A stretch of 64,000 nt of DNA. Origin: Labilibacter marinus. Its GTDB lineage: Bacteria; Bacteroidota; Bacteroidia; Bacteroidales; Marinilabiliaceae. The DNA lies in the NCBI RefSeq assembly GCF_001659685.2, contig NZ_LXYE02000045.1, positions 62,001 through 126,000 of the forward strand, written 5' to 3'. A program made the translations under genes and the position numbers. This document shows, in pieces, positions 1 to 64,000 of the stretch. Below the pieces are notes generated by a model. The model saw only the letters and a program-made list of their open reading frames with translations, searched no databases and was not told the origin of the DNA. Numbering within the stretch: position 1 is the first letter of the stretch; each line of letters starts with the position of its first letter.

Positions 1-2
1 TA

Positions 3-95
3 ATGACTAAATACTATGTCAATTCTAAAAGCAGAAAAGAAGAAGATGGAATTGCGACATACTTTATTGAAAGAATAAAAACCAGCACACAATAA
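3..95 (+). CDS. 3' end of a possible small gene, cut by the window edge
   Basis: An open frame reads into the window and ends at TAA 93-95, giving about 30 residues rich in Lys, Arg and Glu, ending ...RIKTSTQ. An ATG lies at 3-5, but the frame may begin before the window. I recognise no family. It is listed because a 60-bp dispersed repeat follows its stop codon directly, the same arrangement as at 27.5 kb, which suggests that it is a real gene end. Confidence 0.3.
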   Translation: MTKYYVNSKSRKEEDGIATYFIERIKTSTQ

Positions 96-150
96 ATAAA
101 ACTATGAGAGGTCGGCACGACCCAGCGATAAGTTCCGGTTGAACTGCAAC
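91..150 (+). repeat. Dispersed repeat, copy A (inverted partner at 27501-27560)
   Basis: Aligned without gaps to the reverse complement of 27501-27560, this segment matches at 52 of 60 positions. It contains two short dyads: GGTCG-GCA-CGACC and AGTTC-CGGTT-GAACT. Both copies begin at or just after the stop codon of a small gene and point the same way as that gene. No transposase is nearby. It could be a mobile hairpin element (MITE or REP-like) or a recombination site. The rest of the gap to the porin gene (151-265) shows nothing I can name. Confidence 0.7.
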
Positions 151-265
151 CCGGCCTTTATTTCAGTTCTTTTAATGAAAAAAAATCTAGACATCTATTT
201 TTAAACAAAAATAGTCGCAGAAGTAATAAGCAGCCGCTAGGCCATTGGATTAGCGAAGAATAACC

Positions 266-1711
266 CTAATTTATCCACCACTCAGCTTTTACACCCAAAT
301 AATATCCCCAACGCTTAGCGCCTACTGTTGCCAAGTAGGGTGAGTAAAGACTATCCATAGCTGCGTCGTTATAGCGCGCTACTGAAGTTACAAAACGCAA
401 GTGCGGACGAGCCCAGAAGCTTCTTTCGCCCGTAGGAACAAGTGTAGGAGCCAAACTAAATTTCATCATTGAGTTAAGAGGAGAAACACCATCTCTTCGT
501 TGAGAGTAATGTGCTTCTGAAATTAAATGAAATTTATCCGTCACATATCGTATATGACGAAAACCAACAGTAAGATCCTTTTTCTGATTAAAAACTTCAC
601 GACCAAAATATGTTTTTGCTGTACTATCTGAACTCGCAGCTCCTTTACTGTAATTATAGATTAAATATAAGTTCAGGCTACTTTTATCCGAAAAGTTTAA
701 CAGTAAGTCGTCAACAATAGAAAAAGACATAGCTCCTTCATAGTTTTTTTTATTTAGGTCGGGCGCTCCATAGGTCAACCAGGTTCTAGACATTCCACCA
801 TCTCCCCCATTCGCTATTCTACTTCCATAACGCACAGCAATTTGATTATTGGAACCTTCTCCAATTTTATCAATACTACTCGTTAAGCGCACACCTGCAA
901 CCAAGCCATAATCAGATTCATAATCTAAAATTATATCTGTAGTATCTGGTAGCTCTATATCCTCATCTAAATAATTTCCCATATAGTGGGCTTCTCCCAA
1001 AAGCGTAATCTTTTGCTTCTCCGAAAGCTGAATATCATGTTCTAAAACAAAAACATTTCGTTGACGTAAAGCTGCACTTGGCGTACCAGAAGCAATATTA
1101 AGGTAAAAATAAGGCGGCACCGTAGCACTTGTATCTGTTGAAGAAATAAACAGAGATGCAAAACGCGTGTTTTTGTATTCTACTCCAAATCCCTGTCCAG
1201 AATGGTCATTAAAATAAAAATGATCTGTAATGTGCACATCAGGTCCCCTGTACAAGCGAGAACCCACCCAAACATTTACTCCAGAACCCGAGATGTTTTT
1301 AGCTTCTACATACATCTCAGGAATTGATAAAGTTAAGCCACCTAAACTACTGCTTGTTGAATTACCAAATAAGGAAAGGCTATTGGAGTATAATGCAAAA
1401 CGAAAATTCACATTTATTTGTGTTGGGTCAGAATCGTTAAAAGGCTTAAAATGAATAGATGGGGCTAACTCCAAATAATCTTGTTCTTCTAATCGGCCAC
1501 CAATACTGCCCATGTTATTTAAGTTTAATCGCTGACCAATAGAACCATTATTCTCAAATGACCAATCAACCCCTATTCGTCCGTATGATCCCATGGAGAA
1601 GTTTTTATTACTAACATTGGCATACGAAATCTGACTATATAAATTTTGTATACCTAATACGGTTAGCACTATCAACAGGTACATTGCCCTCAAACGATTA
1701 ATCTTACTCAT
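266..1711 (-). CDS. LamB/maltoporin-like carbohydrate porin
   Basis: The 481-residue product has a signal peptide (about residues 1-26, ending ...YSQ) and a long series of alternating beta strands typical of an outer-membrane barrel. The segments IPEMYVEAKN, VWVGSRLYRGPDVHITDH and the C-terminal WGYYLGVKAEWW resemble the maltoporin (LamB) family, whose members form trimeric sugar channels. It probably carries oligosaccharides into the periplasm. It is transcribed away from the AraC regulator at 1983 across a 271-bp intergenic region with candidate operator sites. The barrel assignment is firm. The sugar is unknown. Confidence 0.75.
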   Translation of the reverse strand: MSKINRLRAMYLLIVLTVLGIQNLYSQISYANVSNKNFSMGSYGRIGVDWSFENNGSIGQRLNLNNMGSIGGRLEEQDYLELAPSIHFKPFNDSDPTQINVNFRFALYSNSLSLFGNSTSSSLGGLTLSIPEMYVEAKNISGSGVNVWVGSRLYRGPDVHITDHFYFNDHSGQGFGVEYKNTRFASLFISSTDTSATVPPYFYLNIASGTPSAALRQRNVFVLEHDIQLSEKQKITLLGEAHYMGNYLDEDIELPDTTDIILDYESDYGLVAGVRLTSSIDKIGEGSNNQIAVRYGSRIANGGDGGMSRTWLTYGAPDLNKKNYEGAMSFSIVDDLLLNFSDKSSLNLYLIYNYSKGAASSDSTAKTYFGREVFNQKKDLTVGFRHIRYVTDKFHLISEAHYSQRRDGVSPLNSMMKFSLAPTLVPTGERSFWARPHLRFVTSVARYNDAAMDSLYSPYLATVGAKRWGYYLGVKAEWWIN

Positions 1712-1843
1712 TGCTTCTATATTATAAATATCTTATTATCTATCTGTTATTTTTATTGATGCAAGCTAATTCCTCAGTGAAAAATAAACAAATATAATTT
1801 TATCATTTCAAGTAGAGTTTTAATATACCTATTTCCTTAAAAA

Positions 1844-1872
1844 GTATACAAGCTAAGTAGAAATGTATACAA
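1844..1872. promoter_or_regulatory. Candidate operator: GTATACAA direct repeat, 21-bp phase
   Basis: GTATACAA occurs at 1844-1851 and again at 1865-1872, so the starts are exactly 21 bp apart (two helical turns). This is the phasing of the two direct-repeat half-sites bound by AraC-type dimers. The pair lies between the divergent porin and AraC genes, just upstream of a TAnnTTTG box. Use as the AraC binding site is inference. Confidence 0.4.
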
Positions 1873-1891
1873 TTACTTGTGGCAATTCCCT

Positions 1892-1899
1892 TAGTTTTG
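1892..1899 (+). promoter_or_regulatory. Candidate -7 box for the AraC gene
   Basis: TAGTTTTG fits the Bacteroidota -7 consensus TAnnTTTG and lies about 84 bp before the ATG at 1983. No good TTTG -33 box is seen at the usual spacing, which would suit an activator-dependent promoter with the repeat at 1844-1872 just upstream. Confidence 0.4.
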
Positions 1900-1982
1900 T
1901 AATGTGCTTATTCCGTCAGAACGATATGAGTACATCATTGTTAGTTTAGTAATCATTATAATGACCAGTGACTAATTTAATT

Positions 1983-2891
1983 ATGGATAACATCATTAAA
2001 ATAAATACGATTAGTGAATTTCATCAGTTAATAGGTTTTGAAAAGGCAAAACATCCTTTAATTACCATTATTGATTACGCTAAGATGAAGGCTGATTATC
2101 CTCAAGGCCCTTTTAAAGTGGTAGATAGTTTTTATTCTATTTCGTTAAAAGATAATTGTGTGGGCGAAATGCAGTATGGCCGCAATAAGTACGACTTTCA
2201 GGAGGGTTCTTTACTTTGCAAAGGTCCCGAACAGGCTATTACCATTGATGTAGGCGAAGAACCTTTAGATGCCAATGGCTGGGGTTTATATTTTCATCCA
2301 GATTTAATTAGACGTTCCACTTTAGGAAAAACCATTAAGGATTATTCTTTTTTTTCGTACGAAAGCAACGAAGCGCTGCACCTTTCAGATAATGAAAAAG
2401 AAACTTTAGAAGAGATTCTGGATAAAATAAGATTAGAGCTAAAGCAAAACATAGATAAGCATAGTCAAACTTTAATTATCTCAAATATTGAGTTGCTATT
2501 AAACTATTGCAATAGGTACTACGACAGACAGTTTATTACTCGCGAAAACCATAACAAGGACTTAATCAGTAAATTTGAAGAGTTATTGGCTGACTATTTC
2601 ACATCGGACAAGGTAGTAAATAGAGGACTTCCTTCGGTAAAATACTGTGCCGAACAAATGGGGTTTTCGCCCAACTACTTGAGCGATTTATTAAAGAAAG
2701 ACACGGGTAAAAATACCCAAGAACATATTCACTATTATTTAATTGAAGAAGCTAAAAACAGGTTACTCAACAGCAATATAACGGTGAGTGAAATAGCTTA
2801 TAATTTAGGGTTTGAATACCCCCAACATTTTAGCAAAATATTTAAAAAGAAAACCGGCGTTACTCCTGCATCATACAGAAATGTTAATTAG
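1983..2891 (+). CDS. AraC-family transcriptional regulator
   Basis: The protein has about 302 residues from ATG 1983; a GTG lies 15 bp earlier in frame but ATG is the more likely start. The N-terminal two thirds form a sensor domain of the kind found in Bacteroidota AraC proteins. The C-terminal ~100 residues contain the two helix-turn-helix units of the AraC/XylS domain (AEQMGFSPNYLSDLLKKDTG, then VSEIAYNLGFEYPQHFSKIF and a ...TGVTPASYR end). It lies between a divergent porin gene and a co-directional hydrolase 167 bp downstream, and may control either. The effector is unknown. Confidence 0.85.
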   Translation: MDNIIKINTISEFHQLIGFEKAKHPLITIIDYAKMKADYPQGPFKVVDSFYSISLKDNCVGEMQYGRNKYDFQEGSLLCKGPEQAITIDVGEEPLDANGWGLYFHPDLIRRSTLGKTIKDYSFFSYESNEALHLSDNEKETLEEILDKIRLELKQNIDKHSQTLIISNIELLLNYCNRYYDRQFITRENHNKDLISKFEELLADYFTSDKVVNRGLPSVKYCAEQMGFSPNYLSDLLKKDTGKNTQEHIHYYLIEEAKNRLLNSNITVSEIAYNLGFEYPQHFSKIFKKKTGVTPASYRNVN

Positions 2892-3058
2892 AGACTTGAA
2901 GTAAAAATTAAACCGAATAAAAGAAGGCAAGAACAGGGAGACAGAAGGCTGTGTTAAAGCAATGAAACCGTAATGATTATAGAGAACAAATAAGAGACTC
3001 TCTATATAACCGTGTTTATCAGTCTTTATACTTATGTCTTTATACTAATTTAAAACAA

Positions 3059-4183
3059 ATGAAAAAAATAATGATCACACTACTCATCATCATATCAGTA
3101 ATCGCATTAACAACCGTTATTGTATTGCGCCAGGATAAATTCGGAAAGCTTCCTACTGGAGAGCGTTTAGCAAAAATTGAAGCATCCCCAAACTATAAAT
3201 ATGGCAAGTTTCAGAACTTGAGTCATACACCTGAACTCACCGAGGGATTTAGTATGTGGGACGTACTTAAAAAATCGCTATTCACACGAATAGAGAATAA
3301 AAAGCCTAGTCAAACCGTACCTTCTGAAAAAGTAGATTTATTTAATCTTAAACCGGAGGAAAACACACTAGTATGGTTTGGACATTCTAGTTACTTTTTA
3401 CAGGTGGATGGTAAAAAAATATTGATTGACCCTGTGTTAAGTGGTCATGCATCGCCATTTTCTTTTTCGATAAAGGCATTTAAAGGTGCCGATGCTTATG
3501 CTTACGATGACATACCTGAAATTGACTATTTATTTATTACTCATGATCATTGGGATCATTTAGATTATAAATCTGTTATGGCGCTAAAATCTAAATTTAA
3601 AAAGATCATTTGTCCTTTAGGTATTGGTTCACATCTCGAATATTGGGGTTTTGATAAAGATATTATTATTGAAACGGATTGGCACGACTATGTGATGTTA
3701 GATGAAGGATTTGTTTCGCACACCACACCTGCCCGACATTTTTCGGGAAGAGGTTTTACGCGCAACAAAACACTTTGGGCTTCCTTTGTTTTAAAAACGC
3801 CTAATACGCAATTATTCTTTGGTGGCGATAGCGGATATGATACACACTTTGCTGAAATTGGAGAAAAGTTTGGCTCATTCGATTTAGTACTGCTGGAAAA
3901 CGGTCAGTACGACGAGGCTTGGAGTTATATACATATGCATCCAAATGAGGTACTAAAAGCAGCAACTGATTTAAAAGCGGAGAATTTACTTCCTGGTCAC
4001 TCAGGAAAATTTGACTTAGCCAACCATGCCTGGGATACTCCTCTAAAAAAGATATCTGAGTTATATCAAGATCAAAACTTTAACTTGGTTACTCCCATCA
4101 TTGGAGAAAAAGTAGCTATTGGAGATTCCTCTTTAAAGTATACGCAATGGTGGAATAATGATAAGAAGGTAGCTAATCGATAA
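3059..4183 (+). CDS. Metallo-beta-lactamase-fold hydrolase (UlaG/NAPE-PLD-like)
   Basis: The 374-residue product has an N-terminal hydrophobic segment (residues 5-24), likely a membrane anchor or signal. It then has the MBL fold: VWFGHSSYFLQVDGKKILID, the metal-binding motif THDHWDHLD (His162, His164, Asp166, His167), and later FGGDSGYD and LLPGHSGKFD, which supply further metal ligands. The order and spacing resemble the UlaG/NAPE-phospholipase D branch rather than beta-lactamases. The substrate cannot be told from sequence; a lipid or phosphodiester is possible. The AraC gene upstream is the obvious candidate regulator. Confidence 0.8.
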   Translation: MKKIMITLLIIISVIALTTVIVLRQDKFGKLPTGERLAKIEASPNYKYGKFQNLSHTPELTEGFSMWDVLKKSLFTRIENKKPSQTVPSEKVDLFNLKPEENTLVWFGHSSYFLQVDGKKILIDPVLSGHASPFSFSIKAFKGADAYAYDDIPEIDYLFITHDHWDHLDYKSVMALKSKFKKIICPLGIGSHLEYWGFDKDIIIETDWHDYVMLDEGFVSHTTPARHFSGRGFTRNKTLWASFVLKTPNTQLFFGGDSGYDTHFAEIGEKFGSFDLVLLENGQYDEAWSYIHMHPNEVLKAATDLKAENLLPGHSGKFDLANHAWDTPLKKISELYQDQNFNLVTPIIGEKVAIGDSSLKYTQWWNNDKKVANR

Positions 4184-4533
4184 TATTTAGAGCCAATATT
4201 GTCTTAAACATTTTATTAAAATTGGCGCTTTGCCCAAACCCAACTTCATCCTGAAACAATTAAGAATACTCAATTCTTAACTGTTCCGATGTTCTTGATG
4301 ACAAAAACTAAGGAAAAAACATCATGGCTCCACCTGCTTCACTCAAAAAACTACAGTCATTTGACTGAAATTGATTAAACTCACCTTTGTTCGTTCCTCT
4401 AAAGGCTCAAACAGAAATCAATTTTTAAACGTTAAAATAATCTTGTTTTTGGGTTAATCAGCTGAGAACTAGACTAAACAAGACGTTTGGACTATATAAT
4501 AAAAAGGTTTAGTACACTGCAGATTTAGAAAAC

Positions 4534-4577
4534 AAAAAAACGGTCATGCTAACCTAGATAGTTTACATGACCGTTTT
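4534..4577. terminator. Bidirectional terminator between MBL and GH3 genes
   Basis: A stem ACGGTCATG / CATGACCGT with a 17-nt loop is flanked by A and T runs on both sides. It ends 18 bp past the stop of the minus-strand GH3 gene and could also stop plus-strand transcription from the MBL gene. The rest of the 411-bp gap (4184-4533) shows no gene, repeat or RNA that I can identify. Confidence 0.75.
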
Positions 4578-4594
4578 ATATTTATATAGTTTGT

Positions 4595-6790
4595 TTATCG
4601 CAATTGAATACTGGCTTCTTGCGGAGCAGCAGCTCCTAACTTTTGACTCAAGTCACTTGGAGATGAATTACCCACCGTGATTTTGTAAGCACCTTTTCGC
4701 CACTCTTTTTCACCTTCGGTATTCACTACCATAAACTGATCAGAACTCACTTTAAACTCCACCGTTTTACTCTCTCCTTTTTTAAGGCTGATACGTTGAA
4801 ACCCTTTAATGCTTGTAATAGGAATTCCTCCTGTTACTTCTTCAGGACTAACATATAACTGAACCACCTCATCAATATCGTAATCGCCAGTATTGGCCAC
4901 TTTTACCGACACCTTTAAATCCTCCTTCTTTTTTAATTTCTCCGACGAAAGTACTAAATCGCTAATTTGAGTTTCGGAATACGTTAAACCAAAACCAAAT
5001 GGGAACATTGGCTCTTCAGTCATATACTTGTAAGTACGTCCTTGCATGGAGTAATCCTCATAGTCTGGTAATTGCTCCACATTTTTAGGGAAAGTAATAG
5101 GTAAGTGACCCGATGGAGAAATATCTCCGAATAAAACATCAGCCACTGCGTTACCACCTTGCTCACCAGGATACCAAATTTGAAGAATGGCATCACAATT
5201 CTCTTCAATACCTTCAAGAGAAACAGGACTTCCGCTGGCAATTAATAATACCAATGGTCCTTTTTTTACTTCTGCAATTTGCTTTACATAGTCAATTTGG
5301 TTTTGAGGTAACTTTAAATCTACCTTATCGCCAACAGCACCTGAAGCAATAGCATCAACTTCTTCCCCCTCAAAATCGGCTGTTAAACCAACAACGCAAA
5401 TCGTAACATCCGATTCTTTTGCCACATTTGGCGCCCAATTTTTAGGGTTAATATTTTTATGAAATGGTAAAGCTCCGCTACGATAGTTTAATGATGAGCC
5501 TAATGAAACAGCATCTGTAATACCTTCCAGAATGGTCACTAAATTAGAACTTACCCCATAATAACTTCCCATCAACATATCTGCCGAATTAGCAAAAGGT
5601 CCGGTAACATATGGTATTTTAATATCCTTAGATAGCGGTAAAGTATTGTTTTTGTTTTTCAACATAACAATAGATTTTTGAGCTACTTCTCGCGATAAAG
5701 CTACATGCTCATCACAGTGTATTTTCTCTGGCCCTATATTTAAATAAGGGTTGTTTGAAGAACCTCCAACAATACCTAATCTAAAACGTGTTTTAAACAA
5801 TTGTTTGGTACGCTCATGAATCAGTTCTTCCGTAACTAATCCAAGCTCTAAGGCTTTAGTTAAGTTATTGTACGTTCCCCCACAGTTTAAATTAACGCCA
5901 GCTTTTAAAGCCACCGCAGCAGCTTCGGGCGCAGTTTTAACAAACTTCTGTTTCCAAACTATACCACCAATGGCACCACAGTCAGAGGTTACATAACCAT
6001 CAAAATTCCACTGATCTCTTAACACATCTTTTAATAAAAAAGTATTGGCACAAGCAGGCTCTCCATAAACTGCATTATAAGCCCCCATTACCCCTTCTAC
6101 CTTGGCCTCAGTAACCAAAGCCTCAAAAGCTGGCAAATAAGTTTCGTATAAATCTTGCTGTGTGGGTTCTGCATTAAAGGTATGACGCACTTCCTCAGGA
6201 CCTGAATGCACCGCATAATGCTTAGCACAAGCGGCCGATTTTAAATAAGTATCATCATCCCCTTGCAGGCCTTTTACAAAAGCAACGCCTATCTTCGACA
6301 TTAAATAAGGATCTTCTCCGTAGGTTTCCTGACCTCTTCCCCAACGTGGATCTCTAAAAATATTTACATTGGGCGTCCAAAAAGTTAAACCAGCATATTT
6401 ACTATGGTTACCCATACTTTGCGACACTGCATATTTGGCTCTTGCCTCATCCGAAATAGCGGAAGCAACACGCTCTGCTAACACAGGATCAAAAGTTGCT
6501 CCCAATCCAATGCCTTGTGGAAAAATAGTGGCCTTACCATTACGAGCTATGCCATGTAACGCTTCGTTCCACCAATCATAATCTGGTATATCAAAACGAG
6601 GAATGGCTGGTGCCCCATTAAGTAATTGCGCGATCTTTTCTTCAACCGTCATCTGGCTAACTAAAATTTCCACTCTTTCTTCAAGCGGTAAGGCTGGATC
6701 TTGGAAAGAAAAATCCACTTCCTGAGCAAGCATATTTCCTACAAACAAAAAAAGTGCTATTACACTTAATCCTTTTTTATAAATCTGCAT
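4595..6790 (-). CDS. Glycoside hydrolase family 3 (beta-glucosidase/xylosidase type)
   Basis: This 731-residue exported enzyme has a signal peptide (1-22, ...NMLAQ). The GH3 N-terminal barrel carries the substrate-binding AKHYAVHSGPE segment (189-199) and the catalytic nucleophile Asp270 in VTSDCGAIGG. The C-terminal alpha/beta sandwich follows (IVMLKN, GLTADFEGEE, YPGEQGGNAVADVLFG), then a fibronectin type III-like domain (last ~75 residues). Length and domain order match periplasmic GH3 enzymes that remove terminal glucose or xylose by a retaining mechanism. It is divergent from the TPR/HTH regulator at 6988. Which sugar it cleaves cannot be told. Confidence 0.9.
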   Translation of the reverse strand: MQIYKKGLSVIALFLFVGNMLAQEVDFSFQDPALPLEERVEILVSQMTVEEKIAQLLNGAPAIPRFDIPDYDWWNEALHGIARNGKATIFPQGIGLGATFDPVLAERVASAISDEARAKYAVSQSMGNHSKYAGLTFWTPNVNIFRDPRWGRGQETYGEDPYLMSKIGVAFVKGLQGDDDTYLKSAACAKHYAVHSGPEEVRHTFNAEPTQQDLYETYLPAFEALVTEAKVEGVMGAYNAVYGEPACANTFLLKDVLRDQWNFDGYVTSDCGAIGGIVWKQKFVKTAPEAAAVALKAGVNLNCGGTYNNLTKALELGLVTEELIHERTKQLFKTRFRLGIVGGSSNNPYLNIGPEKIHCDEHVALSREVAQKSIVMLKNKNNTLPLSKDIKIPYVTGPFANSADMLMGSYYGVSSNLVTILEGITDAVSLGSSLNYRSGALPFHKNINPKNWAPNVAKESDVTICVVGLTADFEGEEVDAIASGAVGDKVDLKLPQNQIDYVKQIAEVKKGPLVLLIASGSPVSLEGIEENCDAILQIWYPGEQGGNAVADVLFGDISPSGHLPITFPKNVEQLPDYEDYSMQGRTYKYMTEEPMFPFGFGLTYSETQISDLVLSSEKLKKKEDLKVSVKVANTGDYDIDEVVQLYVSPEEVTGGIPITSIKGFQRISLKKGESKTVEFKVSSDQFMVVNTEGEKEWRKGAYKITVGNSSPSDLSQKLGAAAPQEASIQLR

Positions 6791-6974
6791 TTTATTTTTG
6801 TTTTAAATAAGTCATGTAAAATTAAGTTGCCAATCATAAACTGAAAGAATAAAGAACTATTCATTTAATAGTCTTACTACTATTTTTACTACTCAATAAC
6901 CCTTTTAACCTAATATTTACCTAGACATAAAACCAAAAAGGTTAACTGGCGTTATCATATATAAATATAATATA

Positions 6975-6982
6975 TAACTTTG
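6975..6982 (+). promoter_or_regulatory. Candidate -7 box very close to the start of the TPR regulator
   Basis: TAACTTTG fits TAnnTTTG and ends only 5 bp before the ATG at 6988. If it is used, transcription would begin at or near the start codon, giving a leaderless mRNA. An internal, later start is the alternative, but the signal peptide argues for 6988. Confidence 0.4.
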
Positions 6983-6987
6983 GTATT

Positions 6988-8589
6988 ATGAATAATATCA
7001 GTCACTTACAAAAACTAACATTTTTTATACTATTAGCTGTTCTTTGTAGCAACAGCTACTCACAGGAAACCAAGGAACTAACAAGCTCCGACTCTTCATT
7101 GACCGTGAGGATAAAAAAAGCCCTTAATGAGGTTGTCAATAACTTTGAAGAAAGTGCTCAAGTATTACATGAGAGTTTACAAGTATCTATCGAGAAAAAA
7201 GACACCTTAAATATTATTCGTTGTTTTATAGGTATTACAGATATTGATCGTTTTAAAGGAAATTACAACAGTGCTTTTGATAAACTTTGGGATGCTTTAT
7301 TATTAGCTGAAGAATTTAAAGATACGCTCAACACCATTAAAATTCATCGTAATCTGGGTATATTATACAGCATCTATAATAAAGACAGCATTGCTATTCA
7401 TCACTTGGATTATTCTTCTCAATTAGCTAAGGATGCCAACTTTTATAATAAAGTCGTAAGAGATGGTCAGCTGAATCAAAATTATTTCAATTTAGCTACC
7501 ATTTATAGAAACAAGAAGCTTTATAGTGTTGCACTAAATTATTTAGACTCTTGCATAAAGACCAGAACCAAAACTTATGCTCCATATGTTGAAACTGAAA
7601 TGGGAAGAATATATCTGGAAACTAACAAATTGGACGCAGCTGAATCATATCTGGCCAAGGCCAATCGTTATTTCAGAACTAATGATGCCAATTACCTCGT
7701 AGCTAGTCATTTGTTTATGGGTGATTTAAAAAGTAAACAGAACCAAGTGGATAGTGCTGAATACTATTACTCTAAAAGTCTAGAAAAATTAACTTCGGGA
7801 AATGTGTTTTTAGAGTATAAATCGGAAGTATTAAAAAAACTAGCTCAGCTTAATCTAGATAAAAACAATACTCGCGAAGCTTATGAATATTTAAGTCAAG
7901 CCAACATTGCTTCGGATAGCTTATTTAATGCCACCAATGCCCGAAACAATAAAATGTTTGAAATTAAAAACAAATACAAAGAGGCACTAGTAGAAAAAGA
8001 GAAATTAATAGAGAATCAACATCTGGTTATTCAGCAAAAAAATAAAATACAGTCGATTCTTAGTATAATGATCATTTTAAGTCTGCTTTTATTTGGGGCT
8101 GGGTACTTTGTATATAAACTTAAAGATCAATTAAAAAAGCTAACCATTCAGCAACAACTAGAAAATGATAAAAACAATGAAGTATTAGAAGTGAAGAGTA
8201 AGGAATTAACCACCTACGCTCTGCAACTTATAGATAAGGATCAAGCTTTAAATGAATTGTTAGATGTAATAAAAAAAGAAGCACCTAAAAAGCACAATGC
8301 TTTAAATAATAAATACAACAAAGGCAGCAATAATTTATGGGAAGAGTTTAATATGCGCTTTGTAAAAGTAAATGAAAACTTTTATTCTAAACTACGCGAA
8401 AAGCACCCTGACATTACCCCTACAGAACAAAAGCATTGTGCACTTATTAAATTGAATTTTGATAGTATGGAAATGGCTAAGATTTTAAATATTTCAGTAC
8501 AAAGTGTTCACACCTCTCGTTACAGAATTAGAAAGAAGATTAAGCTGGCTCACGAGGAAAGCCTAAGTAATTACATTGCTAGCTTGTAG
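6988..8589 (+). CDS. TPR sensor protein with C-terminal LuxR-like HTH
   Basis: The 533-residue protein has a signal peptide (1-25, ...SYSQ), a periplasmic array of TPR-like helical repeats (about 40-320), a transmembrane segment (about 352-376, ILSIMIILSLLLFGAGYFVY), a cytoplasmic coiled coil, and a C-terminal helix-turn-helix (ITPTEQKHCALIKLNFDSME, then KILNISVQSVHTSRYRIRKK). This membrane-spanning regulator layout is common in Bacteroidota, often beside carbohydrate-use genes. Placed back to back with the GH3 gene and upstream of a DUF5060 enzyme, it probably controls these genes in response to a periplasmic signal. Confidence 0.8.
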   Translation: MNNISHLQKLTFFILLAVLCSNSYSQETKELTSSDSSLTVRIKKALNEVVNNFEESAQVLHESLQVSIEKKDTLNIIRCFIGITDIDRFKGNYNSAFDKLWDALLLAEEFKDTLNTIKIHRNLGILYSIYNKDSIAIHHLDYSSQLAKDANFYNKVVRDGQLNQNYFNLATIYRNKKLYSVALNYLDSCIKTRTKTYAPYVETEMGRIYLETNKLDAAESYLAKANRYFRTNDANYLVASHLFMGDLKSKQNQVDSAEYYYSKSLEKLTSGNVFLEYKSEVLKKLAQLNLDKNNTREAYEYLSQANIASDSLFNATNARNNKMFEIKNKYKEALVEKEKLIENQHLVIQQKNKIQSILSIMIILSLLLFGAGYFVYKLKDQLKKLTIQQQLENDKNNEVLEVKSKELTTYALQLIDKDQALNELLDVIKKEAPKKHNALNNKYNKGSNNLWEEFNMRFVKVNENFYSKLREKHPDITPTEQKHCALIKLNFDSMEMAKILNISVQSVHTSRYRIRKKIKLAHEESLSNYIASL

Positions 8590-8631
8590 AGCGTTTCCCT
8601 CAACAATTCACGATAATTTATAGCTCAAAAT

Positions 8632-8667
8632 AAAAAACGGAATAAGCTTTTGCCTATTCCGTTTTTA
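8632..8667. terminator. Bidirectional terminator between TPR regulator and DUF5060 gene
   Basis: The stem AAAAACGGAATA / TATTCCGTTTTT has a short loop, with A run on the left and T run on the right. It lies between two convergent genes and can serve both. Confidence 0.8.
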
Positions 8668-8710
8668 CCTAAACTAACTATTCAACTTTATAAACTTTCT
8701 ACTCTTAACT

Positions 8711-11700
8711 CTACAAACGAACCACAGCAACCCAATCCTTACCATCAGCAACTGGTGGTTGACCTAAGTCTACTTCGGCTCCAGCCTTAACCGTTTTAAT
8801 TTTTCCTTTCTTTAGATCTCCACCTGTGCGAGGGTTAAACCACATTACTTTTAGTTTTCCACTGGCTGTTGAAAGGTCAACTTTTGAAGTTCCTTTTTTA
8901 AGATAAAAAACATAGATTTCGCCTGGTTTCGCGAATCCATAATCTCCTTTATCTGCCACCATCTCGTCATGGCTCTCCATTTCCCAAAACGGAATATTAT
9001 TATCGCTAAAAAAATCTAAAGCTATTTTTCCTTGATCCCAAAATAAATCACGAGATGCGTAATCCTCGCAAGATAAATCGCTATGTGCATGCTTGTAACC
9101 AAAATACCATTCGGTACCCCAGCCACCTGCCATAAATGTTCCCCAAAGACCATTCATACGGGCATTGTTGTGTTCTGGATTTTCTGCATCGGGCAATAAA
9201 GAGTGCTGTGCATCTCCCGGTTCATCACAAGCTACCGCCCATTGCTTACCAGCCTTTTTTGATTCGTTAATCCATTTTAATACGGCTCCATGTACATTGG
9301 CAAAATCTGCTCTATTAGTTTGTACCGATGGACCCGTTAACGGACTACAAGTACCTAATAAATCATGGAAAGGATTACCATTATGAATTACAATATGACG
9401 TTTATATGGATCGTGATCGGCAAAGTATCCAGCCATAGACAAACGTTGCCATTTAAACTGAGGTGCTGTTCGGTTATTTTTCACCCAGTCTCCACTCTCC
9501 TCACAAAGGTTCCAGTTTAAAGCCAAGTGATGACCAAAGCGCGCAATCAACTCGCGATAATACACTTTACTATTAGCTCCAACTCCACCATTATCTAATA
9601 AGCCTTGGTTTTCAACTTCTAAGGTTTTAAAGTGCAAAAACATGCCTAATTTATCCGAATGCTCAAAAAGAACTTCCCACTGATCTAACTTAGAACAATC
9701 CATTCTGTCGTAGGTATCGTAATCGATATACGGGAATACATTCTGATCATCTCCTCCAATATTCATGGTGATAAAAGAATAAGCATTCATTCCTTTTGAA
9801 GCTAAGTAATTAACCGCTCCTATAATATCTTTTCCCTTTCCATCTTGCCAAGTTGGGTCACCTTCGTTCCAATGCTTTTCGTGTGCTTCCCATTTTTTCA
9901 CCAAGTTATCTTTATGTCCATCGTTATGGAAAGTACCATCAAACTCCTCATAGGCCAACATATTTTCTGGAGCATCTGAACCTACTTTTAAAAAGTATTC
10001 GCCCGTTCCTTCAAACTTTAAATAACGCTCACCCACATATTGCAACATTCCTTTTCCTCTGAAATCGCGACCTGTTTTATCCGTTTCTGCAATATTAAAA
10101 GAACCAAAAGATTGATCCATATATTCGCCACTTTGGCCTGTTTTTTCTTTATCGCTAACAGCTACAAAATTCCCTTTTCTAAAGTTTACTTTATAATCCC
10201 ATTGCCCTATTTTATTGGGAGCAAAATGAACACGCCATTTATTTCCTTTTACGGCAGAAGTATTTCCTGCATCACCGTCCGCAGCAAAGTATCCTGGCAA
10301 CATAAACTTCTGGCCACTTTCTTTGTGCGTAAAGGTTACGTCAAATTTATAGTTCATAAAAGGATTTACCTTAGCTGTTTCTGAGGTTTCTGGACCATCG
10401 AAAGTAAGCGTTACCTTATGCCATCTTTTTAATTCTCCAGTAATATCTGGTTTAACATTAGTTGGCTCTTTTTTTCCTTTATACGCAAGAGGACCAGCAT
10501 TGGCTGCCGTAGCATTTCTATCGATGGCCTTTAGTACTTTTGCTGATTGCCCGAGTGGCACAAAAGCAATTCCCGACCAACGAGCTCTGCTAAACTCGCC
10601 ATTTATACTTCCTACTTTTGCCTTAACCGTAATTTTATCGCCTCTATTCAGCGTTACATTTTCCCAAACTTGGCAATACTTAGAAGCCTCTTCAAAAGAG
10701 TTCAAACTTAAAGGAGGCTTGTATGTTCCGATCAGCTTGTCATTAATCGAAAGCGTATACTCCGATGAACCATCATTTTCTCCAACTCCTAAAAACACCA
10801 CGTCAATGGTTCTATCAAAACCCTTAAACGTTTTCGTAACAATTGCCTCTTTAGCTTGGTTAGGATTAACGGCTAACCAATTTTTATCTACATAAAACTG
10901 CGTTCCTTCTATCGGAAAATCAACCGCTTTAAAAATAGCCACATCGCTTGTGCTTTGCGCTGCTGCCATGGTTACTGGTCTTTTTACCATCATATCCTCA
11001 TCCACCACAGGAAAGGCATTTGGTAAGGTTCCGCTTTTGGCTACTACTTTGGGGCCAACGCCAGCTTCTGGAACATAGTTAATATCGTTGGTTAGTATAA
11101 ACTTATCCATCTCAAAACCATCTTCGCGCATGCTAAAAACAATTTCGTGCTCTCCTTTTTCTTTAATATCTAAATAAATAAGATGATCGACGCCGCAGTG
11201 TACTTTCTCGGTACGTTGCTTACTTTCCCAATGCCAACTTTGTTTATTAGTACACCATTGCATTTTTTGTCCGGACTCTGGCCATTCGCCATTTAATCCC
11301 ACATGAATTCCGTTATCTTCGCTACCAGTGCTATAAGCGCGTACCCAAACGTAATATCTCCCCGGATTATTAATATTCACTTTATAATGAACTAAGGCTA
11401 ATTTGCCTGGCTCACCCGAAAAATTCTCATTAGGAATTAACTTATCACCGTGCGTAACACGCGTATCAGGAATAATTTCGATGTACGCATTATTGCTGGC
11501 TCCTTTACAATGCGGGTCGTCATCATCGCGACCAACTTTTGGCCAAACGCCCTTACTATAAATATACCACTGGCGAATATCGCTTTTAGATTGTTTGTAA
11601 AAATGCTCAGCTTCCACTGCAACAAGACCGTCAATCTCTTCAAAAACGACATCTTCGTTTACAATGGGTTCTGTTTGCGCTTTTGAATGCGTAGTTATCA

Positions 11701-11746
11701 AAAGCATGATTGCTGCCAAAAAGTGCAGAAACAAGGTAGATTTCAT
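8711..11746 (-). CDS. Multidomain DUF5060 glycoside-hydrolase-like protein
   Basis: This 1011-residue protein has a signal peptide (1-23). Residues about 30-222 form a beta-sandwich like the C-terminal domain of GH115 enzymes (VAVEAEHF, GRYYVWVRAY, EDGFEMDKFIL). A second beta-sandwich spans about 240-420. A DUF5060 immunoglobulin-like domain follows (about 440-530), then a TIM-barrel region (about 640-900, with SKGMNAYSFITMN and NWNLCEESGDW supplying acidic residues). It ends with a collagenase-type collagen-binding-like cap (about 940-1011, VMWFNPRTGG). DUF5060 proteins occur in polysaccharide loci of marine Bacteroidota. It is probably an exported glycosidase for a complex, perhaps sulfated, glycan; the activity is not established. 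Confidence 0.75.
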   Translation of the reverse strand: MKSTLFLHFLAAIMLLITTHSKAQTEPIVNEDVVFEEIDGLVAVEAEHFYKQSKSDIRQWYIYSKGVWPKVGRDDDDPHCKGASNNAYIEIIPDTRVTHGDKLIPNENFSGEPGKLALVHYKVNINNPGRYYVWVRAYSTGSEDNGIHVGLNGEWPESGQKMQWCTNKQSWHWESKQRTEKVHCGVDHLIYLDIKEKGEHEIVFSMREDGFEMDKFILTNDINYVPEAGVGPKVVAKSGTLPNAFPVVDEDMMVKRPVTMAAAQSTSDVAIFKAVDFPIEGTQFYVDKNWLAVNPNQAKEAIVTKTFKGFDRTIDVVFLGVGENDGSSEYTLSINDKLIGTYKPPLSLNSFEEASKYCQVWENVTLNRGDKITVKAKVGSINGEFSRARWSGIAFVPLGQSAKVLKAIDRNATAANAGPLAYKGKKEPTNVKPDITGELKRWHKVTLTFDGPETSETAKVNPFMNYKFDVTFTHKESGQKFMLPGYFAADGDAGNTSAVKGNKWRVHFAPNKIGQWDYKVNFRKGNFVAVSDKEKTGQSGEYMDQSFGSFNIAETDKTGRDFRGKGMLQYVGERYLKFEGTGEYFLKVGSDAPENMLAYEEFDGTFHNDGHKDNLVKKWEAHEKHWNEGDPTWQDGKGKDIIGAVNYLASKGMNAYSFITMNIGGDDQNVFPYIDYDTYDRMDCSKLDQWEVLFEHSDKLGMFLHFKTLEVENQGLLDNGGVGANSKVYYRELIARFGHHLALNWNLCEESGDWVKNNRTAPQFKWQRLSMAGYFADHDPYKRHIVIHNGNPFHDLLGTCSPLTGPSVQTNRADFANVHGAVLKWINESKKAGKQWAVACDEPGDAQHSLLPDAENPEHNNARMNGLWGTFMAGGWGTEWYFGYKHAHSDLSCEDYASRDLFWDQGKIALDFFSDNNIPFWEMESHDEMVADKGDYGFAKPGEIYVFYLKKGTSKVDLSTASGKLKVMWFNPRTGGDLKKGKIKTVKAGAEVDLGQPPVADGKDWVAVVRL

Positions 11747-11908
11747 GATTATTTGAATTAATTAAGTGATTTCTCAGTTCTGTATTTTGTATACAAAATG
11801 CTAAAGTATTGAAAATTCAAATAATAGCAAAACAATAATGTTCATATAAAAACATAAAAGCACGATAATGGCATATTTATGTACAAAACCCCTCCTTTTG
11901 TAAAACGA

Positions 11909-11942
11909 AAAAAGCCCCCTGTGCAATTGTAGCACAGCGGAC
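11909..11942 (-). terminator. Terminator of the esterase-like gene
   Basis: Read on the minus strand: stem GCTGTGC / GCACAGG with a 7-nt loop, followed by GGGGC and a T run. It lies about 45 bp past the stop at 11988. Confidence 0.6.
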
Positions 11943-11987
11943 TCTATATCTTACTGAAATATACTATTAATTTTAAGACATAGCTTA

Positions 11988-12755
11988 TTACTCTACTCTC
12001 TCTTTGTCTAAAAAAAACAGCTCAATAGCATGCATATAATTATTCAAAAAATAAATAATCTTGTTCGGTTCCTCCGAAACACTATAATGCCAATTTAACC
12101 CTTTAGGAGCATTAGCTTTTATGTTATCTAAGAATAATTGGATTTGAGATTCCTCCGCCTTACTACTGAAAATGAAATAATCCACATTTTTGTCTTCAAG
12201 ATTGGCAAATGCATCTTTAGAATTTACTCTTCCTGAGATTAAATTTAAATCAGGTACATCTGCAATATACCCGTTAAATAAATCTGGCTTATCTAACATT
12301 AAATAGGTAGTGATCTCTGTTCCTTGTCCCCATATTATCGTTTGTGTAATATTGTATTTAGATTCAAGGTAGGGTAATAATTCATTGTCAAAAAAACGAG
12401 CAATAATATCCATTTTACTATCTATGTTTGAAGAATCGTAATCAGCATACTTATACTGAGGAAACCCAACAATTATTGATGTTGGTATGCTTCTCGCATA
12501 TGCCATTAATTCTGTAGAAGCAGAAAATGCTTTAAAGGATGTATGAGCATCTAACAATAAAATTAATGGAAATCCTTTACCCTCTTTGTAATTGAACGGA
12601 AGATGGGTAAATATATTTAGACTATCATTAAGAATTTTTGAACCTATTTTTGTAGTAAATCCAACTTTTGTTTGAGGAGAATCTCCTATGTTTTGTCCAA
12701 TTGCATTTGCATAGAAAGATATCATTATTGCAACTATCAAAATATAACTTTTCAT
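11988..12755 (-). CDS. Esterase-fold (alpha/beta hydrolase) protein lacking the nucleophile Ser
   Basis: The 255-residue protein has a signal peptide (1-20) and follows the putative-esterase (esterase D/Fes-like) pattern: FTHLPFNYKEGKGFPLILLL, an IIVGFPQ strand, FFDNELLPYLESKY, and the region that normally carries GxSxG. Here that motif reads GQGTE (143-147), so Gly145 replaces the serine, although the following LDKPDLFNGYIA matches active relatives. Catalysis by the usual Ser-His-Asp triad therefore looks impossible. It may be a binding or scaffold pseudoenzyme. It lies downstream of no obvious partner, near the DUF5060 gene. Confidence 0.65.
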   Translation of the reverse strand: MKSYILIVAIMISFYANAIGQNIGDSPQTKVGFTTKIGSKILNDSLNIFTHLPFNYKEGKGFPLILLLDAHTSFKAFSASTELMAYARSIPTSIIVGFPQYKYADYDSSNIDSKMDIIARFFDNELLPYLESKYNITQTIIWGQGTEITTYLMLDKPDLFNGYIADVPDLNLISGRVNSKDAFANLEDKNVDYFIFSSKAEESQIQLFLDNIKANAPKGLNWHYSVSEEPNKIIYFLNNYMHAIELFFLDKERVE

Positions 12756-12873
12756 ACAAGTAGTTTTTTAATTTAGTTATTTGAGCAAAGCATCTCTATA
12801 CTGCATGTAAATGGAGTTAAATCAGAATTCCAGAAAACTTAAACTTTAAAGTTGCACACAGAAAGAAACTAAA

Positions 12874-13263
12874 TTAACGAACTATTTTACCCTTTTCATC
12901 AAAGCTTTCTTTTTTAGCACTCCAAATAAATGCCAATATTCCAGCTCTTGCGATAATAAAGGTAATGATGGCGAATAAAGGATTTAAGATAGCCATTTTT
13001 AATCCGCCTGCTAACAAATGAGGAGTAAGCTCTCCACTCGCTTGTACGTTATCAAACGCCATAATTAGTCCAAACGTTCTCCCTAAAAATCCCCAGGCCA
13101 ATACAAACCAACTCAAAGAAGAGAGTAAAGCTATCGTTTTTCCTTTGTTGCCTTTTTGTAGAGCTCCTTTAATAATTAAACCAATTATTACCAACAATAG
13201 AATGATAATTGGATACGAAAAAAAAGGGCCGCCATCGTTAAACTTACTAAGTAATGCATTCAT
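12874..13263 (-). CDS. Small MotA/TolQ/ExbB-like membrane protein
   Basis: This 129-residue membrane protein has about three hydrophobic segments (17-34, 46-62, 90-115). The stretch GRTFGLIMAFDNVQASGELT, then PHLLAGGLKMAILNPLFAII, resembles the pore-forming helices of the MotA/TolQ/ExbB proton-channel superfamily as found in short Bacteroidota members. No ExbD/TolR partner is adjacent, so coupling to a proton-driven motor is not shown. The divergent neighbour, 200 bp away, is a sensor kinase. The fold family is likely; the role is unknown. Confidence 0.6.
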   Translation of the reverse strand: MNALLSKFNDGGPFFSYPIIILLLVIIGLIIKGALQKGNKGKTIALLSSLSWFVLAWGFLGRTFGLIMAFDNVQASGELTPHLLAGGLKMAILNPLFAIITFIIARAGILAFIWSAKKESFDEKGKIVR

Positions 13264-13464
13264 AACTATTTCTTTTAAAATGAGTAATACTCAAACTTAT
13301 ATAGTATTTCTCTTACTTATATTTTTTATCGACCAAGGTTAAATTAAGCACCCCAAAAGATGATTTATGTATGTATTGATGCCATTTTTGCACAAAACAG
13401 AACTTAACTGGTTATTCATCGATTTATAAATGTAATACAGCAGAAAAATACTAATATTGTAGGA

Positions 13465-14538
13465 ATGAAGCGCAATTGGACCCAACATATAAAACAAATT
13501 CTGCTACATATCACTTTCTGGGTTGGTGTCTGGTTCTTTTATTTTTATTTTTTCAGTTATAATTCCAACGACTACAACTACATCATCTGGTTTTCGAGTT
13601 GCTTGCTGCCACTTACCATGTCTGTTACCTATTTTGTCGATTTGGTTTTAATTCCCAAGTATTTATTAACACGACAATACAAGCAGTTTGTCCTTTATAG
13701 CTTTTACGTGCTAGTAGTTAGCTCCTACGTTACCGTACTAACAATTTATGGTTGTTTGATTTTCCTGCTAAAGTTTAATGTTGCTATTATGCCACCCATG
13801 AGTAAAAACTTCTTTTTTATACTCATCTTGGAATATATGGTGGTTGGCTTTATTAGTTTTGTTAGCGTGCTAAATAAAAATTTTAGAATAGATAGCGAAA
13901 ATAAAGCCCTTCAAAATAAAATACTAAGCACTCAACTACAACTTAAGGAACAGGAGCTGCATTACCTAAAGAGGCAGATTCATCCACATTTTTTGTTTAA
14001 CACCCTCAATACTCTTTATGGCTTTGCCTTGCAACAATCTAAACAAACGCCCGATATCATATTAAAACTTTCTAACTTATTAGATTATATTCTTTATCAG
14101 ATTAACAAACCAAAAGTTAGTTTACAGGAAGAAGTTTTGCATATAAAAGAGTATATCGATTTAGAAAAAATGCGCTTTCAGGATACCTTAAATGTGGATT
14201 TTAAAATGGATGATATCGACAAAAATATTCAGGTAGCTCCCATGTTATTAATCCCTTTTGTTGAGAATGCTTTTAAACACGGAAATATCATCAATGGCTT
14301 TCTTCATATCAATATTCAAGTAAAACTAGAAAGTAATCAATTGAGCTTTAACATTGACAACAGTATAAAACAAGATGATAATGCTGTAGCTCATAAAGGA
14401 ATTGGCCTAGAGAATATTAAAAAACGTTTGGATTTACATTATACCAGTAAAGGCTATCAATTAACACCTACTCTAGAGAAAAATTTATACAAGGTATCAC
14501 TGACCATTTACGATTTAAACCTATTACAAAATGTCTGA
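13465..14538 (+). CDS. LytS/YehU-type sensor histidine kinase
   Basis: The 357-residue protein has four transmembrane helices in residues 10-135, a coiled-coil linker (140-170), a His-kinase domain (phospho-acceptor His173 in QIHPHFLFNTLNTLYG) and an ATP-binding domain (MLLIPFVENAFKHG, KGIGLENIKKRL). This is the LytS/YehU class, which signals to LytTR response regulators. The next gene is such a regulator and overlaps it by 8 bp, so the two form a co-translated pair. The short sensor region suggests a membrane or small-molecule cue. Confidence 0.92.
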   Translation: MKRNWTQHIKQILLHITFWVGVWFFYFYFFSYNSNDYNYIIWFSSCLLPLTMSVTYFVDLVLIPKYLLTRQYKQFVLYSFYVLVVSSYVTVLTIYGCLIFLLKFNVAIMPPMSKNFFFILILEYMVVGFISFVSVLNKNFRIDSENKALQNKILSTQLQLKEQELHYLKRQIHPHFLFNTLNTLYGFALQQSKQTPDIILKLSNLLDYILYQINKPKVSLQEEVLHIKEYIDLEKMRFQDTLNVDFKMDDIDKNIQVAPMLLIPFVENAFKHGNIINGFLHINIQVKLESNQLSFNIDNSIKQDDNAVAHKGIGLENIKKRLDLHYTSKGYQLTPTLEKNLYKVSLTIYDLNLLQNV

Positions 14539-15250
14539 AATAATTAGCTGCATTATTGTTGATGACGAACCGATGGCAAGAGAGGTGCTTCAAAGCCATT
14601 TGTCTAAAATTGAAAACATCAAAGTACTGGCTACCTGTAAAAATGCATTGGAAGCTTTTAAGTGGGTTAGCTCATCGGAAGTTGACCTGATATTTTTAGA
14701 TATTAACATGCCCGAAATATCCGGACTGGATTTTGCCAAAGCCATTAGCGATCATCAAAAGATAATTTTCACTACGGCCTATCGCGAATATGCCATTGAT
14801 GGTTTTGATTTAAGAGCGGTGGATTACCTGCTAAAGCCCATCACCTTTGAACGCTTACTACAATCGATTGATAAGTTTATGAACGAGCAGCCAAAAGTTG
14901 TTGCTACCGAACAAGAAGTTATTGTCGAAACCAAAAATGATTTCTTTTTTGTACGTTCAGATAGAAAGATGATTAAGGTAGATTACAACCAAATTCTATA
15001 CATAGAAAGCTTAAGTGATTACATTAAGATCCATTTAAAAACACAGTCCATCGTTACACGCGAAACCATATCTAACATTGAAGCTAAACTGCCGCAAAAG
15101 GATTTCATCCGCACCCACCGATCGTATATTGTTGCTATACATATGATAGAATCGTTTACCCACGAATATATTGAGATGAATAAAAAAACGATTCCTATAA
15201 GTCGAAATTACAAAAGTGAGGTATTAAATAGGTTAGAGCATATATCATAA
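14531..15250 (+). CDS. LytTR-family response regulator
   Basis: The 239-residue protein has an N-terminal receiver domain with phospho-acceptor Asp57 (LIFLDINMPEISG), acidic pocket IVDDEP (9-14) and the conserved Lys in YLLKPI. The C-terminal LytTR DNA-binding domain is about 140-239 (VDYNQILYIESLSDYIKIHL, FIRTHRSYIVA, IPISRNYK). It is the partner of the kinase just upstream. A likely target is the beta-barrel gene that follows 122 bp downstream from its own promoter; that link is inference. Confidence 0.92.
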   Translation: MSEIISCIIVDDEPMAREVLQSHLSKIENIKVLATCKNALEAFKWVSSSEVDLIFLDINMPEISGLDFAKAISDHQKIIFTTAYREYAIDGFDLRAVDYLLKPITFERLLQSIDKFMNEQPKVVATEQEVIVETKNDFFFVRSDRKMIKVDYNQILYIESLSDYIKIHLKTQSIVTRETISNIEAKLPQKDFIRTHRSYIVAIHMIESFTHEYIEMNKKTIPISRNYKSEVLNRLEHIS

Positions 15251-15266
15251 AATTAAATTCTTTTTT

Positions 15267-15297
15267 GTTGACTTGAAAAAACAAAATTATAACTTTG
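15267..15297 (+). promoter_or_regulatory. Promoter of the beta-barrel gene
   Basis: GTTG (15267-15270), 19 bp, then TAACTTTG (15290-15297) fits the Bacteroidota promoter pattern. Transcription would start near 15304, leaving a 5' leader of about 70 nt. Confidence 0.55.
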
Positions 15298-15372
15298 GTA
15301 TCATCGAAAATTTAAACTAATCATTTTAAGTATTAACCACAGGTTATAAATAGCCTGTATTAAACTATTGTT

Positions 15373-15891
15373 ATGAAGAAAATTACACTATTGCTATTGG
15401 CTCTTGTTATGACAGCTTCTTTCTCTAGCCTTAAAGCTGGCGATAATAAAATTGGTGTTAGAGCAGGTTGGCAACAAACCATGTTTATGTATGATGGAAA
15501 TAAGGTAGGAGATAACTTATCTGGATATTATGTAGGAGCATTTAGAGATCACCAACTAGTGCCTTTATTGCGCTTTAGTGCAGGTTTAGAATTATCTCAA
15601 TTTGGAGCTGAAATAGAAAAAGAAAAAATGGCTATCACCTACTTAGGTATTCCGTTAGCACTTAAAGCAAAACTAGGACCAATTTCAGCCATTGGAGGAA
15701 GTGGTATTAATTTTAAAATTGGTGAAAGCGATGGAATGGATGTGAATAGTATCGATATACCTGTGTACCTTGGAGCTGGGTTCAATATTTTAATGATAGG
15801 TATTGAAGGTCGTTATATTTGGGGTTTAAGTGATGTTGCTGACGGTATAAAAAACAGAGGATTTCAATTAGGAGCAACTATAAGGTTTTAA
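15373..15891 (+). CDS. Small outer-membrane beta-barrel protein (PorT-like family)
   Basis: The 172-residue product has a signal peptide (1-22, ...SSLKA) and then a short barrel of about eight amphipathic strands: KIGVRAGWQQTMFMYD, LSGYYVGAF, LLRFSAGLELSQFG, YLGIPLALKAKLG, and the final GFQLGATIRF ending in an aromatic residue. This is the outer_membrane_beta-barrel family (PF13568-like) that is abundant in Bacteroidota. It stands alone between its own promoter and a strong terminator. No specific function can be given. Confidence 0.75.
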   Translation: MKKITLLLLALVMTASFSSLKAGDNKIGVRAGWQQTMFMYDGNKVGDNLSGYYVGAFRDHQLVPLLRFSAGLELSQFGAEIEKEKMAITYLGIPLALKAKLGPISAIGGSGINFKIGESDGMDVNSIDIPVYLGAGFNILMIGIEGRYIWGLSDVADGIKNRGFQLGATIRF

Positions 15892-15927
15892 ACGTAATAA
15901 GATTTCACCTCTATTGGAGGAAAAACA

Positions 15928-15959
15928 AAAGCCCGCTGAACAGTTGTTCAGCGGGCTTT
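15928..15959. terminator. Strong bidirectional terminator
   Basis: A perfect 15-bp stem, AAAGCCCGCTGAACA / TGTTCAGCGGGCTTT, with a 2-nt centre is flanked by A and T tracts. It separates the barrel gene from the convergent peptide transporter. Confidence 0.9.
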
Positions 15960-15981
15960 ATTATATTATAAATACCAGTGT

Positions 15982-17502
15982 TTAGTTGATACCTTTCATC
16001 ATTTTACTTAACCAAGGTCCAAGGATAAACAACAATAATGTTGCAACACCTGTAATGGCTGAAACAAACCAGAATACATTTACAGGCTGCCCCATGGCTA
16101 CTTCCATCGATTTTGAAAGTTTTTCCATTTGCGATGCACCAAAATTACCTGCAGCAAAGGAGAACATCCAAACACCCATCATAGTAGATATTAATTTTGG
16201 CGGCGCTAACTTAGTCACCATCGATAATCCAATTGGCGAAATACAAAGCTCACCCATGGTAAAGATTAAATAAACCAAAGTTAACCAAAGTGAGGAAACA
16301 AGTACAATAGACTCTCCACCATTAGAAATACCATCAGCAACAGCCATAACTGCAGCTCCAATGGCCAACAACATCATACCCCAAGCAAACTTAAATGGTG
16401 TTTTAGGGTTCATTTTAAACTTATCTAATCTTAACCAAAGTATGGAGAATACTGGCGCAAGAAGTACAATAAAAATGGCATTAATAGCTTGAAACCATGA
16501 CGCTGGAATCTCAAAGCTACCTAGCATACGATTTGTATTTTCTTCGGCAAAAAGGTTAAATGTTGTACCTGCTTGCTCAAAGCCAACCCAAAAGAAAATA
16601 TTAAAAAATGCCAATACAAGAATAACAGCCACTCTTGCCCATTGCTCTTTTCCTTCCGTTCCTCTAATGATAGATACAATTAAGTATCCTCCTCCAATAA
16701 CACCAACAACCTTAGGAATAATGCTCTGCGTACTTTCTGATAAAGCTGCCCAACCTTGCATAAACCCAATTACTCCAAATACTAGAATAGCCACAAAACC
16801 AGCTATCTTACCCCATTCTAATCCATTTAAACGAGTTCGAGTTTCTTCCGATTTAGGAGGCATACCAATACGACCCAATGTTTTTTCTGAGCGCATTAAA
16901 AACCAAAGAACGCCGACTAGCATTCCAACTCCAGCCGATAAGTAACCATATTCCCAACTTACACTTTCTCCTAACCAGCCAGCAACTAAGGGCGAAATAA
17001 ATGCTCCCAAGTTAATACCCATATAAAAAATGGTAAATCCACCATCTTTACGCGGATCATTGTTATCATACAAATCACCCACCATGGTAGATATATTTGG
17101 TTTAAAGAAACCATTACCAAAGATTAACACACCTAAACCAGCATAAAACCAAAATTGACGCGATTCTAAATCATCACCTCCGATGGCGGCAGCAGATAAC
17201 ATGAACTGGCCAATTGCCATAGTTAATCCACCAATGTATATAGTCATTCTCTGACCTAATACCTTATCCGCTAATACTCCTCCAAGCATTGGCGTTACAT
17301 ATACCAAACCCGTAAATATACCGTAGATGGTAAATGCAGCTTCTCTATCTAATCCAAATCCTCCTTTAGCAAATTCGGCAGTTAAAAAAAGCACTAATAG
17401 TGCACGCATACCGTAATAGCTAAACCGCTCCCACATTTCTGTTGCAAACAGCGTTGACAACCCCATTGGGTGACCAAAAAACGCTTTGTCGTTTTTACTC
17501 AT
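15982..17502 (-). CDS. POT-family proton-dependent oligopeptide transporter
   Basis: The 506-residue protein has about 14 transmembrane helices. It shows the POT/PTR hallmark ExxERFxYYG near the N-terminus (EMWERFSYYGMRALLVLFL), where the acidic pair takes part in proton coupling, and the second family signature FTIFYMGINLGAFISPLVAG. It imports di- and tripeptides with protons across the inner membrane. It is monocistronic, with the terminator at 15928-15959. The peptidase PepD at 20.7 kb may act on the imported peptides, though the genes are not linked as an operon. Confidence 0.92.
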   Translation of the reverse strand: MSKNDKAFFGHPMGLSTLFATEMWERFSYYGMRALLVLFLTAEFAKGGFGLDREAAFTIYGIFTGLVYVTPMLGGVLADKVLGQRMTIYIGGLTMAIGQFMLSAAAIGGDDLESRQFWFYAGLGVLIFGNGFFKPNISTMVGDLYDNNDPRKDGGFTIFYMGINLGAFISPLVAGWLGESVSWEYGYLSAGVGMLVGVLWFLMRSEKTLGRIGMPPKSEETRTRLNGLEWGKIAGFVAILVFGVIGFMQGWAALSESTQSIIPKVVGVIGGGYLIVSIIRGTEGKEQWARVAVILVLAFFNIFFWVGFEQAGTTFNLFAEENTNRMLGSFEIPASWFQAINAIFIVLLAPVFSILWLRLDKFKMNPKTPFKFAWGMMLLAIGAAVMAVADGISNGGESIVLVSSLWLTLVYLIFTMGELCISPIGLSMVTKLAPPKLISTMMGVWMFSFAAGNFGASQMEKLSKSMEVAMGQPVNVFWFVSAITGVATLLLFILGPWLSKMMKGIN

Positions 17503-17687
17503 ATTTTAATAGTTCTAATTATTATATATTGTTTATGTTGTATACCTGATTCTTACTTATCTTTGTAACACGCACAAATGTAGAAAAAACAGAACATGAA
17601 TATAGTGCTTTTTCTCATGTTCAGGTTTTTTAATGTATTTTTTACAGTTTTGCTTTATTTAGGGTATTAACGTAATTTTTTATCAAA

Positions 17688-19205
17688 GTGAAAATATTAA
17701 CCCCTCAACAAATAAGGGAACTCGACCAATTTACAATAGATAATGAGCCTATAGCCTCTATTGATTTGATGGAAAGAGCAGCGCAATGTTGTATGGATTG
17801 GTTGGTATCTAATATTGATGCCACTTCGTATTACATATTTGCGGGAATAGGAAATAATGGTGGTGATGGTTTGGCTATTGCTAGAATGCTAAGTGCCTTT
17901 CCTTTCAGAAAGAAAGCTTATTTGGTTCAGTTTTCGGATAAGTTAAGTGCCGATGCTAAAACTAACGTAAAGCACTTAAAAAAGGTAGATGCTGTTTGCT
18001 TGACCAAAGCAGAGTTTTTAGAAGATATACGATTTGAAGATATTGAACCAGAGGCGGTAATTATTGATGCCATTTTCGGTTCGGGTTTAAACCGACCAGT
18101 CGATGGATTTGCGAAATTGGTGATTGATAAAATCAACTCACTTCCTAATCAGGTTATCTCCATTGATATTCCTTCTGGTTTATTTGCTGAATATGATGAG
18201 CAACTATCTTTAGACAACCAATCTATTGTTAAAGCAGATATTACCTTAACATTTCAGATGCCAAAACTGGCTTTTTTACTGCCAGAGAACAATGAATATA
18301 TTGGCGATTGGCATGTACTGGATATTGGCCTTTTATCTGAATATATAGATGAGCAGGATGATGTGCATATTTATGTAGAGCCTGACTTTATTCAATCGAT
18401 GTTAAAGAAACGGAGCAAGTTCAGCCATAAAGGAAACTACGGGCATGCTTTATTAATTGCTGGGAGCTATGGTAAAATGGGAGCTGCATTATTGGCTTCT
18501 AAAGCTTGCTTAAGAGCTGGCGTAGGTTTACTGACTGCTCATATTCCACATTGGGGCTACAATATTATTCAAACTGCAGTGCCCGAGGCAATGACCAGCA
18601 TCGATCGATCGGAAATGATTTTTACAGAATTTCCAGATTTAAATGGATACACTGCCATTGGTATAGGTCCTGGGTTAGATAAAAAGAAAAACACCGTACT
18701 GGCCTTTGAAGACATGCTCAAGCAGCTTACTAATCAAGCTTTGGTGGTTGATGCGGATGGCTTGAATATATTGAGTGAAAACACAGCAATGATGAGTCAA
18801 CTTCCGGAAAACACCATACTAACACCTCATCCAAAAGAGTTTGAGCGTTTGGTGGGCAAATGGAATAACGACATGCATAAACTAGCTTTGTTAAAAGAAT
18901 TCTGTATAAAAAATAAAGTCATTACTGTTTTAAAAGGAGCTAATACTATTACCTGCTTAGCCAATGGTGTTTGCTATTTTAACAATACCGGTAACCCTGG
19001 TATGGCTACCGCTGGTAGTGGAGATGTATTAACTGGTATAATTCTTGCTCTGTTGGCGCAAGGTTATCAAAATAAAGAGGCCGCAATTTTTGGCGTGTAT
19101 ATCCATGGCATTGCAGGAGATAGAGCTTTAGAAACTGAATCTCATGAATCATTAATTGCCTCGGATATAATAAGACACCTAGGAACAGCGTTCAAAAACA
19201 TATAA
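17688..19205 (+). CDS. nnr: Bifunctional NAD(P)H-hydrate epimerase/dehydratase
   Basis: The 505-residue protein has an N-terminal YjeF domain (about 1-220, LTPQQIRELDQFTI, AGIGNNGGDGLAIARML), which epimerises R-NAD(P)HX, and a C-terminal ribokinase-like domain (about 230-505, GHALLIAGSYGKMGAALLAS, TPHPKEFERL, GNPGMATAGSGDVLTGI), which dehydrates S-NAD(P)HX using ADP. Together they repair damaged NAD(P)H in the cytoplasm. The start is GTG at 17688, because the MKILTPQQIRELD start is conserved in the family and no ATG fits. Confidence 0.92.
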   Translation: MKILTPQQIRELDQFTIDNEPIASIDLMERAAQCCMDWLVSNIDATSYYIFAGIGNNGGDGLAIARMLSAFPFRKKAYLVQFSDKLSADAKTNVKHLKKVDAVCLTKAEFLEDIRFEDIEPEAVIIDAIFGSGLNRPVDGFAKLVIDKINSLPNQVISIDIPSGLFAEYDEQLSLDNQSIVKADITLTFQMPKLAFLLPENNEYIGDWHVLDIGLLSEYIDEQDDVHIYVEPDFIQSMLKKRSKFSHKGNYGHALLIAGSYGKMGAALLASKACLRAGVGLLTAHIPHWGYNIIQTAVPEAMTSIDRSEMIFTEFPDLNGYTAIGIGPGLDKKKNTVLAFEDMLKQLTNQALVVDADGLNILSENTAMMSQLPENTILTPHPKEFERLVGKWNNDMHKLALLKEFCIKNKVITVLKGANTITCLANGVCYFNNTGNPGMATAGSGDVLTGIILALLAQGYQNKEAAIFGVYIHGIAGDRALETESHESLIASDIIRHLGTAFKNI

Positions 19206-19305
19206 CTGATGTACCTAGATTAATGAATAAATCACAGAAGGATTATAACATGAGCCTTTTATCGATATTTTTCAAATTGTAAATCATATCAAAAAAAAAT
19301 ACACA

Positions 19306-20418
19306 ATGAATTTCATTCAAAAAAAGACGTTCGCGTTTTTATTAATACTTAGTATTTCTACCGTCGCTTTTTCTCAGAAAAAAGTATATAATCAAGTTGA
19401 GGTAAAACCAAGCTCCGAAGTGGCCAACGCGACTTCGCAATCCTTAAGTTATTTGCTGCCCAAAACAGTTATTAAGGTGGATATTGAAATGGAGAAGGTG
19501 ATTAAAAAGGCTGGTCCTTATTATCGTTACTCTCAACGTTCGTTAAACTTGAACAATGTAATTACCAAAGATAGCGAAGAGTGGATTATTAAAAACGTGC
19601 ATATTTCTACCTCTGGTGTAGCCGATGAAGAAAAACGATATAACGTATTCTCAAAAGGGACAACCTCGGTAAATCACTTAAGCTTAACACCTGAAGGAAC
19701 CTTGGCTGGTATTAATGCTCCTTATGTATACTCAAAAAAATATGCTAAGAAAGAAAGCATTGAAATTCCTCAACTGGAGGATATTAGTTTTGACAATGTT
19801 GCTTTAAACGAAGAGCTATTATACAAAACATCCACCGCTGCCATGGCACAAGAAGCTGCCAATATGGTTTATCGCTTAAGAACTACTCGCACAGAGTTAC
19901 TATCGGGTGAGTTAGAAAATCTTCCTCCGGATGGTGAGGCTTATAAAATGGTGCTTACGGAGATAGCGCAGCAAGAAAAAGACTTTGTTTCCTTATTCGC
20001 CGGCAAAACAGTTACGGCTACTAAAACCGAAAGCTTCGAAGTTATTCCGGACCCATTAAGTAGCTATGCCAACTTTGTATTATGCCGATTCAACCAACAA
20101 AAAGGGTTAGTAGATGCCATGGATATCACAGGAACTCCCATCTATTTAAAAATGGATATCGAAAAACATAAAGTACTTGAAAACAAGGCTACACCAAACC
20201 CAAAAGAACCTTTAAAAAATGGTTTATTCTATAATATTCCTGGAAAAGCGGTGGTTAATATTGTAGATAAAAATGCACCTATTGCTTCTCAAAAAGTTAG
20301 CTTGGCGCAATACGGACAGGTAATTTCAATGTCGCCGGCTATACTTGAAAAAGAAGGTGTAGTAATTAAAGTTTGTCCTGTAACAGGAGCGCTTTTATCT
20401 GTAGGTAGTGAAGAGTAG
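19306..20418 (+). CDS. DUF4831 family exported protein
   Basis: The 370-residue product has a signal peptide (1-23, ...VAFSQ). The conserved N-terminal block SYLLPKTVIKVDIEMEKV, then KKAGPYYRYSQRSL, and the later YRLRTTRTELLSGELENLPP are typical of DUF4831, a family largely confined to Bacteroidota and without a known function. It lies 100 bp downstream of nnr on the same strand and may be co-transcribed, as no terminator is seen between. It is predicted periplasmic or outer-membrane-associated. Confidence 0.75.
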   Translation: MNFIQKKTFAFLLILSISTVAFSQKKVYNQVEVKPSSEVANATSQSLSYLLPKTVIKVDIEMEKVIKKAGPYYRYSQRSLNLNNVITKDSEEWIIKNVHISTSGVADEEKRYNVFSKGTTSVNHLSLTPEGTLAGINAPYVYSKKYAKKESIEIPQLEDISFDNVALNEELLYKTSTAAMAQEAANMVYRLRTTRTELLSGELENLPPDGEAYKMVLTEIAQQEKDFVSLFAGKTVTATKTESFEVIPDPLSSYANFVLCRFNQQKGLVDAMDITGTPIYLKMDIEKHKVLENKATPNPKEPLKNGLFYNIPGKAVVNIVDKNAPIASQKVSLAQYGQVISMSPAILEKEGVVIKVCPVTGALLSVGSEE

Positions 20419-20447
20419 GTAGTTTTCAGTAGACAGTCTTCAGTCTT

Positions 20448-20475
20448 CAGTGGGCAGTATACAGTGGGCAGTATA
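20448..20475 (+). repeat. Two perfect 14-bp tandem units
   Basis: CAGTGGGCAGTATA occurs twice in direct succession (20448-20461, 20462-20475). Related CAGT(C/G)TTCAGT and CAGTTGG sequences lie on either side. This low-complexity CAGT-rich spacer between DUF4831 and pepD resembles simple intergenic repeats common in Bacteroidota and has no evident coding content. Confidence 0.7.
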
Positions 20476-20655
20476 CAGTTGGTAGCACTCAGTAAAAGAC
20501 TTACTATTGACTTTCGACTTTTAACTTTTAACTTTCTAACTCGGTACTGATTCTTATCACAAGCTTTGCTGTATCAATTACTTATTTTAGCTGAAAATAA
20601 AACGAGAGCATGGATGGTTTAGGCCAGCATGTTCTTTATTTCAAAAAATACAATT

Positions 20656-22116
20656 ATGGGAAACGAAATATCAAAATTAGAACCCCTTGGATTATGGGAG
20701 AACTTTTATGCTTTAACTCAAATTCCTCGTCCAAGTAAAAAGGAAAAGCAAGCTGCTGATTATGTGGTGGATTTTGGAAAGAAATTAGGGTTAGAAACCA
20801 TTGTTGATGGAGTTGGTAATGTGATTATTAAAAAGCCAGCAACTCCAGGCATGGAAAATAAAAAAACGGTTGTATTACAAGGTCATGTGGATATGGTTCC
20901 GCAAAAAAATAGCGACAAGGTTCATGACTTCGAAAAAGATCCAATTGAGACATATATTGAAGATGGTTGGGTAAAAGCCAACGGAACAACTTTAGGTGCC
21001 GACAATGGTATTGGAGTAGCGGCTGCCATGGCTGTTCTGCAGTCAAAAGATATGCAACACGGACCTATTGAAGCTTTGTTTACCATTGATGAAGAAACTG
21101 GTATGACGGGTGCTTTTGGCTTAGAAGCTGGAATGCTGGATGCCGACATCCTCATCAATATGGATTCGGAAGATGAAGGTGAGTTATACGTAGGTTGTGC
21201 AGGTGGTTCAAATGCCAATATGACTTTTAATTATGATGAAGTTGACACAGATCCTAATTCTGTTGCTTTTAATATTGCCTTAACGGGATTAAAAGGTGGC
21301 CACTCGGGTATGGACATAGTTCTAGGTCGTGGAAATGCCAACAAACTCATGTTTCGTTTATTAAAGGAAGTGATTGCTGCTTATGGCGTTCGCTTATCTT
21401 CTATTAACGGAGGTAGCTTGCGTAATGCGATTCCTCGTGAGGCCTTTGCTACTGTAACTGTTCCGGCCAATAATGTAATTGAATTCGCCGATACGGTTGA
21501 GGAGTTTGCTGCTATTTATAAAAATGAATTAGCTGCTACCGAACCTAAGCTTGATCTTATTGCCGAAAAATGTGATATGCCTGCTACTGTTATGGCGGAG
21601 CATTCGCAAGATGATTTGGTAAACGCTATTCAGGCTTGCCCTAATGGCGTAGTTCGCATGAGCGATAGCATGGAAGGCCTGGTAGAAACATCGCTTAACT
21701 TAGCCATCGTAAAATCGGAAGGCGGAAAAACCAAAGTGATGTGTTTAATCCGCAGCTCTGTTGATTCGGCTAAAGAAGATGTAGAATCTACCTTAGAAAG
21801 TTTATTCAGATTGGCTGGTGCTGAAGTTGAATTCAGCGGTCAGTATCCTGGATGGAAACCAAATCCAGACTCTGAAATATTAACTGTAATGAAAGATGTA
21901 TACAACAAGTCTTACGGTAAAATTCCTGAAATAAAAGGTATTCATGCAGGACTTGAGTGTGGTATTTTGGGTGCCGTTTATCCTAATTGGGATATGATTT
22001 CATTTGGACCAACCATTCGTTTCCCTCACTCGCCAGATGAGAAAGTGAATATTGAAACAGTGGCCAAATTCTGGGATTTTTTAGCCGAGACATTAAAAAA
22101 TGTGCCTGCTAAATAA
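20656..22116 (+). CDS. pepD: Aminoacyl-histidine dipeptidase (M20C)
   Basis: A 486-residue cytosolic dipeptidase starting at the ATG of MGNEISKLEPLGLWENFYAL; an in-frame upstream ATG at 20629 adds nine unconserved residues. Metal-binding segments are QGHVDMVPQKN (His, Asp), LGADNGIGVA (bridging Asp), TIDEETGMTGAFGLE (catalytic Glu), NMDSED and, near the C-terminus, KGIHAGLECGI and RFPHSPDEKV. Order and length match PepD, which hydrolyses Xaa-His and other dipeptides with two zinc ions. Confidence 0.93.
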   Translation: MGNEISKLEPLGLWENFYALTQIPRPSKKEKQAADYVVDFGKKLGLETIVDGVGNVIIKKPATPGMENKKTVVLQGHVDMVPQKNSDKVHDFEKDPIETYIEDGWVKANGTTLGADNGIGVAAAMAVLQSKDMQHGPIEALFTIDEETGMTGAFGLEAGMLDADILINMDSEDEGELYVGCAGGSNANMTFNYDEVDTDPNSVAFNIALTGLKGGHSGMDIVLGRGNANKLMFRLLKEVIAAYGVRLSSINGGSLRNAIPREAFATVTVPANNVIEFADTVEEFAAIYKNELAATEPKLDLIAEKCDMPATVMAEHSQDDLVNAIQACPNGVVRMSDSMEGLVETSLNLAIVKSEGGKTKVMCLIRSSVDSAKEDVESTLESLFRLAGAEVEFSGQYPGWKPNPDSEILTVMKDVYNKSYGKIPEIKGIHAGLECGILGAVYPNWDMISFGPTIRFPHSPDEKVNIETVAKFWDFLAETLKNVPAK

Positions 22117-22138
22117 AGGCCAATAAAATATGATAAAA

Positions 22139-22170
22139 CAAAAGGGTTTCGCTTAAAGTGAGGCCCTTTG
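22139..22170. terminator. Terminator after pepD
   Basis: An imperfect stem CAAAAGGGTTTCGCTT / AAGTGAGGCCCTTTG is followed by a T-rich stretch. It lies between convergent pepD and the epimerase-like lipoprotein gene. Confidence 0.55.
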
Positions 22171-22190
22171 TTGTTTATTATTGGTATTAT

Positions 22191-23075
22191 TTAGTTATTA
22201 GATTCCATCTGGTACTTAGACTTAAGCTTATTGAATCCAACAATATTCCGCTCCAAAACCTTTTGTACATCTTCATGTTCCATATGTCCTAAAATACCCC
22301 ATGACCCCGTATACCCTTCTTCCAATAACACTTTCATCATATCATACTCATCATCCCCTTCTCCTACTGTTAAAATCTCATGGCCGTCGTTTTTCATTCC
22401 ATTAATATTAACATGAGATAGGTGCGGTTTTATTTTTTTTACTATTTCAGGAAATTCATCTATATAAGAATGTGCATGATGAAAATTATAAACCATTTTT
22501 AAGGAGTCATTTGCCAGTTTTTCAATAATCTCAAGCTGATTATATGGATTACCAAACCAACCATGATGATTGTACAATGCAACCTTACACCCTATTTTTG
22601 CTGCCTTAGTTTTAATAAATTGAATAAACTCAACAGCTAAATTAAGTGATTGTTCCTGACTTAATCCCTTAAAATAATTATTACTAAAGCTAAGCCATAT
22701 GCATGGTTTCTGCTCCACTTGGCTTAAAATATCAAACATCCTTTTATTGGAAGGGCTCAGTTTACCCATACTATCCCTTTTTGCATTTAACCATAGAAAA
22801 ACGGAGCTTATCTCAATACTATTTTCATGAGCCAGTTGAAACTCTTCAAGCATATCATCTAAATACTTACCCTGTCCTTCGTAGCCATAATTGGTAAATC
22901 CCATTTCCTTCAGCATGTCAATACGTGCTGCCGGCGATCTTTGTAAAGAATCAAATGTAACGATACACCATGGCATTACTTCTTGCTTATTACCATTGCT
23001 TTTCCTTTGGTTGGAACAAGAGTAACTTAACGAGAAAAGAAAAATTAAAATCCCAACTTTATATATCTCATTCAT
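22191..23075 (-). CDS. Sugar isomerase/epimerase-like TIM-barrel lipoprotein
   Basis: The 294-residue protein has a lipoprotein signal (lipobox LSYSC, Cys20) and a xylose-isomerase-like TIM barrel (AP endonuclease family 2 fold). The blocks ALYNHHGWFGNP, MVYNFHHAHSYIDEFP, LSHVNINGM and GYTGSWGILGHMEHEDV provide the His, Glu and Asp residues that usually bind a metal and sugar substrate. It is probably periplasmic and acts on a sugar or polyol. The AraC gene upstream is on the same strand (42 bp) and an MFS exporter/importer is divergent from it, so the three may form one sugar-use locus. Confidence 0.7.
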   Translation of the reverse strand: MNEIYKVGILIFLFSLSYSCSNQRKSNGNKQEVMPWCIVTFDSLQRSPAARIDMLKEMGFTNYGYEGQGKYLDDMLEEFQLAHENSIEISSVFLWLNAKRDSMGKLSPSNKRMFDILSQVEQKPCIWLSFSNNYFKGLSQEQSLNLAVEFIQFIKTKAAKIGCKVALYNHHGWFGNPYNQLEIIEKLANDSLKMVYNFHHAHSYIDEFPEIVKKIKPHLSHVNINGMKNDGHEILTVGEGDDEYDMMKVLLEEGYTGSWGILGHMEHEDVQKVLERNIVGFNKLKSKYQMESNN

Positions 23076-23117
23076 ACTATTGTCAACTTTAGGTGAATAA
23101 TTCTATATCGCTCCATA

Positions 23118-23975
23118 CTACAACTCCTTTGTTCTAATCTTTTTTTTATAATCGCGCGGAGTATAAGAGGTATAGCGTTTAAAAACACGGGTAAAGTGAG
23201 CAGGTTCTACAAATCCCGATTTCATCATAACCTCCGAAATATTACTGTTGCTTTTAGCTAAAAAAGTACAAGCCTTCTGAATACGATATTCGTTTAAAAA
23301 GGTAATAAAAGTTTTACCAGTAACTTTTTTAAAGAACCTGCTAAACGATGTTTCTGTTAGGCCTGTTAAATCGGCCAATTCTTTTAACGGTATGTTTCTT
23401 GAATAATGTTCCGACACAAAATTATTAATGCGATTCACTCGATTAAAATCGTTGGATTGAATATGAAGGCTCGCCGTATTAGTATGCAATAACGTATAGT
23501 CCTGCGTGCTGGCTAATAGGCCTAATATCTCTATCAGCTTTAATAACTTTTCAAAGGATTTATATTGAACTAGCTGCATCAGCATAGGCCCTACTTTTTC
23601 CTTTACCCTGGCATGAAAGCTAATGCCATGTAACGAACGTTTAAAAAGATCCGATATCTCGTTAAACTCCACAAAGCCACCTAGCTGATTATCCACAAAA
23701 TCCTCGCTCATCTGAATAACCACTTCTTTATTATGGGCATCATCAACATTACCCAAATTTGAATGCGGTATATTAGAACCAATGAGCAGTAGGTCTCCAT
23801 TGGTATATCGGGTAATATTACTTCCGATATGCCTCTCGTTACTGCCTGAATGAATATACACCAACTCGTACTCTGGGTGAATATGCCAAAAAGGTTCGCA
23901 ACAACCCGGCGATTCCATAAATGAATAAAACGAGCTATTGATATTAGGTTGAATATTTTCGTAAATGGGCTCCAT
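23118..23975 (-). CDS. AraC-family regulator with cupin sensor domain
   Basis: The 285-residue protein has an N-terminal cupin-type ligand domain (about 15-100, FWHIHPEYELVYIHSGSN, GDLLLIGSNIPH) and a C-terminal AraC double helix-turn-helix (about 185-285, LKELADLTGLTETSFSRFFK, then ISEVMMKSGFVEPAHFTRVF, YTPRDYKK). Such proteins usually sense a sugar or other small ligand. It is divergent from an MFS transporter gene with only 96 bp between, so it likely controls that gene and the downstream epimerase-like lipoprotein. Confidence 0.88.
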   Translation of the reverse strand: MEPIYENIQPNINSSFYSFMESPGCCEPFWHIHPEYELVYIHSGSNERHIGSNITRYTNGDLLLIGSNIPHSNLGNVDDAHNKEVVIQMSEDFVDNQLGGFVEFNEISDLFKRSLHGISFHARVKEKVGPMLMQLVQYKSFEKLLKLIEILGLLASTQDYTLLHTNTASLHIQSNDFNRVNRINNFVSEHYSRNIPLKELADLTGLTETSFSRFFKKVTGKTFITFLNEYRIQKACTFLAKSNSNISEVMMKSGFVEPAHFTRVFKRYTSYTPRDYKKKIRTKEL

Positions 23976-24040
23976 CTTGCAATGATATAATAAATCAAAA
24001 ATACGACATATTAAGACAAAAACAATCGCATTTTAAAGCA

Positions 24041-24048
24041 TAAGTTTG
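24041..24048 (+). promoter_or_regulatory. Candidate -7 box for the MFS gene
   Basis: TAAGTTTG fits TAnnTTTG, 23 bp before the ATG at 24072. No TTTG -33 box is seen at the expected distance, in line with control by the divergent AraC protein. Confidence 0.4.
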
Positions 24049-24071
24049 TAGCCTAATTATAACTGATAGAT

Positions 24072-25244
24072 ATGTCCACTTCATCGGCCAACAGACTTAC
24101 ATTTTTTGCTACAGCTCAGCTTTTCTTATCCTTGAGTTTACTGTACGGAACCTGGGTATTATATATTCCGCACATTATCGAAAAATTAGAAATGAGTGAG
24201 AGTCAATTGGGCATTACTTTATTTTTTGGATCGATGGGCGCTCTACTGGGTACTTTTGCAGGCAAACCCTTGGTTCGTAAAATTGGAGAAGGCAATATGT
24301 CGTTTGTTAGCATTGTATTTATGACTTTTTCTATGATAGGCATCTTCCTTGCACCGAGCTATTTTTGGATAATCGTCATATTTGTATTTTGGGGCATTGG
24401 CAGCGGTTTATTTCAGATAGCGGCTAACTCTATGGTAACGGTGATTGAGGAGCAACGAAAAATAACCATTATGTCGTCGTGCCATGCTTTTTTTAGTTTG
24501 GGCGCACTAATAGCATCGGGCGCAGGAACAATACTGATGATATTACTGGACGATGCTACCTTACATGTAATGATAGCTGCTGCTCTGGTATTAATACTTC
24601 AAGTAGGCTTTTACAAACACTATATAAAAAACAGAAAAATTAAAGAACCCTTTCAAAGTGCTCCAAAGTCCTCCAGTAAACGTGTTGGCCTTTTGGTTAT
24701 ACTGGCTGTAATAGCTTTAATTGCCATGGTATCGGAAGGAGCCATTGCCGACTGGAGTGGTTTGTACTTAAAGGATGTGGTACACTTAAACAGTAATTAT
24801 GTTGGTTTAGGATATGCCGGTTTCTCTTTAGCCATGACTTTGGCTCGTTTCGTTGGGGATTATTTTAGCAAAAAATATGGTGCGGTTCAGGTTATTTTGC
24901 GTGGTTTTATCATCTCTATTATAGGTTTTGTTCTGGTGTTGACCAATATGGGTTTAGTCACCATACTGGGCTTTTTTATTGTGGGCATTGGCTTCTCGGT
25001 CATCGTACCCGAAGCGTATCGTTTATCTGCCAATATTCCTCATATTGATTCTGCCTCTGGTATAGCTTTTATTTCCGGAACCAGCTATGTTGGTTTTCTG
25101 GCAGGTCCTCCCCTATTGGGATTTATTGCCGAAAGCTATGGTTTATCTGTAAGTTTTATAAGTTTATTATTGCTTGTGGTATTGGGAGCAGCATTGGTGT
25201 TTTTATTAAAATTTAAACCTAGTACACAACTGGCTAAAAGCTAA
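24072..25244 (+). CDS. Major facilitator superfamily transporter
   Basis: The 390-residue protein has about 12 transmembrane helices in two six-helix halves separated by a basic central loop (about 185-205). It begins with RLTFFATAQLFLSLSLLYGTWVLYIPHI and has the loop 2-3 region GKPLVRKIGEGNMSF. The pattern resembles the YbjJ/FucP-like MFS subgroup, often involved in sugar or drug movement, but no signature fixes the substrate. It is divergent from the cupin-AraC gene. It is the last gene before the accessory stretch. Confidence 0.8.
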   Translation: MSTSSANRLTFFATAQLFLSLSLLYGTWVLYIPHIIEKLEMSESQLGITLFFGSMGALLGTFAGKPLVRKIGEGNMSFVSIVFMTFSMIGIFLAPSYFWIIVIFVFWGIGSGLFQIAANSMVTVIEEQRKITIMSSCHAFFSLGALIASGAGTILMILLDDATLHVMIAAALVLILQVGFYKHYIKNRKIKEPFQSAPKSSSKRVGLLVILAVIALIAMVSEGAIADWSGLYLKDVVHLNSNYVGLGYAGFSLAMTLARFVGDYFSKKYGAVQVILRGFIISIIGFVLVLTNMGLVTILGFFIVGIGFSVIVPEAYRLSANIPHIDSASGIAFISGTSYVGFLAGPPLLGFIAESYGLSVSFISLLLLVVLGAALVFLLKFKPSTQLAKS

Positions 25245-25283
25245 TTCTGAAGTAAACCGATCCATACCTGCGACTAATCATAT

Positions 25284-25595
25284 CTACGCAATAAACAGCT
25301 TTACTATAAATAATATCCATAGGGTAATATTGCCTACAAAAGAACCTATATAAAAACTTCCTCCTCTTTTATTATATACTTTAATAGAGCTTATTAATAA
25401 CCAAACAAAACCTCCAAGACCAACTACCACAATTGCTAGAAGCTAAACCTGGAGTTCTACATTACTAATCATATGAGGTAAATAATTATTAATTAATAAT
25501 GGAAAGTAATAGCCAAGCGAGTAATACAACGCCGTCAATATTATACCAAGTGTAAACAACACCATTTTATATGTTCGAAGGTTTTCTTTTAACAT
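25284..25595 (-). pseudogene. Membrane-protein gene interrupted by one in-frame stop
   Basis: On the minus strand an ATG at 25595 opens a frame of 104 codons ending at TAG 25284-25286, broken only by TAG at 25443-25445 (codon 51). Both halves are hydrophobic: residues 11-40 before the stop and about 52-102 after it suggest three or four transmembrane segments (MVLFTLGIILTALYYSLGYY; LLAIVVVGLGGFVWLLISSI). The frame continues cleanly past the stop, pointing to a recent nonsense mutation. It starts 18 bp after the lipoprotein gene at 25614, so the two were probably one operon. No family is recognised. Confidence 0.65.
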
Positions 25596-25613
25596 AGTTG
25601 AATCTAATATTAT

Positions 25614-25937
25614 CTAAAACCCCTTTCCATAAAAGCTAGAAATATCAAAATAATAGGCACCTTTCTCACCATCAGATTTCTGAACCTTAATTACATCGTA
25701 TGGTTTCTTTTTATCAAAGACCAAGGACTGACCTAATATCTGACATCCTTCGCAAACACTCCTTACGTAGGAATATTCACTCTTAATATCATTTACAATA
25801 ATGGCTTTTTTAAATGAACTTCCATCTCGGTTTACAGTACTATCACTATTTGAAATGTCTTTGCTGGTTCCACAAGCACTTAATACAATAATGCCTATAA
25901 TTAGTAATAGCTTTGGTATATTCTTTATGAATCTCAT
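25614..25937 (-). CDS. Small lipoprotein of unknown function
   Basis: The 107-residue product has a lipoprotein signal peptide with lipobox LSAC (Cys22) and a mature part containing the Cys pair CEGC and the segment GQSLVFDKKKPYDVIKVQ. I recognise no domain; the layout is that of small orphan Bacteroidota lipoproteins. It is the first gene of a two-gene unit with the broken membrane protein downstream. Confidence 0.6.
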   Translation of the reverse strand: MRFIKNIPKLLLIIGIIVLSACGTSKDISNSDSTVNRDGSSFKKAIIVNDIKSEYSYVRSVCEGCQILGQSLVFDKKKPYDVIKVQKSDGEKGAYYFDISSFYGKGF

Positions 25938-25959
25938 AATTTAGGTTTTCGGTTATTCT

Positions 25960-26373
25960 TTACCGCTCAAATACGGAAAGTTGAATTTCTTCTCCTACTT
26001 CGTTTTTTGCTTGTTGAAATAGAAACTTGTTTTAACCATATCTTTCAAATGATTTGATATAATCTTGATTTAAAAGCCAAGGCGGTCCATTTTTATAGCC
26101 TCTTTTTTCAGCTTGCAGCTCAGTAATATACAACTAAGTGACCACCTTCAGATACAAAGCTGGATATATTTTTAATTAAAACCTCTTCATGTTTTGGAGG
26201 AAGGGCTTGAATAGTGAAGATTTCTAAAACAAAATCATATTTCATATGCCACTCAGTAACTTCTTGTATTAAATCTGCTTGAACAAATTTAACATTAGAA
26301 TCTGGAAACCGCTTTTGCAGAGTGCTACAGCACTTTCTGAAACATCAAAGGCAGTTACTTTATATTCCTTATT
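25960..26373 (-). pseudogene. Decayed class I SAM-dependent methyltransferase
   Basis: Conceptual translation of the minus strand gives successive methyltransferase pieces in shifting frames: VTAFDVSESAVALCK, then RFPDSNVKFVQADLIQEV and YDFVLEIFTIQAL... SEGGHLVV, then a shift to ITELQAEKRGYKNGPPWLLN, and finally EVGEEIQLSVFER before a TAA at 25960-25962. The order (acidic loop after strand 2, QAD, strand 4, GG-H strand 5) is that of small Rossmann-fold methyltransferases. At least three frameshifts are needed and the N-terminal SAM-binding glycine motif is missing. It is clearly dead and fills most of the 494-bp gap between its neighbours. Confidence 0.75.
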
Positions 26374-26431
26374 TATTTCTTAGCACTTCATTCATCTTAC
26401 GCTTAGGGTATAATTAAGTGTTTATAGCCAA

Positions 26432-27172
26432 TTATTTTACTATATATTTAACCTTAAATGTGGCACCTGCACTTACAGTAATCTCTCCTAATCTTTTTAT
26501 TCTATCATGAACATAGGTTGTAATCCCATGGTCAAAGGATGTCATAATATTTTCATATGTATCACCGTCCTTATCATTTAAATAAATTATTCTTGATGCT
26601 TCATTAAAATCAACCGATAATGGTTCAATTTTTATAGTTGGAATCCTAAAAGTAAGAGGTAGTTTATTCGGATGTAAATTAAATATGGTCTCAGAAGTAT
26701 AGTATACATCCTCATTCTGATCTTTTATTTCAAAATAAACATCTGGTAATCTTTCCTTCTCACTCAGATCTTCATCCCAATATTCATCTTGTTTATTATA
26801 CTTACTCTCATCTAACTGAGTCAGTACTATTTCATATGCGAACCACTCTCCAACTTTTATTTTTTTATTCAAGCTATCACGGTTCCCCTGAACATCTTTA
26901 ATAATTAACTTAACATCGTACATACCTGAATTCTGATAACGATGACTTGGGTTTCTTTCTGCAGAAGTGTTACCATCGCCAAAATCCCAACTATATAAAG
27001 CAACCGTATCACCAATATTAGAAAATTCAATTAATTCTCCTGGACTATACAAGTCATCAATTGTTTCAAAATTTGCTTTTAAAATTACAGGGTTCTCACT
27101 TTCAAGGGCTTCTTTATCACAACTAATTATAAAAATTGAAATAATAACCGTTAAATAAAATGTGGTTCTCAT
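26432..27172 (-). CDS. PKD-domain lipoprotein
   Basis: The 246-residue product has a lipoprotein signal (lipobox IISC, Cys18) and a PKD domain at about 35-110 with the classical YSWDFGDGNTSAERNPSHRY core and YDVKLIIKD strand. The C-terminal ~130 residues form a second, unrecognised beta-rich region. PKD domains mediate surface protein or sugar contacts. The gene lies in the accessory stretch with no functional partner. Confidence 0.75.
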   Translation of the reverse strand: MRTTFYLTVIISIFIISCDKEALESENPVILKANFETIDDLYSPGELIEFSNIGDTVALYSWDFGDGNTSAERNPSHRYQNSGMYDVKLIIKDVQGNRDSLNKKIKVGEWFAYEIVLTQLDESKYNKQDEYWDEDLSEKERLPDVYFEIKDQNEDVYYTSETIFNLHPNKLPLTFRIPTIKIEPLSVDFNEASRIIYLNDKDGDTYENIMTSFDHGITTYVHDRIKRLGEITVSAGATFKVKYIVK

Positions 27173-27500
27173 AGTATAAGTGTTTTTTTATGTGGTATAG
27201 CAAACATTGTGCAAAATGTAATGCATATCGCTAATTCTTTACCAAATAGTTTCTTCTAATTAAGTTTTATATAGTTTAAATTGTCTAGTCTTACTTTTAA
27301 AATCTCACGATATCACTTAGTAATAATTATAACTTAAAATAATTAACCAAGTCTTTTTACTATTATTCTCTTCTTACAATGCTCAGCGTCCATAAATAAA
27401 ACAATGCAATTTCCGTTCTTTTAAAACTTTGATAAATGCATACTTCTTAAATTTAATGCTAAAACACATATAACCTTCGATTAGTGCATAGGTAATCCAG

Positions 27501-27560
27501 GGTGTAGTTCAACCGAAACTCATCGCTAGGTCGTGCCGAACACTCATAGTTCTATTTATT
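27501..27560 (-). repeat. Dispersed repeat, copy B, in a 396-bp intergenic region
   Basis: The reverse complement matches 91-150 at 52 of 60 positions without gaps and begins 9 bp past the stop of the minus-strand gene at 27569. The dyad AGTT-TCGGTTG-AACT is kept, while the first dyad (TTCGGCACGACC) is imperfect. The remaining intergenic DNA (27173-27500) is AT-rich and shows only possible promoter elements for the PKD gene. Confidence 0.7.
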
Positions 27561-27568
27561 AGCATTAG

Positions 27569-28198
27569 TTATTCTTGTTTTAATCTAACATCAAGTTTTT
27601 CTGAATATAAAAATCCATCCTTAAAAACAAATTCAATTGTTTCTGTATCATCGGCATATGTTCCTGTAAGATTATTTTTTATCGACCGTGTTTTGAGTAA
27701 TATAAGATTTGCTCCCGTAATTTTAGACGATCCTTCTCTTTGAAAAGAAACGCTCTCTTCCTTATATTTCAGGTAAAATTCTCCATCCGTATAAATATAC
27801 ATCTCAAAATCAACATTTTCCCATTTGCCTACAAAGTTTTCATATTCTGGTGGTGCCATCATATCCATTCTCAAGCATGAGCTTATATATGTTGCATCGT
27901 TAATAATTGTATCTGTCTTAGTAATTTTAGCATACTCAAAAAGTTTACTAATATTTATTTTCTGGTCACACATATCATCTCCGTTTTCCATTAATGTGAC
28001 TGTTTCATATTTTTTCTTCTTTGGGATTGTCAATTCATAAAATCCATTTACTTTATTCATTGTCATTTTAGAATCTTTGTTTTTATCAAAGTAATAATCT
28101 AAGTCATACTTTGTTTTTCCTTTTATTACTACCGACTTTTGGGAAAAAGTAGAAACACTTATTCCTACTGTTAAAATCAAAACTACTAATATTCTCAT
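27569..28198 (-). CDS. Exported protein of unknown function
   Basis: The open frame reaches back to 28276, but the ATG at 28198 is preferred because it starts a clean signal peptide (MRILVVLILTVGISVSTFSQ). The mature part, about 190 residues, is mostly beta-strand and charged residues with CDQKIN and SSCLRMDMM, suggesting a small lipocalin- or immunoglobulin-like fold. No domain is recognised. A dispersed repeat follows its stop codon. Confidence 0.55.
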   Translation of the reverse strand: MRILVVLILTVGISVSTFSQKSVVIKGKTKYDLDYYFDKNKDSKMTMNKVNGFYELTIPKKKKYETVTLMENGDDMCDQKINISKLFEYAKITKTDTIINDATYISSCLRMDMMAPPEYENFVGKWENVDFEMYIYTDGEFYLKYKEESVSFQREGSSKITGANLILLKTRSIKNNLTGTYADDTETIEFVFKDGFLYSEKLDVRLKQE

Positions 28199-28445
28199 AA
28201 TCAATCTTATTTTATTGGTTCTTAATGCAATTTCACCCTGATGTTCGAACAGCCTGCCGTATGAAGCGTATGGCAATTTAACGAACCATACCTATTAAAA
28301 CTCCACTGAGCCAAATCTTTTATTTGTTTTTATCTTTTCATTTCTAAAGCCAAATTAACGATTTGGCGTTGGTTGCCGAAGCTATAAAACTTACAAAATG
28401 AGTCAGACTCCATATGCTTAATTGCGGTTTGCTGGCATCCGTAGT

Positions 28446-29021
28446 TTATTTTGTAATTTTGGGATTTCCATCAATTTGCTGCACGTTAATTAATATCGCA
28501 TTTGAGCAATTTCCATTCCATAACTCATATGTTTTAAAAGTTGCTTTTATAGTATATTGTTTTTTCCGCATTTCAAACGGTAGTTCCGGCCAAAGTTTCT
28601 TAAAATCACTTTCTTTTACATATAACCACTTTATTCCGTTGACTGTGTCTGCTAAAAATACTCGTTTATTCCCAAGTTTGGATTCAATTGCGTTGCGGAT
28701 GTAATCACCTTGTCCGAAATCAAGTATTTGATATCTAATTTCTGAATTAATGACAACCTGTTTATTAGTTGGGAATTTTAATCCAATCAGAATGATTAAT
28801 AAAGGTAAAATTGTCAAAGTATTAAGAACTATTGTCCAAATCCATTTCTTTAATTTTAACGAGACAAAAAAGAGAGTAGTAGGAATTACAATTAACAACT
28901 TTGTCAAAGGGAAAAGGTAAATCAAGATTGAAATACTTAATATACAGAGTACTATTCCAATAATATTTCTAGTCTTATTCTTCAATGTCTCTTTTTTTTC
29001 TATGGTTGCCAACGCTAACAA
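28446..29021 (-). CDS. Membrane-anchored protein of unknown function
   Basis: The frame has 191 codons with no ATG near its start; TTG at 29021, or another TTG a few codons in, must serve if it is expressed. Three hydrophobic segments fill residues about 18-90 (IIGIVLCILSISILIYLF, LLIVIPTTLFFVSL, TLTILPLLIILIGL). A soluble C-terminal domain of about 95 residues follows (YQILDFGQGDYIRNAIES, WLYVKESDFKKLWPELPF). No family is recognised. The first codons overlap a GC-rich inverted sequence (GTTAGCGTTGGCA). Confidence 0.5.
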   Translation of the reverse strand: MLALATIEKKETLKNKTRNIIGIVLCILSISILIYLFPLTKLLIVIPTTLFFVSLKLKKWIWTIVLNTLTILPLLIILIGLKFPTNKQVVINSEIRYQILDFGQGDYIRNAIESKLGNKRVFLADTVNGIKWLYVKESDFKKLWPELPFEMRKKQYTIKATFKTYELWNGNCSNAILINVQQIDGNPKITK

Positions 29022-29205
29022 TAAGGGGTTGTAAGCTGATTTGAAAATCCAACCTCCAAAAGCCCACAGAGCCGTAACTAAGGTTTTGGTTATATATTTA
29101 TTCTTTTCACTAGCCGAAACAAAAGTTTCGGCGAAATTATTAAACGGAGCAAAACTCCCAGATTTCTGCTAACAGCCTATGACCTTTATTTTTTGTTGGG
29201 CACTG

Positions 29206-29913
29206 TTATCTAACGACATTTGGCAGAACTCCCAAATTCTCTACAAAACGATTTAAGTACGTAGACATATGGTCTAAGTCTTGATAAATACTTAATTCAT
29301 TCACACCATACAACTCTAAAGATTTACTAATTTCACTAAGCCCTTCTTTAGCAATTATTATCTTTTTCATATTTCCACTGTCTTCAATAAGTTCTTCTAA
29401 AGGAACATTAGGCTTATGGCTAAATGTAAAAACACCTCTTTGACTTAATATTCTTGAAGTAATACCTTGTGGGTAATATACAGATGAAAAATCTACTTCA
29501 AACGGACCAATCATGTCGTGTTTTACAGTGTTCTTAGATTCAAGAACAAAGACAGCACTATCCTTATTTCCATTATTCCCTAGTAATGCAAAAAAAAGAG
29601 CTACTAAAGGATTCTTTGTCCAATCTAAAAGTCTTGTTACCAAACCATGATGCTGAGCTAAAGCTAACCAATCCCAATCATTTTCTGGTTTTTTGTCAAT
29701 GAAATTTACAGCATACCTTTTCCAACTTTCAAATATTATTTTTTCATCAATGTTTTTATCACCTGTAATTACTTTATGATAGTTATCTCTTCCTACTTGT
29801 GGAATCAGCTTATATTTAACATCATTTTGTCCTCTAAAATGTGTTCTATTGCTACTAAATAATGATATAGTTTCATGAAATTCTGCAAATGATTTTACAT
29901 ATAATTTTTCCAT
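29206..29913 (-). CDS. FRG-domain protein
   Basis: The 235-residue protein contains an FRG domain (PF08867 type), named for the FRG motif seen here as THFRGQNDVKYKLIPQVGR (residues 24-42). The partner block is WDWLALAQHHGLVTRLLDWT, then KNPLVALFFAL, and a later SRILSQRGVFTFSH. FRG proteins are scattered in accessory and phage-related DNA and have been suggested to be enzymes or toxins in defence; the function is not proven. There is no adjacent antitoxin-like gene on the same strand. Confidence 0.8.
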   Translation of the reverse strand: MEKLYVKSFAEFHETISLFSSNRTHFRGQNDVKYKLIPQVGRDNYHKVITGDKNIDEKIIFESWKRYAVNFIDKKPENDWDWLALAQHHGLVTRLLDWTKNPLVALFFALLGNNGNKDSAVFVLESKNTVKHDMIGPFEVDFSSVYYPQGITSRILSQRGVFTFSHKPNVPLEELIEDSGNMKKIIIAKEGLSEISKSLELYGVNELSIYQDLDHMSTYLNRFVENLGVLPNVVR

Positions 29914-30078
29914 ACTATCAAATAATCATTAATGTTTACTTAGTTTTTGCATAATTGTGCCCTAACTCCCTAGAGTAAAACAAGCTAAGGTGTTGTTATT
30001 TTTCTTTTACTTACCCCTAAAATGTTTTTTTTAGGATTAATTAAATCTTTCAAAGCTAGAGTTTCACGCTGTTATACT

Positions 30079-30104
30079 AAAAAAAGGCCACCTCTCGGTG
30101 GCCT
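30079..30104 (-). terminator. Terminator of the coiled-coil-like gene
   Basis: Stem AGGCCACC / GGTGGCCT with a 4-nt loop; read on the minus strand, a run of seven T follows. It lies 11 bp past the stop of the gene at 30115. Confidence 0.8.
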
Positions 30105-30114
30105 AAATGCTTTA

Positions 30115-30771
30115 TTAACTCCTCACAAAAATGCCTACACTCTCCAGTAGGTCGTTGCGTTTGCCCAGGGCAATTTTTAGTAGGGTTGTAAACTCACGGT
30201 TACGCTCAATCATAACTTCCAAGGCTTCGTTTCGTTCTTGTGTAGCAGCTTGAGCTTCTCCTTTTTCTTGTACTTGCAGGCGTTGTAGCTCAGCTAGCTC
30301 CTCTACTTTTTGCTGTTCGGTTTGCAATACTTCAATACCCCTGTTAAAACGAGTAAGTAAAGGAAGTAAATTGACATCTGTAGTTATGCCAGCATAAAAA
30401 GAACGTAATCGCTCAATCTTTTTACCTATTGCAGCAGGCAGCTGAATTCCAATTTTTAAAGCGGTATCAAAGTTGGCATTTACCATTACCATACGCGCCA
30501 GTTGCATCGTATCATCGTAAATTAGCTCTACCTCCTCTAACGCAGCATCGCGCCTATCGGTAGCAGTAAGCTTTTCGCTATACTCCTTTTCTTGTTGTTG
30601 GCTGGCAGAACGTGCCGTTAAAGCACAAGTTAGCGTTTGGGCAACATACTCTTCATTTACATTAAACAGGCTTAATTTTTCTAGAATTTCAGGGTTAGCT
30701 AGGCTGTTTTTGGCTTTTGTTTCTACTGAAGAAATTTTTTCATCAATGGTAAGTTTGCTAAAAGACTTCAT
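30115..30771 (-). CDS. Helical protein of unknown function next to the 21-bp array
   Basis: The 218-residue product starts at ATG 30771 (MKSFSKLTIDEKI); the open frame extends 14 codons further without a better start. It has no signal peptide or membrane segment. It is strongly helical: about 40-110 is rich in Ala, Glu and Gln (ARSASQQQEKEYSEKL), and about 150-200 is likely a coiled coil (QTEQQKVEELAELQRLQVQ). I cannot name a family. It has its own terminator, and a 380-bp degenerate repeat array begins 154 bp upstream of its start, which is the notable feature of this locus. Confidence 0.6.
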   Translation of the reverse strand: MKSFSKLTIDEKISSVETKAKNSLANPEILEKLSLFNVNEEYVAQTLTCALTARSASQQQEKEYSEKLTATDRRDAALEEVELIYDDTMQLARMVMVNANFDTALKIGIQLPAAIGKKIERLRSFYAGITTDVNLLPLLTRFNRGIEVLQTEQQKVEELAELQRLQVQEKGEAQAATQERNEALEVMIERNREFTTLLKIALGKRNDLLESVGIFVRS

Positions 30772-30925
30772 AATTATTTCGGTTTTGATTAAACTATAAT
30801 AAATGTAGTACAATTATTTTATTAAATACAAATCTCTTAACTAATTCATAATTAATCCATATAAGTAAATTATCCACATAATATAATTAAGAACTTACAT
30901 ACATTTCAACGCAATACCACAACAA

Positions 30926-31305
30926 CATCAAATAGTCATTTTGTAAGATAAATAAGTCATTTTGCAGAACTAATATTTCTGTTTGCAGGGCAACTAAGTC
31001 TATTTATTTCCTCAACAATTCATTTCTTCGTCACTATTATTTAGTTTGTAGCTTTTATATATAATTTTGTAGGCATCAGCAGTCACTTTGTAGCATATAC
31101 CAATGAGTTTGCAGGCCAAAAACATAGACCTTGTAATTATGTACAATCATTTTGTAGGCTCGTGTAATGACTTTGCATGTTTAAGCAATCATTTGGCAGC
31201 TTTAAGTAGTAATTTCGTAGACAAAAAGAAATGAGTTTGTAGGCCAACTTATATCTTTTGTAGGCTGCAGTACCCATTTTTCAAGATAGAGTATTGAGTT
31301 TGCAG
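30926..31305 (-). repeat. 18-unit degenerate tandem array, 21-bp period
   Basis: Read on the minus strand, the consensus is CTRCAAAnTSAYT followed by about 8 variable bases. Eighteen consecutive units fit: fourteen are exactly 21 bp, one is 20 bp and three are 22 bp. Well-kept units include CTGCAAACTCAATACTCTAT (31305 down), CTGCAAACTCATTGGTATAT and CTGCAAAATGACTTATTTAT; two units near 31000-31030 are badly worn. In one frame each unit reads Leu-Gln-(Asn/Thr/Ser)-(Asp/His/Glu)-x-x-x, with all of CTG, CTA, TTA and TTG used for Leu, but stop codons and length changes break the frame. The array is therefore either non-coding (phased sites) or a dead heptad-repeat gene. Confidence 0.8.
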
Positions 31306-31379
31306 TGTAAATGTTCGATAAAATCTGGAAAAATCCCCTCTAAAACCTTAAACCTTTACACCTTTTCAACCCTTTACCC

Positions 31380-32333
31380 CTATTTCCCAACAACTATCTC
31401 CGCTGCTTTTTGCTGCTCAATAATTTTGCGCACATATAAATTACGGGTGACTTGTCGGCCTAGGCTTACAAGATCTATACTCACTCGCAAGGTATGCTTA
31501 CCGCCATTGCTAGTAGGTAAATTAGGCATGGCCAGGCGACCTCTATCATCTGTTTTTATCTTATCCTGCACTAAATATCCACCCGAATATTTTAAACGAA
31601 CCGGGCAATTAGTTACTGTAACTTGCTTATCATCATTAATCAGAAAAAAGTTATCAGCACTTAAGTTTTGTGTATTGGATGAAATACGAAATGAGTGAAT
31701 AATTTCATTTATTCGTTTGCTGGATTCCAAGGCTAAATTAACCACTTTACCCTTTACCTCAGCCGTGGTCGATTCGTTTAAGTATCCGCTTAAAGCGTCG
31801 ATGGCTTTGGCATAATGCTCAATGGCGGCAATATGTCGGCCATGCTCTTGCAGCTCTACCCCGCCCACATAATCCTCCAGGGCCAGTTTTATGGCTTCGG
31901 ACTTACGCTGTGCCTTAACCTCTTTATACTTTTGTTTCGATAATCGATAGTACACATATACATTAGATAAATCTTCCCACTTCTCAATATACTCGTAGCC
32001 TTCTAAATATTGGGCCGAGGTTGATTTAATACGATTTTGTAAATACTCATGCACGCCTTGTTTATCCTCAACCTGATAAAACATAGCTTCGGATTTAATG
32101 GTAGAATTAATCTGACTCGATATATCTGCTAAAGCGCGATCCTTGGCTTTATCCTCGTAAAAAGTAGGCGAACCTACCTTTGAGGTGATACCAATTCCGT
32201 AATAATAATCTGGATTTACAGGACGCTCCTTTAACCATGCAGGTTTGGTTTGCTCCAATAATTCGGCCTGTTTTTTGGCACCAGAACAGGCCGCTAGTAA
32301 GGTGGCTAAAAGTAAAACAATGGCAATGCGCAT
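31380..32333 (-). CDS. LPP20-family lipoprotein
   Basis: From ATG 32333 the product has 317 residues with a lipoprotein signal (MRIAIVLLLATLLAACSG; the Cys of LAAC is modified). The region PDYYYGIGITSKVGSPTFYE, then DKAKDRALADISSQINSTIK, matches the LPP20 family of small outer-membrane lipoproteins. The C-terminal ~110 residues form a beta-rich domain (VTVTNCPVRLKYSGGYLVQD). A TTG six bases earlier is less likely as start. It directly follows the larger lipoprotein gene with 6 bp between, so the two are an operon. Confidence 0.75.
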   Translation of the reverse strand: MRIAIVLLLATLLAACSGAKKQAELLEQTKPAWLKERPVNPDYYYGIGITSKVGSPTFYEDKAKDRALADISSQINSTIKSEAMFYQVEDKQGVHEYLQNRIKSTSAQYLEGYEYIEKWEDLSNVYVYYRLSKQKYKEVKAQRKSEAIKLALEDYVGGVELQEHGRHIAAIEHYAKAIDALSGYLNESTTAEVKGKVVNLALESSKRINEIIHSFRISSNTQNLSADNFFLINDDKQVTVTNCPVRLKYSGGYLVQDKIKTDDRGRLAMPNLPTSNGGKHTLRVSIDLVSLGRQVTRNLYVRKIIEQQKAAEIVVGK

Positions 32334-32339
32334 ATACAA

Positions 32340-33728
32340 TTAATTCTCTGGTTTATAATTCTGAATTTGTTTGGTGATTTGCGATACACAATCCGACATC
32401 AAGTCGTTTTCCATATCGGTTAACGAACGTGGTGTTTTGTTGGCTTCAAACTTTTCTTTTAAAGCACTGATAGAGCTCGCACTATCGTACACCTCATCCT
32501 CATCGCTATCCTTGCTCGAATACTTCCAATAACCTGGAATCACCTTTTTATAATCACCATCAAACTTGGCATAACTCAATCGCTCCACTTCTTCGTTGTT
32601 GTACGAATCGGAAATAGCCAGCTCATCTCTATCGGTTCTTTTTAAGGAATAAGCCAATGATAAGTATACTCTTCGGGTTAGTTTATACTCGTAATATCTA
32701 ACCTTATCGTACACCACTTTGGTTTTCATTAAACCTGTTTCCTTGTCCTTATATTCTATTGTTCTTTTAATAAAACCACGTTTTTCGGTTTTCTGTAGGT
32801 TACCCGCACTCTTGCTGTACTTATGCAACATCGACTCAAATACGGCCTTCGATTTAGGTCGAGCCTCGGCATTAGCCACACCTTTGGTTCTGTCGTATTG
32901 AAATGCCTTACCAAAAACATTACTGCTTTTTTGGGTGGCCGTTCCGGTACCCACTACCTCGTACAAAGGCGATTTAATACCATTAATACCGTTTATCACC
33001 TTACTGTTTAACTGTGCTGCTGTGGTTCTATAACCTGAGTAATTGGTATTCACGGCCGATACATACATGGTTACCTTAGCTTTATCCAAAGAGGTATTCA
33101 TTAAATCCAGACTATTTTCATATATCTGCACCTGATCTACAATTCCCTTAAAAGTAAAATATGCCGAACGATACATCTGATTTTCCATCATTTCGTTTCC
33201 ACTGCGGTATATCGGTTCGTACTTAGCAATCTTCCATTTACTTTTGGCATCCTTATAATTATTGTTGATAGACAGAATCTCAGAAAACTGCTTTTCGGAA
33301 GTAGTAAATTGTTCCAAGTTCAAGGCTTTTACCGCCTCTCCATAAAGCTTAGTTAAATAATTATCTTCCATCTCGTTATAATAACTTCTTTGCTCCTCAG
33401 GAAATAAAAGTTGAATTCCCACTCCCTTCAACTTCTTAATATAAGCTTCGGCATCTCTAAAAGAATATACTGCATCCTTAGCAATACCACTTTGATATTT
33501 AGTTTTAAAATCATCAATTTTATCATCCAACACCAATTGCCCAGTGCGCTGAAGTCCCAGCTTGGCATCTATATTATTGATGTTTTTTTGTAATGAGTTG
33601 TAGTAGTTATTGGCTGCATCTAAATACAAGCCTGAGTTTTCTAGCTCGGTAGCTTTTTTTACAAATCGTTTACTGGCGCAACCAGCCATTAACAATACAA
33701 GTGAAATAAGAAGTATAAAATTCTTCAT
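32340..33728 (-). CDS. TPR-like outer-membrane lipoprotein
   Basis: The 462-residue product has a lipoprotein signal (MKNFILLISLVLLMAGC, Cys17). Helical repeats of TPR type fill about 20-210 (LENSGLYLDAANNYYNSLQK, ALNLEQFTTSEKQFSEIL, MMENQMYRSAYFTFKGIV). The C-terminal half is a mixed alpha/beta domain of unknown type that ends in a conserved-looking helix (LTDMENDLMSDCVSQITKQI). No named family is recognised. It is the first gene of the operon with the LPP20 lipoprotein; the pair probably works together at the cell envelope. Confidence 0.6.
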   Translation of the reverse strand: MKNFILLISLVLLMAGCASKRFVKKATELENSGLYLDAANNYYNSLQKNINNIDAKLGLQRTGQLVLDDKIDDFKTKYQSGIAKDAVYSFRDAEAYIKKLKGVGIQLLFPEEQRSYYNEMEDNYLTKLYGEAVKALNLEQFTTSEKQFSEILSINNNYKDAKSKWKIAKYEPIYRSGNEMMENQMYRSAYFTFKGIVDQVQIYENSLDLMNTSLDKAKVTMYVSAVNTNYSGYRTTAAQLNSKVINGINGIKSPLYEVVGTGTATQKSSNVFGKAFQYDRTKGVANAEARPKSKAVFESMLHKYSKSAGNLQKTEKRGFIKRTIEYKDKETGLMKTKVVYDKVRYYEYKLTRRVYLSLAYSLKRTDRDELAISDSYNNEEVERLSYAKFDGDYKKVIPGYWKYSSKDSDEDEVYDSASSISALKEKFEANKTPRSLTDMENDLMSDCVSQITKQIQNYKPEN

Positions 33729-33771
33729 ATAAAGGTTTTTTGGGTACTGTGTTTATTGTATTCAGATAGTA

Positions 33772-34866
33772 TTACTTCATCATTTCGATAAGGTTACCAT
33801 CCGTACTTAAAAATTGCTTCATTAAATTGGCCGTTAAACAAGAATGAACGGGAATTATCCCCACTACATCTCCTGGTTTAATGTGCTGCAATATATTGTT
33901 ATTTACAGAAACTATGCCGTGTTCCTGCGATAAGGATTTAATTTCTCCTATCTCTTCTTCAATATTCCATGTTAAACCACTTAACTTAACCACCTTACCA
34001 AAAGAAATAGTACCGTCAGAAAGTTTAATATTATCTTTGGATAGATGTACGGCGCCTGCATGTAATACTATTTCATTCCTTTCGGGATGAGTAGCAATAA
34101 CCGGTGCTGCCATACAAACAGCCACATCTTTTAAGGTGCAACTACCTATTTGCGTTTGGGTGTAATCGTAAAACACAAAGTTACCTGGACGATATTCATC
34201 CAAGCCATAAAAATCATTGTACATAGAGCAACTTGGCGTATCGCCCCACGACAATTGCATCAACGGAAAATGATCTTTTAAAAAGGTTTTCAGCGCCAAC
34301 GTTTTTTCTAAAGCGGGCTTTACAATGTCATCTAACTGTTGCTGATTACGTGCATAATAAGTATTGCCTGCATGGGTTAAAAAGCCCATGAAAATAAGTT
34401 TTTTGGCTTCTTGCAATGGTGTAAGTAACTTTTTCATCAGCACTAAATCATCCGCATCAACGCCTGTTCTGTGATAACCAGTATCGGCTTTTATAAAAAC
34501 ACCCACTGGATTATTTAAACAGCCCTCCAATGCATGGATGCTTTCCATATCCTCCACCACAATATTTAAATTGATGTTAGAAGCTAACTGATCAATTACC
34601 TGCGCTTGTAATTTAGTAACAGAAAGAGCTACCGTAATATCGCTCCAACCATGCTGAGCAAAGTACTCCGCCATTTTTAAGGAGGATACTGTAATTCGTT
34701 CTACTCCTGCTTCCCTCAGCCACTCACTCACCTCAGCCGACTGGTGTGTTTTAAAGTGGGGTCTAAAATCGCCTTTCCACAATTTTACCCGAGCGGCCAT
34801 TCGCTGAATATTGGCTTTGCAAATAGCTGGATTCAATAATAATATAGGTGCTGAAATATGCTGCAT
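33772..34866 (-). CDS. DSD1-type PLP enzyme (D-threonine aldolase / D-serine dehydratase-like)
   Basis: The 364-residue protein has an alanine-racemase-like N-terminal barrel with the PLP-binding Lys39 in PHFKTHQS, followed by KADTGYHRTGVD and LSWGDTPSCSM, and a C-terminal D-serine-dehydratase-like domain ending HSCLTANL (His341, Cys343), the zinc ligands of this family. It acts on beta-hydroxy D-amino acids, either cleaving D-threonine to glycine and acetaldehyde or dehydrating D-serine. Sequence alone does not decide between these. It is monocistronic. Confidence 0.85.
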   Translation of the reverse strand: MQHISAPILLLNPAICKANIQRMAARVKLWKGDFRPHFKTHQSAEVSEWLREAGVERITVSSLKMAEYFAQHGWSDITVALSVTKLQAQVIDQLASNINLNIVVEDMESIHALEGCLNNPVGVFIKADTGYHRTGVDADDLVLMKKLLTPLQEAKKLIFMGFLTHAGNTYYARNQQQLDDIVKPALEKTLALKTFLKDHFPLMQLSWGDTPSCSMYNDFYGLDEYRPGNFVFYDYTQTQIGSCTLKDVAVCMAAPVIATHPERNEIVLHAGAVHLSKDNIKLSDGTISFGKVVKLSGLTWNIEEEIGEIKSLSQEHGIVSVNNNILQHIKPGDVVGIIPVHSCLTANLMKQFLSTDGNLIEMMK

Positions 34867-35025
34867 GTACTTATATAGTTAGATGCTCAAATATAAGCAT
34901 CGCTTTGTATTATGCCAAAGTGGAGATAAACACAATTGTATTTAAACGCAAAGAGAAATCCAATTTCAACTCTCAGCTATGGTAAATATTTATGAGACTA
35001 GCATAAGCCCATTAATATGTACCCC

Positions 35026-35165
35026 TTGAGAAGCGCAGAGGGCGCAAAGGGTTTTAACTGCGTAATAAACCAAAAAAGAATGGACGGCATATTGAGAATC
35101 GAAATCCCGAACCCAGCATATTTTAGCGTAGCCAAAACATCTCAGCGTACTCTGCGCCTTCTCAA
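35026..35165. repeat. Inverted repeat in a 471-bp intergenic region
   Basis: TTGAGAAGCGCAGAG (35026-35040) is matched in inverted orientation by CTCTGCGCCTTCTCAA (35150-35165), differing by one inserted base. The interval between has no open frame and repeats pieces such as GGCGCAAAGG and CTCAGCG. Such GCGCAGAG/GCGCAAAG spacers recur between genes in Bacteroidota; a relative lies at 45840-45890. The rest of 34867-35337 shows only a weak hairpin near 35262-35290 that may end the DUF4625 gene. Confidence 0.55.
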
Positions 35166-35337
35166 ATGAATTTAGTCAATAACTTAATCTTTCCGCTCAA
35201 ACTATGCCAAGCGACTTCAATGCACCCAATTCTTCTCTGCGTTTAATTTCCTCCTGAAACTAAAAAAGGAAGAACCAACGTCCTCCCTTTCTCAATTCTA
35301 TAGCGACTTTCGACTTTATTACTTGATAAACTATCTT

Positions 35338-35826
35338 CTAGTGATCGTCGTGCTCAATAGCAATTTTAATGAACTCTACCTGTTGGTTTCCGGCTTTATC
35401 TAAACAATAAATTCCAAAGTGGTATTCCCCTTCTGCCACTTCTTCCATTTCCCCATCATGGTCTATTTCTGTTGGAATTTGAATTTCCATATCTACCTTA
35501 ACGGACATTTTACCTTCTTCAAATGTCCCATCATAATCATAGTCCCAAGGGTGCCCCTCATGGCCATGATCATCCACCACACCTGATTTTAGTTGTGCAC
35601 TGTGCTCATGACCATCTGAATTAAAATGGATATCAATTTTATAATTGGCTAATTCTGTATCATCAGAGAAATTACATACAAAGTGAATCTTATCTCCAGG
35701 ATGAAAGTGATCATCTTCTTCAGGACTAACAACATCTATTTCTGGTTTTTTAGTATCTACCTCATCTTTTGTACATGATGATAATGCCATAAAAATGGCT
35801 GCTAATATGATGAATGACTTTTTCAT
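35338..35826 (-). CDS. His-rich DUF4625 lipoprotein
   Basis: The 162-residue product has a lipoprotein signal (lipobox LSSC, Cys18) and a DUF4625 immunoglobulin-like domain (KPEIDVVSPEEDDHFHPGDK, then LANYKIDIHFNSDGHEHSAQ). It is unusually rich in His and acidic residues (DDHGHEGHPWDYDYD, final EHDDH), which suggests binding of a transition metal. It is 76 bp downstream of a TonB receptor on the same strand and probably supplies it with ligand at the cell surface. Confidence 0.8.
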   Translation of the reverse strand: MKKSFIILAAIFMALSSCTKDEVDTKKPEIDVVSPEEDDHFHPGDKIHFVCNFSDDTELANYKIDIHFNSDGHEHSAQLKSGVVDDHGHEGHPWDYDYDGTFEEGKMSVKVDMEIQIPTEIDHDGEMEEVAEGEYHFGIYCLDKAGNQQVEFIKIAIEHDDH

Positions 35827-35902
35827 TTTGATTTTTATTTATTCGTTAAAAATTTTAATGATTACCTCCTACTAAAAACGAATAGCTAACTACTATTTTT
35901 AT

Positions 35903-38281
35903 TTAAAAAGGCACTTTTACTAATAATTGAAAGTTTCTACCAGGCTCAGGTATTTCTACTTGTCGGTAAAAACTAACGTGGTTATAATATTTGGTATTAA
36001 AAATATTGCTGGCTTGCAGGGTTAGTTCTAGTTTATGACTACCCAAGGCCAAATCTGAAGAAATACCACCTCCAAAAATGACATAACCATCTGTAAGCTC
36101 TTCATTATTCGATATTCTATTTTGTGCCGAAGCAAACCTGCTATTTACAAATAGTCTGGAATTACTCCATCTACTATTACCATTGGTCAGCTTGTAATCC
36201 AACTCAACAAAACCATTAAAAGGTGGTGTAAATGGCAAAGGATATCGCTGCGATTCATCCTCAGAAATCCTCTTATTATAGATGTATTCTAAAGTAACCA
36301 ACGACCCCACCTTATCATTAAACCAACTTTTATATACGCTAAACTCAAGCCCCGACAATAAAGCCTCGGTTTGCGAATAGCGATATATTTGTCCGCCATG
36401 TGGTAGCTGACTAAACTCACCAGTAGGTTGTAAATACAAGTAATTAGTGAAGTAATACATGTAAGGGCTCAACTCAATCTCCCAGCCTCTAGTCTTAAAT
36501 TCGATATTGCCATCTAAATAATAGCCCTTTTCTGAATTCAGAGTACTATCGCCCATCTCATGCCTAAAAGATCCATGATGAATTCCGTTAGCGCCCAGCT
36601 CAATAGCCGTTGGCATTCTAAATGCCTTACCCACATTCATACGGGCAATAATGGCATCATTGGGTTTATACACCAAACCCACCAACCAGCTTATGTCGCC
36701 AAAATCTTTATCTAAATCATAGCTTCGCTGTGCATAGGCTATAGCATCCTCCTCACTATCTCCTCTAGAAATAAAATAATCGTACAGCACCTCATCAAAA
36801 TAACCTAGTGTTTTCACATTGCTCTGGTCGTAGCGAATACCACCATTCAGCTTTAGCTTATCGGTAATTTTCTTCTCTACTTGAGCAAATGCACCCACAC
36901 TATACGCATCATATTGGGGCAAAAAATAATTGTAACCAGCCACATCATTATCTTTTAATTGATATTGAAGACCAGCACTTAATTTACCCAAAGGCTGCGT
37001 ATTTACTTGATATTTTAAATTGGCACTATAGGTTTTTAAACGAAAATCAAGTTCCAGATTCTCATCCACATCAGGTATAGGTTGATTAGGATAATGCGTA
37101 TGAAATGCACTCCATTCCTGCCTCTTATTATCCTGAAAACCTAAATCTAATATGGCATGACCTTGCGGTAAAAACAACTTGGTTTGGCTCAACACTTTAA
37201 AGTGATTGGCCTTTTGATAAGGATAATCCACGTTGCGATAATCGCCATCATGTTTCACTCTATCATTATCTGGTATACCATGTGCCCCAGGAAAAAAGCC
37301 CGACTTTTGATTGACATTACTCACTGACAATGTTGTTTTATACTTGTCGCTGACACGGCCTACTAAAGCAGAAAAATCCTTTTCGTTACCCGCAGTATTT
37401 TTCAATCGGTTATTGTAAATAGGCATCTTTTGACTCAAATAAACTATCTGGTCAGTAGGTACTCTATAATCTCCAAAATCCAAGGCAGAAAGACGCAGCT
37501 TAAAAAAGGTCTTCTCCTTACGACCTTGCAAAAACACAGAACCGCCATAGGTATCGTTTACCGATTTGGCCAACAAACTGGCTTCTCCCGACAAGGAATT
37601 TTTAACGGGTACTTTGTTATTGGTGACATTAATATATCCTCCAATAGCATCGCTTCCGTATTCAAGTCCCGAAGCACCTTTAACCACCTCGGCGGTTTCA
37701 ATGCTAAACGGATCTAGTTCCAGCCCATGGTCTGCTCCCCATTGCTGGCCTTCTTGCTTTACGCCATTTTCACTCACCACAACCCTATTAAACCCCATAC
37801 CACGTATAATTGGCTTAGAAGATGTTGCTCCTATATCCATGGCATTAACACCTGCAATACGTTCGATGGATTTAATAAAAGTTCCGGTTTGATTTTTGCG
37901 CATAAAGCTGGCATCTACCACCTCATTTTTCTTAGATTTGGTGGTACTGATACCTGTGCCAACAACAGCAATTTCGTTGATTAATTGATTTTCTGAAACT
38001 AGCTGCACATTCATATCAACATCGTGTGTAACCACAAACGAAGTATCTTTTTTATCATAGCCAATAAAGGAAAATATAATATGTATATTCCCTTCATTCA
38101 CCTCGTGAATAAAAAGACCTTCTAAATCTGTTACACTACATTTATCTTGATAATGAACATGACATCCCGGTAAGGGAATACCTTTTTCATCCAGTACTTT
38201 ACCGGTAACAGTGTACAACTGCGCATTACTAACTACCGAACAAAACGATATTAGTAAGCACATGATCATGTACTTCTTCAC
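35903..38281 (-). CDS. TonB-dependent receptor, probably for a metal
   Basis: The 792-residue outer-membrane receptor has a signal peptide (1-20), a carboxypeptidase-regulatory-like beta domain (about 21-105, VTGKVLDEKGIPLPGCHVHY), a plug domain (about 115-225, KPIIRGMGFNRVVVSENGVK, GASGLEYGSDAIGGYI) and a 22-strand barrel ending in FQLLVKVPF. The plug block EGQQWGADHGLELDPF resembles receptors of the ZnuD type. The flanking Cys/His-rich genes support a metal such as zinc, copper or nickel, which is inference. Confidence 0.88.
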   Translation of the reverse strand: MKKYMIMCLLISFCSVVSNAQLYTVTGKVLDEKGIPLPGCHVHYQDKCSVTDLEGLFIHEVNEGNIHIIFSFIGYDKKDTSFVVTHDVDMNVQLVSENQLINEIAVVGTGISTTKSKKNEVVDASFMRKNQTGTFIKSIERIAGVNAMDIGATSSKPIIRGMGFNRVVVSENGVKQEGQQWGADHGLELDPFSIETAEVVKGASGLEYGSDAIGGYINVTNNKVPVKNSLSGEASLLAKSVNDTYGGSVFLQGRKEKTFFKLRLSALDFGDYRVPTDQIVYLSQKMPIYNNRLKNTAGNEKDFSALVGRVSDKYKTTLSVSNVNQKSGFFPGAHGIPDNDRVKHDGDYRNVDYPYQKANHFKVLSQTKLFLPQGHAILDLGFQDNKRQEWSAFHTHYPNQPIPDVDENLELDFRLKTYSANLKYQVNTQPLGKLSAGLQYQLKDNDVAGYNYFLPQYDAYSVGAFAQVEKKITDKLKLNGGIRYDQSNVKTLGYFDEVLYDYFISRGDSEEDAIAYAQRSYDLDKDFGDISWLVGLVYKPNDAIIARMNVGKAFRMPTAIELGANGIHHGSFRHEMGDSTLNSEKGYYLDGNIEFKTRGWEIELSPYMYYFTNYLYLQPTGEFSQLPHGGQIYRYSQTEALLSGLEFSVYKSWFNDKVGSLVTLEYIYNKRISEDESQRYPLPFTPPFNGFVELDYKLTNGNSRWSNSRLFVNSRFASAQNRISNNEELTDGYVIFGGGISSDLALGSHKLELTLQASNIFNTKYYNHVSFYRQVEIPEPGRNFQLLVKVPF

Positions 38282-38342
38282 AATAACTTGTATTAAGCAT
38301 AAATAGAATAGCTTATCGCGGAATGGATAAACTTAAAAAGAA

Positions 38343-38705
38343 TCACGTGAAGAGATGATAGGGTGGTCCCCTAAGTTTTATAATGAAAATATGTTTATCC
38401 GATACAAAATTTTGTACAAGCGGATAATCTATATCGAAGTAATTAAAAGCAACACCTTGTAAAACGGAGTGATTTGCACTATTAAAAACGGCAAATTCGA
38501 ACTCACAGACTGCACAAGCTTCTTCCGTTTTTTGCGGGTAAGTAAAACTCACTTTACCAGCTGGTACAACATCGTGCTTACAACTGCAATGGTGTACCTC
38601 TGATTTTTGCCAATGCTTATGTACGACGTGACCTGCCTGATATACGCTTGGAAAAACGAATATCAACGCAAACAGAATCGATATATAAATTTTGGCCTTT
38701 TTCAT
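38343..38705 (-). CDS. Small Cys/His-rich exported protein
   Basis: The 120-residue product has a signal peptide (1-24). Metal-binding-like clusters follow: GHVVHKHWQ, VHHCSCKHD and EEACAVCEFEF. The end, KLRGPPYHLF, recalls the RxPP tail of DUF2946-type small proteins found next to copper-related TonB receptors in other phyla, though the match is short. It is the first gene of the TonB receptor/DUF4625 unit, 61 bp upstream of the receptor. A role in holding or handing over a metal ion in the periplasm is likely. Confidence 0.6.
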   Translation of the reverse strand: MKKAKIYISILFALIFVFPSVYQAGHVVHKHWQKSEVHHCSCKHDVVPAGKVSFTYPQKTEEACAVCEFEFAVFNSANHSVLQGVAFNYFDIDYPLVQNFVSDKHIFIIKLRGPPYHLFT

Positions 38706-38851
38706 TGAGTTGCAAAAGTACGATGAAAAAACATAGCTCGGCTCAAAATGTTTATTTTCTTTTTATGAATAAGCTTTAATTTAAACTAAATGGTGTTACG
38801 AAACCTTATATAGTTAATAGTATTTATCGCACCAGACAAAAACAAACCAAA

Positions 38852-40027
38852 ATGTTAGTTAAAGATTTTATTATTATAGGCGGCGGAATAGCAGGTTTTT
38901 CGGCTATTAAAGCCATACGAGAAGAGGATGCCACTAGCAGTATTCTTTGGATTACAGATGAAGACCGCATTCCTTACAAAAGAACGCAAGTAAACAAACA
39001 TATTGCCAGTGGGTTTCATAAAGAGGAATTCGCTATTACCAGTCACGAATGGCTTGTTAACAATCATGTTGAACTATTATATGACAGCGTTGAAGCTATT
39101 GATACAGAGAAAAACGAATTATCCTTTTTACAAAGAGGACATCTGCGATATAATAAATTGATTATAACAACAGGTAATAGTCCGCGAAAATTATCCATTG
39201 AAGGTTTAGCTGATGAAGATATTTTTCATGTGAATACAGCTCGTCAGGTGGAAAATATCATACGAGCCTCTGCCAAAGCAAAACGCTTTTTAGTTTTTGG
39301 AGCAGGTGTTGAAGGTGTTGAAACCGCTTCTGAATTAATTAAAATGGGTAAAGAGGTAACATTGATAGACCAAGGCTCCAGGGTTCTTCAGCAATTTTTT
39401 ACGCCTGAGTTTTCTGGTTTTATTCAAGAAGCCATTCTTCAAACTAAAGTTAAGCTGGTACTCCATGCGAAGGAGGTCAAATATATTCAGGATGACTTAG
39501 GCAAGGATAACATACAAATTGATGGCATCAATTATCCTTACGATGCAATTATAGCAAGCATTGGATATTCTCCTAACATTCATCTGGTAAAAGAAACTGA
39601 GGTAAAACATCATAGAGGCATCCTTGTAAATCAGTATTTACAAAGTTCAGTGTCTAATATTTATGCAGCTGGCGATGTAGCCGAGCATCCATCAGCTGAA
39701 GTAACTGGATTATGGCATGCCGCGGAGCATCAAGGTAAGATAGCAGGACTTAACGCTTGTGGTCACCAAATAGAGTTGGAGTTAAAGCCTTTTCGAATGA
39801 AAACTAGTGTATTCGAGCAATTTTTCTTTTCCTTTCTGCCAAAGGAGAAAAATACCGAATTACTTAAAGAAAGTAACAACGGCATCATCAGGCATCTTTA
39901 TTTAAATAATGATGGAAAACTAATAGGTGTTTTAATGCAAAACGATAAAGAAAGAGCCAAAATTTACCAAAAGGCCTTAATGGAAAAATGGACTTTGCCG
40001 CAGATTCATGAATTACTTCCCATTTAA
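38852..40027 (+). CDS. FAD-dependent pyridine-nucleotide oxidoreductase
   Basis: The 391-residue protein has an N-terminal FAD-binding Rossmann motif (FIIIGGGIAGFSAIKAIRE), the RIPYKRTQVNKHI segment, an NAD(P)-binding GxGxxG-like motif (FLVFGAGVEGVETASELIKM) and the second FAD motif NIYAAGDVAEHP. This is the rubredoxin/ferredoxin-NAD reductase-like class without a Cys redox pair. The electron acceptor is unknown. It is divergent from the metal-uptake genes and 100 bp upstream of arcA. Confidence 0.8.
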   Translation: MLVKDFIIIGGGIAGFSAIKAIREEDATSSILWITDEDRIPYKRTQVNKHIASGFHKEEFAITSHEWLVNNHVELLYDSVEAIDTEKNELSFLQRGHLRYNKLIITTGNSPRKLSIEGLADEDIFHVNTARQVENIIRASAKAKRFLVFGAGVEGVETASELIKMGKEVTLIDQGSRVLQQFFTPEFSGFIQEAILQTKVKLVLHAKEVKYIQDDLGKDNIQIDGINYPYDAIIASIGYSPNIHLVKETEVKHHRGILVNQYLQSSVSNIYAAGDVAEHPSAEVTGLWHAAEHQGKIAGLNACGHQIELELKPFRMKTSVFEQFFFSFLPKEKNTELLKESNNGIIRHLYLNNDGKLIGVLMQNDKERAKIYQKALMEKWTLPQIHELLPI

Positions 40028-40127
40028 TGGGTTTCTTTTAAAAATTAGCTAGTCCATCTGCAAAAAATCATCTTTTGATGGGTTTGGATTATTTACTTTC
40101 GTACTCAATGAACAAATACTTGATTTT

Positions 40128-41390
40128 ATGACCGAGGCTATAAACATTGGTGTACATTCCGAATTTGGAGAAATTGAAGGTGTAATTTTACATACTCCAG
40201 GTAGCGAAGTTGAAAATATGACTCCTGGTAATGCAGAGAGAGCTTTATATAGTGATATCTTAAACTTATCTGTTGCCGAAGAAGAATACAGGCAATTGAG
40301 TCAAGTATTGGGTAAAATAACCCAGACGTTTCAGGTAAAGGATTTATTGAGTGAGATATTAGAAATACCTGAAGTTAAAGAAAACTTGGTTTCTCAAATT
40401 TGTAAAAGAGAAGAAGTTAAGCCCATTAAAAATAGCTTATTAGAGTTAGCTCCAAAGGAATTGGCCAATCAAATTATTGAAGGAGTTCCTTTACAAAAAG
40501 ATACGCTGACTGGCTTTTTATCAGACGAAAGAAATGCTTTACGTCCGTTGCATAATTTCTTTTTTACTAGGGATGCATCTATGACCATGTACGACCACGT
40601 TTTAGTTGGGAAGATGGCCAACAAAGTGCGCGAAAGAGAATCAATGGTGATGGAGGCAATCTTTAATCATTCTAAACATTTTGTAACCAACACGCTTAAT
40701 CCCGGCAGCTCAAAACATCATAAAAAAGATATTACTATTGAAGGTGGTGATGTATTAGTCGCCCGTGAAGATATACTAATTGTGGGCACCGGTGTTAGAA
40801 CAAGTACACAAGGCATTGATTACATCATGAAACAAATCATGAAGAATAAAGGCAAGCATAGCATTGTGGTGCAACAGCTCCCCTCTAAGCCCGAGAGTTT
40901 TATTCATTTGGATATGGTTTTTACTTTGCTGGATAGAGATTTATGCATGGTTTACGACCCGATTATAATGCAACCTAATAAATTCCAAACCATTTTAATT
41001 TCTATTGAAGATGGTAAAGTGAAAAATATTGAGAAACAATCTAATTTGGTGAAATGCCTGAATGATTTAGGAATGCCTTTAAAACCTGTTTACTGCGGAG
41101 GACGAAAAGATATATGGATTCAAGAGCGCGAGCAATGGCATAGTGGAGCTAACTTTTTTGCAGTTGGCCCTGGTAAAGTTATTGGATATGCCCGTAATGT
41201 TTACACCATGGAGGAGATGAACAACAATGGTTTTGAAATAATTCCAGCCTCTGATGTGATTGAAAACAAAACCAATTTGTCTGATTACGAAAAGTATGTG
41301 ATTACAATTAGTGGTGCTGAACTAGCCCGTGGTGGCGGTGGTGCCCGATGCATGACCATGCCTATTAAAAGGAAAAAAGTTGAGTACTAG
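40128..41390 (+). CDS. arcA: Arginine deiminase
   Basis: The 420-residue cytoplasmic enzyme converts L-arginine to citrulline and ammonia. Family blocks are HSEFGEIEGVILHTPGSEVE, LHNFFFTRDASMTMYDHVLV, TIEGGDVLVARED, FIHLDMVFTLLDRD and the catalytic Cys408 in GGGGARCMTMPIKR. The usual partners arcB and arcC (ornithine carbamoyltransferase, carbamate kinase) are not next to it, so ATP-yielding arginine fermentation is not shown by this window. It may serve ammonia production or arginine breakdown. Confidence 0.93.
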   Translation: MTEAINIGVHSEFGEIEGVILHTPGSEVENMTPGNAERALYSDILNLSVAEEEYRQLSQVLGKITQTFQVKDLLSEILEIPEVKENLVSQICKREEVKPIKNSLLELAPKELANQIIEGVPLQKDTLTGFLSDERNALRPLHNFFFTRDASMTMYDHVLVGKMANKVRERESMVMEAIFNHSKHFVTNTLNPGSSKHHKKDITIEGGDVLVAREDILIVGTGVRTSTQGIDYIMKQIMKNKGKHSIVVQQLPSKPESFIHLDMVFTLLDRDLCMVYDPIIMQPNKFQTILISIEDGKVKNIEKQSNLVKCLNDLGMPLKPVYCGGRKDIWIQEREQWHSGANFFAVGPGKVIGYARNVYTMEEMNNNGFEIIPASDVIENKTNLSDYEKYVITISGAELARGGGGARCMTMPIKRKKVEY

Positions 41391-41425
41391 TCATACGATT
41401 ACAACGAAAAAACTATAATACTTTT

Positions 41426-41457
41426 ATACCCGACAAGTTTTAAAACCTGTCGGGTAT
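41426..41457. terminator. Strong terminator between arcA and serpin gene
   Basis: Stem ATACCCGACAAGTTTT / AAAACCTGTCGGGTAT with one mismatch, then a T run at 41459-41465. It lies between convergent genes and can serve arcA at least. Confidence 0.85.
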
Positions 41458-41476
41458 ATTTTTTCAACTCTCAGCG

Positions 41477-42703
41477 TTACTGAGGCATCATCATCTTACC
41501 CATAAATAATATGGTGTTGGTATCCCTTTCGGTGATAGCAAATACAAATGGTTTATTAACTACAAATTCCTTTGGCGAAGGATCTGCTGAAGTCATTCTT
41601 ATTTCTACACTAGTAACTGCTGCAGCTTCGGTTCCTTTTTCATCCACCTCCATAAAAGTTTTATGACGCACCTGAGAAATAGCAATACCTCCTCTTGGAT
41701 TAATGCCTGTAAAATCTGCTGCACCTGTAAATGCTGTTGGCATCCCCATTTGCATTAATGGCTTCTTTAATTTATACTCTGCCTCTAACTTAAACTTAGG
41801 GAATGAAAGATTCACTTCGCTTGTAACCAGATTTTGCATCCAACTATCCCACGCCTCATCAGTCATTGCATCAACAATATCTGCCACTTTTTTGCCTTCA
41901 TTAGGCAGTAAAACCATCATGTTAAAATGGCCATTACCATAAGGCATCTCAACCGAGCTAAAAATATCATTACCGCCTACTCTTAATGAGCTAGTCTGAT
42001 GCATCATTTTTACATCTTGCTCCTCTCCGCTCTCGGAATAGAATAGTTCAGATTTCGTATTTTTAGCATCAAAAGAATTTTGCCATTCTCCATACAAATA
42101 GATGGCATTAATTAAAAACATCACATGATCTGATGAAACTTCCTTAACAATTTCAGGAATTTTCCCTCTGGTTTGCTTATCCACCCAATCGTTAATTGTT
42201 TTCTTGGCCGCTTCACCTTGAGAGAAATCCAATGCAGTCACTTCTGCATTATAATATTGTTGATTGGTTTGAATAAAATCTGGCAATACTTCAAATCCAT
42301 CTCTATACCAAATGCTATTGGCAATATCTAAATCAAATTTATTATCTGCTTTTAAAAGTGCATTTACCAATTTTTGTTGGTATATATTTACATCTGAACT
42401 AAAATCCTGTACTGCTAATACTTGATTCATTTCGTCCAAAGTTGTTTCCTTGGCTCCATTTCTGGTCATAGCTAAGGCCTGAAAAACACTTAAAGGTGAA
42501 ATCAAAACATTCTTATTAGCATCTTCAACCTCAAGTACTTCTTTAAAAATTTGAGTACCAAAAACATTAGAAGACTTTACCAATTCTTTAGACTTCAAAC
42601 TTAATTCAATTGGCACATAAGGGCTATTGGGTTCTTCAACCTTATCGTTACATGAAGAAAATAAAACTATTATAGCTAGTAGTAATACGTTAAAACTTCT
42701 CAT
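41477..42703 (-). CDS. Serpin-family protease inhibitor (lipoprotein)
   Basis: The 408-residue product has a lipoprotein signal (lipobox LFSSC, Cys18) and a full serpin fold: VLISPLSVFQALAMTRNGAK, FLINAIYLYGEWQNSF, MMVLLPNEGK. The hinge of the reactive loop is VDEKGTEAAAVTSVEIRM, with small residues after Glu as required for an inhibitory serpin, and the C-terminal signature is FVVNKPFVFAITER. It probably traps extracellular serine or cysteine proteases at the cell surface. The P1 residue cannot be fixed by eye. Confidence 0.9.
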   Translation of the reverse strand: MRSFNVLLLAIIVLFSSCNDKVEEPNSPYVPIELSLKSKELVKSSNVFGTQIFKEVLEVEDANKNVLISPLSVFQALAMTRNGAKETTLDEMNQVLAVQDFSSDVNIYQQKLVNALLKADNKFDLDIANSIWYRDGFEVLPDFIQTNQQYYNAEVTALDFSQGEAAKKTINDWVDKQTRGKIPEIVKEVSSDHVMFLINAIYLYGEWQNSFDAKNTKSELFYSESGEEQDVKMMHQTSSLRVGGNDIFSSVEMPYGNGHFNMMVLLPNEGKKVADIVDAMTDEAWDSWMQNLVTSEVNLSFPKFKLEAEYKLKKPLMQMGMPTAFTGAADFTGINPRGGIAISQVRHKTFMEVDEKGTEAAAVTSVEIRMTSADPSPKEFVVNKPFVFAITERDTNTILFMGKMMMPQ

Positions 42704-42778
42704 ATTAAAAAAATTAGTTATTAAATTTCTAATATATAGAAGAGAAATATTAGTGAGGGTTGCTTTTGAAAGTATATT

Positions 42779-43162
42779 TTAATGACTGACCCATTCCATA
42801 GCCGCTTCATTTGTACAAAAAGCTTTATGTTTAATATCTGCATAATTATTCTCAAACATCAACAATATCGCCACTCCTGGGCTATCTAAAACAACTCCAT
42901 GTTTAAAGTGTCTAAAAATATCAAAATGACTTTTATAAAAGTCCGATATCTGACTTAGTTCACTCATCGTTGCATTATTCTTACAGTTGGTAAAGTCGGT
43001 TACAACTCCTTTTAGCTGTGTATTTACAATCCCACTACTGATATCTTGTTTCCAAGCATCGATAACATCTTCCATTATTACACTACCTGCGAATTCTCGA
43101 ACTAAAATTCTTTTCTTCTCATCTAAAATGTGATTTACAGTGTAAGTACTCATAGTAATCAT
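42779..43162 (-). CDS. Small cytosolic protein, possibly SpoIIAA/STAS-like
   Basis: The 127-residue protein (or 124 from a second ATG at 43153) has no signal peptide. Its pattern of strand (YTVNHILDEKKRILVREF), helix (MEDVIDAWKQDI), strand (LKGVVTDFTNC) and helix resembles the SpoIIAA-like/STAS fold seen in many small Bacteroidota proteins. The match is by pattern only. It lies between the serpin gene and the divergent ahpC promoter. Confidence 0.45.
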   Translation of the reverse strand: MITMSTYTVNHILDEKKRILVREFAGSVIMEDVIDAWKQDISSGIVNTQLKGVVTDFTNCKNNATMSELSQISDFYKSHFDIFRHFKHGVVLDSPGVAILLMFENNYADIKHKAFCTNEAAMEWVSH

Positions 43163-43357
43163 ATTAAATTAACATTACTTAATATGAAGCTAAGACATAG
43201 TAAATAACATTGTAAAGGAATTACGCTGACGTATAAATTCCTTAGACGAAAAAAGAATAGCAATATTTTTTCATTACTCATTGCTACACAATACAACTGC
43301 AATCTACTGATTATATGCACATATAAACATTTACTATATCACCATAGAAACATTCGA

Positions 43358-43389
43358 TTTGATTGATATCAGGACTTGAAGTACTTTTG
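43358..43389 (+). promoter_or_regulatory. Promoter of ahpC
   Basis: TTTG (43358-43361), 20 bp, TACTTTTG (43382-43389): a canonical Bacteroidota promoter, about 48 bp before the ATG. No clear OxyR-type ATAG/CTAT array is visible around it. Confidence 0.7.
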
Positions 43390-43437
43390 AATCAGAAATA
43401 AAAACAAATAAATATCAAATATTTAAAACTTAGTATT

Positions 43438-44001
43438 ATGTCACAAATTGGAAAAGAGATTGTAGATTTTGAAGTTCAAGCTTTTGTAAATAATGGATTT
43501 GAAACAGTAAATAAAGAGAGTGTATTAGGTAAATGGTCTGTGTTTTTCTTTTACCCTGCCGATTTTACTTTTGTATGCCCTACTGAGCTAGAAGATTTAG
43601 CTAACAAATATGATGAGTTTAAAGCTGCTAACACCGAAATTTATTCTGTTTCTACGGATACGCACTTTGTACACAAAGCATGGCACGACACTTCAGATAC
43701 CATCAAAAAAATTAAATACCCAATGCTTGCTGATCCAACAGCTGTTATTTCAAGAGGGTTTGATGTAATGATTGAAGAAGTTGGTTTGGCCGAGCGAGGT
43801 ACCTTTATTGTAAATCCGAAAGGAGAAATTGTTGCTTATGAAGTATTAGCTGGGAATGTAGGTAGAAATGCAGACGAGCTTTTACGTCGCTTACAAGCAT
43901 TACAGTTTGTAGCTGAAAATCCGGCAGAAGTATGTCCTGCAAAATGGGAAAAAGGTGGCGATACCCTTAAGCCAAACATCGACTTAGTAGGTAAGATTTA
44001 A
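43438..44001 (+). CDS. ahpC: Alkyl hydroperoxide reductase subunit C (peroxiredoxin)
   Basis: The 187-residue typical 2-Cys peroxiredoxin has peroxidatic Cys47 in DFTFVCPTELEDL and the resolving Cys in ENPAEVCPAKWEKG near residue 168. It reduces H2O2, organic peroxides and peroxynitrite in the cytoplasm and is recycled by AhpF, encoded 231 bp downstream. Its own strong promoter and a stable hairpin between the two genes suggest that ahpC is made in excess of ahpF. Confidence 0.95.
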   Translation: MSQIGKEIVDFEVQAFVNNGFETVNKESVLGKWSVFFFYPADFTFVCPTELEDLANKYDEFKAANTEIYSVSTDTHFVHKAWHDTSDTIKKIKYPMLADPTAVISRGFDVMIEEVGLAERGTFIVNPKGEIVAYEVLAGNVGRNADELLRRLQALQFVAENPAEVCPAKWEKGGDTLKPNIDLVGKI

Positions 44002-44095
44002 TTAGTGCTTGCCCGAAAAGTCCAATTCAAGCACTTGAGAAAATATAATTTTCTTACAAAAACGAATTATTATTTACGATAAAAACAAAAACACT

Positions 44096-44144
44096 TTTGG
44101 CTCTTCCCTTTGCTCATGAAAGCAAGGGGAAGTAAGCTGCCAAA
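44096..44144 (+). other. Stable intercistronic stem-loop between ahpC and ahpF
   Basis: A 12-bp stem CTTCCCTTTGCT / AGCAAGGGGAAG with one G-U pair and a 6-nt loop is enclosed by an outer TTTGGC / GCCAAA stem. There is no T run after it, so it is more likely an mRNA processing or stabilising element than a terminator. A weaker hairpin (AGTGCTTG / CAAGCACT) follows the ahpC stop at 44004-44035. Confidence 0.5.
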
Positions 44145-44232
44145 GGCGTTGATAAGGGGATTTAACAAACCTATATTATAAACTTTAAATACTTTCCCTT
44201 CTTTAGTATTCACCATTTAATCCATTCAAGAT

Positions 44233-45792
44233 ATGTTAGAACAAGCTTTAAAAGACCAGGTAAAAGGATTATTTGCAAGTCTTAAAAATCAGTATACTTT
44301 TAAAATACAAACCTCCCCATCACATGCCAGCAAATCTGAGCTAATTGAATTACTTGAAGATGTAGCTTCATGCTCAGATAAGGTAAGCGTAGAAATTCAA
44401 GAGGCGGAGGATTTACGTTTTAGCATTCTTAAAAATGGTGAGGAATCGTCTTTTATCTTTAGGGCTATACCCAATGGGCACGAGTTTACAACCTTGCTTT
44501 TGGCTGTATTAAATATGGATGGAATTGGAAAAAACCTACCAGACGAAACATTCATACAGCGTATTAAAGCACTAAAAGGTAGTATTACTATCAAGAGCTA
44601 TATTTCATTAACTTGTACCAATTGCCCCGATGTAGTTCAGGCATTGAATATTATTTCAATGATGAACCCAAATATTAAACACGAGATTATTGATGGCGCC
44701 ATTTATCAGGATGAAGTAGATGCTTTAAATATTCAGGCCGTTCCCTCGGTATATGCCAACGGTAAAGTACTGCACGTGGGTAGATCTTCTATGGCAGAAT
44801 TATTAGGCAAGTTAGAGGACGTTTTAGGCAGCGATTTTAGTGCATCTGATGCTGAAACAAAAAACTACGATGTAGTAGTTGTTGGTGGTGGGCCAGCAGG
44901 CGTTTCTTCCGCAGTATACTCTGCCCGTAAAGGTTTTTCAGTAGCCATTGTGGCCGAAAAAGTTGGAGGCCAAGTCACCGAAACAGTAGGTATTGAGAAT
45001 ATGATATCTGTACCTAAAACCACTGGAACAGAACTAAGTGCTAACCTTAAATCGCATTTAAATGATTATCCCATAGATATTCTTGAAAACCGAATGGTTG
45101 AAAAGGTAGAAATGGTGGATGGCGTAAAAAGTATTAGCACCACCCTAGGTGAAAAGATACATACTCCCGCCTTGATTATTGCCACTGGAGCCAGTTGGAG
45201 AAAGCTTAATGTACCTGGCGAAACAGAATACATTGGTGCTGGTGTTGCTTTTTGCACACATTGTGATGGACCGTTTTACAAAGGCAAAAGAACTGTTGTT
45301 GTGGGTGGTGGAAATTCAGGTTTGGAAGCTGCCATCGATTTAGCTTCTATTGCCACAGAAGTTACCATATTGGAGTTTATGCCAGAAGTAAAAGGAGATC
45401 AAGTTTTACAAGATAAAATAAGTCAATTATCTAATGTAAAAATTATAACCAACGCGCAAACCATAAACGTTGAGGGTGATGGCAAAAAAGTAATTGGACT
45501 AAAATACAAAGACCGAATTAGGGAGCAAGAACAGTTAATTGAAACAGATGGTGTTTTTGTACAGATTGGTTTAAAAGCCAATAGCGACGTTTTTACTGAT
45601 GTAGTAGAAACCAACAGAGCTGGAGAAATTGTAATTGACCAAAACTGTAGAACAAACAAGGCTGGTATTTATGCCGCAGGTGATGTTTCAATTGTTCCTT
45701 TTAAGCAAATTGTGATTGCCATGGGCGAAGGTGCCAAAGCCGCACTCTCCGCATTCGATGACCAAATTAAAGGGTTACAGTTGGCTAATTAA
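44233..45792 (+). CDS. ahpF: Alkyl hydroperoxide reductase subunit F
   Basis: The 519-residue flavoprotein has an N-terminal tandem thioredoxin-like domain with redox pair Cys128/Cys131 (SLTCTNCPDV), an FAD motif (VVVVGGGPAGVSSAVYSARK), the thioredoxin-reductase-like CTHCDGPFYKGK pair, an NAD-binding motif (VVVGGGNSGLEAAIDL) and AGIYAAGDVS. It carries electrons from NADH through FAD and two disulfides to AhpC. Complete, with no missing residues seen. Confidence 0.95.
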   Translation: MLEQALKDQVKGLFASLKNQYTFKIQTSPSHASKSELIELLEDVASCSDKVSVEIQEAEDLRFSILKNGEESSFIFRAIPNGHEFTTLLLAVLNMDGIGKNLPDETFIQRIKALKGSITIKSYISLTCTNCPDVVQALNIISMMNPNIKHEIIDGAIYQDEVDALNIQAVPSVYANGKVLHVGRSSMAELLGKLEDVLGSDFSASDAETKNYDVVVVGGGPAGVSSAVYSARKGFSVAIVAEKVGGQVTETVGIENMISVPKTTGTELSANLKSHLNDYPIDILENRMVEKVEMVDGVKSISTTLGEKIHTPALIIATGASWRKLNVPGETEYIGAGVAFCTHCDGPFYKGKRTVVVGGGNSGLEAAIDLASIATEVTILEFMPEVKGDQVLQDKISQLSNVKIITNAQTINVEGDGKKVIGLKYKDRIREQEQLIETDGVFVQIGLKANSDVFTDVVETNRAGEIVIDQNCRTNKAGIYAAGDVSIVPFKQIVIAMGEGAKAALSAFDDQIKGLQLAN

Positions 45793-45893
45793 TAGCATGA
45801 AGGCAGAAGCATGAAGTCCGCAGAATAATAGAAATTAGTTTGCGGCACTTTGTGTTTTACTTACTTTGCGCACTTTGCGTGAAATTTTCTTAT

Positions 45894-47021
45894 TTATTCC
45901 TTCACGCTAAACTTAAAAATAGTAAGCGACTCAAATGTATCATCTGGGCGCAATACTGTAGATGGAAAATGACTTTGATTAGGACTATCCGGAAAATGCT
46001 GTGTTTCTAAACAGACAGACTCTCTTCTTTTTAAAGGCTTACCAAACTTCCCAGTATCAGAGCCATTTAAATAATTAGCCGTATACAACTGCATTCCTGG
46101 CTCGGTGGTATAAACTTCCATTACTCTACCCGATATGGGTTCTGTTAATGTGGCAGCATGACTAAGTTCATCTTCTTCTTTATTCAACACAAAATTAATA
46201 TCATAACCTTTACCCATTATCAATTGATCAAATGGCTTATTAATTCTAGCTCCTAAGTCTATTGCTTTTTTAAAATCATATGGCGTATTAGATACCGCTG
46301 CAATCTCTCCAGTTGGTATTTGCACAGAATCTAGTGGCGTGTAGTAATCCGCATTAATATAAAGTTGGTGGTCTAAAGCCGTGCCACTTCCCTCTCCGGC
46401 CAAATTAAAAAAGGCATGATTGCAGATATTAATCACCGTGGTTTTATCGGTAGTTGCTTTTGTAGAAATTTTAAGTGCATTATCCTCTGTCAACTCATAA
46501 ACCACATTTATTTTCAAAGCTCCAGGAAAACCTTGATCACCATTCTCCGAAAGGTAACTCAATTCCAATTTATTGCTGGTAGAACTCACAAAATCCCACA
46601 CCTTTTTATTAAATCCTTCGGGTCCACCGTGTATATTATTTACACCATTATTAAGTGCCAGCTGAATGGTATCCTCCTCTACAACAAAACGGCCTTTAGC
46701 TATTCTATTGGCATACCTACCAATCATAGCACCAAATGCTGTTCCATTAGCGTTTAAATAATTGTCGGCACTTTTAAAGCCCAGGTTAACATCTGCAAAA
46801 GAACCATCTTTACCCTTAACCCATATAGAAACAATCCGAGCACCATAATTGGTTATCTGCACCGTCATATCATGGCTATTTGTCAGCGTAAATAACTCCA
46901 AAGCCTTTCCATTTAATTCCCCTTTAAATGATGTAGGATCAATAATATTATATGGAGTTTGTTGTTGGGTGCATGATACAACTGTCATCAACACCATTAA
47001 AAATATAGTAAGAATTCGCAT
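45894..47021 (-). CDS. galM: Aldose 1-epimerase (mutarotase), lipoprotein form
   Basis: The 375-residue protein has a lipoprotein signal (lipobox VVSC, Cys17). The family blocks are GNAFGAMIGRYANRI-like (GTAFGAMIGRYANRIAKGRF), NNIHGGPEGFNKKVWD, ICNHAFFNLAGEGSG (catalytic His) and CLETQHFPDSPNQ (catalytic Glu). It interconverts alpha and beta anomers of galactose, glucose or related sugars, here in the periplasm or at the membrane. It is monocistronic; a 101-bp spacer with GCGCACTTTGCG repeats lies downstream. Confidence 0.9.
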   Translation of the reverse strand: MRILTIFLMVLMTVVSCTQQQTPYNIIDPTSFKGELNGKALELFTLTNSHDMTVQITNYGARIVSIWVKGKDGSFADVNLGFKSADNYLNANGTAFGAMIGRYANRIAKGRFVVEEDTIQLALNNGVNNIHGGPEGFNKKVWDFVSSTSNKLELSYLSENGDQGFPGALKINVVYELTEDNALKISTKATTDKTTVINICNHAFFNLAGEGSGTALDHQLYINADYYTPLDSVQIPTGEIAAVSNTPYDFKKAIDLGARINKPFDQLIMGKGYDINFVLNKEEDELSHAATLTEPISGRVMEVYTTEPGMQLYTANYLNGSDTGKFGKPLKRRESVCLETQHFPDSPNQSHFPSTVLRPDDTFESLTIFKFSVKE

Positions 47022-47218
47022 TGTTTATTTTTATTAGTTAAGAGACTGATTATGTTTGGGAGTGTGATTTAGCATTTTTTCATTAAATATCAAAAAACAC
47101 ACAACTGTGACTATCCAATTAATCATTATTGTAGAATCATTCCAAATACACCATTAACTATTTGATTCAGCCCTAAAGTTCAGTAACTTAAAGCTCGTTA
47201 CGACTAAAAACTCATCTT

Positions 47219-48382
47219 ATGAAAGGCTTAAACAGAAGAAACTTTTTACGAACCTCAGCTGCAGGCGTTGCTGGCATTGCGCTTACGAACAATATGAACG
47301 CTTCTAATACAGCTAAAGAACCGAATCAAACTTCTATCATTACTAGAAAGCTAGGCAATACCGGCATAGAATTACCTGTACTAAGCATCGGTTGTGGTGA
47401 GGTAGATAGTCCTGCTGTGATAAAAGCTGCCTTAAAAGTGGGCATCACGCATTTTGATACAGCTTACAGGTATCAGCAAGGAAATAGCGAAAAGATGTTA
47501 GGTAAAACATTAAAAGATGTGGATAGAGATTCATTTATTATTTCCACAAAAGTGGTTCGTCAGGATACGGATGAGAAATTTCTGGAAATGCTGGATGAAA
47601 GTCTTGCTCGCTTACAAATGGATTATGTGGACATTTTGTATATGCATGGAATGTCTAAAGCTGAAGCAATAAAAAACCCTGCAAACATAGCTCAACTGCA
47701 AAAAGCAAAAGATTTAGGCAAAGCTAAACATATCGGTTTCTCAACACACAAAAATGAACCTGAAGTAATAGAGGCTGCTATTGAGGCTGGAGCTTATGAG
47801 GTTATTTTAACCGCTATTAATTTTAAACATGATGATGCAGATGCCATCAAAAAGCAAATAGCACTAGCCTCAAAAAAAGGGATTGGTATTGTTGCCATGA
47901 AAGTAATGGCAGGAGGTTATTTAGATAAAGAAAAAACAAAGACGGTTAATCATGCAGCAGCTTTAAAATGGATACTAGAAGATGAGCACATTTGCACTAC
48001 TATTCCAAGCATGGTAAACCTAGAACAATTACAAATCAATATGGCAGTACTAAAGGATGTGCAGCTATCCTCGGATGAGAAAAACGACTTAGCGCTTGCT
48101 AAAAATGAGCAAGGTTTATTTTGCAATGATACTTGTAACACATGCGTTACGGATTGCACAAAGAATTTGCCTGTTCCTGAATTGATGCGTGCATACATGT
48201 ATTCGTATGGATATAGAAACCCGCTTCAGGCCAAAGAGTTAATTACAACATTAAATATCGAAAACAACCCATGTGATGATTGTGGTTCATGTACGGTGAG
48301 TTGCACAAAAAGCTTTGATGTGGCAGCAAAAATAAAAGATATTAGCAGGCTAACTATTATACCAAATGACTTTTTGGCTTAA
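47219..48382 (+). CDS. Tat-exported aldo/keto reductase with C-terminal Cys cluster
   Basis: The 387-residue protein has a Tat-type signal (RRNFLRTSAAGVAGIAL). The aldo/keto reductase barrel (about 40-300) includes GITHFDTAYRYQQGNSEKML, the ISTKV strand with Lys, and YVDILYMHGMSK. The C-terminal part has two Cys groups, CNDTCNTCVTDC and CDDCGSCTVSC, of the kind that bind an iron-sulfur cluster. Folding of a metal cofactor before export would explain the Tat signal. The substrate is unknown. Confidence 0.85.
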   Translation: MKGLNRRNFLRTSAAGVAGIALTNNMNASNTAKEPNQTSIITRKLGNTGIELPVLSIGCGEVDSPAVIKAALKVGITHFDTAYRYQQGNSEKMLGKTLKDVDRDSFIISTKVVRQDTDEKFLEMLDESLARLQMDYVDILYMHGMSKAEAIKNPANIAQLQKAKDLGKAKHIGFSTHKNEPEVIEAAIEAGAYEVILTAINFKHDDADAIKKQIALASKKGIGIVAMKVMAGGYLDKEKTKTVNHAAALKWILEDEHICTTIPSMVNLEQLQINMAVLKDVQLSSDEKNDLALAKNEQGLFCNDTCNTCVTDCTKNLPVPELMRAYMYSYGYRNPLQAKELITTLNIENNPCDDCGSCTVSCTKSFDVAAKIKDISRLTIIPNDFLA

Positions 48383-48466
48383 CCCTATAATAAAAACATT
48401 AAAAGAATAACGATACTCTTAGCTCTATTTATTCAACGCTAAGCTCTGCAAAAAAATAAAAACTAT

Positions 48467-49306
48467 ATGTTGAAACATAAATGGCTATTATTACTGATTT
48501 TGATTGGTACAACACTAACCCATGCTCAGGTAAAATTTCCAGAATTAGATAAGTGGGAAAAAGCAAAACAAACCGACAGTTACACTACGGAAACACTTTG
48601 GGAATATATTAATGGCGCCGCGGCTTCCTATATTAAATATGGTTTTCAGAAAATGGAAATAATAGAGTACACATCAGGTTCCGATTACATTAGCCTTGAA
48701 GTTTACTTGCACGAAAGTCCCATTACTGCTTTTGGCATGTATGCCTTTGAGCGCCCATCAACAACCAATTACATTAAACAAGGCGTTGAAGGTTATCTTG
48801 AACCATCGGCTCTTAATTTTTGGGTAGATGAATATTACGTAAAGATCTCAGCTAATAATGAGAAGCATCAGAAAGCTATGCAAAACTTGGCCAATAATTT
48901 CATTGCCAGAAACAAGCTCATGATTATTCAGCCAGACTTTTTAAAAGCTTTCCCCTCTGAAAATAGAGTTCAACATTCGGAGAAATACTTTCCTAAAAAC
49001 TACCTGGGCCATCAATTCTTAAATAGTGTGTTAGAAGTAAGTTATAAAAACGACGATGCTAAGCTTAATCTTTTTACTATTGAATGCGAAGATCATCAAG
49101 CAGCAAAAGCCACCATTGAGCTATATCAGGATTTCGCTAATAATAAAGAACTCATCGAGCCTGGCAAAGTTTTAATTATAGAAGATATGTTTAATGGCAA
49201 GGTCTCTTTATCTAATGTTGATAATATTTTAGTGGGTTGCTATAACTTTAGTAATGATACTATCGGTATTGAATACACGCAAAAATTAATGAAAGAATTA
49301 CAATAA
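48467..49306 (+). CDS. DUF6599-like exported protein
   Basis: The 279-residue product has a signal peptide (1-20, ...LTHAQ). The conserved-looking segment ETLWEYINGAAASYIKYGF, then YISLEVYLHESPITAFGMYA, resembles the DUF6599 family. It lies 84 bp after the Tat-exported reductase gene on the same strand, so the two are likely co-transcribed. The periplasmic location is common to both. No activity is known. Confidence 0.65.
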   Translation: MLKHKWLLLLILIGTTLTHAQVKFPELDKWEKAKQTDSYTTETLWEYINGAAASYIKYGFQKMEIIEYTSGSDYISLEVYLHESPITAFGMYAFERPSTTNYIKQGVEGYLEPSALNFWVDEYYVKISANNEKHQKAMQNLANNFIARNKLMIIQPDFLKAFPSENRVQHSEKYFPKNYLGHQFLNSVLEVSYKNDDAKLNLFTIECEDHQAAKATIELYQDFANNKELIEPGKVLIIEDMFNGKVSLSNVDNILVGCYNFSNDTIGIEYTQKLMKELQ

Positions 49307-49323
49307 AATCCCTATCAGTTTTG

Positions 49324-49365
49324 TGGTGAAGGGTTAATTTCTGCGGAAGTTAACCTTTCATTTTT
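49324..49365 (+). terminator. Terminator of the reductase/DUF6599 unit
   Basis: Stem TGAAGGGTTAA / TTAACCTTTCA with a 12-nt loop, followed by a T run (TTTTTT). Confidence 0.7.
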
Positions 49366-49396
49366 TCAGCAAACTGATGATTGATTTTCAGGCTTT

Positions 49397-49428
49397 TTTG
49401 TCTGTACGATGTATTACTTGTATCTTCG
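49397..49428 (+). promoter_or_regulatory. Promoter of era
   Basis: TTTG (49397-49400), 20 bp, TATCTTCG (49421-49428), a one-base variant of TAnnTTTG, 21 bp before the ATG. Confidence 0.6.
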
Positions 49429-49449
49429 CACAATAATTAAAAAATAAGA

Positions 49450-50334
49450 ATGAAGCATAAAGCTGGATATGTAAATATTGTTGGTAACCCTAATGTGGGT
49501 AAATCAACCTTAACCAATAAGTTAGTTGGTGAAAAATTATCTATTATTACCTCTAAAGCGCAAACTACTCGCCATAGAATTTTAGGTATTGTGAACGAGG
49601 AGGATTATCAAATAGTTTTTTCTGATACGCCAGGTGTACTGAAACCTAACTACAAATTACAGGAATCCATGCTTCGCTTTTCAAAAACTGCTTTACAGGA
49701 TGCAGATGTGGTTATTTATATGACAGATGTAGTTGAGAAGATGGATAAAAATAGCGAGTTCCTGAATAGTGTAAAAAAAACAGACTCACCTGTTATATTG
49801 GTCATTAATAAAATTGACGAATCTAATCCTGAACAATTAGATAAGTTGGTTTCTTTATGGCAAACAGAACTTCCTAAAGCAGAAATCTATCCAATGTCGG
49901 CATTAAGAGGTTTCAATACCGATAATTTAATGACTCGCATCAAGGAATTATTACCTGAATGCGAACCTTATTTTGATAAAGATGTGTTGACGGACAAGCC
50001 AACTCGCTTCTTTGTTTCCGAAATCATTCGAGAAAAAATTCTTCTATATTATCAAAAAGAAATTCCTTATTCGGTAGAAATTGAAGTGGAGGAGTTTAAA
50101 GAAAGTAACAAGCGAATTGACATTAGAGCGATTATACATGTGGCACGCGATTCTCAAAAAGGAATTATTATTGGGCATCAAGGAAACGCGCTAAAAAAGA
50201 CAGGTACAGAAGCTCGAAAAGACATAGAGAAATTTGTGGATAAAAAAGTTTTCTTACAGCTCTACGTTAAGGTAAACAAAGACTGGAGAGACAAAGACAA
50301 TTCGTTAAAAAACTTTGGTTACGACCAAAAGTAA
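49450..50334 (+). CDS. era: GTPase Era
   Basis: The 294-residue protein has the G1 motif [14 protein letters not shown], switch region TTRHRILG, G3 DTPG, G4 NKID and a C-terminal KH domain (GIIIGHQGNALKKTGTEARKD). Era binds 16S rRNA and helps 30S subunit maturation. It is paired with der, 167 bp downstream, from separate promoters, with a terminator hairpin between. Length is normal for the family. Confidence 0.96.
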   Translation: MKHKAGYVNIVGNPNVGKSTLTNKLVGEKLSIITSKAQTTRHRILGIVNEEDYQIVFSDTPGVLKPNYKLQESMLRFSKTALQDADVVIYMTDVVEKMDKNSEFLNSVKKTDSPVILVINKIDESNPEQLDKLVSLWQTELPKAEIYPMSALRGFNTDNLMTRIKELLPECEPYFDKDVLTDKPTRFFVSEIIREKILLYYQKEIPYSVEIEVEEFKESNKRIDIRAIIHVARDSQKGIIIGHQGNALKKTGTEARKDIEKFVDKKVFLQLYVKVNKDWRDKDNSLKNFGYDQK

Positions 50335-50354
50335 AATATTTCAATCATCACATT

Positions 50355-50381
50355 GAGAAGCTTCTTTTTAAGAAGTTTCTC
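50355..50381 (+). terminator. Hairpin after era
   Basis: Stem GAGAAGCTTCTT / AAGAAGTTTCTC with a 3-nt loop. The following sequence is CCCTCTTT, so termination is likely but not strong. Confidence 0.5.
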
Positions 50382-50454
50382 CCTCTTTGAACGTACAATT
50401 AAAATAACTTAGCGTTTATTAACTTACTATGTGCCTAAGTGGTAAATAAATAGT

Positions 50455-50462
50455 TATCTTTG
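50455..50462 (+). promoter_or_regulatory. -7 box of der
   Basis: TATCTTTG, a perfect TAnnTTTG, lies 39 bp before the ATG. A TTTG -33 box is not seen at the usual spacing. Confidence 0.5.
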
Positions 50463-50501
50463 CACGCTTTTTATTTTTGAATATCACAAAACCAGATTAA
50501 A

Positions 50502-51806
50502 ATGGGAAATATAGCAGCCATTGTAGGGCGACCAAACGTAGGAAAATCAACACTGTTCAACAGGCTTACGGAAACACGTACGGCCATTGTTAATGAAGAG
50601 AGTGGAGTTACGCGCGATCGTATTTATGGAAAGAGTATATGGAACGGACTTGACTTTTCTGTAGTAGATACTGGTGGATATGCCATAGGTTCTGATGATA
50701 TCTTTGAGGAAGAAATCAGAAAACAAGTAATGATAGCGATTGAAGAGGCCGACGTTATCTTATTTATGCTGGATGTAACCACTGGCATTACCGACTACGA
50801 TGAGATGGTGGCTGATATTCTTCGAAAAACGCAAAAGAAGGTTTTGATGGTTGCCAATAAAGTAGACAATCCTGAACGCCTTGCTGAAGCTAGTTATTTT
50901 TACGCTTTAGGTTTAGAAGAAATGTTTCCTGTTTCATCTATCAACGGCTCAGGAACTGGAGAATTATTAGACAGACTTGTTGAAGTTTTTCCAAGCGCCG
51001 AAAGTATTGAAGAACTAGATATTCCAAGATTTGCCATTGTGGGTAGACCTAATGCAGGTAAATCATCTATTGTAAATGCTTTTATTGGTGAAGACAGAAA
51101 TATTGTAACTCCTATCTCCGGAACAACCCGAGATTCGATATATACACGTTATAACAAGTTTAATCACGACTTTTACCTGGTTGATACAGCTGGGGTTCGT
51201 AAAAAATCGAAAGTACACGAGGACTTAGAATTTTATAGCGTAATGCGTGCCATCCGAGCCATTGAAAATTCGGATGTTTGTATGCTAATGGTTGATGCTA
51301 CACGTGGTGTTGAAAGTCAAGACCAAAAGATTTTTCAGTTAATTCAGAAAAATAAAAAAGGTTTAGTAGTGTTGATTAACAAGTGGGATTTGATCGAAAA
51401 GGATACCATGACTACCAAGAAATTCGAGGAAGAAATACGAAGCAAATTTGCGCCTTTTGTAGATTTCCCTATCGTATTTACTTCGGTTATCAACAAACAA
51501 CGTATTCACAAGGCATTAGAAATGGCGGTTGAAGTTTATGAAAACAAGACACGTAAAATACCAACCTCAAAATTAAACGAAGCCATGCAACAAGTGGTGA
51601 GTGACAACCCACCACCATCAACAAAAGGTAAATACATCAAGATTAAATACATTATGCAGTTGCCAACTAATACACCTGCATTTGCATTCTTTTGCAATTT
51701 ACCTCAATACGTGCGCGACCCATATAAACGTTTTCTTGAAAATAAGCTTCGGAAAATGTATGATTTTTCAGGCGTACCAGTCCAGATTTTTATGCGTAAA
51801 AAATAA
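50502..51806 (+). CDS. der: GTPase Der (EngA)
   Basis: The 434-residue protein has two GTPase domains in tandem: first with [20 protein letters not shown] and NKVD; second with [24 protein letters not shown] and NKWD. A C-terminal KH-like domain (about 350-434, [20 protein letters not shown]) binds rRNA. Der is needed for 50S subunit assembly. Complete and typical. Confidence 0.96.
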
Positions 51807-51812
51807 TATACA

Positions 51813-51845
51813 AAAGGAGTTAACATTAGTTAGCTCCTTTTTTTT
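51813..51845 (+). terminator. Terminator of der
   Basis: Stem AAAGGAGTTAAC / GTTAGCTCCTTT with one mismatch and a 4-nt loop, followed by a run of T. Confidence 0.9.
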
Positions 51846-51886
51846 GCCCTAAACCAAACCTTTTAACTATTCTTAAAAGGTAGTTA

Positions 51887-51918
51887 TTTGGAAAGATTTT
51901 AAATAAGCCTTAGCTTTG
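51887..51918 (+). promoter_or_regulatory. Promoter of the hemerythrin/LuxR operon
   Basis: TTTG (51887-51890), 20 bp, TAGCTTTG (51911-51918): a full match to the Bacteroidota consensus, 16 bp before the ATG. Confidence 0.75.
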
Positions 51919-51934
51919 CGACAAATCTGATATT

Positions 51935-52660
51935 ATGCTTATTACTGCGGATATGAAAATGGCTGACTTAATCCATATGGATTTTCAGCTTTTGGCATTC
52001 ATACAACGAATTGGAATTCCTTTGGGATTTAGAGAAAAAACAATTAACGAAGTGTGTGAACAACATGAAGTTAATGTAGATTTTTTTCTGCAACTGGCGA
52101 ATGCGTTTCACGATACCGACTATTTTCCTAAAGAAAAATTACTTCAGTTTAAAGCAGATTGGTTAGTTAAGTATCTGCGCAGGACGCATCAGAATTATCT
52201 GGAACAAAAAATTCCTGACATTCAGGCTAAAATTATTCAGCTAGAGGAAGACCTAAAGGAGACTACGCAAAGTTACGAGCTCATAAAAAACTTTTTTAAG
52301 GAATATATTGGTGAGTTTAGTACACATATAGAACTGGAGGAAAAAACAGTTTTCCCCTATGTGTTAGAATTATCTAATTGCATTGAATTAGGCAAAAAAA
52401 CCTGTGAATTCAATGAGCAATTTGAAGATTTTAATATCAATCAGTACCTCGAAGAGCATAACGACATTGAAGAAAAGCTGTTTGATTTAAAAAATATCCT
52501 TATAAAATACCTTCCTCCACCTACCGATAATGGCAAGTATAACAGTTTGCTATTTGACATTTTTAAGCTAGAGCAAGATTTAAAGGACCACTCCAGACTG
52601 GAAGAAAAGGTACTCATACCAAGAGTAAAAAAAATGGAAGAAGAACTAGAAAACCTTTAA
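51935..52660 (+). CDS. Hemerythrin-domain protein (RIC/YtfE-like)
   Basis: The 241-residue protein has an N-terminal ~75-residue helical domain like the ScdA/YtfE N-terminus (MADLIHMDFQLLAFIQRIGI), then a hemerythrin four-helix bundle with ligand-like residues in RRTHQNYLEQKI, STHIELEEKTVFPYV, LEEHNDIEEKL and DHSRLEEKVLIPRV. This layout suits a di-iron protein that repairs iron-sulfur clusters or senses NO or O2. The Cys pair typical of ScdA N-termini is not seen. It is the first gene of an operon with a LuxR-type regulator, 10 bp apart. Confidence 0.8.
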   Translation: MLITADMKMADLIHMDFQLLAFIQRIGIPLGFREKTINEVCEQHEVNVDFFLQLANAFHDTDYFPKEKLLQFKADWLVKYLRRTHQNYLEQKIPDIQAKIIQLEEDLKETTQSYELIKNFFKEYIGEFSTHIELEEKTVFPYVLELSNCIELGKKTCEFNEQFEDFNINQYLEEHNDIEEKLFDLKNILIKYLPPPTDNGKYNSLLFDIFKLEQDLKDHSRLEEKVLIPRVKKMEEELENL

Positions 52661-52670
52661 CAAATAGGAT

Positions 52671-53249
52671 ATGGTACAGATATTAGTAGCAGAGCCGTCC
52701 TACTTGGTACGAAAGGGACTTTCAACCATTCTACAGGAGCTAAAAGCGGTCACCAAAATTGAGGAGGTGCAAAGTATGGAGGAATTAATAGATTCGCTTA
52801 AATCGTCTACGCCTCATATTTTAATTATTAACACCACTTTAAGCAGTGTACCCGAGGTAGATGAATTTATTAAAAAATATACTTCGGATGTTCAGGTGAT
52901 TTCTATTTTTAATACACCAATACCCGATGATGGAAACGAACTGGTTCTATCGGTCTTCGATTCAAAATCAGTGCTATTAAATAAGCTTCGTAATCAGGTT
53001 AAATCAGTTCAGCAATCAGTTACTCAACAGGATAATTCTGAAGAACTTAGCGACAGAGAAAAGGATGTTTTGAAAAAGGTGGCTTTGGGTAAAACCAACA
53101 AAGAAGTAGCCAATGAACTGTTCATCAGTACGCATACTGTAATATCGCATCGTAAAAACATCACACGTAAGCTTGGTATTAAAACGATTTCAGGACTTAC
53201 CGTTTATGCTATTTTAAATCAACTGATAAAGCTTGAAGATATATCGTAA
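52671..53249 (+). CDS. LuxR-type regulator with pseudo-receiver domain
   Basis: The 192-residue protein has an N-terminal receiver-like domain (1-~120) and a C-terminal LuxR helix-turn-helix (about 128-188, LSDREKDVLKKVALGKTNKE, ELFISTHTVISHRKNI). The receiver lacks the phospho-acceptor: the strand-3 position is Asn54 (ILIINTTL) instead of Asp, and the acidic pocket has Glu8 only. Control by aspartyl phosphate is thus unlikely. Being co-transcribed with a hemerythrin protein, it may respond to that protein or to redox or NO state instead. Confidence 0.82.
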   Translation: MVQILVAEPSYLVRKGLSTILQELKAVTKIEEVQSMEELIDSLKSSTPHILIINTTLSSVPEVDEFIKKYTSDVQVISIFNTPIPDDGNELVLSVFDSKSVLLNKLRNQVKSVQQSVTQQDNSEELSDREKDVLKKVALGKTNKEVANELFISTHTVISHRKNITRKLGIKTISGLTVYAILNQLIKLEDIS

Positions 53250-53277
53250 CTACATTTAGCCAAAACTAAATGTAGTT
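53248..53277. terminator. Bidirectional terminator-like hairpin
   Basis: A perfect 11-bp stem AACTACATTTA / TAAATGTAGTT with an 8-nt loop sits in the 41-bp gap between convergent genes; the left arm overlaps the last bases of the LuxR gene. The flanking T run is short. Confidence 0.6.
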
Positions 53278-53290
53278 CGTTTAAATCGCT

Positions 53291-56200
53291 CTACTCTCCA
53301 TACGAAGGAAATTCCACAAAAAACTCAGTCCCCACATTTTCTTCGGTTTCAAACCATATATTACCCTTGGTATTTTTAACTATATTTTTAACTATCGCTA
53401 ATCCCAAACCCATACCAGACGTTTTGGTGGTGAAGTTTGGAACAAATAGCTTTTCCTGAGCCTCTTCTGATATTCCTTTGCCGTTATCTTTAATCTTAAT
53501 CAGAACCGACTCTTCTTTCTTTTCGATAGTTACGTTCACGCAACCTTCTCTATTACTTGGTATAGATTGAATAGCATTTTGCAAAAGGTTATTAAAAACA
53601 CTAATCATTTGCTCACCATCCGCATATATAGAGTAACTATCTACACCATTATCTTTTACAATTATATCAGCCTCTTTTGATTTATCAAACAAGTTAACAC
53701 ACTGCATCAAAGATTCTATCACATCAATTCTTTTTCGTTTGGCAATAGGCATTGTGGCAAAATTTGAAAACTCAGAAGCAATAGACGAAAGTTTGTCAAT
53801 CTGGTCGATTAAAGTGGAAGAAACCCTTTTAAGTTTATTTTCAAAGTCGGCATCATTATTTCTTTGCGCCATTTCTAAGTATTGAATGCTTAGCTTCATT
53901 GGCGTAAGTGGGTTTTTAATTTCATGCGCAATCTGGCGAGCCATCTCCCTCCAAGCCGATTCTCGTTCTGACTTTGCTAATTTTTCAGCACTTTCGGCCA
54001 TCTCATCCACCATGCGGTTATACTGCGTAACCAACTGCCCTATTTCATCATTCCCTTTATATTCAATTTTCTCATTTCTGCCACCTAGTTTAAGCTGACT
54101 CAATTTACTCTGAATCACCATTAAAGGGTGCGTTATCCTTTTGGAAACCACCACCGTTAATCCAATAACAATGATTAAAAATATTAGATAAAAATTTACG
54201 ATAGCCATTACTAAAGAAGATACTTCCTCTCGCAATTCACTCGTACCTACAAAGTACGGCATATTCAAGTAGGCCAACAACTGATTATTAACATTGTACA
54301 AAGGAACATAAGCTGATAAATATTCGAGCTTACCAATGGATTCGCGCTGAATAAATTCAAGTTCGCCTTTTTGCCTTAACTCAATATATCCCTTGCTATC
54401 CATTAAATGCCCAGAAAGCCCTCTATCAAAGAGTTCAGGACGCGATGTGGCCAACAAGCGACCATCTACATCATACATATTGATATCGGTATAAAAAACG
54501 CTTGAAAATTTCTTGAGCAAGCCCGTTAAATACTCTTCCATTGCTGGCGTTAGTTCATTCTGACTTCCTATTTTATGCTCTAATTCCATCAGTACCGAAC
54601 GTGTTTTTTCGGATAACATCTGATTGTTCTTAATCTCAAAACGACGAATGGTTTGCCATACAGAACCTCCCGCAATAATAATTAACAAGGCCAACATCAG
54701 TCCAATAAATGCAATCTGAATCCTTTCCTGAACAGAAAACACATAAATCAACCTCTCACGCTTGGCTCTGGTAAATGCCAGTAGAATAGCTCCAAAAATA
54801 AAAAATGAGATAAAAAAGATAGAGAATGCTACCAATAACATAGCTAAACCTACTTTAGGTTTTGAAAGCACCACGCAAACATTTTCAACGGGGTGAAATG
54901 GCATATGCGAAAAATCCTCATATTCATACACCCCTAAATCATTCTGTACCTTTGTAATTCGCTCCAGATGTATTGGGTAAGCATATTCGCCTGTCTGTTT
55001 TACTAACACATCGTCTACATACTTACCATACGAGTAATTAGACAAAGACTCCTTTAGCTTCGCCTCTCTTTGCGATAGTAATAATTCAGGATAACCTGGC
55101 CCTTCAAAGTAAGGTTTTGAGACTAACTCAATATACATGCACACTTCCTTTTCTGGATCCCCTTCATTTATTTTAAATACGCCAAAATAGGTTATCTCAC
55201 CCGTGTTATTTTTTAAAAAATAATAATGCTGACTCCCCAAAACCTGCGTACCATATTCTTGTATAAGACTATTGAAATAATCATAACAATCGTGTGTTTC
55301 TCCATTCTCCTCAACCTTAACTTCCCCCTCTGGCCAACATGGTATTACCTGTATTTCGTATCGCTTTAAATATCTGATTAAATATTTTTTAGAAATATAT
55401 TTTCCCAACTTAGCATCGTTAATCACCTCCTTTTCCAATTCTCTAATGATGATAGAATCTTGCTCAATCAAATCTTCCGATTCTTTTAACATCAACTCAG
55501 TCAAAGGATCTTCCTCCTGCAAAAGCTTAAAAGATAAATTTTCAACTAATAATTTACGTTCTTGTCTTTCGTTGTGAACGTTATGGTAATAAAAAGAGTA
55601 TACCGCATATGCAGCAAACACAAAGACAAACCAAATAAATGTATTATACGCATGTTTACTTTTCTTTTTAGTTACCCAAAACAGCATATAAGTAATTACC
55701 ATATAAGCAGCAACAGACAATAGATACATGGGCTTAAAACTAAAACAAGCCACAACAACCATGCTAGCCAATAAGTGAACTATTAATTGCTTTCTGGACA
55801 GTTGTATTAGGAAAACCTTTATCGCTTTTTCAACGACTAAAACAACCGAAAGCCATAGTAAACAAGTCACAAATAACCTTACCACGTCTAGCACTCCTAT
55901 ATCCGTAATTCGAAAAACTATGGGTGCAGATGCAGAGTTGGATACTAAAAGGGTAACTATACTATTTTGTATATACCAATAGAAAAAAGTGGCTAAAAAT
56001 ATTAAGCCAATCGTAACTGACTTCCGTATGTTTGATGTAGGGAGCTTCACCTCGTAAGACGAAGGCAATAGATATTTATAGAAAATAAAGGCCTCGCTAA
56101 ATACCAATATGGCAAATATCAGCATACTCCCCATATTTGGAAACATATCAGAAGCACCAAAATACAATGGCGAGAAAAGTGGGGTTTGAGATATAATTTT

Positions 56201-56977
56201 TGGAAAAAGATAACTGATGTGCAGATAATAAAAGATGGCACTCATCAAGATACTCAATAAAAAGACGATAATATTATATCTTAAATCATCTTGCCTTTTT
56301 ATGGTATGAATGATTAACTGAACGTATAAAAGAATGGTAATAAAAAGGAATAATACCGCCCAATTGGCATACAACGGGTTGGATGATGCACACTCCTGAG
56401 CCGTAAAAAGATAATTCCCCTTTATATCTTTTACTTTAACTCCCTTTTCATTTTTATCTACAACAATATCATGGCATAAATCCAATGGTAAATTAATGGC
56501 GTATTCGTCGCTTAAAAAGTCATTATTATATGGATACTCTGTTTTAACACTAACCAAAGTAAATAAATCCCATTCTTTATAGGGTATTCGGTTAATGATA
56601 TACCATGTATTGGTCAGTTTTACTACTCGCCTACTTAATATTGAAACACTTTCTTTTTTATATGGCAACACTTGATTTGTCCATGCACACAAAGAATCCT
56701 CTTTATACACCAACACTTCAATTCCTTTAGGTTTGGAATTATCTGTCGAATCCACTGCAAACCACTCCTCATTTGCTCTCAGTTTTTCAACAAATTTATC
56801 GGCATATATTTCAGCCTCTTTACTTTTTTGGTGCAAGGCATTCTGAAAACGCAAGGCATTAAATGAATGATGGTTATAATTTTGATAAGCCCAAGAAAAC
56901 AGCACAACTAATAAAATAGAAACTAAAAAAAGTATGTACTGCCAACTTAAAAAATAAAACTTGTGTAGCCTTTGCAT
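53291..56977 (-). CDS. Very large NtrY-like membrane histidine kinase
   Basis: The 1228-residue protein has about nine transmembrane helices in residues 10-470, a large extracytoplasmic region (about 470-700), three more helices (about 715-740, 760-785, 925-950), a HAMP linker (about 950-1000), a HisKA domain with phospho-acceptor His in RQIAHEIKNPLTPMKL, and a HATPase domain (VFNNLLQNAIQSIPSN, DNGKGIS, GMGLGLAIVKNI). The kinase core is of the NtrY type. No response regulator is adjacent; the divergent LuxR pseudo-receiver lacks a phosphorylatable Asp and so cannot be the usual partner. Confidence 0.88.
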   Translation of the reverse strand: MQRLHKFYFLSWQYILFLVSILLVVLFSWAYQNYNHHSFNALRFQNALHQKSKEAEIYADKFVEKLRANEEWFAVDSTDNSKPKGIEVLVYKEDSLCAWTNQVLPYKKESVSILSRRVVKLTNTWYIINRIPYKEWDLFTLVSVKTEYPYNNDFLSDEYAINLPLDLCHDIVVDKNEKGVKVKDIKGNYLFTAQECASSNPLYANWAVLFLFITILLYVQLIIHTIKRQDDLRYNIIVFLLSILMSAIFYYLHISYLFPKIISQTPLFSPLYFGASDMFPNMGSMLIFAILVFSEAFIFYKYLLPSSYEVKLPTSNIRKSVTIGLIFLATFFYWYIQNSIVTLLVSNSASAPIVFRITDIGVLDVVRLFVTCLLWLSVVLVVEKAIKVFLIQLSRKQLIVHLLASMVVVACFSFKPMYLLSVAAYMVITYMLFWVTKKKSKHAYNTFIWFVFVFAAYAVYSFYYHNVHNERQERKLLVENLSFKLLQEEDPLTELMLKESEDLIEQDSIIIRELEKEVINDAKLGKYISKKYLIRYLKRYEIQVIPCWPEGEVKVEENGETHDCYDYFNSLIQEYGTQVLGSQHYYFLKNNTGEITYFGVFKINEGDPEKEVCMYIELVSKPYFEGPGYPELLLSQREAKLKESLSNYSYGKYVDDVLVKQTGEYAYPIHLERITKVQNDLGVYEYEDFSHMPFHPVENVCVVLSKPKVGLAMLLVAFSIFFISFFIFGAILLAFTRAKRERLIYVFSVQERIQIAFIGLMLALLIIIAGGSVWQTIRRFEIKNNQMLSEKTRSVLMELEHKIGSQNELTPAMEEYLTGLLKKFSSVFYTDINMYDVDGRLLATSRPELFDRGLSGHLMDSKGYIELRQKGELEFIQRESIGKLEYLSAYVPLYNVNNQLLAYLNMPYFVGTSELREEVSSLVMAIVNFYLIFLIIVIGLTVVVSKRITHPLMVIQSKLSQLKLGGRNEKIEYKGNDEIGQLVTQYNRMVDEMAESAEKLAKSERESAWREMARQIAHEIKNPLTPMKLSIQYLEMAQRNNDADFENKLKRVSSTLIDQIDKLSSIASEFSNFATMPIAKRKRIDVIESLMQCVNLFDKSKEADIIVKDNGVDSYSIYADGEQMISVFNNLLQNAIQSIPSNREGCVNVTIEKKEESVLIKIKDNGKGISEEAQEKLFVPNFTTKTSGMGLGLAIVKNIVKNTKGNIWFETEENVGTEFFVEFPSYGE

Positions 56978-56994
56978 GAAGCGCTTTTTTAAAA

Positions 56995-57468
56995 TTAATC
57001 GTGATGATAAGGTTGATTCTTTAGAATGGTCATTGCTCTATATAGTTGCTCTGTAAAAATTAAGCGAACCATCTGATGCGAGAAAGTCATCTTAGACAAT
57101 GACAACTTCCCTACCGCTTTCTGATAAACATCTTTAGAAAAGCCATAAGGTCCTCCTATTACAAATACCAAACGTTTAATACCTCGTAACATTTTTTGTT
57201 CCATAAAAACAGAAAATTCTCTCGAAGAAAGCAACTTTCCACCTTCATCCAACAATATCACCTCATCTCCAGGCTGAAATTGCTGCATAATCAATTCTCC
57301 CTCTTTATTTTTTTGCTGTTCTTCTGATAGTTTTTTAGTATTTTTAAGATCAGGTATAACCCTCATTTCAAATGGAATATAGTGTTTTAACCTGTCTATA
57401 TATTTACCAATGCCTGTATCTAAATAGGCCTCATCTGTTTTTCCTATTAAAACTAATATTACTTTCAT
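56995..57468 (-). CDS. rlmH: 23S rRNA pseudouridine-1915 N3-methyltransferase
   Basis: From ATG 57468 the protein has 157 residues, the normal RlmH length; the open frame extends 17 codons further upstream with no homology. The SPOUT fold shows GDEVILLDEGGKLLSSREFS, the knot loop VFVIGGPYGFSKDVY and the conserved tail KMTFSHQMVRLIFTEQLYRA ending YHHD. RlmH methylates pseudouridine 1915 in helix 69 of 23S rRNA on the 70S ribosome. It directly precedes the large kinase gene (17 bp) on the same strand. Confidence 0.95.
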   Translation of the reverse strand: MKVILVLIGKTDEAYLDTGIGKYIDRLKHYIPFEMRVIPDLKNTKKLSEEQQKNKEGELIMQQFQPGDEVILLDEGGKLLSSREFSVFMEQKMLRGIKRLVFVIGGPYGFSKDVYQKAVGKLSLSKMTFSHQMVRLIFTEQLYRAMTILKNQPYHHD

Positions 57469-57551
57469 GCGTATACATGTATATTTTTTAAAAATGTAAA
57501 AATAAAAATACAAAATCAACCATGCTATATGGTTTAATATTTGTATTAATT

Positions 57552-57559
57552 TATTTTTG
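57552..57559 (+). promoter_or_regulatory. -7 box of the DUF4783-nadC unit
   Basis: TATTTTTG fits TAnnTTTG, 20 bp before the ATG at 57580. Confidence 0.45.
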
Positions 57560-57579
57560 TCGAACCAAAAGATGAAAGA

Positions 57580-57987
57580 ATGAATATTCTAAGATCGATA
57601 ACAACACGGGGATTAGTATTAATTAGTTTTTTATTTACTATTTCTGTGAATAGTTTTGGGCAGTTTCCTGATGAAATAATAAGCGCTACCAAACAAGGAA
57701 ATGCGGTTGAATTGGCCAAACACTTTAATGATAAAATTGAATTGGTTTTACCTCAAAAATCGGGCGTTTTTAGTAATGCTCAGGCTAAACTTGTTTTAAG
57801 CGATTTTTTTAGCCGAAACAAGGTAAACACCTTTAAGATTATCCACCAAGGAATTAGAGAGAGCTCTTCTTTTGCTATTGGTAAATATCAATCGAATACT
57901 TCAACGTATCGATTTTACTTTTTAACAAAGAATAAAGGTTCAGTAACCTATATTCATCAATTAAGAATAGAAAAACAAGATGATTAA
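57580..57987 (+). CDS. DUF4783 family exported protein
   Basis: The 135-residue product has a signal peptide (1-27, ...NSFGQ) and a SnoaL/NTF2-like mature domain (IISATKQGNAVELAKHFNDK, VLSDFFSRNKVNTFKIIHQG) typical of DUF4783. In Bacteroidota this gene is commonly placed just before nadC, as here with an 8-bp overlap, but its role in NAD synthesis or elsewhere is not known. Confidence 0.8.
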   Translation: MNILRSITTRGLVLISFLFTISVNSFGQFPDEIISATKQGNAVELAKHFNDKIELVLPQKSGVFSNAQAKLVLSDFFSRNKVNTFKIIHQGIRESSSFAIGKYQSNTSTYRFYFLTKNKGSVTYIHQLRIEKQDD

Positions 57988-58825
57988 AGAAGAAGTGCTT
58001 AATAGCATTATTGATAACGCCATTAGAGAAGATGTTGGCGATGGCGACCATTCCTCACAGGCTTGTATTCCTGACACAGCCATGGGCAAAGCTCATCTAC
58101 TAGTAAAAGAAGAAGGTATTTTGGCAGGTGTTGATATCGCACAACGCGTTTTTAAAAAATTTGATTCTAACATTAACATTGTGGTATTCATTAAGGATGG
58201 TGCCGAAGTTAAACCTGGCGATATTGTATTTATTGTTGAAGGTAAAGTGTTAGATCTTTTAAAAGCAGAAAGGCTGGTTTTAAACATCATGCAGCGTATG
58301 AGCGGCATTGCTACTCGCACATCCGTATATGTAAAAAAGCTAGATGGTCTTAAAACACGCGTATTAGATACTCGCAAAACAACTCCAGGACTTCGTGAAA
58401 TTGAAAAATTAGCGGTTAAAATTGGAGGTGGAGTAAATCATCGTATTGGTCTATACGACATGGTTATGCTAAAGGATAACCATATTGATTTTGCGGGTGG
58501 TATTGAAAAAGCGGTACACTCCGTTCAAGAATACTTAAAAGCCAACAATAAGGATCTTAAAATTGAGGTTGAAGTAAGAGATTTCAAGGAGCTTGATGAA
58601 GTGCTTAAAGTAGGAGGAATTCATCGCATTATGCTGGATAACTTCACACATGAAGAAACGCGTAAAGCAGTTAAAATAATTGATGGTAGATTTGAAACAG
58701 AATCTTCAGGTGGTATTACCCTGGAAACTCTTCGAGGATATGCCGAATGCGGAGTCGATTACATTTCAGTAGGAGCTCTCACACACCATATAAAAAGTCT
58801 AGACTTAAGTTTAAAAGCAATTTAA
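57980..58825 (+). CDS. nadC: Nicotinate-nucleotide pyrophosphorylase (carboxylating)
   Basis: The 281-residue protein makes nicotinate mononucleotide from quinolinate and PRPP in de novo NAD synthesis. Blocks: DVGDGDHSSQACIP, ERLVLNIMQRMSGIATRT, TRKTTPGLREIEKLAVKIGG, NHRIGLYDMVMLKDNHI, EVEVRDFKELDE, IMLDNFT and SSGGITLETLRGYAECGVDY. All expected Arg, Lys and His ligands are present. It is translated together with the DUF4783 gene. Confidence 0.96.
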   Translation: MIKEEVLNSIIDNAIREDVGDGDHSSQACIPDTAMGKAHLLVKEEGILAGVDIAQRVFKKFDSNINIVVFIKDGAEVKPGDIVFIVEGKVLDLLKAERLVLNIMQRMSGIATRTSVYVKKLDGLKTRVLDTRKTTPGLREIEKLAVKIGGGVNHRIGLYDMVMLKDNHIDFAGGIEKAVHSVQEYLKANNKDLKIEVEVRDFKELDEVLKVGGIHRIMLDNFTHEETRKAVKIIDGRFETESSGGITLETLRGYAECGVDYISVGALTHHIKSLDLSLKAI

Positions 58826-58840
58826 ACCTAAAAATATAAC

Positions 58841-58872
58841 AAAAGCCGACACACTAACATTTGTCGGCTTTT
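58841..58872 (+). terminator. Terminator of nadC
   Basis: Stem AAAAGCCGACA / TGTCGGCTTTT with a 10-nt loop and a following T run. Confidence 0.9.
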
Positions 58873-58968
58873 TCATTTACCCACAATCCACTTTCCATTA
58901 CTGGACTTTTTCGTTCGTTTTTTATATATTTAAGATAGTATTAACATTACATTTTATGTAATGCATAC

Positions 58969-59379
58969 GTGTTGAGAGAATTTGACTTACCAAAACAGCA
59001 TTTTATGAAGAACGGTTACATTGAACTAATGGATTTAGAGTTTGAGTACAAACTGTGGAAAAGAAGATTAGATTTATTTTTACAAGAGATTGAATTATTA
59101 CTCAATCAGAATAAGATTTTACCTGAAAATGATAAACGAAAATCTTTAAATTCAGTTGAGATTATTGCGCTTGAAGAACACATAAGTGAGGTGAATAAGC
59201 TAAAGAGTAGGATTAAAGTTAAAGAACAAGAGCTTACCTTTTACAATAAAGACTTCCCCATCACAGAAGATCATGACTTTTTTAAAGATCATATAGAGCT
59301 ACGTTTAGACAATAGTAGGATATTACAAATACATCTAGACCGTGTAAAAGATGTAATTAGAATCATAGGCACAAGCTAG
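58969..59379 (+). CDS. Small helical cytosolic protein of unknown function
   Basis: Up to 136 residues if a GTG at 58969 is used; the first ATG in frame is 59005 (MKNGYIELMDLEFEYKLWKR), which may be the true start and gives 124. There is no signal peptide. The sequence is nearly all helix and likely a coiled coil (RRLDLFLQEIELLLNQNK, LEEHISEVNKLKSRIKVKEQ). I recognise no family. It is bounded by the nadC terminator and by a small TAGACCA/TGGTCTA hairpin at its own stop. Confidence 0.6.
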   Translation: MLREFDLPKQHFMKNGYIELMDLEFEYKLWKRRLDLFLQEIELLLNQNKILPENDKRKSLNSVEIIALEEHISEVNKLKSRIKVKEQELTFYNKDFPITEDHDFFKDHIELRLDNSRILQIHLDRVKDVIRIIGTS

Positions 59380-59540
59380 ACCAAATGGTCTATTTAAATC
59401 AAGATATCCCAATCATCATTCAAACACTCCATTCACTTTAGATACATTAAGCTATTATTAATTAACAACATTTACTTTTTAGCATGGCAAAATAAATGTA
59501 AATTGCAGTCGCTTATAAAATATTAAATTGTTAAACAACC

Positions 59541-60587
59541 ATGCAGCGAATTCTTATTTTGTCATTTATAACTCTGCTTGTTTTTAGTTGTACTACTAAC
59601 TCTAAAAAACAGACAGAACTACACAAACCAACGGCTCATATTATAGCTTTTTACAATCTTGAAAATCTGTTTGATACTATTAACGATGTTGGAGTACGAG
59701 ATGGTGAATTTACACCAGAGGGCTCTAAACAATGGGACTCGGAAAGATACAGAGCAAAACAGAACAATATGAGCAAGGTAATTGCTGATATAGGTTCAGA
59801 AATGAATATAAATGGCCCTAGCTTAATTGGTCTTTGTGAAGTTGAAAATAGAGGCGTGCTAGAAGATTTAATAAAGACTAAACTTCTTCAAGAGAAGAAT
59901 TACAGTATAATACATACAGATTCGCCAGACGAAAGAGGTATAGATGTAGCTATGCTGTATGATCCAAATTCATTTGAACTTACTTCAACAAAATCATACC
60001 CATTAATTATATACAAAAACGAAGATGGCAAAAGACTGTATACCAGAGATCAACTTTTAGTTTCAGGTAAATTAGAAGGAGATTTAATTCACTTCATCGT
60101 TAACCATTGGCCTAGTCGATATGGCGGATTAAAAAGAAGTATTCCATCCAGAAAAGCAGCCGCTCTTTTAAACAGACAGATCATTGACTCTTTATTAACA
60201 ATCGATGCAAACGCCAAAATAGTGACGATGGGTGATTTAAACGACGATCCAACTGACGAATCTATAATAACTCATTTAAAGGCACATGGACAAAAAGATT
60301 CTCTAGAAAGCAAGGACTTATATAATCCGTTAGCTAATGATTTTGAACAAGGGAAAGGAACCTTATACTATAGAGGAAAATGGAACCTGTTTGATCAAAT
60401 TATAGTTACACAAGGATTATTAAGCGCAGATGAAGGTCTCCGTTTCGATTCTGCATATATATTTAAAAAGCCATATTTAATTCAGCAAGATGGCGATTTC
60501 AAAGGGTACCTTCATAGAACCTACGGAGGAAAAAAATACTTGAATGGCTATAGCGACCACCTGCCTGTATATATGGTTTTAAAATAG
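59541..60587 (+). CDS. Endonuclease/exonuclease/phosphatase-family lipoprotein
   Basis: The 348-residue product has a lipoprotein signal (lipobox VFSC, Cys17) and the EEP fold: FYNLENLFDT, the metal-binding Glu in LIGLCEVENRGVLEDL, DERGIDVAMLYDP, FIVNHWPSRYGG, VTMGDLNDDPTDES and the terminal SDHLPVYMVL. These give the catalytic His, Asp and Asn of the DNase I-like family. Related Bacteroidota lipoproteins are annotated as nucleases or phosphatases; the natural substrate may be DNA, a phospholipid or another phosphodiester. Confidence 0.85.
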   Translation: MQRILILSFITLLVFSCTTNSKKQTELHKPTAHIIAFYNLENLFDTINDVGVRDGEFTPEGSKQWDSERYRAKQNNMSKVIADIGSEMNINGPSLIGLCEVENRGVLEDLIKTKLLQEKNYSIIHTDSPDERGIDVAMLYDPNSFELTSTKSYPLIIYKNEDGKRLYTRDQLLVSGKLEGDLIHFIVNHWPSRYGGLKRSIPSRKAAALLNRQIIDSLLTIDANAKIVTMGDLNDDPTDESIITHLKAHGQKDSLESKDLYNPLANDFEQGKGTLYYRGKWNLFDQIIVTQGLLSADEGLRFDSAYIFKKPYLIQQDGDFKGYLHRTYGGKKYLNGYSDHLPVYMVLK

Positions 60588-60591
60588 TGAA

Positions 60592-60622
60592 TTTGATTTT
60601 ATGATGGCTTGATTTATATTTG
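60592..60622 (+). promoter_or_regulatory. Promoter of the FKBP gene
   Basis: TTTG (60592-60595), 19 bp, TATATTTG (60615-60622): a full consensus match, 20 bp before the ATG. Confidence 0.7.
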
Positions 60623-60642
60623 TGCCATAAACTAGTATTAAT

Positions 60643-61077
60643 ATGGCAAGAGGCAAGGGTAAAAAGGCAAGCGGAGGTTCATCAGGACAGAATAGAAAAA
60701 AAACAGAAGATTTCTTATTACAAAACTTGAAGAAACCCAATATCATCGAAACAGAATCGGGACTTCAGTATGAAATCATAAAGGAAGGTTCTGGTGAATC
60801 GCCACAACACGATAGCTTGGTAAAAGTAGACCAACGCGCCTTGCTACTTGGTGGCAAAGTACTGGATGACACCTATAAAGATAATACCCCATTAGAGTTT
60901 AAACTCGATGAAGTAATTGAAGGTTATCAGGAGGGCTTGATGATGATGAAGCTCGGCAGTCGCTTTAAATTGTATGTTCCGCCTGAGTTAGGATGGGGTA
61001 AAAAAGGCTCTGGTGGTAGAATAGGCCCTTTTGCTGTAGTTATTTTCGACGTTACTTTATTGGAAATTCTTTACTAA
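60643..61077 (+). CDS. FKBP-type peptidyl-prolyl isomerase
   Basis: The 144-residue cytosolic protein starts with a short basic Gly/Ser/Lys tail (ARGKGKKASGGSSGQNRKK) and has one FKBP domain (about 35-144): GLQYEIIKEGSGESP, PLEFKLDEVIEGYQEGLMMM, FKLYVPPELGWGKKGSGGRI, VVIFDVTLLEI. It speeds cis-trans isomerisation of proline bonds. There is no signal peptide, unlike Mip and FkpA. Its last 21 bp overlap the end of the convergent ABC ATPase gene. Confidence 0.88.
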   Translation: MARGKGKKASGGSSGQNRKKTEDFLLQNLKKPNIIETESGLQYEIIKEGSGESPQHDSLVKVDQRALLLGGKVLDDTYKDNTPLEFKLDEVIEGYQEGLMMMKLGSRFKLYVPPELGWGKKGSGGRIGPFAVVIFDVTLLEILY

Positions 61078-62088
61078 AGCTTCTTGTTTACCAAGCTCTT
61101 CCAATAAGGCTTCAATTGAAGCGTACTCGCCCAATAATTCCTCTTTAAAATGAATACTATATTTTTTAGAGGTATTGGAAACCTGTATTTGCCAATCGCA
61201 TTCTTTTAGAACAGGTTCAAAGCCTACCCTATATAAAGCACGACTCACCCATGTACTTGCCAGCCCAGTTCCTTTAATGGTAATTTGCTGTCTTTCTACA
61301 CGGTGATATAAAAATGTACCTGTTACATTATCAAATTCAATCCCTTCTCTTTCGAAAAAACATTTAAAATCATTGGACAAAACTAGATCCTCAGGAATTC
61401 CTTTTTGTAAGGTTCGACCTTGAGCCAATAGCCATATTTTATCGGCAATTTGTAAGGCCATCTCCAAATCGTGTGTTGACAGCAAAATACCTCTCTTCTT
61501 TTCGTGCGATAAGCGACGAAGCAATTGCATGATCTCTATTTTGGCTGGCAAATCTAAGAATGCAGCAGGTTCATCTAAAATAATAAAAGGCGTTTCCTGT
61601 ACTAAAGCTTTTGCGACCATCGCTTTCTGCCTTTCTCCATCACTCATTTTGTCAATGGATTTATTGGCATAACCAGCTAAGCCAACTTCTTCAATGGCCT
61701 TATGTACTTTATCAACATCCTCCTTTTGTAGCTTACCGAAAAAACCTGTATACGGCGTTCGCCCCAAAGCAACCAATTCAAACACAGTTAAGTTTTGTAT
61801 TTCTACCCTATCGGTTAATACAACACTAACTTTTTTAGCTCTATGCGCTTCCGAAATATCTTCAATTTTATCTTCTCCGTACCAGACCGAACCATTTATG
61901 GGCTTTAGAAAACCCGATAATGTTTTTATAAGCGTGGACTTACCTGCACCATTAGGCCCTAATAAGCAAATAAACTCACCTGCTTTTACCTTAACATTAA
62001 TATCTTGATGCAAGGGCGGGTTAATTTTATCATATCCTACCGCTAAATTATCTGTTCTTAAAGACAAGGTATCTGGATTTTCCATCAC
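61057..62088 (-). CDS. ABC transporter ATPase of cobalamin/iron-siderophore type
   Basis: The 343-residue protein has an ABC domain in residues 1-~255: Walker A LLGPNGAGKSTLIKTL, signature MSDGERQKAMVAKAL (MSDGE instead of LSGGE), Walker B FIILDEPAAFLDLP and the switch His in STHDLEM. It is closest in pattern to BtuD/FecE/FhuC. An extra C-terminal domain of about 85 residues (VERQQITIKGTGLASTWVSR, YSIHFKEELLGEYASIEALL) is absent from the classical ATPases. It is the last gene of the importer operon, 5 bp after the permease. Confidence 0.9.
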   Translation of the reverse strand: MMENPDTLSLRTDNLAVGYDKINPPLHQDINVKVKAGEFICLLGPNGAGKSTLIKTLSGFLKPINGSVWYGEDKIEDISEAHRAKKVSVVLTDRVEIQNLTVFELVALGRTPYTGFFGKLQKEDVDKVHKAIEEVGLAGYANKSIDKMSDGERQKAMVAKALVQETPFIILDEPAAFLDLPAKIEIMQLLRRLSHEKKRGILLSTHDLEMALQIADKIWLLAQGRTLQKGIPEDLVLSNDFKCFFEREGIEFDNVTGTFLYHRVERQQITIKGTGLASTWVSRALYRVGFEPVLKECDWQIQVSNTSKKYSIHFKEELLGEYASIEALLEELGKQEALVKNFQ

Positions 62089-62093
62089 TACAG

Positions 62094-63140
62094 CTACTGT
62101 GTTAAACTTCTTCTTTTTAATATCACAGAAACAACAATCGGAGCACCAATTAAAGAAGTAACTGCATTTATAGGTAGGGTTCCATCAAAACCGGGCATAC
62201 GGGCAATTAAATGGCATAACAAAGCTAAGGCTCCGCCAAATAACATAACTGCAGGAATCAGCACCGAATGGTCGGCCGTTTTAAAGATACCTTTGGATAA
62301 ATGAGGTACAGCTAAACCCAAAAAAGCCACTGGTCCGCAAAAAGCAGTAATAGTAGCAGTAAGTAAACCTGTAATAACTAAAATACTTAATCGAGAACGC
62401 TTAATATTTAAACCTAGATTAGCTGCATAGTTTTCGCCTAACAATAAAACATTTAAGGGTTTAATTAAAAACAAGGACCCAACTAAACCTATTACAACCA
62501 TTGGAATAAAAATGGTATGTCTATCCCACGTGAGATTATTAAACGAACCCAAACCCCAAACTACAAAAGACTGAATATCTTCCTTGGTACTCAAAAACTG
62601 CAAAAGTCCAACTATAGCACTAGATGCATATCCCACCATGATACCAACAATCAGCAGCATGGCGTTATTTTTCAATTTCCGGGCTAAAAACAAAACCATA
62701 AACAATACCCAGATAGCACCTAAAAAAGCTGCCGCAGTAATGGTTAAAGAACCAAACCAACCTAAACCGGCTAACGAAATTCCTTGAATAGCTCCAAACA
62801 ATAGCACAACAATAGCCACCCCTAATCCCGCACCTGAACTAATGCCTAATATGGATGGACCTGCCAATGGGTTCCTGAATAAAGTTTGCATCTGCAAACC
62901 ACCGGCTGCTAGTCCAGCCCCTGCCAACAATGCTGTTACCGCTTGGGGCAATCTGGATTTCATGAGAATATTTTCCCAAATTTCATTCGAAATTTGGAAG
63001 CCAAACATCCACTTAACGACCGCCTGAAATGGAATATAAACCGAACCCAACGAGATATTTAATACAAATAGTACAAATAGTGATATCCCCAACAAGATAA
63101 ATGCAGATCGCTTTCTTTGCTTTGTCTCCCCCTTCTGCAT
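62094..63140 (-). CDS. FecCD/BtuC-family ABC permease
   Basis: The 348-residue inner-membrane protein has about ten transmembrane helices. FecCD signatures are RLPQAVTALLAGAGLAAGGL, QTLFRNPLAGPSILGISSGA, GPVAFLGLAVPHLSKGIF and the final GAPIVVSVILKRR. It forms the channel for import of cobalamin, heme or an iron chelate together with the ATPase downstream and the binding protein upstream, each 5 bp away. Confidence 0.92.
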   Translation of the reverse strand: MQKGETKQRKRSAFILLGISLFVLFVLNISLGSVYIPFQAVVKWMFGFQISNEIWENILMKSRLPQAVTALLAGAGLAAGGLQMQTLFRNPLAGPSILGISSGAGLGVAIVVLLFGAIQGISLAGLGWFGSLTITAAAFLGAIWVLFMVLFLARKLKNNAMLLIVGIMVGYASSAIVGLLQFLSTKEDIQSFVVWGLGSFNNLTWDRHTIFIPMVVIGLVGSLFLIKPLNVLLLGENYAANLGLNIKRSRLSILVITGLLTATITAFCGPVAFLGLAVPHLSKGIFKTADHSVLIPAVMLFGGALALLCHLIARMPGFDGTLPINAVTSLIGAPIVVSVILKRRSLTQ

Positions 63141-63145
63141 ACAGA

Positions 63146-64000
63146 TTATTCCTTGGTTAGTTTTTGGTAATATACCAACTCCTTATCCAAACCTAATTCT
63201 GGATGCAAGAGCTGAACTAAATCTTGTAAAATTACATCCGGCTCCATCAATCCCTTTTCATAAATCATGGATTTATTAGAGTTGGAATAAATGACATTCT
63301 TTTCTTTAAAGGCTCTAAAATCGGCATACCTTTCATCTTCTTGCGAGAGTAAAGAATAACCGTATGTCTCAGGCGAATTAACAATTAAGGACCAAAACTC
63401 ACTATTGGCAGCTGATTCGTATACTGTTTCAAAATCATAACTTAAGGAGCCCGTTCCATGCCTATCCTTAAAAATATAATTCACATTGGCATCCTTTAAA
63501 AAGTTAGCATTATAACTTTCGGCAGCAGCGGTATACCATACGCCTTGATAAGTTTTCCCTGTAAAAACAGTTGGTTTCGAATCCGCTTTTAAAGCGATTT
63601 CTTTAACATCGTGATATCTTTTTGCAATTTCTTCCACAATGCTTTTGGCCTGCTCCTCTTTATTAAAAAATGTAGCCACATACACCAGCCATTCTACTCT
63701 TCCAAGCGGTGTATTTTCCAGATAACTGCAATTGGTTGCAATCTTGATTCCCGCACTTCTAACAGGACCATAAAAATCTTCCTTAAAAGGAGAAATCATC
63801 ATCATATCAGGATGTAGCGCCATTAGTAATTCTGCATCTGGAGCAAAAGCACTTCCTATATTCCTAATTGTCCCCTCTCTGATTCCCTTTTGCACAATTG
63901 GATTCGAAACATACTGAGGCTCAGCCATACCAACAACTTGTTGCAACACCTCTAATTCATTTGCATAACTAATTTGAGTAGAAGTAACAGACACCCACCT
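63146..64000 (-). CDS. Periplasmic substrate-binding protein of the importer (5' end outside window)
   Basis: About 285 residues are visible; the frame runs off the right edge, so the signal peptide and start are missing. The type III (BtuF/FepB-like) binding fold is clear: VVGMAEPQYVSNPIVQKGIR, NIGSAFAPDAELLMALHPDM, GIKIATNCSYLENTPLGRVE, FTGKTYQGVWYTAAAESYNA and the terminal EPDVILQDLVQLLHPEL. The AEPQYV and TYQGVW blocks fit Bacteroidota cobalamin or siderophore binders. It heads the SBP-permease-ATPase operon. Any riboswitch or TonB receptor upstream would lie outside the window. Confidence 0.88.
   Translation of the reverse strand, partial: RWVSVTSTQISYANELEVLQQVVGMAEPQYVSNPIVQKGIREGTIRNIGSAFAPDAELLMALHPDMMMISPFKEDFYGPVRSAGIKIATNCSYLENTPLGRVEWLVYVATFFNKEEQAKSIVEEIAKRYHDVKEIALKADSKPTVFTGKTYQGVWYTAAAESYNANFLKDANVNYIFKDRHGTGSLSYDFETVYESAANSEFWSLIVNSPETYGYSLLSQEDERYADFRAFKEKNVIYSNSNKSMIYEKGLMEPDVILQDLVQLLHPELGLDKELVYYQKLTKE

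Follow-up and report, generated by a model that had tools for sequence, protein, structure and literature searches.

Type III toxin-antitoxin systems such as ToxIN have a tandem repeat directly upstream of a single gene. The plasmid systems parC/ParR and tubC/TubR have repeats upstream of an operon, either continuous or in blocks, and in the excerpts of PMC5016525 drawn on here the protein that binds them is also a repressor. BldC, a 68-residue MerR-like protein with a regulon, is described in excerpts of PMC5859096 as forming a cooperative head-to-tail oligomer on direct repeats of DNA. Intergenic direct repeats of the heptamer TAACTGA lie upstream of start codons, also in five Bacteroidetes; in the parts of PMC4679880 cited here, the fixed 7-bp unit stands before many different genes and a role in translation is suggested.

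We analysed a 64,000-nucleotide stretch of Labilibacter marinus DNA, referred to below as the window, in which a degenerate 21-bp tandem array lies upstream of a PQLLE family gene. As intergenic direct repeats upstream of a gene, the array resembles the TAACTGA heptamers, which differ, in the excerpted description (PMC4679880), by their fixed 7-bp unit, their many genes and their suggested translational role. The features of the locus are as follows.

30926 to 31305, minus strand: 21-bp tandem array of 18 slots with the core CTRCAAAnTnA (TTTGYAG on the plus strand), from the unit model and lag self-match
30772 to 30925, minus strand: AT-rich leader from the array to the start codon, which would hold the promoter or 5' untranslated region, from the sequence
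30115 to 30771, minus strand: PQLLE family gene, 218 aa, predicted all-helical, with two halves similar by eye, from NCBIfam NF052641 and AlphaFold2
30085 to 30104, minus strand: terminator-like hairpin after the PQLLE gene, from the sequence
29206 to 29913, minus strand: FRG-domain gene, a neighbour downstream of the PQLLE gene on the same strand, from the family scan
31380 to 32339, minus strand: LPP20-like lipoprotein gene flanking the array, common to same-genus genomes and outside the module, from the family scan and comparison
22117 to 31388, no strand: stretch absent at the matching place in same-genus genomes (L215, L216, L217, L218), with approximate ends

The original prediction described a phased, degenerate array of eighteen 21-bp units on the minus strand with the head CTRCAAAnTSAYT. 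The fitted model placed 17 units, running from 31305 to 30926 on the minus strand, and one step of 42 bp brings these to 18 slots; the remaining steps are of 21 bp, except for two of 22 bp, and the fitted core, CTRCAAAnT.A, is close to the predicted head. Self-match over 30881-31330 was 0.464 at lag 21 and 0.422 at lag 42, compared to 0.232-0.344 at the other lags from 10 to 49. The region upstream of the window gene scored 209 with the 21-bp unit model (leave-one-out), above all 500 dinucleotide shuffles used as the null (four of each of 125 upstream regions; maximum 60.9, 99th percentile 48.6), so that the repeat statistic is far from that of shuffled DNA. When the window was cut into 169 overlapping 750-bp tiles, only three exceeded 60.9 and all three touched the array, while four further tiles exceeded 48.6. 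Tandem Repeats Finder missed the array even with the score lowered to 30, presumably owing to the strong degeneracy of the units. No promoter could be located, either by a sigma-70-type scan of 29900-31450, in which the 8 found were not clearly above the shuffle mean of 5.5 (sd 2.4), or through the motif TAnnTTTG. Elsewhere in the same genome, a core-pair pattern allowing up to one mismatch gave 38 matches beyond the array itself, 18 of them forward and 20 reverse, where a control gave 28, and a triple pattern of the window core revealed no second array with that core. We rejected a regulon on the grounds of this slight excess and the single array.

The gap between array and gene is ~155 bp. 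The window protein matches NCBIfam NF052641, 'PQLLE family protein', with 148.2 bits against a cut-off of 80, and the same model matches 14/14 members of profile A1. The gene had been called unrecognised; it does belong to a named family, though a functionally blank one, as we know of no function for NF052641. Searches of the open PMC literature returned no text that names the family and, among the records listed, no account of such 21-bp arrays. No library model other than PQLLE passed its curated cut-off; the best Pfam value among the 14 members was 0.00095 (DUF4422, one member), and the matches to PHROGs and PADLOC were weak, none of them convincing. AlphaFold2 predicted an all-helical protein (mean pLDDT 91.2) with two helices of ~56 residues. 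The model of a paralogue from the same genome likewise had helices and zero strands, with a similar helix order and a shorter first long helix. Foldseek gave no convincing match for the window protein in the PDB (best E 0.19, poor superposition) or among viral models (best E 0.098). The protein is acidic, with a pI of 5.1, and the median over 117 members is 5.9.

The PQLLE model matched 49 of 71 genomes in the taxonomic family of the window (48 over cut-off), with up to nine matches per genome, and 0 of 14 control genomes. Across a class sample that included the genome itself, 6 of 395 genomes were matched, 3 of them over cut-off, and the PQLLE model together with profile A1 matched 6 of 395 across a phylum sample, again with the genome itself included. 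Saccharicrinis, Plebeiobacterium and Carboxylicivirga are among the named hosts of one clade. A contig scan with the window protein as query found no relative. The collected set comprised 126 distinct open pieces, corresponding to 122 genes, of which 121 had upstream DNA; four genes (L024, L025, L044, L126) are broken in two, and their second pieces were left out of the 121-gene counts. A distant branch was found with one paralogue from the same genome as query, and 27 of its 29 genes were used, two being dropped for short upstream DNA.

Among 27 periods, 21 bp was the strongest in the 700 bp upstream of 79/121 family genes (82/125 pieces if the four broken genes are counted twice). Downstream it was the strongest in 11/123 pieces, some of them followed by another gene of the family. 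The unit model exceeded the 99th percentile of shuffles upstream of 94/121 genes and the maximum of the 500 shuffles upstream of 80/121, compared to 12/126 and 10/126 downstream; 63 of the 80 positive arrays have an AT content below 0.75, and the other 17 (AT >= 0.75) may be low complexity. No array above the shuffle maximum was present at 41/121 genes. In pieces whose upstream 300 bp had an AT content of at least 72%, 21 bp was the top period in 24/53, compared to 58/72 otherwise. In the distant branch 21 bp was the top period for 26/27 genes, the exception being the leading member of a tandem gene pair in L188, and the unit model exceeded the 99th percentile for 25/27. The paralogue used as query and four further loci of this branch score below the PQLLE cut-off, so the linkage to arrays reaches relatives that the family model does not. 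The family genes include orthologues and are thus not independent; a subset of 31 arrays with proteins less than 50% identical served as a guard. Gene and array are linked across the family.

Some members depart from this pattern. A clade comprising L022, L026, L027, L075, L077 and L099-L107 has no clear 21-bp array upstream; its DNA is often very AT-rich, and many of its members stand ahead of a large exported protein. In the distant relatives L172, L173 and the 294-aa gene of L188, the proteins have C-terminal extensions that resemble carboxypeptidase-regulatory-like beta domains by eye, and no signal peptide was seen by the same means.

Conservation within the unit followed a 10.5-bp harmonic. 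The signal was strong in 62 arrays with AT below 0.75 (z 15.0, 0/1000 permutations), in the 31 of these whose proteins are less than 50% identical (z 10.8, 0/1000) and in 18 arrays of the distant branch (z 4.5, 0/1000), and fits to shuffled DNA (170/195 usable) were flat at this harmonic. The 3-bp harmonic lay below the null (z -2.6). After correction, the top seven columns of the unit carried 1.32 bits and the bottom seven 0.25 bits. Among 686 steps counted in these arrays, 525 were of 21 bp, 109 of 20 bp and 25 of 22 bp. A second arm with inverted units was present in 8/125 arrays, above every one of 125 shuffles, and a crude estimate gave 35 inverted matches against 17 expected. The inverted arms suggest that orientation is free, as expected for double-stranded DNA sites, and a 10.5-bp rhythm with no 3-bp rhythm suggests that double-stranded DNA is read from one face rather than translated. 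Rhythm, steps and inverted arms fit B-DNA read from one face in either orientation. The predicted alternative of a dead heptad-coding array did not hold up, since the 3-bp rhythm is absent and steps of 20-22 bp break the frame; none of the arrays examined in relatives proved to be an ordinary heptad-repeat gene, and the longest open frame lay beyond 95% of mononucleotide shuffles in only 4/82 arrays (L010, L011, L014, L025).

The core differs between loci. Locus-specific cores include TTTGYAG (window, plus strand), GAAGCAA, TTAGGA, TTTAAGG, GCGAAAT, AGGTCA and others, and the copies within one genome have different cores. The original prediction had not foreseen this difference, which means that a single consensus cannot retrieve the other arrays. 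Core similarity correlated with protein identity (rho 0.178; 59 arrays, 1711 pairs; 0/300 permutations), with a mean of 0.31 at less than 30% protein identity and 0.60 at more than 70%, a correlation to which common ancestry of the loci may contribute. In this set L120, at 53% protein identity, is closest to the window array and has part of its core. In L091, whose protein is 79-84% identical to those of L084, L089 and L090, the core AAGGA was counted 9 times in 9 units and GCGCA 0 times, whereas GCGCA was counted 7, 7 and 5 times in the 9, 10 and 9 units of L084, L089 and L090, and AAGGA was not found there; the unit tails of the four arrays look alike by eye. The L091 protein may have shifted its preference with the array changing after it, or the array itself may have been rebuilt, and by either route the switch suggests that the units answer to a common reader. 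Within the protein, residues 96-145 gave the best partial correlation for specificity (0.19 and 0.28; 50 arrays, without the AT filter), and as a specificity region they are a lead only.

We propose that gene and array are a self-contained module, in which the PQLLE protein binds its array cooperatively and regulates its own gene, and we put the probability of this reading at roughly 0.55. The gene and its array would form one portable module, in which the elongated helical protein would recognise the locus-specific core of its own array on one face of double-stranded DNA, with one protein per 21-bp step of two helical turns. Cooperative loading would give a nucleoprotein filament next to or over the gene's own promoter. 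The filament would set expression of the PQLLE gene, most likely by repression with a sharp threshold, and may also control the genes behind it. Protein specificity and array core would change together, so that the copies in one genome need not cross-talk. The evidence points strongly to the PQLLE protein as the reader of the array; cooperativity and the filament are probable features of the reading, and autoregulation, which the position of the array suggests, is put forward more cautiously. Support for the original prediction, in which the array is tied to the neighbouring gene and serves a protein that binds DNA cooperatively, comes from the 21-bp arrays upstream of most relatives and from the one-turn rhythm, with the neighbour protein as the putative binder. 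The cooperative oligomer that BldC forms on direct repeats, in the excerpts of PMC5859096, offers a works-like model for the proposed loading; here the protein is instead long and helical, with one array per gene. That the PQLLE protein is acidic and has no known binding domain is a genuine obstacle to this interpretation.

A broader view, which we hold tentatively and at somewhat less than even odds, is that these proteins are a new DNA-reading class, in which a duplicated long-helix fold with no known DNA-binding domain would polymerise along a dedicated array phased at two turns, and a fast-changing code would carry the whole array along. On this view the superfamily, which occurs in several families of Bacteroidia, would consist of gene-array switches orthogonal to one another, with one clade now part of type II CRISPR-Cas loci.

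A centromere- or anchor-like nucleoprotein site, positioning or holding a region of the chromosome with autoregulation secondary, would also account for a phased array and is unlikely on the present evidence. In the excerpts of PMC5016525, plasmid parC and tubC likewise have their repeats, as one block or several, ahead of the gene for the protein that binds them, a role that PQLLE would fill here; arrays of 7-25 units (82 fitted arrays) and the existence of two-armed arrays suit such a site. However, neither a ribbon-helix-helix nor a winged-helix domain appeared in the list of 12 Pfam families that 14 members gave at E up to 0.1, and no actin- or tubulin-like NTPase that could serve as a motor was found among the window neighbours scanned, which matched LPP20, FRG, PKD, MFS, AraC-type and TIM-barrel families or no family over cut-off. 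The family occurs in several copies per genome, up to nine by model matches, and the core can differ between proteins 84% identical. Phage and plasmid records gave no match with one member, L014, as query, and viral contigs gave none with a single pattern from profile A1, and a mobile replicon was rejected on these searches.

The surroundings of the window gene are variable. The ~9.3 kb stretch that is absent from the corresponding place in same-genus genomes has the array at its edge. In L216, L217 and L218 the LPP20-like gene is followed within ~70 bp by a homologue of window 22116-20665, and in L215 ~400 bp separate the two. At the same chromosomal spot, L213 and L214 of the same genus have what appears by eye to be an AbiE-type pair, indicating that the spot is variable, and one further genome has another gene there.

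Wider flanks were examined for 14 loci of one clade, chosen after cas genes had turned up beside some of them. The PQLLE gene adjoins cas9 in 9/14 of these chosen loci (L198, L204, L205, L206, L207, L209, L199, L201, L210); in the first six cas1 is also present and the PQLLE gene lies between cas9 and cas1, inverted in the cas locus of L209. Pfam backs the assignment of Cas9 and Cas1 in both L198 and L206, and in L198 that of Cas2 as well; the other cas assignments were made from sequence starts matched by eye and from BLAST clusters. In L028, which is the same place as L210, a fragment at the end of the contig clusters with cas1. CRISPR arrays with a 66-bp period lie past cas2 in L198 and L204, separate from the 21-bp arrays, in which identical repeats with unique spacers were not seen. 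Seeds matching the CRISPR repeat were present upstream of cas9 in L204, L205 and L209, and no seeds were found outside the CRISPR array in L198, L206 and L207; the comparison covered these six loci, the stretches of L199, L201 and L210 containing no CRISPR array. A tracrRNA role for the CRISPR-linked 21-bp arrays was rejected on this basis. Behind the PQLLE gene, genes that look by eye like REP-associated transposases were seen at L204:7169-7753, L205:3339-3923, L207:7052-7591 and L199:8576-8989, preceding cas1 where it is present; Pfam gave no match for the L204 gene.

These settings raise the idea of a defence-linked module, in which the protein would act on invading DNA or tune a defence operon and the array would be its own sensor or decoy, a reading that we consider rather improbable. 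It is favoured by the adjacency to cas9, and in six loci to cas1 too, within the chosen clade, and by the place of the window copy beside an FRG gene in a variable spot where two same-genus genomes have the AbiE-like pair. Among 87 neighbour proteins of 25 other loci there were, in the families listed, at least two C5 methylases, two Vsr and three HNH proteins, as raw counts. The remaining families are mixed and mostly ordinary, however (25 of 86 Pfam and 25 of 94 PADLOC families listed), and another large set of copies stands ahead of large exported proteins (40 loci that BLAST groups together, in part through repeats). The next gene is on the same strand downstream in 103/138 cases and upstream in 85/129.

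Some arrays stop 22-50 bp short of the start codon and may therefore be part of the transcript, which bears on whether the array acts as RNA in the transcript leader, in the manner of the repeat antitoxin RNA of a type III toxin-antitoxin system. We give this little weight. Folding z values below -2 were obtained for 20 (sense) and 27 (antisense) of 82 arrays, yet the median was only about -1 on both strands (mononucleotide shuffles), and the 10.5-bp rhythm and inverted arms fit double-stranded DNA instead. The RNA reading was rejected on this weak median folding and the absence of any Rfam family at gathering score within the window; the units also look too degenerate for a repeated fold. With ToxIN the locus shares the tandem repeat directly upstream of one gene, and differs in unit size, degeneracy and protein fold. 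Near-identical structured RNA repeats were not seen, as only part of the 21-bp unit is conserved and median folding is near that of shuffles, and the all-helical model, with its poor PDB superposition, does not resemble a ToxN-like endoribonuclease.

The acidity of the PQLLE protein, together with its lack of a known DNA-binding domain, would be explained if a different, host-encoded protein read the array and the PQLLE protein did something else. This has a very small probability in our view, given that the core follows the PQLLE protein and that copies in one genome differ in core. Neutral satellite DNA or a dead heptad-coding array is negligible as an explanation: slippage can lengthen a tandem array, a unit of 21 bp spans seven codons and a few arrays have a long open frame, but conservation within the unit is unequal, the arrays are linked to genes, and the missing 3-bp rhythm and the 20-22 bp steps speak against coding.

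Reading the array as the target of its own PQLLE protein turns a family known until now by name alone into a two-part system open to testing, in which every gene comes with a prediction of the DNA it would bind. Should binding be shown, ~80 natural protein-array pairs would let the recognition code be read off and would reveal how a protein changes in step with about ten sites, and the family would be a source of orthogonal DNA-binding modules. The adjacency to cas9 raises the question of how CRISPR adaptation genes are controlled.

A cluster of short CAGT-rich repeats, with units of 7, 14 and 21 bp, was seen elsewhere in the window at 20415-20540, ahead of a gene starting near 20657, and the tiles around it had weak scores in the 21-bp unit model.

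Gene and array also recur together between genomes. L025 and L034, from genomes of two families, have ~1.5 kb in common at 93% identity by BLAST and alignment, consisting of the array, the gene and short flanks, suggesting that the two can be transferred as a unit. The alignment extends at lower identity into part of an upstream gene, and one of the two gene copies is broken. At its 3' end the shared DNA is near-identical over several hundred bases and ends abruptly at CCAACCGTT, possibly a recombination boundary.
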